The notes under the pieces were generated by a model. That model saw nothing but the letters and a program-made list of their open reading frames with translations. It was not told the origin of the DNA and did not search any database. A stretch of DNA of 42,775 bases from Patescibacteria group bacterium. Its GTDB lineage: Bacteria; Patescibacteriota; Minisyncoccia; RBG-13-40-8-A. The stretch spans positions 1-42,775 of the forward strand of contig JAKJED010000003.1 in assembly GCA_022705575.1 (NCBI GenBank), given 5' to 3'. Positions 1 to 42,775 of the stretch are shown here, piece after piece. The position numbers and the translations under genes were made by a program. How positions within the stretch are numbered: the first letter of the stretch is position 1; the number at the start of each line of letters is the position of its first letter.

Positions 1-1
1 G

Positions 2-109
2 CGAGGCGGTTATGTCAGATTCCGCTTTTTAGATTTGTGTATCAGATTTGGCAAAATGATTTCAAAAGTTTGCGAGGGTTTTAATTCGGGAGAAATTTTT
101 TTTCATTAA
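2..109 (+). CDS. possible 3' end of a truncated upstream gene
   Basis: Frame 2 is open from the window edge to a TAA at 107-109 and would give about 35 residues. The stop sits directly against an intrinsic terminator, as expected for the last gene of a unit. Frame 1 is also open, but only to base 84, so the frame is not certain. I recognise no family in either translation. Confidence 0.25.
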   Translation, partial: RGGYVRFRFLDLCIRFGKMISKVCEGFNSGEIFFH

Positions 110-136
110 ATCGTCTTTTAATTAAGACGATTTTTT
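108..136 (+). terminator. intrinsic terminator of the upstream unit
   Basis: A 10-bp stem (aaatcgtctt / aagacgattt) with a 6-base loop is followed by a T run. It lies between the truncated reading frame at the window edge and the next gene at 153. Confidence 0.75.
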
Positions 137-152
137 GATAAGATAAAGAGAT

Positions 153-800
153 ATGGAAAACTTAGATAAAATTTTTATGAGGTCAAAAACAGAAACAGAC
201 CAAACAAAAGAATTGAGGCCCGAAGAAAACTCTGAGAAATTTCTTGAATTTGAAAAATTAACGCAACCGAACGAAGAGATTATTAAAACAGCGGAAGGTT
301 TGCGTGGTGAGACAGAGGGAGAAAGCATAGAGAACATTTTATCTTTTATTCGAGATAATATTAAAAACATTGAGCTAGAAAAGGAAAACAAGAAAGAATG
401 GAAGAAACTTTTTAATCAACGATCATCGGAAGAAGTTTTGAAAACCAAAGAATCTTACGGATGTACAGATACGGCGGAATTATTTATATCGTTAGCTCGA
501 AAATGTGGCATTCCCGCAAAATTAATTGAAGGCAAAAGAATCGGTAAGTCGGGTACACATACTTGGGTGCAGATATTTAACGAAAACAAATGGATAGATG
601 TTGACCCAACTCAAGGAATTGACGGATTAGGGTTTAAGCCAGAAGAATCTAGGCACGGTCCTTATGCGATAATTTCCGAAAGCATTGGTCCATCAGACAG
701 TTTAATAAGCTCGTGGGAAGATTGGAGAAAAGTAGAAAAAGATTGGGATTACAAGAAAAACACATGGAAAAAAGGCAAAGAACCTAGGCCCTCAACATAA
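153..800 (+). CDS. transglutaminase-like domain protein
   Basis: This 215-residue protein has the core of the transglutaminase-like (PF01841) fold. A cysteine sits in SYGCTDTAELF (Cys104), a histidine in GTHTW (His136) and an aspartate in WIDVDPT (Asp151), in the order and spacing of the catalytic triad. The first 90 residues are charged and helical, and I see no signal peptide or membrane segment, so it is probably cytoplasmic. Bacterial members are peptidases or amide-processing enzymes, and the substrate here cannot be told. The gene stands alone between two terminators, with tgt converging from the other side. The ATG at 153 is the first after the upstream terminator. The fold is well supported and the function is open. 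Confidence 0.85.
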   Translation: MENLDKIFMRSKTETDQTKELRPEENSEKFLEFEKLTQPNEEIIKTAEGLRGETEGESIENILSFIRDNIKNIELEKENKKEWKKLFNQRSSEEVLKTKESYGCTDTAELFISLARKCGIPAKLIEGKRIGKSGTHTWVQIFNENKWIDVDPTQGIDGLGFKPEESRHGPYAIISESIGPSDSLISSWEDWRKVEKDWDYKKNTWKKGKEPRPST

Positions 801-836
801 AATAGATTCTAACATCGTCCACGATGCGGAGCATTT

Positions 837-867
837 AAAAAAATCGGGCTAATGCCCGATTTTTTTA
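837..867. terminator. bidirectional terminator between the transglutaminase gene and tgt
   Basis: The stem atcgggc / gcccgat is flanked by an A run on the left and a T run on the right, so it can end transcription from both sides. It serves two convergent genes, and its right edge touches the tgt stop codon. Confidence 0.8.
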
Positions 868-1974
868 TATTTTCCCCTTTTTAATTTCCTCTTTAATTTT
901 TGCCATTAAATCAATATAGAATTTTAGATTATGAATTGTTGCCAAGCGCTGATATAAAAATTCTCCGGACTTATACAAATGATGTAAATATGCCTTAGAA
1001 TAGTTCTTGCAAGTATTGCAGGAACATTTTTTATCTAACGGGGTAAAATCTGTTGAATATTTTGCTTTACCAATTTGGATTGTTTCGTATTTTAAACCAT
1101 TTTTAAACGCAAACAAATCTCCGTGCCTTGCATGACGCGTTGGAATTACGCAATCAAACATATCAATCCCCTGCTTTACTGATTGAATAATCTGTTCAGG
1201 ATAACCAACGCCCATTAAATAATGCGGTTTATTTTCCGGCAATTTATCGGATAAGAATTTTAGAATTTTAAGCGCTTCGGAAAAAGGCTCACCAACAGAC
1301 ACTCCACCAATAGCAATTCCATCCCATCTTGTTTTTCCTTTAGTGTCCCCTTCGATTCCCATTAATTGATTTAAACTCTTTTCTCTTAAATTATTAAAAA
1401 CCCCTCCCTGCACAATGGGAAATATTAATGGCTTACCTTTTCCCCATTTTTTCATTAAATTAAAACTTCGTTCTGCCCAAAGAGTTGTACGATTTACTGC
1501 CTGCTCAACTCTTTTTTTGTTTTTTGTGTATTCCGGGCATTCATCTAAAACCATACAAATATCCGAACCAATTTGTTTTTGAAATTCCAATGCTTTTTCC
1601 GGAGTTAAAAATATTTTATTGCCGGATTCGGGAATACAAAACTCAACCCCCTTATCGTTTATTTTTAATAATTTAGATAATGAAAAAATCTGATAACCTC
1701 CGGAATCAGTTAAAATCGGACCATTCCAGCCAATTAATCCATGCACTCCTTTAAATTTTTTAATTTTCTCCAAGCCCGGTCTGACCATTAAATGATAAGT
1801 ATTGGAAAGAATTATCGGCACGTCAATCTGTTTTAATTCATCAATGGTCAAACTTTTTACCGCACCGCGAGTTGCGATAGACATGAAAAACGGCGTTTCA
1901 ATTTCGCCGTGTTTCATTTTCAACTTCCCCACTCTTGCTTTAGAAATTTTTGATTTTTTAACAATTTTGAACAT
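865..1974 (-). CDS. tgt: queuine/preQ1 tRNA-ribosyltransferase
   Basis: Tgt exchanges the anticodon-wobble guanine of tRNAs for Asp, Asn, His and Tyr for a queuosine precursor. The 369-residue product has the family's usual length. It carries the base-binding LTDSGGYQ motif (Asp90), the GGVSVGEP loop, the nucleophile motif DMFDCVIPTRHARHG (Asp274), and the zinc site Cys317, Cys319, Cys322 and His348. Its ATG overlaps the rpoD stop by one base, so the two are translationally coupled in the dnaG-rpoD-tgt operon. No other queuosine gene is visible here, so the base may be salvaged or made from genes elsewhere. Confidence 0.97.
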   Translation of the reverse strand: MFKIVKKSKISKARVGKLKMKHGEIETPFFMSIATRGAVKSLTIDELKQIDVPIILSNTYHLMVRPGLEKIKKFKGVHGLIGWNGPILTDSGGYQIFSLSKLLKINDKGVEFCIPESGNKIFLTPEKALEFQKQIGSDICMVLDECPEYTKNKKRVEQAVNRTTLWAERSFNLMKKWGKGKPLIFPIVQGGVFNNLREKSLNQLMGIEGDTKGKTRWDGIAIGGVSVGEPFSEALKILKFLSDKLPENKPHYLMGVGYPEQIIQSVKQGIDMFDCVIPTRHARHGDLFAFKNGLKYETIQIGKAKYSTDFTPLDKKCSCNTCKNYSKAYLHHLYKSGEFLYQRLATIHNLKFYIDLMAKIKEEIKKGKI

Positions 1975-3197
1975 TAGTATTCTTCCAATTTTTTTAATTT
2001 ATGATGCTCGCGGATACGCTGAAGTGCTTTTGCTTCAATCTGACGAATTCTTTCGCGCGTAACTTTAAATTCCGCACCTACTTCTTCAAGCGTATGCTGA
2101 ATACCGTCTTTCAACCCAAATCTCATTTCTAAAATCTGTTGCTCTCTTTCCTGCAAATCAACTAAAATTTCCTGAAGCCAATCACGAAGTAATCTTTGCG
2201 CTGCAATATTGTGTGGCATAATTGTTTTTTCGTCTTCAATAAAATCACCAAGAATACTGTCTTCTTCGTCTTCTCCGACCGGAGTTTCCAGCGAAACTGT
2301 TTCTTGCGAAATTTTAATAATATGCCTAACTTTTTCCACATCAACATCCATTTCTGCGGCAATTTCTTCGGGCATTGGATCTCTGCCTAAATCCTGCAAT
2401 AATCTTCTACGTACTTGATTGAATTTTGAAATTGTTTCAACCATATGTACAGGAATTCTTACTGTTCTTGATTGGTCAGCTAAAGCGCGCGTAATTGCCT
2501 GTCTTATCCACCAAGTCGCATATGTAGAAAACTTATATCCTCTTTTATAATCAAATTTTTCTATTGCCCTGAACAATCCAATATTTCCCTCTTGAATTAA
2601 ATCCAGTAAAGTTAAATGCGGACTTCTGCCAACATATCTTTTTGCTAAATTAACAACCAAACGCAAATTTGCTTTGGTAAGTTTTTCTCTTGCCTCTTCA
2701 TCTCCTCTTAAAATTCTTTTTGCCAATTCCACTTCTTCGTCACCGGAAATTAATTCTGTCTTACCAATTTCTTTTAAATACATCTGCACTGAATCAATTC
2801 CTTCTAATTCTTCTAATAATTTTTTTGTTTTTTTAGGTTTCTTACCGATTATTGTTTTATTTTCGTTTTCATTAAATAATTTTTTGTTATCGGGAATAAA
2901 ATCAATATATTCTTTTTTCTCTAAAATCTGTACATGTGCGTCTTTTAATTTATCAAAAAGATTTTCAATTCCGGCAATGTCTTTTTCCAAATGCGGAACT
3001 GCTTTGATTATTTCCTGCTCGGTAATAAAACCTCTCCCTCGCGATTGTTGAATTAATTTTTGAATAATTTCATCGGTAAATAATCTGCCCGCAACGTCTT
3101 GCGACTTACTCGACTTACGATAGCAAGCGGATGTTTTGTGATTACGTTTTTTTGTTTTTCCTGACAAAAGCTTTCGGCGGGTTTTCTTTTTTTTCAT
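1974..3197 (-). CDS. rpoD: RNA polymerase primary sigma factor (sigma-70)
   Basis: This is the housekeeping sigma factor that directs RNA polymerase to -10/-35 promoters. The 407 residues hold a basic N-terminus, a region 1.1-like helical segment (about 40-100), region 1.2 ([17 protein letters not shown]), region 2 with [14 protein letters not shown], region 3, and the region 4 helix-turn-helix ending [17 protein letters not shown]. The long non-conserved insert of proteobacterial RpoD between 1.2 and 2 is absent. It sits 28 bases after dnaG and overlaps tgt. Many promoters in this window match its expected TTGACA/TATAAT consensus. The first 30 residues are lysine-rich and family-atypical. 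Confidence 0.97.
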
Positions 3198-3225
3198 AAT
3201 TTTATTACTTGTTTCTTATTATTTG

Positions 3226-5007
3226 TTAATTGTTGGTTATTTCGCTTAATTCTTCTGCTAATTTACAAAATTTCTCGTTTAATTTTTGAAGCTTTTCTTT
3301 GTCTTTTTCCTTCGCAGGTAAACCATCTTTAGGTTGATTTTCAAGTTCTTTAATGTCTAAACTTATTTGAATTAATTTTTCTTTTAGATGATTCTTTTTT
3401 AATTCTTGAATACAAAAATCCATTTCTTTCAAAACCTCCGCCTCCTCTATATTGAGATGTTCTACTTTAAAAATCAAATAATCTGCCAAAAACTTATCTT
3501 CTTTGGATTCAATCTTATTTGTTTTAACGCTTTTGACAAATTTTTTCAATTCTTCAGTATTTAAAAGCGATTCGTAAAAATTTTTATTTAAATATTCTAA
3601 ATGCTCGGGATATTTTAAAACCAATCCCAATAAAATTTCCTCTAACTCTTTGATTCTCGACCTTTCGGCAAAATGCTCTGAAGGCATTTCTTTGCCTTCT
3701 TCCCTATCTTTAATTCTACGCAATGCTTCAATTAATATTTTTTCTTCAATTTTTAATTTTGACGCCAAAACCTGAAGCCAATGCGCTTGCTCCACTACGT
3801 TAACAATATTTTTTATCGGCACCAATAATTCTTTGGTAATTTCTCTTTTATCATCTATGCTTAAATTCTCTTTTTTGTATTTATTAAATGCGTTTTCAAA
3901 ATAAAAATCAACTATTGGCTTTGAATTTTCCAAAATTTTACCCCATTTTTCCGGACTTTGTTTGATAATTTCTGCAGGATCTTTTTCTGCTTCAGGCAAA
4001 ATGGCAATTTTAACATTAAATTCATATTGTTGTGCCAAACCAATCGCTCTTTTAGTCGCACCTTCTCCCCCGGTATCAGCATCAAAAGAAAACAATAAAT
4101 TTTCGGTATATCTTTTTAATGTTTGCAAATGATCTGCGGTTAATGCGGTTCCAGACACAGCAACTGCGTTTTTACACCCTGCCTGATGGCACATAATCAG
4201 GTCCATCTGCCCTTCAACCGCAACACATTGATTTTGTTTACGGATTTCTGTTTTTGCTTTGTCTAAACCGTAAATAATATGACTTTTATTATAAATCAAT
4301 GTTTCAGGAGTATTAACATATTTTCCTCCGACGTAATAGTCGGAGCCCCGACCAAGTTGCGTCGGGGCAGACTCAAAAATTCTTCCGGTGAATCCAACAA
4401 CCTGTCCGTTTAAATCGCATAATGGAAACATGATTCTGCTTCTAAATCTATCAAAATATCTGTTTTCATTCTCTTTTTTTATAATCAATCCAGCTTTTTC
4501 AATATCCTGAACCTTATAACCAATCTCTGTTAGATGGCAAAGTAAACCATCCCACAAATTATTTGAATAGCCAATTTTGAATTCTTTGATTGTTTCAGGT
4601 TTTAACCCTCTATTTTTAATATACTCTAACGCCGGCTTATTTGCTTCAAGTTGTTTTTGAAAATATTCTACTGCTTCATCGCAGATTTCAAATAAAATAT
4701 TCCTTTGACTGCGAATTTGCGGATCTTCTCTTTTTAAAACAACTCCTGCTTTTTTTGCTAAAATCCTTAATGCTTCAGGAAACTCTATTCCTTCAATTTT
4801 CTGCACGAAAGAAAAAATATCTCCGCCGATATTACAGGAAAAACAATGCCAAATCTGCTTTGATGGAGAGACAAAAAAAGAAGGATTCTTTTCCTTATGA
4901 AATGGGCAAGGTGCTTTATAGTCCTTGCCTGCTTTTTTAAGTTTGATATATCCTTCAATTACTTCAACCACATCCAACCTAGATTTTATTTCATCGATTG
5001 GGCTCAT
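3226..5007 (-). CDS. dnaG: DNA primase
   Basis: DnaG makes RNA primers for replication. The 593-residue product starts with the CHC2 zinc ribbon (CPFHKEKNPSFFVSPSKQ, then WHCFSC), followed by the catalytic core with KSHIIYGLDKA and the TOPRIM acidic motif VAVEGQMDLIMCHQ, then DADTGGEGA. The C-terminal half is a divergent, helical DnaB-binding region. Between GFTGRIFE and KYVNTPET there are about 16 extra residues (SAPTQLGRGSDYYVGG) encoded almost wholly by two DNA palindromes. The gene heads the dnaG-rpoD-tgt operon. Its promoter's -10 box lies 6 bases before the ATG, so the message is probably leaderless. Confidence 0.97.
   Translation of the reverse strand: MSPIDEIKSRLDVVEVIEGYIKLKKAGKDYKAPCPFHKEKNPSFFVSPSKQIWHCFSCNIGGDIFSFVQKIEGIEFPEALRILAKKAGVVLKREDPQIRSQRNILFEICDEAVEYFQKQLEANKPALEYIKNRGLKPETIKEFKIGYSNNLWDGLLCHLTEIGYKVQDIEKAGLIIKKENENRYFDRFRSRIMFPLCDLNGQVVGFTGRIFESAPTQLGRGSDYYVGGKYVNTPETLIYNKSHIIYGLDKAKTEIRKQNQCVAVEGQMDLIMCHQAGCKNAVAVSGTALTADHLQTLKRYTENLLFSFDADTGGEGATKRAIGLAQQYEFNVKIAILPEAEKDPAEIIKQSPEKWGKILENSKPIVDFYFENAFNKYKKENLSIDDKREITKELLVPIKNIVNVVEQAHWLQVLASKLKIEEKILIEALRRIKDREEGKEMPSEHFAERSRIKELEEILLGLVLKYPEHLEYLNKNFYESLLNTEELKKFVKSVKTNKIESKEDKFLADYLIFKVEHLNIEEAEVLKEMDFCIQELKKNHLKEKLIQISLDIKELENQPKDGLPAKEKDKEKLQKLNEKFCKLAEELSEITNN
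4326..4368. repeat. two adjacent palindromes inside dnaG
   Basis: CTCCGAC-N6-GTCGGAG (4326-4345) abuts GCCCCGAC-N8-GTCGGGGC (4345-4368). They lie in frame in dnaG and encode most of the 16-residue insert between the core motifs. The first has the same 7-bp stem as two hairpins in the 23S gene (34463-34481 and 35642-35662). Confidence 0.8.
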
Positions 5008-5013
5008 GGTTTA

Positions 5014-5042
5014 ATCATAATTCTCATTTATGTTTTAGTCAA
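5014..5042 (-). promoter_or_regulatory. dnaG promoter
   Basis: On the minus strand TTGACT (5037-5042) and TATGAT (5014-5019) are separated by 17 bases. Only six bases (5008-5013) separate the -10 box from the dnaG ATG, so transcription should begin at or next to the start codon. Confidence 0.75.
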
Positions 5043-5047
5043 ATAAA

Positions 5048-5075
5048 AAAACAGCGGAGCATTTTCCGTCGTTTT
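5048..5075 (-). terminator. terminator after the DedA gene
   Basis: An 11-bp stem with one mismatch and one wobble pair (aaaacgacgga / tccgctgtttt on the minus strand) ends in a run of eight T. It closes the C39-DedA unit just upstream of the dnaG promoter. Confidence 0.65.
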
Positions 5076-5109
5076 AATTTTTAAATATATTGTTTTTTAT
5101 ACATAAAAT

Positions 5110-5733
5110 TTAATCTTTTGGCAATGGTGCCGATGATTTTTTGTTTTTTCGCGATTTTAAGATATGTACAATATTCGGCAATAAAGAAACAATAATAATT
5201 AACAATACTATTGGCAAAAGATATTTATCAATATTCGGAATTATATTTCCTAAAAAATAACCAAGCAGAGAAACTCCGATTGTCCACAATGCTCCGCCAA
5301 TAACATTAAAACTCAAAAATGTTTTATAATGCATTGTGCCCACTCCCGCTAAAATCGGTGTAAAAGTCCGAACAATCGGCACAAATCTTGCCAAGACAAT
5401 TGCTTTTGCGCCATGTTTTTTAAAAAATTCTTCTGCTTTATTAATATTATCTTTTTTGAATAAAAATGAATCTTCTTTAATAAAAATTTTATTGCCAGTT
5501 TTTTTACCAAACCAATAACCAACGCTATCCCCTAAAACCGCACCAATAAAAGTTAATCCCATCAAAATCCAAATATTTAAAAATCCCTGCGAAGCTAAAA
5601 AACCAGCAGTAAAAAGCAAACTGTCTCCGGGAAGAAAAAATCCAATTAATAAACCCGATTCGGCAAAAATAATGCCGAATAATCCTATATATCCTGCTGT
5701 TTTTATTAATTCTATTAAATCAAATCCGAACAT
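5110..5733 (-). CDS. DedA family (SNARE-associated) membrane protein
   Basis: This 207-residue integral membrane protein of the DedA/VTT family (PF09335) has the family hallmarks: an early re-entrant GYIGLFGIIFAESGLLIGFFLPGD, GAVLGDSVGYWFGKKTG, and the arginine-bearing FFKKHGAKAIVLARFVPIVRTFTPILAGVG. Four to five hydrophobic segments are seen. Characterised DedA proteins act in membrane homeostasis and several are lipid scramblases or undecaprenyl-phosphate recyclers. The precise activity here is inferred only at family level. It follows the C39-like gene by 8 bases and precedes a terminator, so the two form a short envelope unit. Confidence 0.93.
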   Translation of the reverse strand: MFGFDLIELIKTAGYIGLFGIIFAESGLLIGFFLPGDSLLFTAGFLASQGFLNIWILMGLTFIGAVLGDSVGYWFGKKTGNKIFIKEDSFLFKKDNINKAEEFFKKHGAKAIVLARFVPIVRTFTPILAGVGTMHYKTFLSFNVIGGALWTIGVSLLGYFLGNIIPNIDKYLLPIVLLIIIVSLLPNIVHILKSRKNKKSSAPLPKD

Positions 5734-5741
5734 AAATTATT

Positions 5742-6464
5742 TTATTTTTTACTTGTAAAAATTACGCGAGCTGGACCATTTGTTGTATTGGTAACATAAA
5801 TATAATCATGCAAAGAATTCATAAATAAATCATATTCGTAACGATAATTTGTGCCGTTTTTTTGGTCACCATCGTCATGAACAATAAATTCTCTTGTTGT
5901 ATCGTCATATCCGACAACAACCATCATATGATAATACGAACCGTTTATTGCAAAAGGGATATTCGGGTTTTTTAAATCAAATCCATAATGCAAAGAAATA
6001 ACCGGCTGTTTATTAATAATTTGATTTTTAATATTTCTAATTGTTGGATCGGTTTTTATTTCCGCATTATATGATAAAACATTTTTAATAATTTCTGCTG
6101 TTCTAACTGCATCAGAATTATGATTAGAACCATAAATTTTATTCTGATAATCAAATAATTTTTGCATAACGCTTTTTGCTTCCGCAACACTAACCGAATT
6201 TATCCCTAAATAATATTTTTCTACCATTGCCATACTTGCCTCCTCACAAGCATTTTTCCAATTTCCAGAAAATTTTCCGTCTGGCGCTTCATTAATATAA
6301 GGAACATCTAAAATCAGTTGTTTAGGAGCATAGAAACTAGTTATTGAATTTAATAACATGGCCTGATTTTCCGTACTATAAATTTCTATTTTTGATAATA
6401 AAAATCGGGTTATTCCAACCGAAATTAATAAAAATATACAAAAAAATAATATTTTTTTTGCCAT
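5742..6464 (-). CDS. membrane-anchored C39-like cysteine peptidase domain protein
   Basis: The 240-residue product has one N-terminal hydrophobic helix (about 4-24), which acts as a signal anchor, and then a papain-like peptidase_C39_2 domain outside the membrane. Cys73 in NWKNACEEASMAM, His179 in SYYHMMVVVGYDD and Asp197 in IVHDDGD fit the triad. The motif VPYINEAPDG before the cysteine is typical of this family. Such proteins are probable wall or peptide hydrolases. It is cotranscribed with the DedA gene. A plausible -10 (TATAGT) lies 7 bases before the ATG. The substrate is unknown. Confidence 0.85.
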   Translation of the reverse strand: MAKKILFFCIFLLISVGITRFLLSKIEIYSTENQAMLLNSITSFYAPKQLILDVPYINEAPDGKFSGNWKNACEEASMAMVEKYYLGINSVSVAEAKSVMQKLFDYQNKIYGSNHNSDAVRTAEIIKNVLSYNAEIKTDPTIRNIKNQIINKQPVISLHYGFDLKNPNIPFAINGSYYHMMVVVGYDDTTREFIVHDDGDQKNGTNYRYEYDLFMNSLHDYIYVTNTTNGPARVIFTSKK

Positions 6465-6554
6465 TTTTAAAACTATATTTTAATCTTATCAGCTAAATTG
6501 TTGATTATGGAATAAGATTAATTATTAATTAACAATCTGATTTTGTTTGTTTGA

Positions 6555-7463
6555 TTATACGAATAAATTTTTCGGATATATTTTGTTTTGTATCAATTTA
6601 TCTAATTTTTCCTTAACGCCGACAGCGTCTTCTTTGTATGTCACACCAAACCACTCACTACTGCTTTGTATTGCTTTAAATTGTGCTTCATTATTTTTTA
6701 TCATGTCCGCGAATAACGCAGGAAGAAAAAATTCTCCCTTTAATTCGTCTTGATTCAATTTTAAAAAATCTGAAAATTTCTGTTCAAGTTTATTAAAAAC
6801 AACATTATGAACACCCCACATATTCATCGAAACCTGATCATCGTCCTTAAATGTTAATTCTTTGTTTTCCGTATTTCTGCCAACAATTTCTTTTTTGTTA
6901 TTTTTAATGACATCAACCATTTCTTCAATCATTTCCAAATACCCATTTTTAACAGAACAAACCCCTCTTTTTACTGTTCCGTTATCACTTAAAACATTTT
7001 TTAGTTTATATGTTATAATACAATATTTTTCTTCTGAACATTCTTGATTTAAAAATTTATAAGCCAAATTAAAAGATTCCCGACCATAAAAATCGTCACC
7101 ATTGATTATCAGAAACGGTTCCCGAATAATATCTTTAGCCATAAGCATAGCATGTACGGTCCCCCATGGTTTGGTTCTTTGAGAATTAATTTTATACCAT
7201 TCAGGAATCTTATCCAATGATTGAAATACATAATCAATATCTATCTTGTTTTGATATTTGGAAATAAAAATCTCTTTAAACGCCTGCTCCATATCCGGCC
7301 TAATAATAAAAATAAATTTATTAAAACCGGCTAACCTTGCATCATAAATCGAATAATCTATGATTGTTTCTCCATTGGGACCAAATTTTTCCATTTGTTT
7401 TAATCCGCCATATCTACTTCCCATTCCTGCCGCTAATATTAAAAGTGTTATTTTTTTGTTCAT
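6555..7463 (-). CDS. sugar-phosphate nucleotidyltransferase
   Basis: The 302-residue protein is a GT-A fold NTP transferase (PF00483-like). It starts with the nucleotide-binding signature LLILAAGMGSRYGGLKQMEK and has the divalent-metal motif LIINGDDFYG near residue 120. Enzymes of this type activate a sugar 1-phosphate with UTP, GTP, CTP or dTTP, but I cannot assign the substrate. The length is in the normal range, and GPNGETIIDYSIYDA matches the family's sugar-proximal loop. It has its own short upstream region and converges on nothing. It may feed surface glycans or wall precursors. Confidence 0.88.
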   Translation of the reverse strand: MNKKITLLILAAGMGSRYGGLKQMEKFGPNGETIIDYSIYDARLAGFNKFIFIIRPDMEQAFKEIFISKYQNKIDIDYVFQSLDKIPEWYKINSQRTKPWGTVHAMLMAKDIIREPFLIINGDDFYGRESFNLAYKFLNQECSEEKYCIITYKLKNVLSDNGTVKRGVCSVKNGYLEMIEEMVDVIKNNKKEIVGRNTENKELTFKDDDQVSMNMWGVHNVVFNKLEQKFSDFLKLNQDELKGEFFLPALFADMIKNNEAQFKAIQSSSEWFGVTYKEDAVGVKEKLDKLIQNKIYPKNLFV

Positions 7464-7533
7464 ATAAATTTAATTTTACTTGCGTTCGTTTTAACAAACC
7501 GCATTCTGCTGAAGCCGACCCATGACGAGGCAA

Positions 7534-7622
7534 TGGCGGAGAGGGCGGGATTTGAACCCGCGAACCTCTTACGAAGTTACGACTTTCCAGGCCGTTCCGT
7601 TAAACCGCTCCGGCACCTCTCC
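7534..7622 (-). tRNA. tRNA-Ser(GGA), CCA encoded
   Basis: The acceptor stem GGAGAGG pairs with CCTCTCC. The anticodon loop CTGGAAA gives GGA, which reads UCC and UCU. A class II long variable arm with a TTCG loop and the T-arm GTTCAAATC follow. The discriminator is G and the 3' CCA is encoded at 7534-7536 on the plus strand. Confidence 0.96.
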
Positions 7623-7635
7623 AAAATTCATTAAT

Positions 7636-7914
7636 CTATTTATCTGTCATTATTCCGGATAATTTTTCTTTTATTTTTTGCACATCTTGATCGCTCAATG
7701 GATCGGTTTGATTATTTTTCAATTCTGTCAGTTCTTTTTTCAATTCTTCAATATTTATTGAACCATCTTTCAGAGATTTGCCAAAAACACCTTTAATATA
7801 ATTTTTCTCTTGACTGGTTAAATTCGGAATATGTTCCAATGTTTTTTCGAATTCTATTTTGCGAATTTTTTTGGCGCTATTGTCTATACCAAAAAGCGCT
7901 TGTATAATTCCCAT
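7636..7914 (-). CDS. hypothetical 92-residue protein
   Basis: I do not recognise this small protein. It is mostly charged helix with no membrane segment. The stretch SLKDGSINIEELKKEL resembles an EF-hand loop, but it lacks the full run of calcium ligands, so I do not call it one. It lies 14 bases after htpX on the same strand and is followed at once by tRNA-Ser, so it is probably the last protein gene of the htpX transcript. The start ATG gives MGIIQALFGID. Confidence 0.7.
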   Translation of the reverse strand: MGIIQALFGIDNSAKKIRKIEFEKTLEHIPNLTSQEKNYIKGVFGKSLKDGSINIEELKKELTELKNNQTDPLSDQDVQKIKEKLSGIMTDK

Positions 7915-7928
7915 AAATTTATAAATTT

Positions 7929-8813
7929 TTAATTATTATTTAGACCCCTTAATCTTTTTACCCTCTCTTCTATTGGAGGGTGAGTTGAAAAAAATCCTTT
8001 ATTTCTAAATGGATTACTAATATATAAATGCGCCACTGCTTTATGCGCCTTTTTTATTGGTGTTGGATTTTGAGAAATTTTTTCTAATGCGCTTGCAAGT
8101 CCTTCGGGATATCGAGTTAATAATGCGCCTGATGCATCAGCTAAATATTCTCTTTTTCGTGAAATTGCTAATTGAATTAATTTTGAAATAATCGGCGACA
8201 ATACAATAAACACCAAGCCAACAATCATTAAAATTGCTCCAATTTGTCCGCCCTCACTATTGTCGCTTTTTCTTTTGCCAAACACTCTACCCCTAATAAA
8301 CATATCGGATATTAAAGAAATTGCACCAACCAAAACTACAACAATTGTCTGCAATAAAATATCGCGATTACCAATATGACTTAATTCGTGGGCAATTACT
8401 CCTTCTAATTCGGTTTTATTCAAAATCTCTAACAAACCAGTAGTTACTGCTACAACCGCATTTTTGGAATTTCTGCCGGTTGCAAAAGCATTTGGCGAAG
8501 AATCATTAATAATATAAATTTTCGGCAAGGGCAAACCAGCGGTGATACAAAGATTTTCAACAAGATGATATAATTCCGGCGCTTGATCATGTTCTATCTG
8601 TCTTGCCCCGGAAATTCCCAAAACAACTTTATCGGAAAACCAATAACTGAAAAATGACATAAAAATACTAATAAAAACAGCAACAAACAAAATTGATTGA
8701 TCTTTAAAATAATAACTTAAAAACCAACCAAGTCCAATAATGACGATAAAAAACACACTGAATAAAATCCATGTTCTTCTGATATTTGCTCCAATATGCG
8801 TATATAATGTCAT
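7929..8813 (-). CDS. htpX: HtpX family membrane zinc metalloprotease
   Basis: HtpX is a membrane protease that removes misfolded membrane proteins. The 294-residue product has two N-terminal membrane helices (about 15-35 and 40-58), the zinc-binding HELSH motif (142-146), two further helices and a third zinc ligand in the segment KREYLADASGALLTRYP. The conserved NDSSPNAFATGR precedes the active site. The length is standard. The gene lies downstream of lemA, separated by a terminator, with its own promoter whose -10 box is six bases before the ATG. The lemA-htpX pairing is common in bacteria. Confidence 0.96.
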   Translation of the reverse strand: MTLYTHIGANIRRTWILFSVFFIVIIGLGWFLSYYFKDQSILFVAVFISIFMSFFSYWFSDKVVLGISGARQIEHDQAPELYHLVENLCITAGLPLPKIYIINDSSPNAFATGRNSKNAVVAVTTGLLEILNKTELEGVIAHELSHIGNRDILLQTIVVVLVGAISLISDMFIRGRVFGKRKSDNSEGGQIGAILMIVGLVFIVLSPIISKLIQLAISRKREYLADASGALLTRYPEGLASALEKISQNPTPIKKAHKAVAHLYISNPFRNKGFFSTHPPIEERVKRLRGLNNN

Positions 8814-8819
8814 AAGTTT

Positions 8820-8848
8820 ATATTATCTTAATTTTAATATTTTGTAAA
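8820..8848 (-). promoter_or_regulatory. htpX promoter
   Basis: TTTACA (8843-8848) and TAATAT (8820-8825) on the minus strand have a 17-base spacer. Six bases follow before the ATG, which predicts a leaderless mRNA. Confidence 0.7.
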
Positions 8849-8853
8849 TTAAA

Positions 8854-8880
8854 AATGTCCCGCTTCTGACGCGGGACATT
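8854..8880 (-). terminator. lemA terminator
   Basis: A 10-bp perfect stem (aatgtcccgc / gcgggacatt) with a 7-base loop is followed on the minus strand by a T run. It separates lemA from htpX, so the two are not one simple operon. Confidence 0.8.
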
Positions 8881-8894
8881 TTACATAAATCAAT

Positions 8895-9446
8895 TTAAAA
8901 CTTAACTTCCGGAACCGTTTTTTCTGCTTCGTCTGCTTCAAAAAATTCTCGTTTCTTAAATCCTAATATGCCGGCAATAATTCTCGAAGGAAATGTTTCA
9001 ATCTTAATGTTCAAATCTCTAACATTTCCATTATAAAATCTGCGCGCTGCCTGAATTTTGTTTTCCGTATCCGATAATTCTGTTTGTAGTTGTAAAAAAT
9101 TTTCATTTGCTTTTAATTGAGGATAATTTTCCGCTACCGCAAATAAACTTTTTAATGTTCCGGAAAGCATATTCTCTGCTTTTCCTTTTTCTTCTGCACC
9201 CTGCGCATTAATTGCCTTTGCTCTTGCCTCGGTTACTTGCTCAAACAATTGTTTTTCGTGCGCAGCATATCCTTTTACCGTTTCAATTAAATTCGGGATT
9301 AAATCATATCTTCTTTTTAATTGCACATCAATATCTGACCACGCTTCATCAGTTCGATTCTTTAATCTGATTAAACCATTGAAAACCGCAATTACCCAAA
9401 GAATAATTGCAACAATAACTATAATTACAATTAATAATATTGACAT
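8895..9446 (-). CDS. lemA: LemA family protein
   Basis: The 183-residue protein has one N-terminal membrane helix (about 3-25) and a long helical LemA domain (PF04011). Typical motifs are LKNRTDEAWSDIDVQLKRRYDLIPNLIETVKGYAAHE and ARRFYNGNVRDLN. LemA proteins are of unknown biochemical role but very often lie beside membrane proteases or DUF4178-type genes, as here with htpX. The C-terminus ends in an acidic EFFEADEAEKTVPEVKF-type tail, usual for the family. The identity is secure and the function is not. Confidence 0.95.
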   Translation of the reverse strand: MSILLIVIIVIVAIILWVIAVFNGLIRLKNRTDEAWSDIDVQLKRRYDLIPNLIETVKGYAAHEKQLFEQVTEARAKAINAQGAEEKGKAENMLSGTLKSLFAVAENYPQLKANENFLQLQTELSDTENKIQAARRFYNGNVRDLNIKIETFPSRIIAGILGFKKREFFEADEAEKTVPEVKF

Positions 9447-9536
9447 AAATATATAATTATTTTAATTATCCCAACGAACGATTTGGGTAAATTAAAAATT
9501 AAATTAATTAAATTAATTTATTATTTATATTATGTT

Positions 9537-10559
9537 TTAATTATATTCTTTTTTAATCCCTATGTCCAGTTTTGAAATAATTTCTTTATATTTATTAAGT
9601 ATTTTCATACCTTGCGAATTGGGGTGAAATTCCAATTGATTGTCATCAAAAATAATTCTTCCGTCTTCTCGATTAATTAAAGGATGATTTTTAATGAGAT
9701 ATTTTTGGAAAAAACCAAATATTTTTTCTAAAATATCGCCTAAAAATGTATTTAAAATTATTTCTTGAAAATTTCTGCAAATTTTCATTATTTTACTATT
9801 TTTAATTTTTTTCTGATTGTCTAATTTTTCAACATTATAAAAACATAAATAATTGCCAATCCATCTGTTTTCAAACTGAAAACGACCATAAATTCCTTTT
9901 TCTATTTCTAATACCGGAACCAGATGCGCATACAAATGAGCAACATATAAATTCAAAAGGCTTGATTTCAAAAAAATATCAGTAATATAATGATTTAAAC
10001 AAAATCGATTTTTTATTTTAGTTCCATATCTGCGTTTTCCGATAATTTGAAAAAATAAAGTTATTGAAAATCTTGTTGTCCAAATACGTTTATTTTTTGC
10101 AACAATTAATAAATCGATATCGCTTTCTTCACCAGCGTTGTGCATTGCCATCGATCCATTAATTAGCACCATTCTGACATACGGAATAATTTGAAGCCAT
10201 TTTATTATTTTTGTTGTTTGTTTCCATTTTTCATCAGAAATTTTTTGACGCTTTATTCTAATTTGATATAAATTTCTTTTTGTATTTTGCAGAATTTGTT
10301 TATTTAATAGATAATAAAATCCGTTTTTTTTACAGATATAATTCTTAAGATTGTCGCTTTCTAAAATTCTTAAAATATCAATAAATTTAATTTCTTTTAT
10401 CGGCTCAATTTTACTATTCTCGTCAATGTCGGATATTGCCGTAATATACGAAGGATTGATTAAGTATTTGAAAACTTCAAATCCAGTCAATGGATAGTCC
10501 ACAACATTATAATATGCAATCGTTGCTAATACTGATTTTTCCAAAAGATTTAATTTCAT
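9537..10559 (-). CDS. minimal nucleotidyltransferase-domain protein
   Basis: The 340-residue product contains a polymerase-beta-like nucleotidyltransferase core: LINGSMAMHNAGEESDIDLLIVAK has the GS motif and the D-x-D metal pair. The N-terminal 110 residues look like a helical winged-helix segment (LLEKSVLATIAYYNVVDYPLTGFEVFKYL), and the C-terminal part is helical. Similar proteins are common in Patescibacteria without known substrate. It is transcribed alone from an extended -10 promoter, divergent from the 51-residue gene at 10623. I cannot tell whether it modifies an RNA, a protein or a small molecule. Confidence 0.8.
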   Translation of the reverse strand: MKLNLLEKSVLATIAYYNVVDYPLTGFEVFKYLINPSYITAISDIDENSKIEPIKEIKFIDILRILESDNLKNYICKKNGFYYLLNKQILQNTKRNLYQIRIKRQKISDEKWKQTTKIIKWLQIIPYVRMVLINGSMAMHNAGEESDIDLLIVAKNKRIWTTRFSITLFFQIIGKRRYGTKIKNRFCLNHYITDIFLKSSLLNLYVAHLYAHLVPVLEIEKGIYGRFQFENRWIGNYLCFYNVEKLDNQKKIKNSKIMKICRNFQEIILNTFLGDILEKIFGFFQKYLIKNHPLINREDGRIIFDDNQLEFHPNSQGMKILNKYKEIISKLDIGIKKEYN

Positions 10560-10565
10560 AATTTT

Positions 10566-10574
10566 ATTATATCA
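10566..10574 (-). promoter_or_regulatory. extended -10 promoter of the nucleotidyltransferase gene
   Basis: TG-N-TATAAT on the minus strand (TG at 10573-10574, TATAAT at 10566-10571) is a strong extended -10, and no clear -35 is present. Six bases precede the ATG. It is divergent from and interleaved with the promoter of the next gene. Confidence 0.65.
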
Positions 10575-10587
10575 TAATATTATCATC

Positions 10588-10616
10588 TTGCTTTTAAAAA
10601 TGGTTTTTGTTATAAT
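10588..10616 (+). promoter_or_regulatory. promoter of the 10623-13910 operon
   Basis: TTGCTT (10588-10593), a 17-base spacer and a perfect TATAAT (10611-10616) are followed after six bases by the ATG of a 51-residue frame. The transcript should be leaderless. Confidence 0.75.
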
Positions 10617-10622
10617 TAAATT

Positions 10623-10778
10623 ATGAAAAGAGAGAATGAATTGCCCAAAAAAACAGCAGAAAAGATTAAAATGCGCGAAAAAAAGATAAAACCCAAAATG
10701 CCAGTTTCGGGCAAAAGCGTATTTGGGCTTAAAAAAATAATTAATAACAAGCCCCTTAATCACGCTCGGGGCAAATAA
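10623..10778 (+). CDS. 51-residue basic protein, hypothetical
   Basis: The frame MKRENELPKKTAEKIKMREK... ends in NHARGK and is very rich in lysine. The second half (PVSGKSVFGLKKIINNK) resembles a short nucleic-acid-binding tail, but I recognise no family. The case for a real gene rests on position: a near-consensus promoter ends six bases before the ATG, and the stop is followed three bases later by the start of the next gene. It would be the first gene of the secG-containing operon. The antisense frame over the same bases is less plausible because the promoter points this way. Confidence 0.6.
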   Translation: MKRENELPKKTAEKIKMREKKIKPKMPVSGKSVFGLKKIINNKPLNHARGK

Positions 10779-10781
10779 TTT

Positions 10782-11147
10782 ATGACAAAATTTATTTTGC
10801 GCATTATCGCAAACACTGTAGCAATTTTTGTAGCCGTACGCCTTGTAGAAGAAATAACTTTTACCGGCGATTTTATTGATTATTTGATTGTTGGAATTGT
10901 GCTTGCTTTAGCTAATACTTTTATCAGACCGATTTTAAAAATTATTTCCGCTCCGCTTATTTTTATCACCATGGGTTTATTTATGATTGTAATTAATGCA
11001 CTTATACTGTTTGCTGTAGATTATTTTGTGGAAGCATTAACAATTACTGGATTTATGGGGTATTTATGGGGCACAATCATTATTGCTATTGCCAATGCGG
11101 TTATTGTTGGATCATTTAAACAACATAAAAAAATAGAAACTGAGTAA
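10782..11147 (+). CDS. PF04020-type small membrane protein (phage holin 4 superfamily name)
   Basis: The 121-residue protein has four hydrophobic helices and the family-typical LALANTFIRPILKIISAPLIFITMGLF stretch, followed by a final short charged tail. The family name refers to a weak relation to phage holins. Chromosomal members are widespread, their job is unknown, and nothing around this gene is phage-like. It lies three bases after the small basic gene and ten bases before secG, so all three are probably cotranscribed. Confidence 0.88.
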   Translation: MTKFILRIIANTVAIFVAVRLVEEITFTGDFIDYLIVGIVLALANTFIRPILKIISAPLIFITMGLFMIVINALILFAVDYFVEALTITGFMGYLWGTIIIAIANAVIVGSFKQHKKIETE

Positions 11148-11157
11148 AGTAAAATAT

Positions 11158-11379
11158 ATGGACAGAATAATCAATATTATTCAACTTGTTATTGCGGCAT
11201 TTTTAACGCTTTTTATACTGCTTCAACAACGCGGAGCGGGTTCTTCTTCTGCTTTCGGGGGGGGTGGGGATGTTTATTTTAAAAAAAGAGGCGCAGAAAA
11301 AATATTTTTTGTCGCTACAATTATTTTAGCCGCACTTCTTTTTGCAAGCGCAATTTTAAGAATGGCGATTCTTAAATGA
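11158..11379 (+). CDS. secG: preprotein translocase subunit SecG
   Basis: SecG is the small auxiliary subunit of the SecYEG channel. The 73-residue product has two membrane helices (about 4-20 and 49-68) flanking the typical loop LLQQRGAGSSSAFGGGGDVYFKKRG. The size is normal. The next gene's ATG overlaps the secG stop (ATGA), which points to coupled translation. No Shine-Dalgarno sequence is visible before it. Confidence 0.95.
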   Translation: MDRIINIIQLVIAAFLTLFILLQQRGAGSSSAFGGGGDVYFKKRGAEKIFFVATIILAALLFASAILRMAILK

Positions 11380-13097
11380 TTAAAATTCCTACAATTTATC
11401 AATGGCAAAAATTTCCAAACGTCCTTAATAAAAAGGAGCGTTATTTTATTATTGGAATTACAATTTTAATAATCGTATCTATTTTTGGCTGGATAATCGC
11501 TCATAAATTCGCCACCACCAAAATCGCCCCTAACTTTGGGGGGAGTTTTACCGAAGGAATTATTGGCAGTCCTCAATATTTAAACCCGGTTTTAAGTCAA
11601 GCGAGTGATTCTGATCGTGATGTCACGGAGTTAATTTTTTCCGGACTTATGAAATATAACAATAAAGGAGAACTTATTCCCGACTTGGCTCAAGAATATA
11701 AAATTGGAGACAATGGCAAAATTTACGAATTTATTTTAAGAAACGATATTATGTGGCACGATGGAGAAAAATTTACAGCCGACGATGTAATTTTTACAAT
11801 AAACATCATTCAAAATTCAGATTATCGAAGCCCATTGAAAGCAGGATGGAGCGGAGTTGAAATAGAAAAAATTGATGATTACAAAATAAAATTTAAATTA
11901 AAAACCGCCTATGCTCCGTTTTTAGCAAATACAACCACAGGAATTATTGCTAAACATATTTGGGGAAAAATTACCCCTGTAGACTTTTCTCTGATACCAG
12001 AAAATTTAAATCCAGTCGGAACCGGACCATATAAATTAACAAAAATTAAAAAAGATAATAACGGTTTTGTTTCTTATATTAAACTTGAAGCATTCGGAAA
12101 CTACGATTCTGACAGACGGCCATTTATAAATGAAATAAATTTGAATTTTTATCCTGACGAAATAACGGCGATTAAAGCATATAATCGCGGACAAATCGAT
12201 AATTTGAGCATAATTTCAACAAAAAACATATCTTTAATTAAGGGAGAAAATAGATCTAATGTTAAAAAATTAATTCTACCAAGATATTTTGCCGTATTTT
12301 TCAATCAAAGCAGAAGCAATGTTCTTTCGGACAAAACAGTAAGACAAGCATTAAATTATGCAACCAACAAAAAACAAATTGTTGAAGATGTTTTAAACGG
12401 AAACGGAGAAACAGTCGACTCTCCTATACCTGCGGGCGTTTGGGGTCATGCTGAAAATCTTAAAATTTATGATTTTGCGCAAGAACATGCAAAAAATATT
12501 TTAGAAGCAGCCGGATGGAAAGATGCAGACAATGACGGCATAAGAGAAAAAGGCATAGAAAAACTTGAAATCGAACTAATAACTACTGATTTAAAAGAAT
12601 TGCAAAGAGTGGCCAATATCTTGCAAGAACAATGGTTGAAAATTGGCGTTAAAACCAACATTAAGATATTAGATATCGGTGAAGTGCAACAAAAATATGT
12701 AAGACCACGCGAATATCAGGCACTGCTTTTTGGCGAAGTTTTGGGAGCTGATCCGGATCCTTTTAGTTTTTGGCATTCAACCCAAAAAAAAGACCCCGGA
12801 TTAAATTTGGCTATTTACAACAACGTCAAAGTAGATGCTCTTCTTAAAGATGCAAGACAAATTTTAGAACCGGAATTAAGACTTAAAAAATATGCAGAAT
12901 TTCAACAATTGGTAATTGATGACGCTCCGGTTGTATTTTTATACAGTTCGTATCAAATTTATTTAACGGCAAAAAATATCAAAGGATTTGAAAATAAAAA
13001 TATTTCTTTGCCGTCGAAAAGATTTATTGATATAGAAAAATGGTATATAAAAACTCAAAGGATTAAAAAATCATTTGATGGCGCTAAAAACGAATAA
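11376..13097 (+). CDS. peptide/oligopeptide ABC-type substrate-binding protein
   Basis: The 573-residue product is a family 5 extracellular solute-binding protein (PF00496). A signal anchor (about 23-43) precedes the mature start PNFGGSFTEGIIGSPQYLNPVLS. Family motifs include DVTELIFSGLMKYN, LRNDIMWHDGEKFTADDVIFT, and later VRQALNYATNKKQIVEDVLNG. There is no lipobox, so it is probably held by the N-terminal helix and faces outward. It binds peptides or similar nutrients for uptake. No permease or ATPase genes adjoin it, so the partner transporter must lie elsewhere. Confidence 0.93.
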   Translation: MIKIPTIYQWQKFPNVLNKKERYFIIGITILIIVSIFGWIIAHKFATTKIAPNFGGSFTEGIIGSPQYLNPVLSQASDSDRDVTELIFSGLMKYNNKGELIPDLAQEYKIGDNGKIYEFILRNDIMWHDGEKFTADDVIFTINIIQNSDYRSPLKAGWSGVEIEKIDDYKIKFKLKTAYAPFLANTTTGIIAKHIWGKITPVDFSLIPENLNPVGTGPYKLTKIKKDNNGFVSYIKLEAFGNYDSDRRPFINEINLNFYPDEITAIKAYNRGQIDNLSIISTKNISLIKGENRSNVKKLILPRYFAVFFNQSRSNVLSDKTVRQALNYATNKKQIVEDVLNGNGETVDSPIPAGVWGHAENLKIYDFAQEHAKNILEAAGWKDADNDGIREKGIEKLEIELITTDLKELQRVANILQEQWLKIGVKTNIKILDIGEVQQKYVRPREYQALLFGEVLGADPDPFSFWHSTQKKDPGLNLAIYNNVKVDALLKDARQILEPELRLKKYAEFQQLVIDDAPVVFLYSSYQIYLTAKNIKGFENKNISLPSKRFIDIEKWYIKTQRIKKSFDGAKNE

Positions 13098-13098
13098 T

Positions 13099-13815
13099 AT
13101 GATCAATCTAAAAACAATAAAACCAGATATACGCTATTTAGAAGACATGAAAAGCGTAATTTACGACAAGAAATGGTTAAAAACAGCTCCAAATCGAGAG
13201 CTGTATTATATGTATCGTGATGTAGCAGAAAACGAAAAAGATTTTATGAAAATAATCCAAAACAATCTAAGATACGACATTACAGTTTTAAAGCCTCAAA
13301 AATTGGGAAAAGAATTCAATAAAACATTGGGTCATGACCATCCAATTGTTCCCGGAACCGATATTACCTATCCCGAACTTTACGAAATTTTAGAAGGTAA
13401 AGCAATTTTTGTTCTGCAAGATTCCAATGAAAACAACATTAATAATATTTTTGCAATCAAAGCAAAAAGAGGAGATAAAATTATTATTCCGCCGAATTAT
13501 GAACACTTATTTATGAATTACGGAAAAAATGATTTGAAGGTCGCCAACTGGATTTCTCGTTCATTTTCCACACATATTTACAAACCATTTAAATTAAAAC
13601 ATGGATTCAGTTATTACGCATTAAGAAAATTTTTAAAAATAAAATGGATTAAAAATCAAAATTATTCATCTGTACCAAAACTTGAATTTAAAAATCCAAA
13701 TAATTTCTATAAATTTTATATTCCAAAAGATTTGCCAATTTATAATCTATTAGAACAGCCGGGCAAATTAGATTTTCTTAAAAATCCGCAAAAATATAAT
13801 TGGTCTCTCGATTAA
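13099..13815 (+). CDS. cupin-type glucose-6-phosphate isomerase
   Basis: The protein matches the archaeal-type cupin phosphoglucose isomerase (PF06560), which interconverts glucose 6-phosphate and fructose 6-phosphate using a metal ion. The first cupin motif is GHDHPIVPGTDITYPELYEILEG, with two histidines and the glutamate, and the second is PPNYEHLFMNYG with the last histidine. I take the ATG at 13099, just after the upstream stop, giving 238 residues. A start eight codons earlier would overlap the previous gene. It lies in the secG operon and ends just before tRNA-Leu. This would replace the common PgiA-unrelated enzyme in glycolysis. Confidence 0.85.
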   Translation: MINLKTIKPDIRYLEDMKSVIYDKKWLKTAPNRELYYMYRDVAENEKDFMKIIQNNLRYDITVLKPQKLGKEFNKTLGHDHPIVPGTDITYPELYEILEGKAIFVLQDSNENNINNIFAIKAKRGDKIIIPPNYEHLFMNYGKNDLKVANWISRSFSTHIYKPFKLKHGFSYYALRKFLKIKWIKNQNYSSVPKLEFKNPNNFYKFYIPKDLPIYNLLEQPGKLDFLKNPQKYNWSLD

Positions 13816-13826
13816 TCATCGTAAAC

Positions 13827-13910
13827 GCGGGCGTGGCGGAACTGGAAGACGCGCAGCGTTCAGGTCGCTGTAAGAGCAATCTTGTGGAGGTTCGACTCCT
13901 CTCGCCCGCA
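13827..13910 (+). tRNA. tRNA-Leu(CAG), CCA not encoded
   Basis: The acceptor stem GCGGGCG pairs with CGCCCGC and the discriminator is A. The anticodon stem CAGCG/CGCTG encloses TTCAGGT, giving CAG. A class II variable arm and T-arm (GGTTCGACTCC) follow. The bases after the discriminator are TTT, so CCA must be added by a nucleotidyltransferase, unlike the tRNA-Ser in this window. Confidence 0.95.
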
Positions 13911-13915
13911 TTTAA

Positions 13916-13949
13916 AGCTTCTCTTTTTTTGTCGAAGCTCTTTTTTTTT
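13916..13949 (+). terminator. terminator after tRNA-Leu
   Basis: The stem agcttc / gaagct with a T-rich loop is followed by nine T. It ends the operon that runs from 10623 through tRNA-Leu. Confidence 0.75.
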
Positions 13950-13972
13950 CTAAAAAAATATTGTATACTAAA

Positions 13973-14012
13973 AATATGCCCTGTAGCGAATTCCTTGCCA
14001 CTACGGAGCAAT
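13973..14012 (+). repeat. 5' leader hairpin, copy 1
   Basis: A 10-bp hairpin (TGCCCTGTAG / CTACGGAGCA with a C-A mismatch) has GAATTC in its loop. It lies just after a TATACT -10 box (13964-13969) and ahead of the tRNA-binding gene. A second copy with compensating base changes stands before the mutase gene at 16637-16675 on the other strand. Confidence 0.65.
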
Positions 14013-14050
14013 AATATTAATTATAATTAATGAGAAATTTATTACAAAGT

Positions 14051-14398
14051 ATGAATAAAATAACTTTTGAAGATTTTCAAAAATTAGATATCAGAATTGC
14101 AACTATTTTGGAGGCAGAAATAATACCCGATACTGCTAAACTTTTAAAATTAAAAATAGATTTAGGCTATTTAAATATTTCTGGACAACCAGAGCTACGG
14201 ATTCTTGTTGCGGGGATCGGTACAACTTACAAACCAGAAGATTTAATTGGAAAACAAATTCCGATTTTGGCCAACCTCAAACCAAAAATTATTAAAGGCA
14301 TTGAAAGCAACGGAATGATACTTGCTGTAGATGTGGAAAACAAAGCCATATTAATGTATCCGGATAAATCGGTTCCTAGTGGCGCAAAAATTCGTTGA
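14051..14398 (+). CDS. tRNA-binding (OB-fold) domain protein, CsaA/MetG-C-like
   Basis: The protein is a stand-alone tRNA-binding domain (PF01588), the fold found in CsaA and at the C-terminus of methionyl-tRNA synthetase. ITFEDFQKLDIRIATILEAE and the motif ILANLKPKIIKGIESNGMILAVDV are characteristic. It probably dimerises and binds tRNA or RNA. The upstream ATG at 14030 is in frame, but the one at 14051 gives a protein that starts like its relatives (MNKITFEDF). A perfect TATAAT at 14022-14027 would place transcription between the two starts. It precedes trpS on the same strand. Confidence 0.85.
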   Translation: MNKITFEDFQKLDIRIATILEAEIIPDTAKLLKLKIDLGYLNISGQPELRILVAGIGTTYKPEDLIGKQIPILANLKPKIIKGIESNGMILAVDVENKAILMYPDKSVPSGAKIR

Positions 14399-14434
14399 AT
14401 TAGTAATTAGTGATTAATAATTAATAATTATACT

Positions 14435-15427
14435 ATGCGCATTTTAAGCGGAATACAACCAACAGGAACATTGCATATTGGAAACTATTTAGGAGCAATC
14501 AAGCAATGGGTGGAATTACAAAACTCCAAAAATTTTGATGAAAAAACAGGATGTATTTTTATTGTTGTTGACTTGCATTCTTTAACTGTTGATTATGACC
14601 CAAAGCAAATGCAAAAAATGATTTTAGATGTCGCAATGGATTATTTGGCAGCAGGAATTGATCCGAAAAAAAATACAATTTTTGTACAATCGCACGTCAA
14701 AGAGCATGCTGAACTTTCTTGGTTATTACAAACCATCACTCCTATGGGCGAATTAGAAAGAATGACACAATACAAAGACAAATCTAAACAAAACAAAGAA
14801 AATATTAATGCTGGACTTTTTGCTTATCCGGTTTTAATGGCAGCAGATATTTTACTTTATAAAACAACAATCGTGCCGGTTGGAGATGACCAAGCCCAGC
14901 ACGTTGAATTAACTCGAGAAATCGCTAGAAAATTTAATAATAAATTTGGACAGACTTTTCCCGAACCAAAAACACAATTGCAAAAATCCGGCGCACGCAT
15001 AATGTCGCTTACTAACCCAATGCAAAAAATGAGCAAATCAATTCCGCAAGGATGTATTTTCTTAACTGATTCCGAGCAAACAATTAGAGAAAAAATAAAA
15101 ACCGCGGTCACTGACTCGGGTAAAGAAATTAAATTTAACGAAACAAATAAACCCGCAATTTCCAATCTTTTAACTATCTATCATCTATTTTCCGGAAAAT
15201 CCATTCCTGAAATTGAAAAAAATTATGAGAATAAAGGATACGGAGATTTTAAGACAGGATTAGCAGATGTTGTTGTTGACAACCTAAGAAAATTTCAAGA
15301 AAACCGCAAAAAATTTGAAAAAGACCCTGAACTAGTCAAGAAAATTCTCACTCAAGGCGCCAAAAAAGCCCAAAAAATTGCCGAAGAAACAATGGAAGAG
15401 GTCAAAAAGAAAATGGGATTAATTTAA
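14435..15427 (+). CDS. trpS: tryptophanyl-tRNA synthetase
   Basis: TrpS charges tRNA-Trp. The 330-residue class I enzyme has the HIGH-type motif GTLHIGNYLGAIKQW near the N-terminus, the tryptophan-pocket region VPVGDDQAQHVELTREIARKFN, and the KMSKS motif KMSKSIPQG. The C-terminal helical anticodon-binding part ends ETMEEVKKKMGLI. The length is typical. The 3' end overlaps the convergent mutase gene by 26 bases. It follows the tRNA-binding gene with a 36-base gap. Confidence 0.97.
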   Translation: MRILSGIQPTGTLHIGNYLGAIKQWVELQNSKNFDEKTGCIFIVVDLHSLTVDYDPKQMQKMILDVAMDYLAAGIDPKKNTIFVQSHVKEHAELSWLLQTITPMGELERMTQYKDKSKQNKENINAGLFAYPVLMAADILLYKTTIVPVGDDQAQHVELTREIARKFNNKFGQTFPEPKTQLQKSGARIMSLTNPMQKMSKSIPQGCIFLTDSEQTIREKIKTAVTDSGKEIKFNETNKPAISNLLTIYHLFSGKSIPEIEKNYENKGYGDFKTGLADVVVDNLRKFQENRKKFEKDPELVKKILTQGAKKAQKIAEETMEEVKKKMGLI

Positions 15428-16595
15428 TTAACTTTTCTTTTTGTTCCTCTAATAATTCTTTTGTATTTGCTTCAATAGTTAAACGCATAAGAGGTTCAGT
15501 ATTGGAAGCGCGTAGATTAAACCGCCAATCTTTTGCCTCAACGGTTATGCCGTCAAGAAATGATATCTTGGCGGATTTTTTGTATTCTTTTTTAATGTTT
15601 TTAAACTGCGATTTAAATTTTTCCGTATCAACAATTTCAAATTCAATTCTTTCTAAATAATATTTATTAAATTCATTAACCAAATCCGCAAGAGATTTTT
15701 TTGTTTCCTGCATAATCTCAATAATTCTCATTAAAACCAACAACGGCGCTTCCATATATTCTGTTTCTTTAAAATAATAATGGCCCGATGCTTCGCATCC
15801 GAAAACAATTTGCTTTTTTGCCATTATTTCTTTTATAAACGAATGCCCGATTCTAGATAATATTATTTTATTTCCATTTTTTATTGCCTCTTCTTTTACA
15901 ATTCTGCTGTTGGCGGGAGTATAAAGAATTTTTCCCGCATTTTTAAAGCAATAATGAATTAAAATCGCTGAAATCAAATCAGGATCAATTTTTCTGTTAT
16001 TTTCGTCAGTAAAAAATATTCTGTCCTTATCATTATCAAACTCAATATTAAAATTGAATTTTGAAGTAAAATCCGATAAATCCGATGGTTGCAAATTTCC
16101 TTGTCCTAATTTTAGAATTGAATTAATGTAATTTCTTAAAATTTCTTTTGTTTCTGTTCTTCCCTTATTATTGCTATTGGTAGTAATATTTTTACTAATA
16201 TTTTTTTTTATTTTTTCCAATCCTTTTGTACCAATCGGCATTGCATTTTCTTTTACAATTTTAAAACCATTATAATTTTCCGAATTATGTGAAGCAGTCA
16301 CCATAATTCCTCCGTTAACTTTAAATTCTTTTACTGCATAATAAAAAACCGGCGTTGCAGACAATCCAATATTTATAATATCAACGCCAAAATCAGTTAT
16401 TCCTTTTATAATCGCTTCTAATAATTTTTCCGAAGACGACCGATCGTCTCTTGCTATAACCAATTTTTTGTTTGCTGATTGCGCTAAAATTTTAGCGCTT
16501 GCTTTGCCCAATTTATACGCCAGTTCTTCATTAATTTCTTCGGGATAAATCCCTCTTATATCATACGCCTTAAAAATTTTATCTAATTCGTCCAT
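15402..16595 (-). CDS. phosphomannomutase/phosphoglucomutase with a shortened domain 2
   Basis: The protein belongs to the alpha-D-phosphohexomutase family, which interconverts hexose 1- and 6-phosphates. It has KAYDIRGIYPEEINEE, the phosphoserine loop TASHNSENYNGFK, the metal loop DNDKDR (usual form DGDxDR, all three aspartates kept), FGCEASGHYYF in domain 3 and the phosphate-binding RASNTEPLMR in domain 4. Between the helix ILRNYINSILKLG and DNDKDR only about 30 residues remain where relatives have some 85, so most of domain 2 is missing. I choose the ATG at 16595 (MDELDKIFKAYDIRG). The ATG at 16619 adds eight residues not typical of the family. Confidence 0.88.
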   Translation of the reverse strand: MDELDKIFKAYDIRGIYPEEINEELAYKLGKASAKILAQSANKKLVIARDDRSSSEKLLEAIIKGITDFGVDIINIGLSATPVFYYAVKEFKVNGGIMVTASHNSENYNGFKIVKENAMPIGTKGLEKIKKNISKNITTNSNNKGRTETKEILRNYINSILKLGQGNLQPSDLSDFTSKFNFNIEFDNDKDRIFFTDENNRKIDPDLISAILIHYCFKNAGKILYTPANSRIVKEEAIKNGNKIILSRIGHSFIKEIMAKKQIVFGCEASGHYYFKETEYMEAPLLVLMRIIEIMQETKKSLADLVNEFNKYYLERIEFEIVDTEKFKSQFKNIKKEYKKSAKISFLDGITVEAKDWRFNLRASNTEPLMRLTIEANTKELLEEQKEKLIKLIPFSF

Positions 16596-16636
16596 ATCCC
16601 GTAGTAGATTCTTAACCATTATCTAATTATTTTGTT

Positions 16637-16675
16637 GCTCCGCAGCAGTTGAGAATTCACTACGGGGCATACAAT
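16637..16675 (-). repeat. 5' leader hairpin, copy 2
   Basis: On the minus strand TGCCCCGTAG pairs with CTGCGGAGCA, with the same C-A mismatch and the same GAATTC in the loop as the copy at 13973. The 5' arm CCCGTAGT can also pair with ACTACGGG, which ends just before the ATG chosen for the mutase. Confidence 0.65.
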
Positions 16676-16678
16676 TCT

Positions 16679-16687
16679 ATTATAACA
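16679..16687 (-). promoter_or_regulatory. extended -10 promoter of the mutase gene
   Basis: TG-T-TATAAT on the minus strand (TATAAT at 16679-16684) places transcription start just before the leader hairpin, which begins about 4-9 bases later. Confidence 0.6.
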
Positions 16688-16753
16688 CAAAAACAAACAG
16701 AGTTAACCCTGCCACCAAATTTACTAGCGCAAAATAGGACTTATAGTAAATAG

Positions 16754-16781
16754 TTGACTTTTATTATATTTTTGCTAATAT
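16754..16781 (+). promoter_or_regulatory. rpsF operon promoter
   Basis: TTGACT (16754-16759), a 16-base spacer and TAATAT (16776-16781) preceded by TGC (an extended -10) lie nine bases before the rpsF ATG. The 5' leader would be two or three bases at most. Confidence 0.7.
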
Positions 16782-16790
16782 GGATATATA

Positions 16791-17252
16791 ATGGAAAACG
16801 AACAAAAACAATATGAATTAACCTGTATATTAGAACCGCACTTAGAAAGCGCTGATTTGGAAAATTTTAAAAAAAATTTAGAAAAAATCGCTATAAATCA
16901 CAACGGCCAAATTAAACATTTTATGGAGCCGGAGAAAAAAGAACTCGCCTATCCTATCAACAAACAAGGTCAAGCAATATATATTATCAGTCATCTTGTT
17001 TTTGAATCCAACAAAGTTAATGAATTTTTAAAAGAATTAAAAACAAATAAATTCGTTTTAAGACATTTGATAACCGTCCAAGAAGAAAAAACCTCCATTT
17101 CTAATACAGAAAAACCAAAAATAACAAGAAAACCCGCCGCAAGCGTAAAGCGTATGCAGACAAACCCGTCCAAATCCGAAGGTTCTGATGAAAACGATAA
17201 ACTTAATTTAGAAGAAATAGACAAAAAATTAGACGAATTAGTAGGATTATAA
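16791..17252 (+). CDS. rpsF: 30S ribosomal protein S6
   Basis: S6 binds 16S rRNA with S18 in the small subunit. The N-terminal 95 residues carry the fold (YELTCILEPHLESADLENF, ELAYPINKQGQAIYIISHLVF). The remaining 55 are an extension with a basic patch (TRKPAASVKRMQTNPSK) and an acidic, helical end (NDKLNLEEIDKKLDELVGL). At 153 residues it is longer than the usual 95-130. It heads the standard rpsF-ssb-rpsR operon, although a repeat-bearing gap separates each gene. Confidence 0.96.
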   Translation: MENEQKQYELTCILEPHLESADLENFKKNLEKIAINHNGQIKHFMEPEKKELAYPINKQGQAIYIISHLVFESNKVNEFLKELKTNKFVLRHLITVQEEKTSISNTEKPKITRKPAASVKRMQTNPSKSEGSDENDKLNLEEIDKKLDELVGL

Positions 17253-17259
17253 TTAACTA

Positions 17260-17385
17260 ATTTCTACTTAATTTCGTTCTGCGAAGCAAAACTAATTTCG
17301 CGAACGGAGTGAGCTTATTTCATCAGAAATTAGTTCGCTGCGCTCACGAAATACACTCGCTACGCTCGTGAAATTTATAGAAATA
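17260..17385 (+). repeat. TTTCTACTTAATTTC-type repeat, copy A (before ssb)
   Basis: The element opens with TTTCTACTTAATTTCGTTCTG and closes with GTGAAATTTATAGAAAT. It contains several GAAATTA / TAATTTC and GCGAAC / GTTCGC arms. It fills most of the rpsF-ssb gap and points in the direction of ssb. Copies B and C precede rpsR and recA. Confidence 0.75.
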
Positions 17386-17390
17386 ATTAT

Positions 17391-17843
17391 ATGAATTTAA
17401 ATAAAGTTTTTTTAATTGGAAATTTAACCAGAGACCCCGAATCAAGAGCTTTGCCAAGCGGACAAGCGGTTTCTAATTTTGGATTAGCCACAAATCGCAT
17501 TTGGTCCGATTCGAATACAAAAGAAAAAAAACAACAAGTAGAATTTCATAATATCGTTGCTTTTGGTAAATTAGCCGATATTTGCAATCAATATTTAAAA
17601 AAAGGCGCTATGGCGATGATTGAAGGAAGAATTCAAACTCGAAGCTGGCAAGATCAAAACGGAGGCACAAAATATAGAACTGAAATTATTGCCGAAAAAA
17701 TGCAAATGGGCCCAAAGCCGAGCGGACAAGGAGCAACAAAAGAAACATCAGAACACAACGCCCCAATTGAACAATTAGAAGAAATTCAAATTGAAGAAGA
17801 TGTTCCGGTCGATGAAATAAAGTCCGAGGACATTCCCTTTTAG
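17391..17843 (+). CDS. ssb: single-stranded DNA-binding protein
   Basis: SSB coats single-stranded DNA in replication and repair. The 150-residue protein starts with the OB fold (MNLNKVFLIGNLTRDPESRALPSGQAVSNFGLATNR), with VEFHNIVAFGKLADICNQYLKKG and the strand MIEGRIQTRSWQDQ. A disordered acidic tail follows and ends DVPVDEIKSEDIPF, keeping the DIPF tip that recruits partner proteins. It lies between rpsF and rpsR as in most bacteria. Confidence 0.97.
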   Translation: MNLNKVFLIGNLTRDPESRALPSGQAVSNFGLATNRIWSDSNTKEKKQQVEFHNIVAFGKLADICNQYLKKGAMAMIEGRIQTRSWQDQNGGTKYRTEIIAEKMQMGPKPSGQGATKETSEHNAPIEQLEEIQIEEDVPVDEIKSEDIPF

Positions 17844-17849
17844 ACAAAT

Positions 17850-17944
17850 AATTTCTACTTAATTTCTATTTATTTCTATATATTTCTGATTAGAAATTAG
17901 CTTGCGCGAAATTAGCTCACTACGTTCGCGAAATTCATAGAAAC
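17850..17944 (+). repeat. TTTCTACTTAATTTC-type repeat, copy B (before rpsR)
   Basis: It has the same opening (ATTTCTACTTAATTTC) and closing (CGCGAAATTCATAGAAAC) as copies A and C, with the inner module GAAATTAGCTCACTACG. It is oriented with rpsR and is the shortest copy. Confidence 0.75.
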
Positions 17945-17961
17945 TAACTATTATTAAATTT

Positions 17962-18150
17962 ATGAGAAAAGATTGTTATTTTTGCAAAAACAATATTAAA
18001 GAAATTGATTTTAAAGATACTAATATGCTATCGCGTTATTTGGACCCGTTGAAGAAAATCAAATCGCCGAGATATACTGGAAATTGCGCTACACACCAGA
18101 GAAAAATCTCCAATTCCATCAAGCGCGCAAGAACAATGGGATTGATCTAA
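17962..18150 (+). CDS. rpsR: 30S ribosomal protein S18
   Basis: S18 pairs with S6 on the small-subunit platform. The 62-residue product is short but complete, with CYFCKNNIKEIDFKD, the rRNA-binding SRYLDPLKKIKSPRYTGNCATHQRKISNSIKRARTMGLI, and four cysteines (two in CYFC) that could bind zinc. It ends the rpsF-ssb-rpsR operon before a strong terminator. Confidence 0.97.
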   Translation: MRKDCYFCKNNIKEIDFKDTNMLSRYLDPLKKIKSPRYTGNCATHQRKISNSIKRARTMGLI

Positions 18151-18190
18151 AAGAAATTCAAGAGGATACTTGAGAAATTAAAGAGATATA

Positions 18191-18219
18191 AAAAATCCTG
18201 CCACGATGGCAGGATTTTT
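18191..18219. terminator. bidirectional terminator between rpsR and recA
   Basis: A 12-bp perfect stem (aaaatcctgcca / tggcaggatttt) with a CGA loop has T runs in both directions and separates two convergent units. Confidence 0.88.
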
Positions 18220-18276
18220 GAATATAACCGAGGAAAAAATCGAAGGGAATCAAACAAATGATTACTTACTAAAAAA

Positions 18277-19287
18277 TTAATATTCTGGCTTGGCTGCTTT
18301 TTGGATATCAGATAAAAGTTTTTTAGTAATGGGCTTGTTTTGACGTAAAAATTCTTTTGCTTTTTCCGTGCCCACTCCCAATTTTTCATTTTCATAGATT
18401 AAAGTCGAAGCAGATTTTTTAATAACTCCATATTTTAATCCAGCGTTAACTAAATCTCCTTCGTAAGAAATTCCCTCATTAAACATAATATCGAATTCTG
18501 CTGACTGAAATGGCGGAGCAACCTTATTTTTTACAACTTTTACTTTCACACGATTGCCAATCGCCTCTTCTCCTTTTTTAATCTGCGCTGTTCGTTTTAA
18601 TTCGATTCTCACCGATGCGTAAAATTTTAATGCTTTACCGCCCGGTGTTGTTTCCGGATTGCCAAACATCATTCCGATTTTCATTCTAATTTGATTTATA
18701 AAAATAACCACACAATTTGTTTTAGCAATAACAGAATTTAATTTTCGCATTGCTTGAGACATCAATCTTGCCTGAAGTCCGATAAATTGATCTCCTATTT
18801 CTCCTTCGATTTCCGCTTGTGGAGTCAGTGCCGCAACCGAATCAATAATAATAATATCAACTGTTCCCGACTTAACTAAAGATTCTACAATCTGCAATGC
18901 CTGTTCTCCTGAATCGGGTTGGGAAATCAAAAGATCGTCAATTTTTACTCCGATACGTCTTGCATATTCTGGATCTAAAGCATGTTCTGCGTCAACAAAA
19001 GCCGCCATGCCGCCATTTTTTTGCGCTTCAGCAACCATGTGCAGAGCTAATGTAGTTTTACCCGAACTTTCAGCGCCGTAAACTTCGATTATTCTACCTC
19101 TCGGCATGCCTCCAACCCCTAAAGCCATATCTAATGACGGCGAACCAGTATGAATAACATCAACATCAACTTTGCGCACTTCACCAAGTTTCATAATCGA
19201 ACCTTCGCCGAATTTTTGTTTAATATCATTAACCGTTTCTTCTAATATTTTTTCTTTATTATTTGTCTTTGTTGTTTGTTTTTTCAT
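18277..19287 (-). CDS. recA: recombinase A
   Basis: RecA forms filaments on single-stranded DNA for homologous recombination. The 336-residue product has the Walker A motif [13 protein letters not shown], Walker B-type [11 protein letters not shown], the loop [16 protein letters not shown], the L2 region [19 protein letters not shown] and a short C-terminus. The length is normal for the family. No LexA-type box is evident upstream. Copy C of the repeat lies between this gene and the preceding one. Confidence 0.98.
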
Positions 19288-19299
19288 ATATCTTTATAA

Positions 19300-19397
19300 T
19301 AAATTTCTATAAATTTCGCGAACGCAGTCGCGTCAGACGCGACGCAGTGAGCTAATTTCGCGCCAGCTAATTTCAGAACGAAATTAAGTAGAAATTA
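19300..19397 (-). repeat. TTTCTACTTAATTTC-type repeat, copy C (before recA)
   Basis: On the minus strand it begins AATTTCTACTTAATTTCGTT and ends CGCGAAATTTATAGAAATT. The inner modules are GAAATTAGC and a palindromic GTCGCGTCTGACGCGAC. As with the other copies, it is oriented with the gene that follows and ends within 13 bases of its ATG. Confidence 0.75.
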
Positions 19398-19401
19398 ATT
19401 G

Positions 19402-19812
19402 TTACTTATTATATATCACTCTTCTGATAACAGTATTAATTTTATTAAAACGATTTTTAGATTTAATTTCTATTGTATTTACTCCTTCGATTAAATTAAT
19501 TTCTTGTTTAAAACTTCCGTCTTTATTGATATAAACATCATAACCATTGATTGTCAAACTTGCAGTTAATTCTGTTTTTCCGATTATTTCAATTATATTT
19601 TGACTAATGGAAATATCTGTCGGTGGCTGAATTATTTCTAATTTCGGCGGCCTAATTAAAAAACAAATTTCACGATAAATATATCCTAATACCAATACTA
19701 AAAAAATAATAAATACAATTAATGCAACCTTTTTGGGTGTAATCATTAATGTTTTTGTTTTTTTTATCGACATTAATGGTTTATCTTTGATGTCAAATCT
19801 TATTTTTTTCAT
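19402..19812 (-). CDS. small membrane-anchored protein with an Ig-like domain
   Basis: The 136-residue protein has a basic cytoplasmic N-terminus, one membrane helix (about 29-47), then a single beta-sandwich repeat outside. The motif ISISQNIIEIIGKTELTASLTINGYDVYINKDGSFKQEINL matches the glucodextranase-B/PF09136-type Ig-like domain. Such domains often bind wall glycans or other surface parts, but I cannot assign a ligand. Its ATG follows the ftsK stop by two bases, so it is cotranscribed with ftsK and may work at the division site or envelope. Confidence 0.78.
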   Translation of the reverse strand: MKKIRFDIKDKPLMSIKKTKTLMITPKKVALIVFIIFLVLVLGYIYREICFLIRPPKLEIIQPPTDISISQNIIEIIGKTELTASLTINGYDVYINKDGSFKQEINLIEGVNTIEIKSKNRFNKINTVIRRVIYNK

Positions 19813-19814
19813 AT

Positions 19815-22106
19815 TTAAAACTCATCCTCTTCCATTGTCTCTACTTGTTCCTCTTCTTTTTCAATTTCTTTTTCAATTACCTCTTTTTGTTTTTTATTAA
19901 TATTTTTTTTCACGGCCTCATCTAAATCTGACAAATCCTCTTCCGTTTCCGAAAATTGATTTTTGGATTGCGCTATCAACACTTCTCGTGGTTTTGCCCC
20001 TTCTGCCGGACCCACAATTCCCTGCATTTCCAACATATCCAGTAAACTCGCGGCGCGCGCATATCCAATTCTAAACATTCTCTGTAAATATGAAGCAGAA
20101 GCCTTTCCTGTCTTGATTACTAATTCTTTAGCTTCTCCCAATAGAGGATCGTTCAAAGACGATGCGCTTCCACTTCCTCCTGCGCCAATTATTATTTCTT
20201 CTTCAGGCGCTTTAGTAATTTCTTCTTCATATTCAATTTCTCCTGCTTCCTTCTTTAAAAATTTAACTACACGTTGAACTTCTTTTTCTGAAACAAAAAC
20301 GCCTTGAATTCTACGCGGTTTACCTACGTCACCAGCAATAAACAACATATCTCCATTGCCCAACAATTTTTCCGCTCCCGACATATCCAAAATTGTACGG
20401 GAATCAACCATTTGCGCAACCTGAAATGCAATTCTGCAAGTGATATTTGCTTTAATTAATCCGGTAATAACCTCTACTGAAGGTCTTTGTGTTGATAATA
20501 CAAGATGAATGCCTACTGCACGCGACATTTGCGCCAAACGCACGATCAAACCCTCAACTTCCTTACCATAAGCCATCATAATATCTGCCAATTCATCAAC
20601 CACAATTACAATAAACGGCAAAATTTCTTTTGGAGATTTTTTCAACATTTTCTCATTATAAGAAGCCAAATCTCTTGAACCAACCCCCGCCAAAAGCTTA
20701 TACCTTTCCTCCATTTCTTTAATCGCCCACTTAAAAGCATTAACGGTTTTTTGAACATCAACAATAACCGGCGCCAATAAATGCGGAATACCATTATATA
20801 AAGGAAGTTCTACGCGCTTCGGATCAATCAAAATAAATTTTAATTCCCATGGCGCTTTCTGATAAAGCAAACTGGTAATAAGTGCATTGACACATACGCT
20901 TTTTCCGGTTCCGGTTGCGCCCGCAATTAACATATGAGGCATTCTCATTAAATTAGTCCAAACCGAAGCACCGGTAACATCACGACCTAAAGCAAGATTT
21001 AAATGATGTCCGTTTTTCCTTTCATATTCTTCAAACATATTTCTTAATCTGACAAATGTCGGAACTTTATTCGGAATTTCTATACCAACCAATGATCTTC
21101 CCGGAATCGGTGCCTCTATTCTGATTGGATGCGCTGCTAATGCCAAAGAAATATCACGATGTAAAGTAGTAATTTTGGAAAGCTTTACTCCTCCTGCCGG
21201 ACGAAAAGTATATTGCGTTACAGTCGGTCCGACATTAACTTCCGCCATTTCAACTGGAATGCCAAAATTTTCTAAGGTTTTTTGAATAATTAATTGGTTT
21301 TGTTTTATATCTCCACTGGTTGGATGCCCCTTATCTTCTTCCAATAAATCAACTGGCGGAAAAGTATAATCTTTAACATCGATATCAATTGTGGTAAGTA
21401 ATTTATCCTTGTCCGCCGTAGCTTTGACAGAAGTGGATTTTTCCTCCTCCTCTTCTTCTAATTTTTTAACATCAATTTTTGTTTTAGAAAAAATTCCTTT
21501 AACCAAATTAGCAACCCTCTTTTCCGATTGATCAAAACCAATCCCCTTGATTTCTTTAGAAAGTTTTTCAACCGCAATTTCTTCTTTTTCACTCGCCTCC
21601 TCCTCTTTTTTCACCTTCTTAAGCGGGATATTAAAAGCAACCAAAACAGAAACCAAAAGTCCGGCAACAAAAACTACCAAACTCGCCCATTTACCGATAA
21701 AATTTAAAAATGGCCAGGAAAATAAATATCCAAACCATCCGGAATTTTTTATATCAACAGCAGAAAATGTTTCTACAATCGCTAAAAAACACAATAAAAA
21801 TAAAAACAGTCCCAATAAAGTAGAAAGATAAACATTTTTGTGAATTTCTTTTAAAATCGCAATTCCTCCGGCAATAAATGCCAAAGGCATAAGCCATAAA
21901 CATTTCCCGAATAAAAATCGTGAAGCAGTCAACAAATATTTCCCCAAAACCCCCCCTGCAGATTCAAAGCTTAAAACAAAAATAATCGCGAGAGCAAACA
22001 ATAAAACTACGATTACGCCACGTTTTGTTTCATCGTTGATATTTAAATATTTTTTCTTTTCTTTGATAGTTTCTTTTTTGTTCTTTTTGGATTTTTTCTT
22101 AGACAT
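19815..22106 (-). CDS. ftsK: DNA translocase FtsK/SpoIIIE
   Basis: FtsK pumps chromosomal DNA through the closing division septum. The 763-residue product has four N-terminal membrane helices (about 33-165), a short acidic linker (about 170-230), the motor with Walker A GATGTGKSVCVNALI and Walker B FIVIVVDELADIMM, and a gamma winged helix (ASYLQRMFRIGYARAASLLDMLEMQGIVG). An acidic coiled tail follows. The linker is short compared with E. coli FtsK, as in SpoIIIE-like forms. The extended -10 promoter ends seven bases before the ATG. Confidence 0.97.
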   Translation of the reverse strand: MSKKKSKKNKKETIKEKKKYLNINDETKRGVIVVLLFALAIIFVLSFESAGGVLGKYLLTASRFLFGKCLWLMPLAFIAGGIAILKEIHKNVYLSTLLGLFLFLLCFLAIVETFSAVDIKNSGWFGYLFSWPFLNFIGKWASLVVFVAGLLVSVLVAFNIPLKKVKKEEEASEKEEIAVEKLSKEIKGIGFDQSEKRVANLVKGIFSKTKIDVKKLEEEEEEKSTSVKATADKDKLLTTIDIDVKDYTFPPVDLLEEDKGHPTSGDIKQNQLIIQKTLENFGIPVEMAEVNVGPTVTQYTFRPAGGVKLSKITTLHRDISLALAAHPIRIEAPIPGRSLVGIEIPNKVPTFVRLRNMFEEYERKNGHHLNLALGRDVTGASVWTNLMRMPHMLIAGATGTGKSVCVNALITSLLYQKAPWELKFILIDPKRVELPLYNGIPHLLAPVIVDVQKTVNAFKWAIKEMEERYKLLAGVGSRDLASYNEKMLKKSPKEILPFIVIVVDELADIMMAYGKEVEGLIVRLAQMSRAVGIHLVLSTQRPSVEVITGLIKANITCRIAFQVAQMVDSRTILDMSGAEKLLGNGDMLFIAGDVGKPRRIQGVFVSEKEVQRVVKFLKKEAGEIEYEEEITKAPEEEIIIGAGGSGSASSLNDPLLGEAKELVIKTGKASASYLQRMFRIGYARAASLLDMLEMQGIVGPAEGAKPREVLIAQSKNQFSETEEDLSDLDEAVKKNINKKQKEVIEKEIEKEEEQVETMEEDEF

Positions 22107-22113
22107 TGCTTCA

Positions 22114-22122
22114 ATTATAACA
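22114..22122 (-). promoter_or_regulatory. extended -10 promoter of ftsK
   Basis: TG-T-TATAAT on the minus strand (TATAAT at 22114-22119) precedes the ftsK ATG by seven bases. A weak -35 follows the rpoC terminator. Confidence 0.65.
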
Positions 22123-22138
22123 CAATTTTTTTTACAAT

Positions 22139-22172
22139 AAAATATTCGGAGGTTTAACCTCCGAATATTTTA
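22139..22172 (-). terminator. rpoBC terminator
   Basis: The stem aaaatattcggagg / cctccgaatatttt is perfect over 14 bp and overlaps the rpoC stop codon. It isolates rpoBC from ftsK on the same strand. Confidence 0.85.
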
Positions 22173-25100
22173 TCTTTTCTTTTTTAACTCTTCTTCTATT
22201 TTTTCTATTTCTTTCGTTTCTCGATAACTAGTTCCAGCCGGAATTAATTTTCCCAAAATAACATTTTCTTTCAATCCGCGTAAATGATCGATTCTTCCTT
22301 CGGAAGCTGCTTTAATTAAAATTCTAACAGTTTCCTGAAAAGATGCTGATGATAAAAAGCTTTCTGTGCTTAATGCGACCTTGGTAATGCCCATTAAAAT
22401 TTGAACTGCAGTTGCTGTTTTTCTTCCTGCTTTTTTAGCCTTGTCATTTGCGTCTAAAAAAATATCTTTTTCAATTACCGCTCCTGCCAAAAGATTGGTG
22501 TCTCCGGGATCTTTAACTCTTACTCGTGATAACATTTGATGAACAATAACTTCAATATGCTTGTTATTCAAACCCTCTCCCTGCGTGCTGTAAATCCCTT
22601 GAATTTCTTTAATAATATATCTTTGCAATGCTTCTTGTCCAGCCAGTTTAAATAACTCTTTTAAATCAATGGATCCCTCCCAAAGTTGTTGTCCTTGTTT
22701 TACTTCATCATCTTTTTGTACCCAAACACCAGTTTGCGGTGGAGCAATATATTCTTTAGAAACTTTCTTACGTTTTTTCCCTTTTAATTCCTGCCAACCC
22801 TCAATAGTAATAACTTTTGCGTTTTTATTGTCTTTAACGTTTTTAACTATTCCATTTAATTCAGATAATGATGCTTTTCCTTTTGGAATTCTTGCTTCAA
22901 AAATTTCTTCTACACGAGGCAAACCCTGCGTAATATCAGCGCCTCCGGCAACACCTCCTGTATGAAAGGTTCTTAAAGTCAACTGTGTTCCCGGCTCACC
23001 AATTGCTTGAGCAGTAACAATGCCCACCGCTTCCCCTTGTTCTACTAATTTATTCCTTCCCAAATCATAGCCATAACATTGTTGACAAATTCCAAATCTT
23101 GATTTGCAAGAAATAACCGATCTTAATTTCAATTTGTCAACTCCTGCCACTTCAATCTCTTTAGCCTTTTTCTTATCAATTAACTCATGTTTTTTAACAA
23201 TAACCTTCCCCTTTATGCTAACTTCCTCCAAGGTTACTCTCCCGGTTATTTGCGATGCAAATGAAATTCCTAAATCCTCTAAATCTTTTTTATAAATTAT
23301 AATTCCTTCTTTGTCTCCACAATCTTTGTGTTTAATTATTACATCTTGCGCAACATCAACCAAACGTCTGGTCAAATAACCCGCGCTAGCTGTTTTTAAT
23401 GCAGTATCAGCCAATCCTTTTCTTCCTCCATGAGTAGAAATAAAATACTCCAAAACATTAAATCCTTCTTTAAAACAACTAACAACTGGCAATTCCAATG
23501 TTTCCGACGCAGGATTAACCACTAAACCCTTCATTCCTCCCATCTGAACTGCTTGACCCCATGAACCACGAGCACCAGAATTAAATATTGTAAAAATCGA
23601 ACCATTAGGATCTAGCGCCTTAGGAACTAAAAGAGAAATCTGACTCTTAACTTTAGACCAAATTTCAATAATTTTTGACCTTCTTTCTGTTCTAGTCAAA
23701 AGACCTTCGTCATATTGTTTTCTTATTTCTTCAATTTCTTTTTTTGCATCTTCAACAATTTTTGATTTTTCTATCGGAATATTAATATCGTCCATTCCCC
23801 AGCTTATTCCTGATTTTGTGGCATATCTAAATCCTAGTGTTTTTATCTTGTCTAAAATTTCCGGAGCTTTTTCTGTTCCAAAAGTATGTATAACTTCTTC
23901 TGAAATTGCTTTTAATTCTTTTTGGGTCATTTCTCTGTTTATAAACCCTAATTCTCTTGGAATAACCGTATTAAAAATAACCCTGCCAACACAAGTATCT
24001 AAAATTTGATTATCAATTTTGACTTTAATTGCTGCCTTCAAATCAATAACATCCAATTGATACGCTAAAATTGCTTCCTCGGATGAAGAAAATATTTTTC
24101 CCTCTCCACGCAAACCTGAAACAATTTTAGTCATAAAATAACATCCCAAAGTAATATCCAAACTTGGAGCAATTATCGGATCTCCGGTTGCGGGCTTAAA
24201 TAAATTTACCGCTGAAAGCATAATTTCCCTGCTTTCTCTTTGCGCTGTTTCTGATAATGGCAAATGCACTGCCATTTGATCGCCATCAAAATCAGCATTA
24301 AATGCCTTACACACCATCGGATGTAATTGGATTGCCAATCCTTCAATTAAAATTGGTTTAAATGCTTGCACGCCCAAACGATGAAGGGTAGGCGCGCGAT
24401 TTAATAATACATGATACCTTTCGGTAACTTCTTCAAGAATCGCCCACACTTCCTCAACCCCCTCTTCAATCAATCTTCTTGCGCCACGAATATTAAATAC
24501 AATCTCTCTTTCAATTAATTTATTAATAATAAATGGTTTAAATAATTCCAGTGCCATTGTTTTAGGAATTCCGCATTGATGAAGTTTTAATTCCGGACCG
24601 ACAACAATAACTGAACGCCCCGAATAATCAACTCTTTTTCCAAGTAAATTTTGCCTGAATCTTCCTTGCTTTCCTTTTAATTGATCAGCCAATGATTTTA
24701 ATTGTCTTTTTTGTCCGGTTGCAGCCATAACTGCTTTTTGTCCACGTCTTGCAGAATTATCAATTAACGCATCTACTGCTTCTTGAAGCATTCTTTTTTC
24801 GTTTCTACAAATAACTTCCGGTGCGTTTAATTCTAATAGTCTTCGTAAACGATTATTTCTGTTTATAACCCTACGATACAAATCATTAACATCTGAAGTT
24901 GCGTATCGTCCTCCATCCAACTGTACCATTGGCCTTAAATCAGCAGGCATAACCGGTAAATTTACCAAAAACATCCAATCCGGACTGATTCCAACTCTCT
25001 GAAACCCACGGATTAATCTTAATCTCTGCATAATTTTTCTTTTTTGAACTGATTCGACATGCTTTAATTGCTCTTCAATTTCTAATGCCAATTTTTCTAA

Positions 25101-25787
25101 ATCAATATCTTTACAAATATCTCTTAACGCTTCTGCGCCAATTCCTGCTGTAAATACTTCACTATATTTCTGCGATAAATATCTGAATGTTAATTCAGAC
25201 ATAATTTCTAATTTTTTAATTTTTGAAAGTTCTTCTTTCGCTTTATCTCGCGCCATTTTTAATTCTTTTTTTGCTTCTCTGCCTTCAATATTTTTTAATT
25301 TTGCTTTATATTCGCGTTCAATATCATTAAATGCTTTTTCTTTTGCTTTTTCGTCAACTTTAGTAATAATATACGCAGCAAAATAAACAACCTTTTCTAA
25401 TTTCTGAACCGAAACATCTAAAATTAATCCGATTCTTGACGGCACTCCCCTTAAAAACCAAATATGTGAAACCGGCACAGCCAATTTAATATGTCCCATT
25501 CTTTCTCTTCTTACAATTGATCTGGTAACCTCTACGCCGCAACGATCACAAATAACTCCTTTGTATCTGATTTTTCTATATTTACCACAATAACATTCCC
25601 AATCTTTTTCTGGACCAAAAATTCTCTCACAGAACAAACCATCTTTCTCTGCTCTTTGAGTTCTATAATTAATTGTTTCTGGTTTAGAAACTTCTCCGCG
25701 CGACCACAATAAAATTTCTTCGGGTCCAGCGATTTTTATTTGAAGCCCGTCAAATTCTTCTGATTTTTTTTCGTCAAAATCCATCAT
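22170..25787 (-). CDS. rpoC: RNA polymerase subunit beta'
   Basis: This is the catalytic partner of beta. The 1205-residue product keeps the N-terminal zinc finger (Cys65, Cys67, Cys80, Cys83), the active-site motif NADFDGDQM, the bridge-helix and trigger-loop region (LRTFHTGGVAGGADITQGLPRVEEIFEAR) and the second zinc site CKSRFGICQQCYG. It lacks the large lineage-specific inserts seen in some phyla. It follows rpoB by five bases, as in the normal rpoBC unit, and no ribosomal protein genes adjoin it. Confidence 0.98.
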   Translation of the reverse strand: MMDFDEKKSEEFDGLQIKIAGPEEILLWSRGEVSKPETINYRTQRAEKDGLFCERIFGPEKDWECYCGKYRKIRYKGVICDRCGVEVTRSIVRRERMGHIKLAVPVSHIWFLRGVPSRIGLILDVSVQKLEKVVYFAAYIITKVDEKAKEKAFNDIEREYKAKLKNIEGREAKKELKMARDKAKEELSKIKKLEIMSELTFRYLSQKYSEVFTAGIGAEALRDICKDIDLEKLALEIEEQLKHVESVQKRKIMQRLRLIRGFQRVGISPDWMFLVNLPVMPADLRPMVQLDGGRYATSDVNDLYRRVINRNNRLRRLLELNAPEVICRNEKRMLQEAVDALIDNSARRGQKAVMAATGQKRQLKSLADQLKGKQGRFRQNLLGKRVDYSGRSVIVVGPELKLHQCGIPKTMALELFKPFIINKLIEREIVFNIRGARRLIEEGVEEVWAILEEVTERYHVLLNRAPTLHRLGVQAFKPILIEGLAIQLHPMVCKAFNADFDGDQMAVHLPLSETAQRESREIMLSAVNLFKPATGDPIIAPSLDITLGCYFMTKIVSGLRGEGKIFSSSEEAILAYQLDVIDLKAAIKVKIDNQILDTCVGRVIFNTVIPRELGFINREMTQKELKAISEEVIHTFGTEKAPEILDKIKTLGFRYATKSGISWGMDDINIPIEKSKIVEDAKKEIEEIRKQYDEGLLTRTERRSKIIEIWSKVKSQISLLVPKALDPNGSIFTIFNSGARGSWGQAVQMGGMKGLVVNPASETLELPVVSCFKEGFNVLEYFISTHGGRKGLADTALKTASAGYLTRRLVDVAQDVIIKHKDCGDKEGIIIYKKDLEDLGISFASQITGRVTLEEVSIKGKVIVKKHELIDKKKAKEIEVAGVDKLKLRSVISCKSRFGICQQCYGYDLGRNKLVEQGEAVGIVTAQAIGEPGTQLTLRTFHTGGVAGGADITQGLPRVEEIFEARIPKGKASLSELNGIVKNVKDNKNAKVITIEGWQELKGKKRKKVSKEYIAPPQTGVWVQKDDEVKQGQQLWEGSIDLKELFKLAGQEALQRYIIKEIQGIYSTQGEGLNNKHIEVIVHQMLSRVRVKDPGDTNLLAGAVIEKDIFLDANDKAKKAGRKTATAVQILMGITKVALSTESFLSSASFQETVRILIKAASEGRIDHLRGLKENVILGKLIPAGTSYRETKEIEKIEEELKKKR

Positions 25788-25792
25788 AAAAA

Positions 25793-28700
25793 TTATTTAT
25801 CAGCCTTGGACTGATTTGTATTTTTACCTTTGTTGTTTGATTCTTTGTTTAAAATCTCTGCTGAATTCACAGCATTGATTGCAAATCCCAACGATCTAAT
25901 TTCGCTCAATAAAACATTAAATGACGAGGGTAAATGAGGGGCCTGAATCGGTCTCCCCTTAATAATTGAGTCATAAGCATTTGCACGACCAATAACATCA
26001 TCAGATTTTATAGTCAACATTTCCTGAAGCGTGTATGCCGCGCCATATCCTTCTAATGCCCATACTTCCATCTCTCCAAATCTTTGTCCTCCAAATTGCG
26101 CTTTTCCGCCCAGCGGTTGTTGAGTAATTAATGAATATGGTCCAATCGAACGCATATGAATTTTATCTTCAACTAAATGATTTAATTTCATCATATAAAT
26201 TTGTCCAACCGTAACCGGATTAATAAATGATTCTCCTGTTCTTCCGTCATATAAAACAACTTTTCCATTTTCCGGTAATCCTGTCTTTTTAAGTTCTGTT
26301 TTAATTTCTTCTTCGGTTACTCCTGAAAAAGGTGGACTATATGTTCTATACCCCAATTTTTTTGCCGCCCAACCAAGGTGAGTTTCTAAAATTTGTCCCA
26401 AATTCATACGCGAAGCAACACCCAGCGGATTTAAAACAATATCAATCGGCGTTCCGTCAGATAAATACGGCATATCTTGTTCAGGCAGTATTTTCGAAAT
26501 AACACCTTTATTTCCATGTCTTCCCGCAAGCTTATCACCAATAGAAACCTTTCTGAATTGCGCAACTTCGATCCTTATTGATTTGATAATTCCGGTTTGC
26601 AATTTATCTCCTTTTTCTCTAGAAAAAATTTTAACCCCCACCACTCTTCCACATTTGCCATGGGATAATTTTAATGACGTATCTTTAATGTCTCTTGCCT
26701 TGTCTCCAAAAATTGCGCGCAATAATCTTTCTTCAGCAGTTAAATCTGTTTCACCTTTGGGTGAAATTTTCCCAACTAAAATATCATCTGGACCAATTTC
26801 TGCTCCGATTCTTACAATGCCTTCTTCGTCTAAATCTTTTAATCTATCCTCTCCAACATTAGGAATATCAGGAGTGGTAATTTCTGGTCCAAGTTTTGTA
26901 TCACGCACATCACAAATATGTTCTTCTATATGAATAGAACTAAATCTGTCATCTTTTACTAATTTTTCTGAAAGCACAATTGCGTCTTCGAAATTTGAAC
27001 CCGACCACGACATAAACGCAACCAATAAGTTCTGTCCTAAAGCTAATTCTCCTTTCTGTGTTGAAGTACTATCAGCAATGACATCTCCTTTGCAAATTTT
27101 TTGACCCGGCTTAACAATCGGCCTTTGATGAATACATGTATATTCATTTGATCTAAGATAATTATTCAAAGGATAATTTTTTATTGTTCCTTTTGATGAA
27201 ATAACAATATGTAAAGCATCTACTTCTTTGATTACTCCATCGCTTGGAGCAAGCATAACTTGTCCTGAATCTATAGCTACTTTTCCCTCGATACCTGTTC
27301 CAACAAGCGGAGCCTGTGAATTAACTAATGGTACCGCTTGTCTCTGCATATTTGAACCCATAAGCGCGCGATTAGAATCGTCGTGTTCAACAAATGGAAT
27401 CAGTGCCGTAGCAATAGAAATACATTGATAGGGAGAGATATCAATATAATTAACATCTTTTTTATCAACAATTCCCGGCTCCCCATAAATTCTTGCCTCA
27501 ACTCTTTTTTCTACAATATGATTATTAGAATCTAATTTAACTCCAGCATGAGCAATATTATATTTTTCTTCCTCAGAGGCGTCCATATAAATAATTTCAT
27601 TAGTAACTTTTCCGTTATCAACTTTTCTATATGGGGTTTCAATAAAACCGTAATCATTAATTTTTGCATAACTGGCTAAATGTCCGACTAAACCGATATT
27701 CGGACCTTCAGGAGTTTCAATCGGACAAATTCTTCCATAGTGCGAAGGATGTACATCGCGAACTTCAAAACCCGCCCTTTCCTTGGTTAAACCACCGGGA
27801 CCCATTGCTGATAATCTTCGTTTATGCTCAAGTTCCGACAAGGGATTTACTTGGTTCATAAACTGAGATAACTGTGAAGAAGTAAAAAATTCTTTAACCG
27901 CTGCCATTAAAGGACGAGCATTAATTAATTGCGCCGGCGCTAAATTATATGCATCCATCGTACTCATTCTGTCTCTGATAGTTCTAATCATTCTTGCCAT
28001 ACCAACTCTAAATTTGTTTTGCAACAATTCTCCTAATGACCTTACTCTTCTATTTCCTAAATGATCAATATCGTCTCCGATCATGTCTGGATTATTGTTT
28101 AATTTAATAATTTCTTTAATTGTTGCTACCACATCTTCTTTTCTTAAAATTCTGTGTTCAGGATCAAGCGGAGTATTAATTCCCATTCTATGATTTAATT
28201 TATATCTTCCTACTTCTGACAAATCATATCTGTCAAAATTCTTAAACATATTTTCAATCAACTGCTTGGCATTGTCTACTGCGGCCAAATCGCCCGGCCT
28301 AATTCTTTTATAAATTTCAATCCATGCATCATCGGTTGTTTTTGCCGGGTCTTTTGCCAATGTTTCTTTAATATATTGAATTTCTAGATCATTATCAACA
28401 TCTTTAAATTCTTTTAAAATTTGTTCATCGGTTTCTAATCCGAAAATTCTTAATAACGATGTTGCGGGAATTTTTCTTTTTCTATCAATTCTTACAACAA
28501 TAGTATTGTTTATTTCAGTATCAAATTCCAACCAAGCGCCTCGATTAGGAATAATTTTTGCGCCATGGACTTTTCTCCCTCTCGCGTATCCCGTCTTAAA
28601 AAAAACACCCGCGGATCTTATCAACTGGGAAATAACCACTCTTTCCACTCCGTTGACAATAAATGTTCCGCGGGGAGTAATCAAAGGAAAATCAGTGAGA

Positions 28701-29005
28701 AAAATCTCCTGTTCCTTTGTTTCATTCGCTTTTTTGTTTACTAATTTTAATTTTACTTTTAAAGCTGCTTCATAAGATAAACTATTTTTTTTCGCCTTCA
28801 TCTCGTCACATTTCGGTTCATCTAAATAATAATCTGTAAAATATAAAGAAATATCCTTACCGCCATAATCGACGATAGGAGATATTTCATCAAAAAGTTC
28901 TCTTAACCCTTTTTCTAAAAATAATTTATAACTGTTTAATTGGAGTTCTACTAAATTAGGAAGAGGATATAATTTTTTGGGATAGTTTGAAAAATATTTA
29001 ATCAT
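25793..29005 (-). CDS. rpoB: RNA polymerase subunit beta
   Basis: The 1070-residue beta subunit has the fork-loop and rifampicin region ([31 protein letters not shown]), the active-site-proximal [20 protein letters not shown], and the C-terminal [32 protein letters not shown]. The rifampicin-contact residues of the wild-type form (SQLSQFMDQ-like, H, RLS) are recognisable, with N replacing D in QFMNQ. It is shorter than E. coli beta because the large inserts are absent. A long leader of some 90 bases with one hairpin (CCCTGTTTTAGGG) precedes the ATG. Confidence 0.98.
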
Positions 29006-29097
29006 GGAGAAGAAAGACCTTTTTAAAATACGAAAAGATATAGAAATTCACCCTAAAACAGGGCTTCTACAGCTTTATTTTTCCTTAATTAAATCTT

Positions 29098-29388
29098 TTA
29101 GAAGTCAAGTGCTTGTTTTGTGGCTCTCACAATGCGTTGTGATGTGAGCCCGACTTCTTTATGACTTATAATCTTGATATTCTTAACTTGTTCTATTTTA
29201 AGTTTAGCAGATTTTAAAACCTTGTCAAGTGTGGATAAGATAGAATCCGTATTTTCGGCAATTTTACAATACTTTTTATCCTTATTCTGCACCATTATTT
29301 CAATCTTAGACTTCCCATGCCTCCCTGTTTTCTTGTTCGCCAAAATCTCAGCAAAGGCAGAATCTATTTTAAATATTAGTTGAGGCAT
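29098..29388 (-). CDS. TsaB-like short protein
   Basis: From the ATG at 29388 the frame gives 96 residues (MPQLIFKIDSAFAEILANKK...). The middle (DSILSTLDKVLKSAKLKIEQVKNIKI) and the end (GLTSQRIVRATKQALDF) resemble the first lobe of TsaB, the scaffold of the tRNA threonylcarbamoyl-adenosine enzyme, at its GSFTGLRIG...ALG region. The second lobe is absent, and the glycine-rich part of the motif is degenerate. The open frame runs back to a TTG at 29502, but a good promoter lies inside that part, so the short start is better. It may be a remnant or a small dedicated protein. Confidence 0.5.
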   Translation of the reverse strand: MPQLIFKIDSAFAEILANKKTGRHGKSKIEIMVQNKDKKYCKIAENTDSILSTLDKVLKSAKLKIEQVKNIKIISHKEVGLTSQRIVRATKQALDF

Positions 29389-29448
29389 TGTTGTCTTGTT
29401 TATAAAATCAAAAATTAATCTTTTAATAAAATTCTCTATATCTATTTC

Positions 29449-29477
29449 ATTATATAAAGTAAAAAAAAAGCAGTCAA
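29449..29477 (-). promoter_or_regulatory. promoter upstream of the TsaB-like gene and rpoBC
   Basis: TTGACT (29472-29477) and a perfect TATAAT (29449-29454) on the minus strand have a 17-base spacer. The predicted transcription start lies about 50 bases before the ATG at 29388, so the messenger has a leader. It could also drive rpoBC through the small gene. Confidence 0.7.
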
Positions 29478-29580
29478 TCCTGACAAAACAACAAAAAAAC
29501 AAACATCTTTGAGAGATTGCAGTACGATTAAAATTGATGTCAAAAAAAATAAAAATTAACGATGAATTATAAATTTGCGA

Positions 29581-29609
29581 TTGACATTATTGCAAAAACA
29601 GACTATCAT
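29581..29609 (+). promoter_or_regulatory. promoter of the 95-residue gene
   Basis: Perfect TTGACA (29581-29586), a 17-base spacer and TATCAT (29604-29609) are followed by a 20-25 base leader. Confidence 0.7.
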
Positions 29610-29625
29610 AAAAATTAAAGAAATC

Positions 29626-29633
29626 AAAGGAGG
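29626..29633 (+). promoter_or_regulatory. strong Shine-Dalgarno site
   Basis: AAAGGAGG lies six bases before the ATG at 29640. It is the only near-perfect ribosome-binding site I see in the window and fixes the start of the following gene. Confidence 0.85.
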
Positions 29634-29639
29634 ATAAAA

Positions 29640-29927
29640 ATGTCTTTATCTTTAGAATTGCTGAAGAAAGCAAAAACACCACAGCAGGTAGTGTATTGTT
29701 TAAATAGTATGGGAGCGCATGTTCATTTTAAAAAATGGTCTAATGGAACAATTGATGTTTGGACCAAAAGAAGGCCATTTAAAAAAGCGTGGGCAAAAGT
29801 AAGCATCTTTCAATGGGAAGAAATCACAAGAATTCTCGCAAAAAATTTTAGTTTTAAATTTGATACTTTACTAAAAAAGTGGCATGGCATTTATAGCCTC
29901 ACGGCACATAAGTGGGTCAAAAAGTAA
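29640..29927 (+). CDS. 95-residue hypothetical protein
   Basis: I do not recognise this family. The product is basic and aromatic-rich (HFKKWSNGTIDVWTKRRPFKKAWAKV), with no membrane segment. The alternating pattern suggests a small beta/alpha fold that could bind nucleic acid. It has a consensus promoter, a strong Shine-Dalgarno site and a rho-independent terminator of its own, and it faces opposite to its neighbours. This marks it as a complete single-gene unit, possibly acquired. Confidence 0.8.
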   Translation: MSLSLELLKKAKTPQQVVYCLNSMGAHVHFKKWSNGTIDVWTKRRPFKKAWAKVSIFQWEEITRILAKNFSFKFDTLLKKWHGIYSLTAHKWVKK

Positions 29928-29932
29928 ATTAA

Positions 29933-29967
29933 ACGCCGTCAGCCTTGGGCTGACGGCGTAATTTTTT
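29933..29967. terminator. terminator between the 95-residue gene and rodA
   Basis: A perfect 12-bp stem (acgccgtcagcc / ggctgacggcgt) with a TTG loop is followed by a T run on the plus side. The convergent rodA stop is two bases further on, so it may serve both. Confidence 0.88.
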
Positions 29968-29968
29968 A

Positions 29969-31054
29969 TTATTTTTCTCGTATTGCTATGCTTTGAACCA
30001 TACCAAGCATTATAAAATTAATTAACAAATTGCTTCCGCCATAAGATATAAACGATAATGGAATTCCTGTAATCGGCAAAACCCCTAAATTCATTCCAAT
30101 GTTTACAAAAACATGAAACACAAAAATAATAACACTCCCCACACAAAACAACCTCGCAAAATTATTTTCCGCCCTGATTGCAATTTTAATAATCCTAAAA
30201 AATAAAAGAAAATAGAGAATAAAAATGATTATTAATCCTGCAAATCCCCACTCTTCGCCGATTGAAGCAAAAATAAAATCAGTGTGCTGCTCGGGAAGAA
30301 AATTTAGTTGCGATTGCGGTCCATGTCCCAACCCCCTGCCCCAAAATTGTCCTGAACCAATTGCAATCATTGATTGAATTCTATGATACCCACTTCCTTG
30401 CGGATCCAAATAAGGATTAATAAAATTAATAATTCTGTCTTTTTGATACGGTTTTAAAATTCCCAACCATGCAACAGCAAATAAAATAATACCAATTAAA
30501 AATAAAAATAAAAGCTGTTTTAATTTAATTCCGGCAATTATCATCACCCCCAACCAAAGAAAAACTAAAACCATTGCTGAACCAAAATCCGGTTGAAGAA
30601 AAACTAACCCTACAACTAAAAGCGTATAAATGCCGGAAATAACAATATGTTTTAAACGATAAAGTTCTATGTGCCTTATGGAAAAATATTGAGCAAAAAT
30701 TAGCACCATCGCTAACTTGGCAATTTCTACCGGCTCAATATTAAAAAATCCCAAATTTAACCAACTCGCAGCGCCCTTTGATTTTCCCACAAACAAAACA
30801 ATCGTTAAAAGAAAAATTGAAATAAAATACAGCGCCAAAAGCGGTGTAGAATGATTTCTAAAAAGGCGATAATCGACAAATGCAAAAATCAACATTAAAA
30901 AAAAGCCGACAATAATAAAAATCATCTGCTTATAAAAAAAACTTTTTTCTTGATAAAACGAGGTGCTGTAAATTGACATCAGCCCAATAATCGTCAAAAG
31001 TAAAACACTGATTATCAACACCCAATCAAGCTTTTTTAAAAAATACAAAAACAT
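29969..31054 (-). CDS. rodA: RodA-type peptidoglycan glycosyltransferase (SEDS)
   Basis: RodA polymerises lipid II into glycan strands for lateral wall growth. The 361-residue SEDS protein has about ten membrane helices and the family motifs FLQPDFGSAMVL, GYHRIQSMIAIGSGQFWGRGLGHGPQSQLNFLPEQHTDFIFASIGEEWGF and the C-terminal ISYGGSNLLINFIMLGMVQSI. The long extracellular loop with QSQLNFLPE is more typical of RodA than of FtsW. It is encoded immediately downstream of a small membrane protein (one-base gap), so both may act in the elongation complex. Confidence 0.93.
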   Translation of the reverse strand: MFLYFLKKLDWVLIISVLLLTIIGLMSIYSTSFYQEKSFFYKQMIFIIVGFFLMLIFAFVDYRLFRNHSTPLLALYFISIFLLTIVLFVGKSKGAASWLNLGFFNIEPVEIAKLAMVLIFAQYFSIRHIELYRLKHIVISGIYTLLVVGLVFLQPDFGSAMVLVFLWLGVMIIAGIKLKQLLFLFLIGIILFAVAWLGILKPYQKDRIINFINPYLDPQGSGYHRIQSMIAIGSGQFWGRGLGHGPQSQLNFLPEQHTDFIFASIGEEWGFAGLIIIFILYFLLFFRIIKIAIRAENNFARLFCVGSVIIFVFHVFVNIGMNLGVLPITGIPLSFISYGGSNLLINFIMLGMVQSIAIREK

Positions 31055-31055
31055 T

Positions 31056-31820
31056 TTAATTTATTATTGTTTCGAAAATATTGGTATAAGCACGAACATC
31101 AAATGATTTTATTTCCGATACCGCATACGGCCAAACCATTTCAAATCCCCTGCTTTCATTCATTAAAACCGTATTCATCGAGGTCTTGGAAACAGCAATA
31201 ATTTTATCATTTTCATCAAACAAAACTCCTGCAATTTCTATAGTATTAAAATTGTAGCTGGTTTTGTTCTCAATCGTCCCCACCAACTTGCTGCTGGTTT
31301 CAAATTTTTGGTATTCTTTATTTTTAATCCTGATTTCTAAATCATTGATTTCGTTTATTTTTTTCCAAACAATATTTGTTATTTCAAAATCTATTTCAGA
31401 AACAGTTTTATCTGAACCAACCCTTGTTTCAATAATATATTTTACTTCTTGAGGCAATATATATGTCTTACCTGTCCTTACGCCAATTAATTGATTATTG
31501 TTATCATATAAACTAAACTTATAATTTAAAATTTCTCCGCCCAAATAAATGTTTGGATTTTTTATTCGCGCAACCAAATCATAACTGTCGGCTACGGTCT
31601 GAATAAATTCTTTGTTAAGAATTTTTATTTGTTCAATATTCTCACATTTCTTACACGGCCCTCCGCAATCAATATCATCTTCATTTTGATTTTTAATTCC
31701 ATCACTACAAGTCGGTCCACTCGGCCTAGAAACAAGATAATAAACTCCAATCACAATAATCGCAATAATTATTATATAAACAATTCCAATTAAAAATTGT
31801 TTTTTTGCGTAATGATTCAT
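31056..31820 (-). CDS. membrane-anchored protein with a cysteine motif and beta domain
   Basis: The 254-residue product has a signal anchor (about 10-30) and, just outside it, the six-residue-spaced cysteine motif CSDGIKNQNEDDIDCGGPCKKC, which recurs in surface proteins of several phyla. The rest is beta-rich (SLYDNNNQLIGVRTGKTYILP, SKLVGTIENKTSYNFNTIEIAGVLFDENDKII) and looks like one or two FxLYD-type domains. No function is known. It is the first gene of a unit with rodA, separated by one base, so a role near the wall machinery is plausible. Confidence 0.8.
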   Translation of the reverse strand: MNHYAKKQFLIGIVYIIIIAIIVIGVYYLVSRPSGPTCSDGIKNQNEDDIDCGGPCKKCENIEQIKILNKEFIQTVADSYDLVARIKNPNIYLGGEILNYKFSLYDNNNQLIGVRTGKTYILPQEVKYIIETRVGSDKTVSEIDFEITNIVWKKINEINDLEIRIKNKEYQKFETSSKLVGTIENKTSYNFNTIEIAGVLFDENDKIIAVSKTSMNTVLMNESRGFEMVWPYAVSEIKSFDVRAYTNIFETIIN

Positions 31821-31828
31821 ATATTTTA

Positions 31829-31837
31829 ATTATAACA
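31829..31837 (-). promoter_or_regulatory. extended -10 promoter of the 31820 gene
   Basis: TG-T-TATAAT on the minus strand (TATAAT at 31829-31834) lies eight bases before the ATG, again a near-leaderless layout. It sits immediately after the rRNA terminator. Confidence 0.65.
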
Positions 31838-31856
31838 AATTCAAAACAAAAACAAA

Positions 31857-31876
31857 AACCCCGCAATCGCGGGGTT
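31857..31876 (-). terminator. rRNA unit terminator
   Basis: On the minus strand aaccccgc pairs with gcggggtt around a four-base loop, followed by TTTTTGTTTTTG. It ends the 23S-5S transcript. Confidence 0.85.
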
Positions 31877-31904
31877 AATCAGATATATAAATCATAATCA
31901 TTAT

Positions 31905-32010
31905 AGGAGAGCTACCTACTCTTGCGCAAAGCGCTACCATCGGCCCTAAAGGATTTCACTTCTGAGTTCGAAATGGGATCAGGTGGAGCACCTCAGGTAT
32001 AGCTCCCTTA
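31905..32010 (-). rRNA. rrf: 5S ribosomal RNA
   Basis: The ends pair as helix I (AAGGGAGCTA with TAGCTCTCCT). The interior contains the conserved CCCATTTCGAACTCAGAAGT stretch and GATGGTAGCG. It lies about 50 bases after 23S on the same strand and is flanked by a short inverted repeat (AATCAT / ATGATT) suited to processing. The exact ends are estimated. Confidence 0.95.
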
Positions 32011-32352
32011 CAATGATTACGATTTATTTATAAAATGTAGTTTCCAAAAATTGCCAGCCTAATTAAACAGGCAAACGATTTATTAGTACTTCTCGGCTTA
32101 ATGCCTCTCGGCACTTACACCTGAAGCCTATCAACCTTGTAGTCTTCAAGGAATCTACGATACCTTATCTTGAGAAAAGTTTCACGCTTAGATGCTTTCA
32201 GCGTTTATCTTCGCCAAACTTAGCTACCCAGCAGTGCCCTTGGCAGGACAGCTGGCACACCAGAGGTTTGTTCATCCCGGTCCTCTCGTACTAGGGACAA
32301 AGTCTCTCAAGTATCAACGCCCACGACAGATAGGAGTCCAACCTGTCTCACG

Positions 32353-33066
32353 CATATTGATCACTTATTACTAAGTGTATGGACTATACCACCTTCCCGT
32401 ATTACGGGAAGATCGACGTTTTAGCTTAATATTTCTATTAAACTCTAATTTCAATAAATTGAAATTAAGTCTCTACGGGGCTAATAAATTCTCTTTTTTC
32501 TTTTTTTAGAATAATTTAAAGTTCTAAATAATTCTATTTTATCTGCCAAAACAATAAAATCTTTTTTATCTTTTATTTTAGATTTCATTTTTAATATCTC
32601 CAACATTAATTTTGCCTGCTTGTTTTTAAGTCGTAGAAACAAAATAGTATTTTGAATTATTGTTTTTATTCCTTGTTCGTCTCCAATAATCCATTCTACA
32701 ATACCATCGTTTCTTTTTCTTAAATAACCGATTCCAAAATCTTTTTGAAGAAGTTTCAATTTTTCTTCTTCTTTTTGAGATTGAAAAAAGGCAATTGTCG
32801 GAGCAATTTGAAATCCAAAACGATAAGATTTATTTGGTTTAATTCTTACATAGATACTTCCGTCTCCATCTAAAAACCCTGCCAAATAAGACCAATTTTT
32901 AGTGTTTTTACTCATAAAGAAAATTTACAGCTTCCCTCGGTATTATCCTATCATATGACAGGTTGAGTGTCAATATATAATAGGACTTCACCGATATGAG
33001 TCGATTTCACATTCCGATATTACTATCAGAAGCCGCCAAATTTGCTAACAGTAACAAATTTAGTTG
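32353..33066 (-). mobile_element. group I intron in 23S rRNA (2593-type site)
   Basis: The 714-base insert interrupts AAACCGT / CGTGAGACAGG, the sequence around E. coli position 2593 that also contains the I-CreI target. The upstream exon ends in U and the intron ends in G (AATATG), as group I chemistry needs. Joining the exons restores AAACCGTCGTGAGACAGG. Core elements seen are R-like GTAGAGACTT and S-like GGTATAGTCC, which form P7 by GACU/AGUC. The endonuclease gene lies in a loop upstream of R. The insertion point rests on alignment to the conserved exon and is strong. The fine subgroup is not assigned. Confidence 0.9.
32481..32915 (-). CDS. I-CreI-like LAGLIDADG homing endonuclease
   Basis: The 144-residue protein closely follows I-CreI of the Chlamydomonas chloroplast over most of its length. 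It has one LAGLIDADG helix (YLAGFLDGDGSIYVRIKPN, catalytic aspartate in GDG), FQIAPTIAFFQSQK, GIGYLRKRNDGIVEWIIGDE, and FLRLKNKQAKLMLEILK. The single motif implies a homodimer. Such enzymes cut intronless 23S alleles at the insertion site and so spread the intron. The frame is intact and the catalytic residue is present, so it may be active. It is read from inside the intron and needs either the precursor or free intron RNA as message. Confidence 0.93.
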   Translation of the reverse strand: MSKNTKNWSYLAGFLDGDGSIYVRIKPNKSYRFGFQIAPTIAFFQSQKEEEKLKLLQKDFGIGYLRKRNDGIVEWIIGDEQGIKTIIQNTILFLRLKNKQAKLMLEILKMKSKIKDKKDFIVLADKIELFRTLNYSKKRKKRIY

Positions 33067-33112
33067 ACGGTTTAAACCCAGCTCACGTACCTCTTTAATT
33101 GGCGAACAGCCA

Positions 33113-33143
<31 letters not shown>

Positions 33144-33908
33144 AGATGAGCCGACATCGAGGTGCCGAACAGACGCGTCGATATGGACTCTCAGCGCCTA
33201 CCAGCCTGTTATCCCCAGGGTAGCTTTTATCCGATAATCTCCCCCGATTCTATTAACCAGGGTTGGTTCACTAGATTCTGCTTTCGCAACTGCTTGACCT
33301 GTCAGTCTCGCAGTAAAGCTGACTTATGCTCTTACACTATCACTCCGATTTCCATCCGGAGCTAGTCAACCTTTAAACGCCTCCGTTACCTTTTAGGAGG
33401 CTAGCGCCCCACCAAAACTACCCACCTGGCACTGTCCCTCTCTATTAAGAGGGGTTAGTTTTAACAATTTTAAAGAATGGTGTTTCATTGACGGATCCAT
33501 CCCAACCAAAATCGAGACTTCAAATCCTACCATCTACGCTACGCATCAAAATCGTTAAAACAATACCAAGATATAGTAAAGCTCCTGGGGTCTTTTCGTC
33601 TTGTCGCGGGTAGTCAGCATCTTCACTGACATTGCATTTTCACCGGGCTCTTCGTTGAGACAGTTTCCCAGTCGTTACACTTTTCCTGCAGGACATAACT
33701 TACATGTCAAGGAATTTCGGTACCTTAGGACGATTATAGTTATCGCCGACGTTCACTGGGGCTTCAAGCACTCAGCTGTAACCTTGCGGCCACAACCGGC
33801 ACTATTAACCTTCCAGCACTGGTCAAGTGTCAGCCCCTATACATCCTCTTACGAGTTAGCAGGGACCTGTGTTTTTAGTAAACAGTCGCTAGGAATCTTT
33901 AGCTGCGT

Positions 33909-33924
33909 CCCCGATAAATCGGGG
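33909..33924. repeat. 23S palindrome CCCCGAT/ATCGGGG, copy 1
   Basis: CCCCGAT-AA-ATCGGGG is a perfect hairpin tip in the 23S gene. The inner 14 bases recur at 35113-35126, and the same 7-bp stem with another loop occurs at 34935-34952. Confidence 0.7.
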
Positions 33925-34462
33925 AAGGCCTTATTGCGAACTTACGGCCGTTGTTTTGCCGAGTTCCTTAACGAAGGTTAACCCGTTCACCTTAGGCTTC
34001 TCGCCTCGCCCACCTGTGTCAGTTTACGGTACGGATTCTATATTTCTTTCGCCGATTGGCGAACATAGAAGTTTTTCTCGAGGACTTGCTCATTAAAGTC
34101 GTTCCGATCGAAACCGAAACTTCTTGAGTGTCTTGAAGTAATCCAAGCCGGATTTGCCTAACTTGGCTTCTTAACATACAAACAGAAATCCAATAATCTG
34201 CTTCAACTACTAAATCCTGTCACTCCGTAGAAAAAATATAGAAGGGTCGGAATATTAACCGACTGAACATCAACTACCCCTTTCGGGTTTGTCTTAGATC
34301 CGCCTAACCCTTGGCTGATTTACATTGCCAAGGAAACCTGAGGCTTTCGGTGGTCCGATTTCTCATCGGACTTGTGGTTACTCATACCAACATTCTCTCT
34401 TCTTCCAACTCCAGCCCGACTCACGTCGAACCTTCACTGTTGGAAAAATGCTCCTCTACCAC

Positions 34463-34481
34463 CTCCGACGCAAGGTCGGAG
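34463..34481. repeat. 23S palindrome CTCCGAC/GTCGGAG, copy 1
   Basis: CTCCGAC-GCAAG-GTCGGAG is the tip of a domain II helix. A copy differing by one loop base is at 35642-35662 in domain I, and the stem alone recurs in dnaG (4326-4345). Confidence 0.7.
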
Positions 34482-34934
34482 ATCCGCATCTTCGGTATTA
34501 AATTTGAGCCCCGTTACATTTTCAGCGCGTCTCATCATACCCAATAAAGGGATAGAATGGTGAGTTGTTACACACTCTTTAAATGATGGCTACTTCTGAG
34601 CCAACATCCCATCTGTCAAAGACAAAACACTTCTTTTACCACTTAATTTAATTTTGGGACCTTAGATGGCGGTCTGGGCTATTTCCCTTTTGACCATGGA
34701 GCTTAGCCCCCACGGTCTTACTCCCTTGCTGTCTGCCTTAGTATTCGGAGTTTAATTTAGTGAGTAGGCTTACGCCACCTCAACCAATTTAGTGCTCTAC
34801 CCCTAAGGAGAAAAACAAGAGGCTATGCCTAAACATATTTCGAGGAGAACCAGCTATTACCAGGTTCGATTAGCTTTTCACTCCAACCCACAGCTCATTC
34901 CCCAGTATTGCACGGCTGGTGGATTCGGACCTTC

Positions 34935-34952
34935 CCCCGATTTTCATCGGGG
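34935..34952. repeat. 23S palindrome CCCCGAT/ATCGGGG, copy 2
   Basis: The stem CCCCGAT/ATCGGGG with a TTTC loop caps another 23S helix and is the same stem as at 33909-33924. Confidence 0.65.
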
Positions 34953-35112
34953 TTCATCCTGTCCATGGGTAGCTCACCTGGCTTCGGGTCTTATGCATAT
35001 TGTTATAATTCGCGCTTTTAACACTCGGTTTCCCTATGCCTCCATCCTATTCGGACTTAAACAACAACATACATAAACTCGTTGGTTCGTTCTGCAAAAA
35101 GCACGCCGTCAT

Positions 35113-35126
35113 CCCGATAAATCGGG
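35113..35126. repeat. 23S palindrome CCCGAT/ATCGGG, copy 3
   Basis: The 14-base CCCGATAAATCGGG is identical to the centre of the hairpin at 33909-33924 and caps a different helix. Confidence 0.65.
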
Positions 35127-35183
35127 ACTCCGACTCTTTGTAAGTATATGGTTTCAGGTACTATTTCAACGCCCTCATCGGGC

Positions 35184-35222
<39 letters not shown>

Positions 35223-35449
35223 ATCACTAGAAGTATTTAGCCTTTCCTAGATAGTTCAGGATGTTTCTTGCGAGATTACATGTTCTCGCAATACTCAAGA
35301 TTAACAACCAAGAGTATAAGACCCTTTTCATCTACAGGACTATTACCTTCTATGGTAGAACTTTCCAGTTCTTTCAATTAAGGAAGTCTTAATTTTTTAT
35401 CACTCTTTAAGATTTCTCTAATGTTATTATCTTACTACCCCCACCGCTG

Positions 35450-35543
35450 CTATGCAGCGGAAGCACCAATCACCAAGATACAAATTCCAAATTATTTGGT
35501 TGTTGTTTCTTGTTTCTTGGAATTTCCGATGCAGAGCATCGGT
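35450..35543. repeat. AT-rich insertion in 23S domain I
   Basis: This stretch is bounded by two palindromes (GCTGCTATGCAGC and GATGCAGAGCATC). Inside are a 9-bp inverted repeat (AAATTCCAA / TTGGAATTT, 35482-35490 and 35517-35525) and a short palindrome CCAAATAATTTGG. It enlarges a variable helix near E. coli position 270 and does not look like conserved rRNA. Confidence 0.6.
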
Positions 35544-35641
35544 AGGTTTGGGCTTTTCCCTTTTCGCTCGCCACTACTTGGGGAATTACTTTTGTTCTCT
35601 ATTCCTCCGGCTACTGAGATGTTTCACTTCGCCGAGTTCGC

Positions 35642-35662
35642 GCTCCGACACAAGGTCGGAGC
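35642..35662. repeat. 23S palindrome CTCCGAC/GTCGGAG, copy 2
   Basis: GCTCCGAC-ACAAG-GTCGGAGC has the same stem and nearly the same loop as the copy at 34463-34481, but in a different domain of the molecule. Confidence 0.7.
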
Positions 35663-35934
35663 AATTGCGTTTAGACGCAATTGAGTTTCCTCATTCGGAA
35701 ATTCCCGGATCACAGGTTGCTACACACCTCCCCGAGACTTATCGCAGTTACGCCACGTCCTTCGTCGCCTTCTAGTGTCAAGGCATCCGCCATATACCCT
35801 TAATTAACCTGCTTAATTTAGCTGGCAATTTTTAGATACTACTACTTTATAATTTACTCGATTAAATGCTCTTTTATAATTTACTTGATGTCGAAACATA
35901 TTCTATTGTCAAGGTCGTTCAATTTTATGATTTT

Positions 35935-35956
35935 AAAAAACCGCTTTTTAAGCGGT
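35935..35956 (-). terminator. intrinsic terminator between the rRNA promoter and 23S
   Basis: On the minus strand ACCGCTT pairs with AAGCGGT around an AAA loop, followed by a run of six T. Its place, downstream of a promoter and upstream of 23S, is unexpected for a simple rRNA leader. Confidence 0.75.
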
Positions 35957-36043
35957 CCAATTAACTCAAGGTATGAAAATACCTGGTTTCATTAACCGCC
36001 TGTTTTCACTAATTGTTTTTGGTTTTTTCTCATAATTCTTTAT
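35935..36043 (-). ncRNA. candidate leader RNA or small RNA upstream of 23S
   Basis: A promoter (36050-36078) and an intrinsic terminator (35935-35956) bracket about 110 bases with no conserved gene. The RNA has a hairpin AGGTAT-TTTC-ATACCT and the arm GCGGTT, which could pair with GACCGC of the terminator stem, giving an antiterminator alternative. Two mini-frames, MRKNQKQLVKTGG and MKPGIFIP, overlap at TAATG. It could be an attenuating leader of the rRNA or an independent RNA. Confidence 0.4.
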
Positions 36044-36049
36044 GTTGTT

Positions 36050-36078
36050 AGTTTATGCGAAAAAAAATCGTGTGTCAA
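36050..36078 (-). promoter_or_regulatory. promoter upstream of the 23S leader
   Basis: A perfect TTGACA (36073-36078), a 17-base spacer and TAAACT (36050-36055) on the minus strand. The stretch from here to 35834 contains no coding gene. A weaker second set (TTGAAC then TATGTT) lies after the terminator and could drive 23S directly. Confidence 0.7.
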
Positions 36079-36143
36079 GTGAAATTCACAACAACACCAT
36101 TCGTTTTTTAATAATCCATAATAAAAATTAACACTGTCTATGT

Positions 36144-36389
36144 TTATTTATTTAAAAAGCTTTCTATGTTTTCTCCTAAATCGATAAATATGCCAGTATT
36201 TTTATAAATTTTAATACATTTTTTTATGTTATCTTCTTCTGAAACTTTCTCTATGCAATTTACGACAATATTATCGATTATCATTGCGTTGTGTTTATAT
36301 ATCGCAACATAAAAATAACCAACACAAACAATGAATATAATAAAAATTATTATTAATTTAAACCAATTTTCTTTTAAGAATTTTCTCAT
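36144..36389 (-). CDS. 81-residue single-pass membrane protein
   Basis: It starts MRKFLKENWFK, then one strong membrane helix (about 11-30), then about 50 residues outside with two cysteines (Cys46 and Cys59) and acidic charge. I recognise no family. It is the last gene of a four-gene minus-strand operon with an XRE regulator, an ImmA/IrrE protease and a zinc-ribbon protein, seven bases after the zinc-ribbon gene. It could be the effector or sensor part of that module, but this is inference from position only. Confidence 0.7.
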   Translation of the reverse strand: MRKFLKENWFKLIIIFIIFIVCVGYFYVAIYKHNAMIIDNIVVNCIEKVSEEDNIKKCIKIYKNTGIFIDLGENIESFLNK

Positions 36390-36396
36390 AAATTTA

Positions 36397-36549
36397 TTAT
36401 TTGTTTGAATTTAATTTATTCTGTTTAAATGTTTGTTTTTCAAATTCTCGTATAAATCCACATTTTTTACACTTTTGGATAATATATTCTTTGTTTTTGT
36501 CCACACCGTTTTCTAAAAATTTTTTACATTTATTACAAGGATGCAACAT
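36397..36549 (-). CDS. 50-residue zinc-ribbon protein
   Basis: The frame begins MLHPCNKCKKFLENGVDKNK and ends KLNSNK. Two CxxC knuckles, CNKC (5-8) and CKKC (27-30), are spaced as in a rubredoxin-like or ribosomal-type zinc ribbon, so one zinc ion is likely. The rest is basic and hydrophilic. It lies between the protease gene (9-base gap) and the membrane protein (7-base gap) and is in step with the operon. It may bind DNA or another protein. It is too short for most gene finders. Confidence 0.72.
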   Translation of the reverse strand: MLHPCNKCKKFLENGVDKNKEYIIQKCKKCGFIREFEKQTFKQNKLNSNK

Positions 36550-36558
36550 AAATTTATT

Positions 36559-37194
36559 TTATTGTTTAATTTGTGTTTGATTTTTAAAAAATTCTAAATC
36601 GCTTAATGCAATTTCAATTGATTCCGGAGATACCCCAAAAAATTTTGACAAAGGATTGGCAATATAAGATTTTAATGTATTTATATCGATATTGCCAAAA
36701 TTCTTTATTTTCTCAACATTTTTATATTCAATCCTAAATCTTTCTTCCAAGGCTTGCCTAGGCACTAAAAAATATGTGGCAAATTTATTGGCTTGTGTTT
36801 CCAAATAACTATATTGTTCTCTAGGAATCAAATCTAAAAAACTGTAAAATTTTTCGATTGAATTAATTTTCCAAGTAGAATAAAATTCCTTATGTAAAAT
36901 ATAATGGCCTATTTCATGGGCTAATGAAAATCTTAAACGATTTTGTCTGCGTTCATCGTTATACAAATTATCATCAACATACAATGACTCCCAATCAGAC
37001 GTAATCAAGGTATCTGTATTACAAATTTTTTCTAAATTGGGAATGGGAATAATATTAATTTTCAATTTAAAATCAATAATTTTTTCGATATTTATAGGAA
37101 ATTCTTGATCCCAATATTTGTTACGAAACGATTCTGCTTTCGTTTTTATTAGATCATTATTAATATAGGGAGTTTTTAAATCCGAATAATTCAT
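36559..37194 (-). CDS. ImmA/IrrE family metallo-endopeptidase
   Basis: The 211-residue protein has the zinc-protease motif LRFSLAHEIGHYILH (HEIGH at 93-97) and the third-ligand region ETQANKFATYFLVPRQALEERF of the ImmA/IrrE family (PF06114). Members cleave a cognate XRE repressor when triggered by damage or a partner, and pairs of this kind control mobile elements and stress genes or act as toxin-antitoxin modules. The gene lies five bases after an XRE regulator. The C-terminal segment (NIDINTLKSYIANPLSKFFGVSPESIEIAL) resembles a small winged helix. The cognate substrate here is inferred from position. Confidence 0.9.
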   Translation of the reverse strand: MNYSDLKTPYINNDLIKTKAESFRNKYWDQEFPINIEKIIDFKLKINIIPIPNLEKICNTDTLITSDWESLYVDDNLYNDERRQNRLRFSLAHEIGHYILHKEFYSTWKINSIEKFYSFLDLIPREQYSYLETQANKFATYFLVPRQALEERFRIEYKNVEKIKNFGNIDINTLKSYIANPLSKFFGVSPESIEIALSDLEFFKNQTQIKQ

Positions 37195-37199
37195 TTTTT

Positions 37200-37577
37200 C
37201 TATGCGTTTCTAATCAATTCTATTAATCTATCAATTTCTTCCTTGGTCGGCTTTTCATTGCGCAAGGTACGAAACACGGCTGGTAAATATTTAAACGCAT
37301 CTTCGCGAGATAAAACATCCTCTGGAATAATTCCTTGGGCCACTAAAGCACTATCAATAAATTCTTTAAATTCTTTTGATTGACTTTTAATGCCTAATAC
37401 TCTCGCCCATTTTGACAAAACTTTTTCGTCTGATGGTGGAGAAATAATTCCTCGCTCAATTTTACTCCAATTACTCGCATCATAATCAACTTCTTTACAA
37501 ATTTCTCTTAAGCTTAATTCTTTTTCAATTCTTAAATTTTTTAAATTTTCACCAAATTTTTTTAAATTTTTCAACAT
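37200..37577 (-). CDS. XRE family transcriptional regulator
   Basis: The 125-residue protein has an N-terminal Cro/CI helix-turn-helix (GENLKNLRIEKELSLREICKEVDYDASNWSKIERG, about 8-45) and a helical C-terminal part (about 50-125) that probably dimerises and could hold the site cut by its neighbour. It is the first gene of the operon with the ImmA/IrrE protease. A perfect inverted repeat centred on the operon's -10 box is the natural binding site, so it should repress itself. The leader is about 35 bases, with no clear Shine-Dalgarno site. Confidence 0.9.
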   Translation of the reverse strand: MLKNLKKFGENLKNLRIEKELSLREICKEVDYDASNWSKIERGIISPPSDEKVLSKWARVLGIKSQSKEFKEFIDSALVAQGIIPEDVLSREDAFKYLPAVFRTLRNEKPTKEEIDRLIELIRNA

Positions 37578-37603
37578 ATTTTTAAAAATAATTAATATTG
37601 ACC

Positions 37604-37627
37604 TTTGTGGTAAGTATATACCACAAA
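37604..37627. promoter_or_regulatory. operator overlapping the XRE promoter
   Basis: TTTGTGGTA-N6-TACCACAAA is a perfect 9-bp inverted repeat. Its six central bases are exactly the -10 box (TATACT on the minus strand), so a bound dimer would block open complex formation. I expect the XRE protein to bind here. Confidence 0.8.
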
Positions 37628-37641
37628 AAATCCGCTGTCAA
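37613..37641 (-). promoter_or_regulatory. promoter of the XRE-ImmA operon
   Basis: TTGACA (37636-37641), a 17-base spacer and TATACT (37613-37618) on the minus strand. The start lies about 35 bases before the XRE ATG. Confidence 0.8.
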
Positions 37642-37653
37642 TACCTAAAACCA

Positions 37654-37679
37654 AAAACCCGGGCATATGCCCGGGTTTT
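37654..37679. terminator. terminator between the MscS-like gene and the XRE operon
   Basis: A perfect 26-base palindrome (AAAACCCGGGCAT / ATGCCCGGGTTTT) whose ends can act as T runs. It closes the upstream minus-strand unit just before the XRE promoter. Confidence 0.8.
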
Positions 37680-37701
37680 GTGAATAATCTGAATTTTACG
37701 A

Positions 37702-38370
37702 TTATTTCTCAGTTAAATCTGTTTTAATTTTATCAAGAACTCTTGCTGCCATATCTTTACCGCCCAAACCAAATGCCAAACCGCCGGCAATTGCAATCAT
37801 AGCGATAATTCCCATAACAATTGTCTGAATCAGGGTTGTGGCAATTCCTAATTGCGTTAAAGCAATTATAAAACTAAAAATCAAAATTGCCCACTTCACG
37901 ATTCCAGCAATTGCTGATGAAGAATGTAGTCCCGCAGCATCAGCGCTTGCCTTAACTAATTTATACATAAATTTAGCAATAATCGTCGCTGCCAATAAAA
38001 CTATTGCCGCTACTACTACACTTGGAATATAATACAAAATACTCTGCAAGAACAATGTTACCTGTGTTAATCCAAGAATATCAACTGCGGCCATCAAAAA
38101 TACGATTATCAAAAACCATTTTACAAGTTCCTCAAAAAATTTCCCCGAATCTAATTTTATTTTTGCTTTTGACAGAACCTTTTCAAATCCAATTTTTAAC
38201 AAAAGCGAATCTAATTTAATTATTTTTATTAATTTGTTGATTAATTTTCCTATAAAAATTGCAACCAACCAACCAACAATAAAAACAATTAAAGCCGCCA
38301 CAAGAGTCGGAAGAAATCCGATAAATCCCTCCCAAACTCCTTTTAATGAATCTAATAAAATTTCTAACAT
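37702..38370 (-). CDS. conserved TM-helix (MscS-related, CmpX-like) membrane protein
   Basis: The 222-residue product has about five membrane helices and two copies of the MscS-type TM helix repeat (PF05552): PTLVAALIVFIVGWLVAIFIGKLI and PSVVVAAIVLLAATIIAKFMYKLV. It ends in an MscS-like pore-lining stretch GIIAMIAIAGGLAFGLGGKDMAARVLDKI, without the large cytoplasmic domain of true MscS. It is a probable small-conductance channel or stress-related membrane protein. It is a single gene between a divergent intergenic region and the XRE operon terminator. Confidence 0.85.
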   Translation of the reverse strand: MLEILLDSLKGVWEGFIGFLPTLVAALIVFIVGWLVAIFIGKLINKLIKIIKLDSLLLKIGFEKVLSKAKIKLDSGKFFEELVKWFLIIVFLMAAVDILGLTQVTLFLQSILYYIPSVVVAAIVLLAATIIAKFMYKLVKASADAAGLHSSSAIAGIVKWAILIFSFIIALTQLGIATTLIQTIVMGIIAMIAIAGGLAFGLGGKDMAARVLDKIKTDLTEK

Positions 38371-38441
38371 ATGCGTTAATTAATAATTAGTAATTAATAA
38401 TTATTTCCTTTTTTACATTATATATTTTCCCTCTTTTTATA

Positions 38442-39326
38442 TTATAACACAAATTGAATTGTCAATCCAGAAATGATACTAATCAACAACAGCAAAAATA
38501 AAATTTTAAAAATATTTTTCTTGTTTTTTTCTTCACGAAATAAAATTAAAATCCCCAACCCCGCCCCAGAACAAAGTCCGGCCATTAAAGAGCCGAAATT
38601 AATTATGTCATCAAAATATAATTCCGTAATCACCACCGATGCCGCACAATTGGGGATAATTCCAATCATAGCAGAAAAAATCGGCTGAAAAAAACTATTA
38701 TGTTGTAAAAACAATTTTAAATTTTCCTCACCTATTTGAAAAATTAATACGCCAAGTAAAAAAGAAATTACTAAAATAAAAATAAAAATTTTAAAAGTAT
38801 GAATTATGGGATGCAAAAAATTAATTTTACTGTGACCACAGCAGGCATGTTCACTTTCCGACAATTTATGATGATGAGTTACATCATCTTTGCCTTGAGC
38901 ATAAGCGCCAGCATGAGCAAATATTTTTTGATTTGTTTTTTTAAAGAAAAAATCTATGACATAGCCGGCAACAATTGCAATAACAATTTTTGTTAAAATT
39001 AACGGCACAATAATTTTAATTTTATCCGGACGCGATAAAATCATCGGAATTGCTTCGTCGGAAGTCGCCAAATAAACTGCCAATAATGTTCCGATTGTTA
39101 AAAGACGCTGAGAATATAATGCGGTAGCAATAACCGAAAAACCGCACTGCGGAAAACTTCCGGTTAATGCGCCAATTGCCGGACCAGATTTTTTTGCTTT
39201 TTGTATTTTTTCACGAATTTTATCGCCAAATTTATATTCAATTAATTCAATCGCAATATAAACCACCAACAGTATCGGCGCCATTTTTGCACTATCAATC
39301 AACGCCTCCCAAAAAATTTCTTTCAT
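38442..39326 (-). CDS. putative metal (arsenic/manganese-type) exporter
   Basis: The 294-residue membrane protein matches the ArsP_2/putative heavy-metal exporter family (PF11449). Two signature half-repeats are seen: GALTGSFPQCGFSVIATALYS near residue 60 and GIIPNCAASVVITELYFDD near 220, each with a membrane-embedded cysteine. The linker HHHKLSESEHACCGHSK is rich in histidine and cysteine and probably binds metal. About eight helices are visible. The substrate is not fixed by sequence. It shares its -35 box with the divergent murD promoter. Confidence 0.85.
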   Translation of the reverse strand: MKEIFWEALIDSAKMAPILLVVYIAIELIEYKFGDKIREKIQKAKKSGPAIGALTGSFPQCGFSVIATALYSQRLLTIGTLLAVYLATSDEAIPMILSRPDKIKIIVPLILTKIVIAIVAGYVIDFFFKKTNQKIFAHAGAYAQGKDDVTHHHKLSESEHACCGHSKINFLHPIIHTFKIFIFILVISFLLGVLIFQIGEENLKLFLQHNSFFQPIFSAMIGIIPNCAASVVITELYFDDIINFGSLMAGLCSGAGLGILILFREEKNKKNIFKILFLLLLISIISGLTIQFVL

Positions 39327-39332
39327 AAAATT

Positions 39333-39360
39333 ATGATATCATTATTAAATACTTTGTAAA
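39333..39360 (-). promoter_or_regulatory. promoter of the metal exporter gene
   Basis: TTTACA (39355-39360), a 16-base spacer and TATCAT (39333-39338) on the minus strand lie six bases before the ATG. The -35 overlaps the murD -35 on the opposite strand. Confidence 0.65.
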
Positions 39361-39382
39361 ACCATTTTACCCGTGATAATAT
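39354..39382 (+). promoter_or_regulatory. murD promoter
   Basis: TTGTAA (39354-39359), a 17-base spacer and TAATAT (39377-39382, with TG before it) end six bases before the murD ATG, so the message should be leaderless. Confidence 0.75.
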
Positions 39383-39388
39383 CAAAAT

Positions 39389-40726
39389 ATGGAAAATTAT
39401 AAGAAATATTTTAAAAACAAAAGAATAATTATTATGGGACTCGGACTTTTGGGCCGAGGGATTGGCGTCGCAAAATTCTTGGCAAAATACGGCGCCAACC
39501 TTTTAATTACCGATTTAAAAACTGAAGAACAACTCGCCTCCTCTCTAAAACAACTTAAAAAATTCAAAAACATAAAATATATTTTGGGACAACACCGACT
39601 GGAAGATTTTTATCAAGCAGATATGTTAATTAAAGCGGCAAATGTTCCACTTGATTCAATTTTCTTGGCAGAAGCAAGAAAAAATAATATTCCCATTGAA
39701 ATGGATGCTTCTTTGTTTGCAAAATTTACTAATGTAAAAATTATCGGCATTACTGGAACGCGCGGAAAATCAACGGTCACAAAATTAATTTATGAAGGAC
39801 TGAAAAAATATTATAAAAAAGGAAATGTTTGGCTTGGAGGAAATGTGCGCGGACTCGCTACCTTACCCTTGTTAGAAAAGGTAAAAGATAACGATATTAT
39901 TATCTTGGAGCTTGATTCTTGGCAATTACAAGGATTCGGCGAAGCAAAAATCAGTCCACATATTGCTGTTTTTACAACTTTTATGAACGACCATATGAAT
40001 TATTACAAAAACGATATGCAACAATATTTTGACGACAAAACGGAAATTTTTAAATACCAAACAAAAAATGATTTTCTGGTTATCGGCGAGCAAGCAATGT
40101 TAGAAATAAAGAAAAGATTTCCGTATAATAAAATCCAAAGTAAGATAACCGTTGTTAATGAAGACAAAATCAGAAATTTGAAAACCAAATTAATCGGCGA
40201 ACACAATAAAACCAATATCGCCTTGGCAGTTGAAGTTTTTAGAATAATGAAACTAAATCAAACACAGATTAAGCAGACAATCAAAAATTTCAAACCCGAA
40301 CCCGGACGTTTGGAAATGATTTTTAAAAAAAACGGCATTACTTATTATAATGATAATAACGCTACAACTCCGGACGCAACTATTGCCGCATTAAACTCTT
40401 TATATAAAAACAAAAAAAATATTATTTTAATTTGCGGAGGCGCTGACAAAGAATTAAAATTCAACGATATGATAAGAGTTATAGCAAATACAGTCAAAAA
40501 TATTATATTTTTTAAAGGGACTGCGACTGATAAAATTTTAAGTAGCTTATCTAATAATTTTCCTGAACATGTTGTTGTTGATTCAATGAAATCCGCTGTT
40601 CAAGAGGCACGCAAATTTGCAAAAAAAGGAGACATTATTTTGTTGTCTCCCGGCGCAGCCTCCTTCGGCGTTTTCAAAAACGAATACGACCGCAGTGATC
40701 AGTTTATAAAATATGTAAAGAAATAA
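39389..40726 (+). CDS. murD: UDP-N-acetylmuramoylalanine-D-glutamate ligase
   Basis: MurD adds D-glutamate to UDP-MurNAc-L-Ala in wall synthesis. The 445-residue Mur ligase has an N-terminal Rossmann-like part (IIIMGLGLLGRGIGVAKFLAKYGA), the P-loop GITGTRGKSTVTKLI (usual GTNGKTT), the central ELDSWQLQG, and the C-terminal KPEPGRLEMIF with YYNDNNATTPDAT. The P-loop threonine-rich tail is retained as STVTK. It is followed after one base by murC, forming a compact murDC operon. Confidence 0.95.
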   Translation: MENYKKYFKNKRIIIMGLGLLGRGIGVAKFLAKYGANLLITDLKTEEQLASSLKQLKKFKNIKYILGQHRLEDFYQADMLIKAANVPLDSIFLAEARKNNIPIEMDASLFAKFTNVKIIGITGTRGKSTVTKLIYEGLKKYYKKGNVWLGGNVRGLATLPLLEKVKDNDIIILELDSWQLQGFGEAKISPHIAVFTTFMNDHMNYYKNDMQQYFDDKTEIFKYQTKNDFLVIGEQAMLEIKKRFPYNKIQSKITVVNEDKIRNLKTKLIGEHNKTNIALAVEVFRIMKLNQTQIKQTIKNFKPEPGRLEMIFKKNGITYYNDNNATTPDATIAALNSLYKNKKNIILICGGADKELKFNDMIRVIANTVKNIIFFKGTATDKILSSLSNNFPEHVVVDSMKSAVQEARKFAKKGDIILLSPGAASFGVFKNEYDRSDQFIKYVKK

Positions 40727-40727
40727 A

Positions 40728-42041
40728 ATGTTTGAGCATATCAAAAAAATACATTTTATTGGGATTGGGGGTGTGGGAGTTTCGGCAATTGCCAGAATGG
40801 CACGTTTAAAAGGAATAAAAGTTACTGGCTCTGACATTGCAACAAATAAAATGACCGAAAGAATCCAAACTATTCACGGTAAAATTTTTATTGGACACAA
40901 ACGCGAAAATCTGCCTCAAGACGCAGATTTAATTATTTATTCCCCTGCCATCACCGAAGACAATCCGGAAATGATTTACGCCAAAGAATTGAATATTCCC
41001 ACTTATTCTTATCCAGAAATTTTAGGAATGATTTCAAAAGATATGTTTACAATTGCTGTTGCGGGTACTCATGGTAAAACAACTACCACCTCAATGCTTG
41101 CCGAACTTTTTATTTACGGCAATATGGATCCGACCGTTGTCGTGGGCGGTCTTTTAAAAAAACAAGAAGACAATTTTGTTCTTGGAAGCAGCAAATATTT
41201 TATTGTTGAGGCCTGTGAATACAAAGAATCATTTTTAAATCTGACTCCGAATATTTTAATAATTTTAAATATTGATAATGATCATTTAGATTATTATGGC
41301 ACCATTGAAAATATAAAAAATGCATTTAAAAAGTTGATTGAGAAAACCCATGACGATGGATACATAATTTACAATGGTGAAGACAAAAACATTTTGGATG
41401 TTTTAAAAAATACGACAACCAACGCTAAAAAATTAAATTATTTGGAAGCAAAAGCCAATATTAAGCTCTCGATTCCCGGCGAATACAATCTTAAAAATGC
41501 CAAAGCAGCATTCGCCACGGCAAGATTAAACGGAATTACAGAAAACACTGCTTTAAAAATTCTAAAAAATTATACTGGCACCTGGCGCAGGTTTGAATTT
41601 ATGGGACAAGCAAAAAACAACGCCTTGCTTTATAATGATTACGGACACCACCCAACAGAAATTAAAGCAACATTAAAAGCAATGAAAGAAAAATTTCCGA
41701 ACAATAAGTTGATTGTTGTTTTCCAGCCGCATTTATTTTCACGCACAAAACTTTTAATTAATGATTTTGCAAAAAGTTTTGATTTGGCTGATGAAATAAT
41801 TATTTCTGATATTTATGCTGCACGGGAAAAAAACGATTATGCCATACATGCAAAAGATTTGGTAGAAAAAATTCAAAAAGCCCATTATATTGGGCCCAAT
41901 TGCGAAATCAAAAAATATTTAGAACAAAATATGAAATCAAATGATATCATCCTCTTCCAAGGCGCTGGAGATGTATACAAAATTGGGGAAGAAATTATCT
42001 CAACGTCCAACCACCATCAACAACAATCACCTGACCGGTAA
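40728..42041 (+). CDS. murC: UDP-N-acetylmuramate-L-alanine ligase
   Basis: MurC adds L-alanine to UDP-MurNAc, the first amino acid of the stem peptide. The 437-residue product begins IHFIGIGGVGVSAIARM and has the P-loop GTHGKTTTTSML, EACEYKESFLNLTPNILIILNIDNDH, GTWRRFEFMGQ and the C-terminal DYGHHPTEIKATL. The last 15 residues (SNHHQQQSPDR) are unusual and lie in the 47-base overlap with the convergent dehydrogenase gene. The first start codon is used one base after the murD stop. Confidence 0.95.
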   Translation: MFEHIKKIHFIGIGGVGVSAIARMARLKGIKVTGSDIATNKMTERIQTIHGKIFIGHKRENLPQDADLIIYSPAITEDNPEMIYAKELNIPTYSYPEILGMISKDMFTIAVAGTHGKTTTTSMLAELFIYGNMDPTVVVGGLLKKQEDNFVLGSSKYFIVEACEYKESFLNLTPNILIILNIDNDHLDYYGTIENIKNAFKKLIEKTHDDGYIIYNGEDKNILDVLKNTTTNAKKLNYLEAKANIKLSIPGEYNLKNAKAAFATARLNGITENTALKILKNYTGTWRRFEFMGQAKNNALLYNDYGHHPTEIKATLKAMKEKFPNNKLIVVFQPHLFSRTKLLINDFAKSFDLADEIIISDIYAAREKNDYAIHAKDLVEKIQKAHYIGPNCEIKKYLEQNMKSNDIILFQGAGDVYKIGEEIISTSNHHQQQSPDR

Positions 42042-42729
42042 TATAATTTGATTTTTCCGAAGCAAGAAATACAACTGCATTGGCAATATCTTCAGATGTG
42101 CCCATCCTCGCCCAAGGAATAGCAGAAATTGTCTGCTTTTTTTGTTCTTCGCTTGAAGTGGCCCCCGGAGTATCGATTGCTCCCGGTGCAATTACGTTTA
42201 CATTAATTTTTTTCTGAGCCAATTCTAATGCCAAAGCTCTAACCATTGCATTTACTCCACCTTTTGAAGCGCAATAATGAACCAACCCTTCAAAACCAAC
42301 AAAAGCCGCAATTGAAGAAATATTTATAATTTTACTACCCGAATTCATTTCTTTGGCAGCTGTTTGCGAGCATAAAAATATACTTTTTAAATTTACATTC
42401 ATTACTTTATCCCAATCAGATTCTGTCATTTCCATAAAAGACTTAAAAGGATAAATTCCGGCATTGTTCACTAAAATATCAAGTTTACCGAATTTTTCAA
42501 TCGTTTTTTTAATTAAGTTATCAACTTCATCTTTTTTAGAGACATCGCATTTTACAGCCAAACCCCGAACTCCTAATTTTTCTATTTCCTCTACAACTTT
42601 TTTACAATCATCTTCAACAATATCGCTAACCACAATATTGCACCCCTCTTTTACCAGAGCCAAAACAATTCCTTTGCCAATTCCTTGTCTCGCCCCCGTA
42701 ACTATTGCTGTTTTGTTTTTCAAAGACAT
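41995..42729 (-). CDS. short-chain dehydrogenase/reductase, FabG-like
   Basis: The 244-residue classical SDR has the cofactor loop TGARQGIGKGI, the NNAG motif (LVNNAGIYPFKSF), the catalytic Ser-Tyr-Lys with HYCASKGGV, and the C-terminal YITGQVIVVDGGW typical of FabG-like proteins. It probably reduces a 3-keto group with NAD(P)H. Without other fatty-acid genes beside it, the substrate (acyl carrier, sugar or other) is open. Its 3' end overlaps murC by 47 bases. Confidence 0.92.
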   Translation of the reverse strand: MSLKNKTAIVTGARQGIGKGIVLALVKEGCNIVVSDIVEDDCKKVVEEIEKLGVRGLAVKCDVSKKDEVDNLIKKTIEKFGKLDILVNNAGIYPFKSFMEMTESDWDKVMNVNLKSIFLCSQTAAKEMNSGSKIINISSIAAFVGFEGLVHYCASKGGVNAMVRALALELAQKKINVNVIAPGAIDTPGATSSEEQKKQTISAIPWARMGTSEDIANAVVFLASEKSNYITGQVIVVDGGWTLR

Positions 42730-42775
42730 ATTTTTTATTATTAAATTTATTAATAGACTAAGTTTAACTTGGTGG

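Follow-up and report, generated by a model that had tools for sequence, protein, structure and literature searches.

Two similar hairpins, each lying just downstream of a promoter-like motif and upstream of a gene, raise the question of what kind of genetic unit they belong to. The window, i.e., the entire stretch of 42,775 nucleotides analyzed here, comes from a contig of a Patescibacteria group bacterium, and the first-pass annotation regarded the two structures as covarying leader hairpins with a GAATTC loop, the second of which might work as a switch. Both hairpins are present at the positions proposed, just 3' of -10-like boxes, and share the layout TGCCC(T/C)GTAG-(C/T)GAATTC as well as an identical C-A mismatch. 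The 17-base motif occurs twice in the window against 0.18 occurrences expected, and the individual hairpins are only modestly more stable than shuffled sequences (z about -2.2 each). The pairing proposed between the 5' arm of the second hairpin and ACTACGGG at the start of the mutase gene was reproduced with -23.8 kcal/mol, and none of 200 shuffles was as stable.

The hairpins are real but cover only the left two-thirds or so of a larger unit, as each is part of an insertion of ~71 bp flanked by duplicated TATG (Table 1). From 5' to 3', the unit comprises a left arm (A), an inner strand (B), an AT-rich spacer, and a right arm (C) that ends one base before ATG; the hairpin originally described at the csaA-like gene corresponds to A plus B. 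GAATTC is present as described but belongs to an inverted-repeat arm rather than forming a dedicated loop. The two ends of the GTAGT-type elements differ from each other (GA versus AG), leaving a recurrent mismatch in the folded stem. Both window genes begin at the second TATG, so that their start codons are shifted by the element, and the ATG of the first TATG at the csaA-like gene opens an upstream reading frame of 12 codons. The window copies are eroded, with B retained and C decaying, and the csaA copy is among the most eroded (A:C -6.3 and A:B -12.4 kcal/mol). Directly upstream of the csaA-like gene, a tRNA-Leu (CAG) was found at positions 13827-13910 in locus L001 and by ARAGORN; this tRNA is missing from the output of the whole-window Rfam scan.

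Table 1. Features of the two element copies and the adjacent genes (positions in the window; energies are for predicted duplexes).
Feature	Position	Strand	Basis or remark
TATG, 5' copy of target-site duplication, csaA-like gene	13975..13978	+	Element absent and ATG single in relatives G001, G002, G004, and G006
Miniature element copy 1, csaA-like gene, arm C eroded	13979..14049	+	Covariance-model match, 88.9 bits
Left arm A of copy 1, CCCTGTAGCGAATTCCT	13979..13995	+	Alignments
Inner strand B of copy 1, pairs with A	14000..14011	+	Fold; A:B duplex -12.4 kcal/mol
Eroded right arm C of copy 1	14033..14049	+	A:C only -6.3 kcal/mol
TATG, 3' copy of duplication, copy 1	14050..14053	+	True start codon 14051-14053
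CsaA-like tRNA-binding protein gene	14051..14398	+	Pfam tRNA_bind
TATG, 5' copy of target-site duplication, copy 2	16668..16671	-	Element absent and TATG single in relatives G001, G003, and G004
Miniature element copy 2, phosphomannomutase	16597..16667	-	Covariance-model match, 92.6 bits
Inner strand B of copy 2	16638..16649	-	Fold; A:B -15.5 kcal/mol
Right arm C of copy 2, AAGAATCTACTACGGGA	16597..16613	-	A:C -16.4 kcal/mol
TATG, 3' copy of duplication, copy 2	16593..16596	-	True start codon at 16595, not 16619
Phosphomannomutase/phosphoglucomutase gene	15402..16595	-	Pfam PGM_PMM I, III, and IV

The covariance model built from eight copies in the genome to which the window belongs yielded exactly eight strong matches in its 656 kb (E <= 1.3e-11; the next match had 0.4). 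The genes 3' of these copies encode proteins with the Pfam families tRNA_bind (csaA-like), phosphomannomutase, Mg-chelatase/ComM-type, NlpC/P60, SecA, signal peptidase S26, class II aminoacyl-tRNA synthetase (read as AspS), and DNA polymerase III delta'. As had been remarked for the two window genes, the downstream genes differ in role, and no common pathway is apparent among the eight. ATG follows arm C immediately in seven of the eight copies, and the right end is missing in the holB-like copy. Among the same eight copies, the 'compensating changes' attributed to the 5' hairpin turned out to be one-sided (e.g., G-C to G-U), with no double change. The covariation sits instead in the A:C helix, where we counted 10 cells with double changes against 5.3 in shuffled alignments, or 39 against 13.6 after adding 11 copies from a second genome. 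Since matching ends are expected in a transposon, this covariation alone is no proof of RNA function.

A pattern blind to both flanks and interior matched 49 of the 383 genomes of the class, and its reversed control matched none. The elements are 62-87 bp in size, encode no protein, and have the ends CCNNGTAGTGAA/TTCTACTACNNGG. A scan of 84,980 species recovered 77 loci, 62 of which are titled Patescibacteria or a Parcubacteria-type group and the remaining 15 only 'bacterium' or 'uncultured bacterium' (both counted by eye). The strict pattern had no match in viral contigs. Rfam gave no credible match over the elements at either gathering or permissive thresholds; weak matches to Phe/Leu leaders on L009 were far under the cut-offs.

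After four 85-nt tandem artefacts were dropped, identical 4-mers abutted both ends in 98 of 146 copies, compared with a mean of 10.1 and a maximum of 19 in 1000 flank shuffles; the exact repeat was missing in the other 48. With the TATG/CATA copies set aside, 66 of 104 copies still carried identical flanking 4-mers (5.6 in shuffles). The duplicated 4-mers include TATG, TTGA, CTTG, TTTG, TTTA, TCAA, and CATA, and conform to YNNR in 97/101 cases in one set and 32/34 in another. Copies were also found nested in one another, each with its own 4-bp duplications (L195, L196, L059, L133, L192, and L209), and several of the nested insertions lie within the B hairpin of another copy.

Empty sites were identified in relatives. 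At pmm, the window reads TATAAT, TATG, element, and TATG, and G001, G003, and G004 have a similar -10 box and one TATG. At csaA, the window has TATACT-AAAAA-TATG followed by the element, G002 has TATAAT-AAAAA-TATG without it, and G001, G004, and G006 have a single ATG after a -10-like box. For lysS, the element is present in G065 and absent from G159 and G272 of the same genus. As the relatives share the promoters and a single (T/C)ATG without any element, we regard the window elements as insertions into start codons. With a few bases between the -10 box and the ATG, the interrupted genes appear leaderless, as judged from sequence. The exact 4-bp flanking repeats of many different sequences identify the element as a miniature inverted-repeat transposon (MITE); it is short and codes for no protein, has inverted-repeat ends and target-site duplications, is present or absent among relatives, and shares its ends with a longer coding element (see below).

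How often such insertions fall on start codons was assessed in 212 distinct copies, counted after removal of overlapping or tandem matches and of repeats of one copy. A copy was counted as a start copy when an ATG at +0 or +1 relative to one of its ends opened a reading frame of at least 50 codons; 48 copies qualified (36 in one element orientation and 12 in the other) and 164 did not, the latter including L080 (clipped), L187, and L199, which look like start-codon insertions. Start codons account for 2.4% of YNNR sites, a background estimated from this one window only. Some loci were retrieved by covariance models that include TATG and B, which biases the sample. The blind-pattern loci included 24 start copies out of 183 and the named-genome scan 5 out of 64 (P 0.018); since the copies within one genome are related, this and the other p-values given here are too small. 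The MITE shows strong enrichment at TATG start codons where the promoter puts the ATG at or near the transcript 5' end. The association with promoters noted in the first-pass annotation holds for part of the family: a -10-like box with the expected spacing is present for 27/47 start copies but for 10/163 others. The same annotation named copies outside leaders as evidence against its reading, and such copies exist in the 164 scored off start codons, along with the 4-bp target-site duplications flanking copies. Altogether, this is a transposable element of which one subclass is associated with leaders, and not primarily a regulatory RNA.

What sets this subclass apart is B, which is specific to start-codon copies. 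On the gene strand, these copies and few others contain a B that can pair with A, whichever way the element is oriented. The A:B duplex has a median of -16.05 kcal/mol in the 48 start copies against -5.78 with a shuffled interior, whereas the 164 other copies show no excess (-6.65 against -6.34). B is carried by 46 of the 48 start copies and absent from two, and, among the blind-pattern loci, A:B falls below -8 kcal/mol in 22/24 start copies versus 55/159 others. Judging from the promoters, transcripts would begin at the first TATG. In the predicted folding of the nascent leader, before C is made, A is mostly paired through A:B in 51 of 54 cases; in the full leader, the longer A:C stem pairs at least two bases of AUG in 50 of 54. 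The proposed switch thereby stands in its anatomy, namely one 5' arm with two competing partners, one of them beside the start codon, but this arrangement is confined to start-codon copies. The start-hidden state is favored over the start-free state by a median of 21 kcal/mol at equilibrium, so repression of the gene is expected unless translation or kinetics intervene. The succession of A:B and A:C, and its effect on translation, are predictions of the folding model, under which B may protect the expression of the invaded gene. In the genome of the window, whose copies look older, A:C has decayed relative to G003 (median -14.6 versus -23.1, p 0.018; eight and eleven copies) and A:B has no measurable decay in the same comparison (-15.4 versus -16.1, p 0.20), which fits the retention of B rather than C by the host.

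A candidate parent emerged from a search for paired ends within 5 kb in loci L001-L324, in which the longest element with a duplication was 295 bp and pointed to a GIY-YIG gene. This copy (L066, in G003) has the same ends as the MITE and a TATG duplication, and encodes a GIY-YIG nuclease whose Pfam match exceeds the curated cut-off (E 6e-19). The L066 protein matches 314 of the 383 genomes, although the family is so common that its presence alone means little. We looked at 70 GIY-YIG loci, of which 8 without a motif anchor were dropped, and used 64 anchors in the remaining 62. Twenty-one anchors had 20-bp ends matching at 16 or more of 20 positions together with an exact 4-bp duplication. As a control, 52 shifted windows were put through the same test: one picked up a real element again, and the remaining 51 all fell short of the threshold. 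The 43 anchors failing the test imply that many family members reside outside such elements or that the elements are too eroded. The GIY-YIG elements are 279-351 bp in length, 16/21 have a TATG duplication, and in 14/21 a same-strand host ORF of at least 50 codons starts at the duplicated ATG; the proteins encoded by these ORFs include a Cpn10, a protein with a PHP domain, and an HrcA-like protein slightly below its Pfam cut-off. At hrcA, the element is present in G003 and the site is empty in G002. The ends of the MITE and the GIY-YIG element are identical at 20/20 positions in G003, G195, and G213.

Most of the ~300-bp unit is taken up by the GIY-YIG reading frame, and no DDE, Y1, serine, or tyrosine transposase was recognized between the ends. 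Residues including Y4, Y15, R25, H29, and E61 are invariant in all 12 proteins compared. In 7 of the 21 elements, the duplicated ATG and the nuclease gene share one reading frame; in most of the others, the nuclease starts internally, at about +22 to +32. At least four end families were distinguished by eye; those other than the MITE type (ATACAACTTCCAG, GACAAAATCGAA, and CCCGTTARAGAC types) were seen in L368, L369, L382, L388, L383, L390, L359, and L398, suggesting several lineages of GIY-YIG elements. In the hrcA leader of G001 (L405), the start codon is preceded by a different inverted-repeat-like structure ending in ACTGGGTATG, which may have arisen by separate insertion of a member of another end family. 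No autonomous copy with the MITE ends was found in the genome of the window, where L401 and L402 were examined out of three GIY-YIG matches. We also considered that B was inherited from the left end of the GIY-YIG elements; it was not seen in the first 34 nt of their interior. We regard as the most likely parent of the MITE an element of ~300 bp that has the same ends and, between them, a GIY-YIG nuclease as its only encoded protein; this nuclease would mobilize both the parent and the MITE.

The most cautious statement supported by the data is that the window contains two eroded MITE insertions at start codons, belonging to a family that shares its ends with GIY-YIG-encoding elements. We further consider it highly probable that the two features are old Parcubacteria MITE insertions at YNNR sites with a likely GIY-YIG parent and with B as a proposed decoy. 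The MITE inserts at 4-bp YNNR sites and duplicates them; at TATG, one start codon would come to lie at the mRNA 5' end and a second lies before the gene, leaving the protein unchanged. Landing on a start codon would put the nuclease frame of the parent behind a host promoter and let the host gene keep its ATG. Even after loss of the nuclease frame, the ends of the MITE would form a long A:C stem covering the true start codon. We propose B as a decoy: by pairing first with A, it would sequester the spurious upstream ATG and leave the true start accessible, at least on the nascent mRNA.

A more ambitious proposal, to which we give an even chance, is that Parcubacteria harbor a new class of DNA transposons of ~300 bp, in which the sole GIY-YIG protein is the transposase, leaderless start codons are the targets, the host promoter and sometimes the start codon are hijacked, the duplication supplies the new host start, and the MITEs evolved an RNA decoy keeping the invaded gene translatable. 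If so, a gene family common in the Candidate Phyla Radiation (matches in 314/383 genomes; protein of ~90 residues) includes very small transposons, and insertion at the start sites of essential genes is tolerated through target duplication, possibly combined with an RNA decoy.

Another transposase acting in trans might instead have made the ends and duplications, with the GIY-YIG gene as passenger cargo. GIY-YIG nucleases are not known as transposases, and, of the two GIY-YIG copies examined in the genome of the window (G000), which keeps MITEs, neither has these ends; both points agree with a transposase in trans. Nevertheless, we judge it unlikely, as the same kind of nuclease, with no further gene, lies between ends of at least four families (by eye), the GIY-YIG ends match those of the MITE in three genomes, and no other long element with paired ends and a duplication was found within 5 kb in loci L001-L324. 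The unit might also be a cis-acting RNA switch dedicated to the control of a regulon, either a riboswitch or a translational attenuator, the TATG repeats being parts of stems rather than duplications. The predicted exclusive pairing of A with B or C, one state of which hides AUG, the A:C covariation, and the presence of B on the gene strand in both orientations are what a switch would show. We consider this improbable given the copies scored off start codons (164/212), the flanking repeats of many sequences, the empty sites in relatives, the absence of a pathway common to the downstream genes, and the absence of any curated Rfam family match at gathering score over the elements; arm covariation is in addition expected of transposon ends. 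Single copies may have been domesticated as switches.

The GTAG motif prompted a comparison with REP-type hairpins moved by RAYT (Y1) transposases. Y1_Tnp genes do occur in 12 of 19 genomes, with three matches in G000, but they also occur in genomes without a covariance-model match; moreover, Y1 transposition is not known to make target-site duplications, and the exact 4-bp duplications observed here speak against REP/RAYT membership, which was rejected as very improbable. Also very improbable is a conserved leader peptide (M-P-R-S-E-F...) as the functional unit. NTG is indeed present in the 5' duplication of 44/48 start copies, but frames and lengths vary, with nine scored as overlapping the gene and L169 and L198 reading through in frame, and the peptide changes track the stem changes, so a conserved leader peptide was rejected.

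In the literature covered, mostly open-access titles, the portions available describe neither start-codon MITEs nor a transposon that encodes a GIY-YIG nuclease and has inverted repeats and duplications, and those of PMC12641178 and PMC12455944 contain nothing bearing on these elements. According to the part of the source available, the accessory genes of casposons include a GIY-YIG nuclease (PMC4046053). The nearest solved chains to the element nuclease are UPF0213 proteins. The nuclease resembles GIY-YIG endonucleases (UPF0213/T5orf172-like and free-standing homing enzymes) in its Pfam GIY-YIG domain and conserved catalytic-type residues, but, unlike homing GIY-YIG endonucleases, lies inside inverted repeats and 4-bp duplications at unrelated genes, with no single homing site. 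Insertions in CPR rRNA genes likewise carry small GIY-YIG genes and match neither group I nor group II introns (PMC11270868); unlike the present elements, they are at rRNA sites, and the sections of that paper available mention no inverted repeats or duplications.

Bacterial MITEs such as Correia/NEMIS, ERIC, and RUP are described, in the available part of the source, as shorter than 200 bp and non-coding, with inverted-repeat ends, target-site duplications, and a stable stem-loop in transcripts (PMC2229807), and in these respects the present MITE is similar. It differs from them in its 4-bp YNNR duplications instead of TA-type ends, the enrichment at start codons, the putative decoy strand in start-codon copies, and the likely GIY-YIG parent. 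IStrons, as far as the accessible text describes them, are mobile elements that limit the harm to the host gene through RNA (PMC4227781), as is proposed here; in contrast to IStrons, which are spliced out, the present element duplicates the start codon, which would make splicing unneeded.
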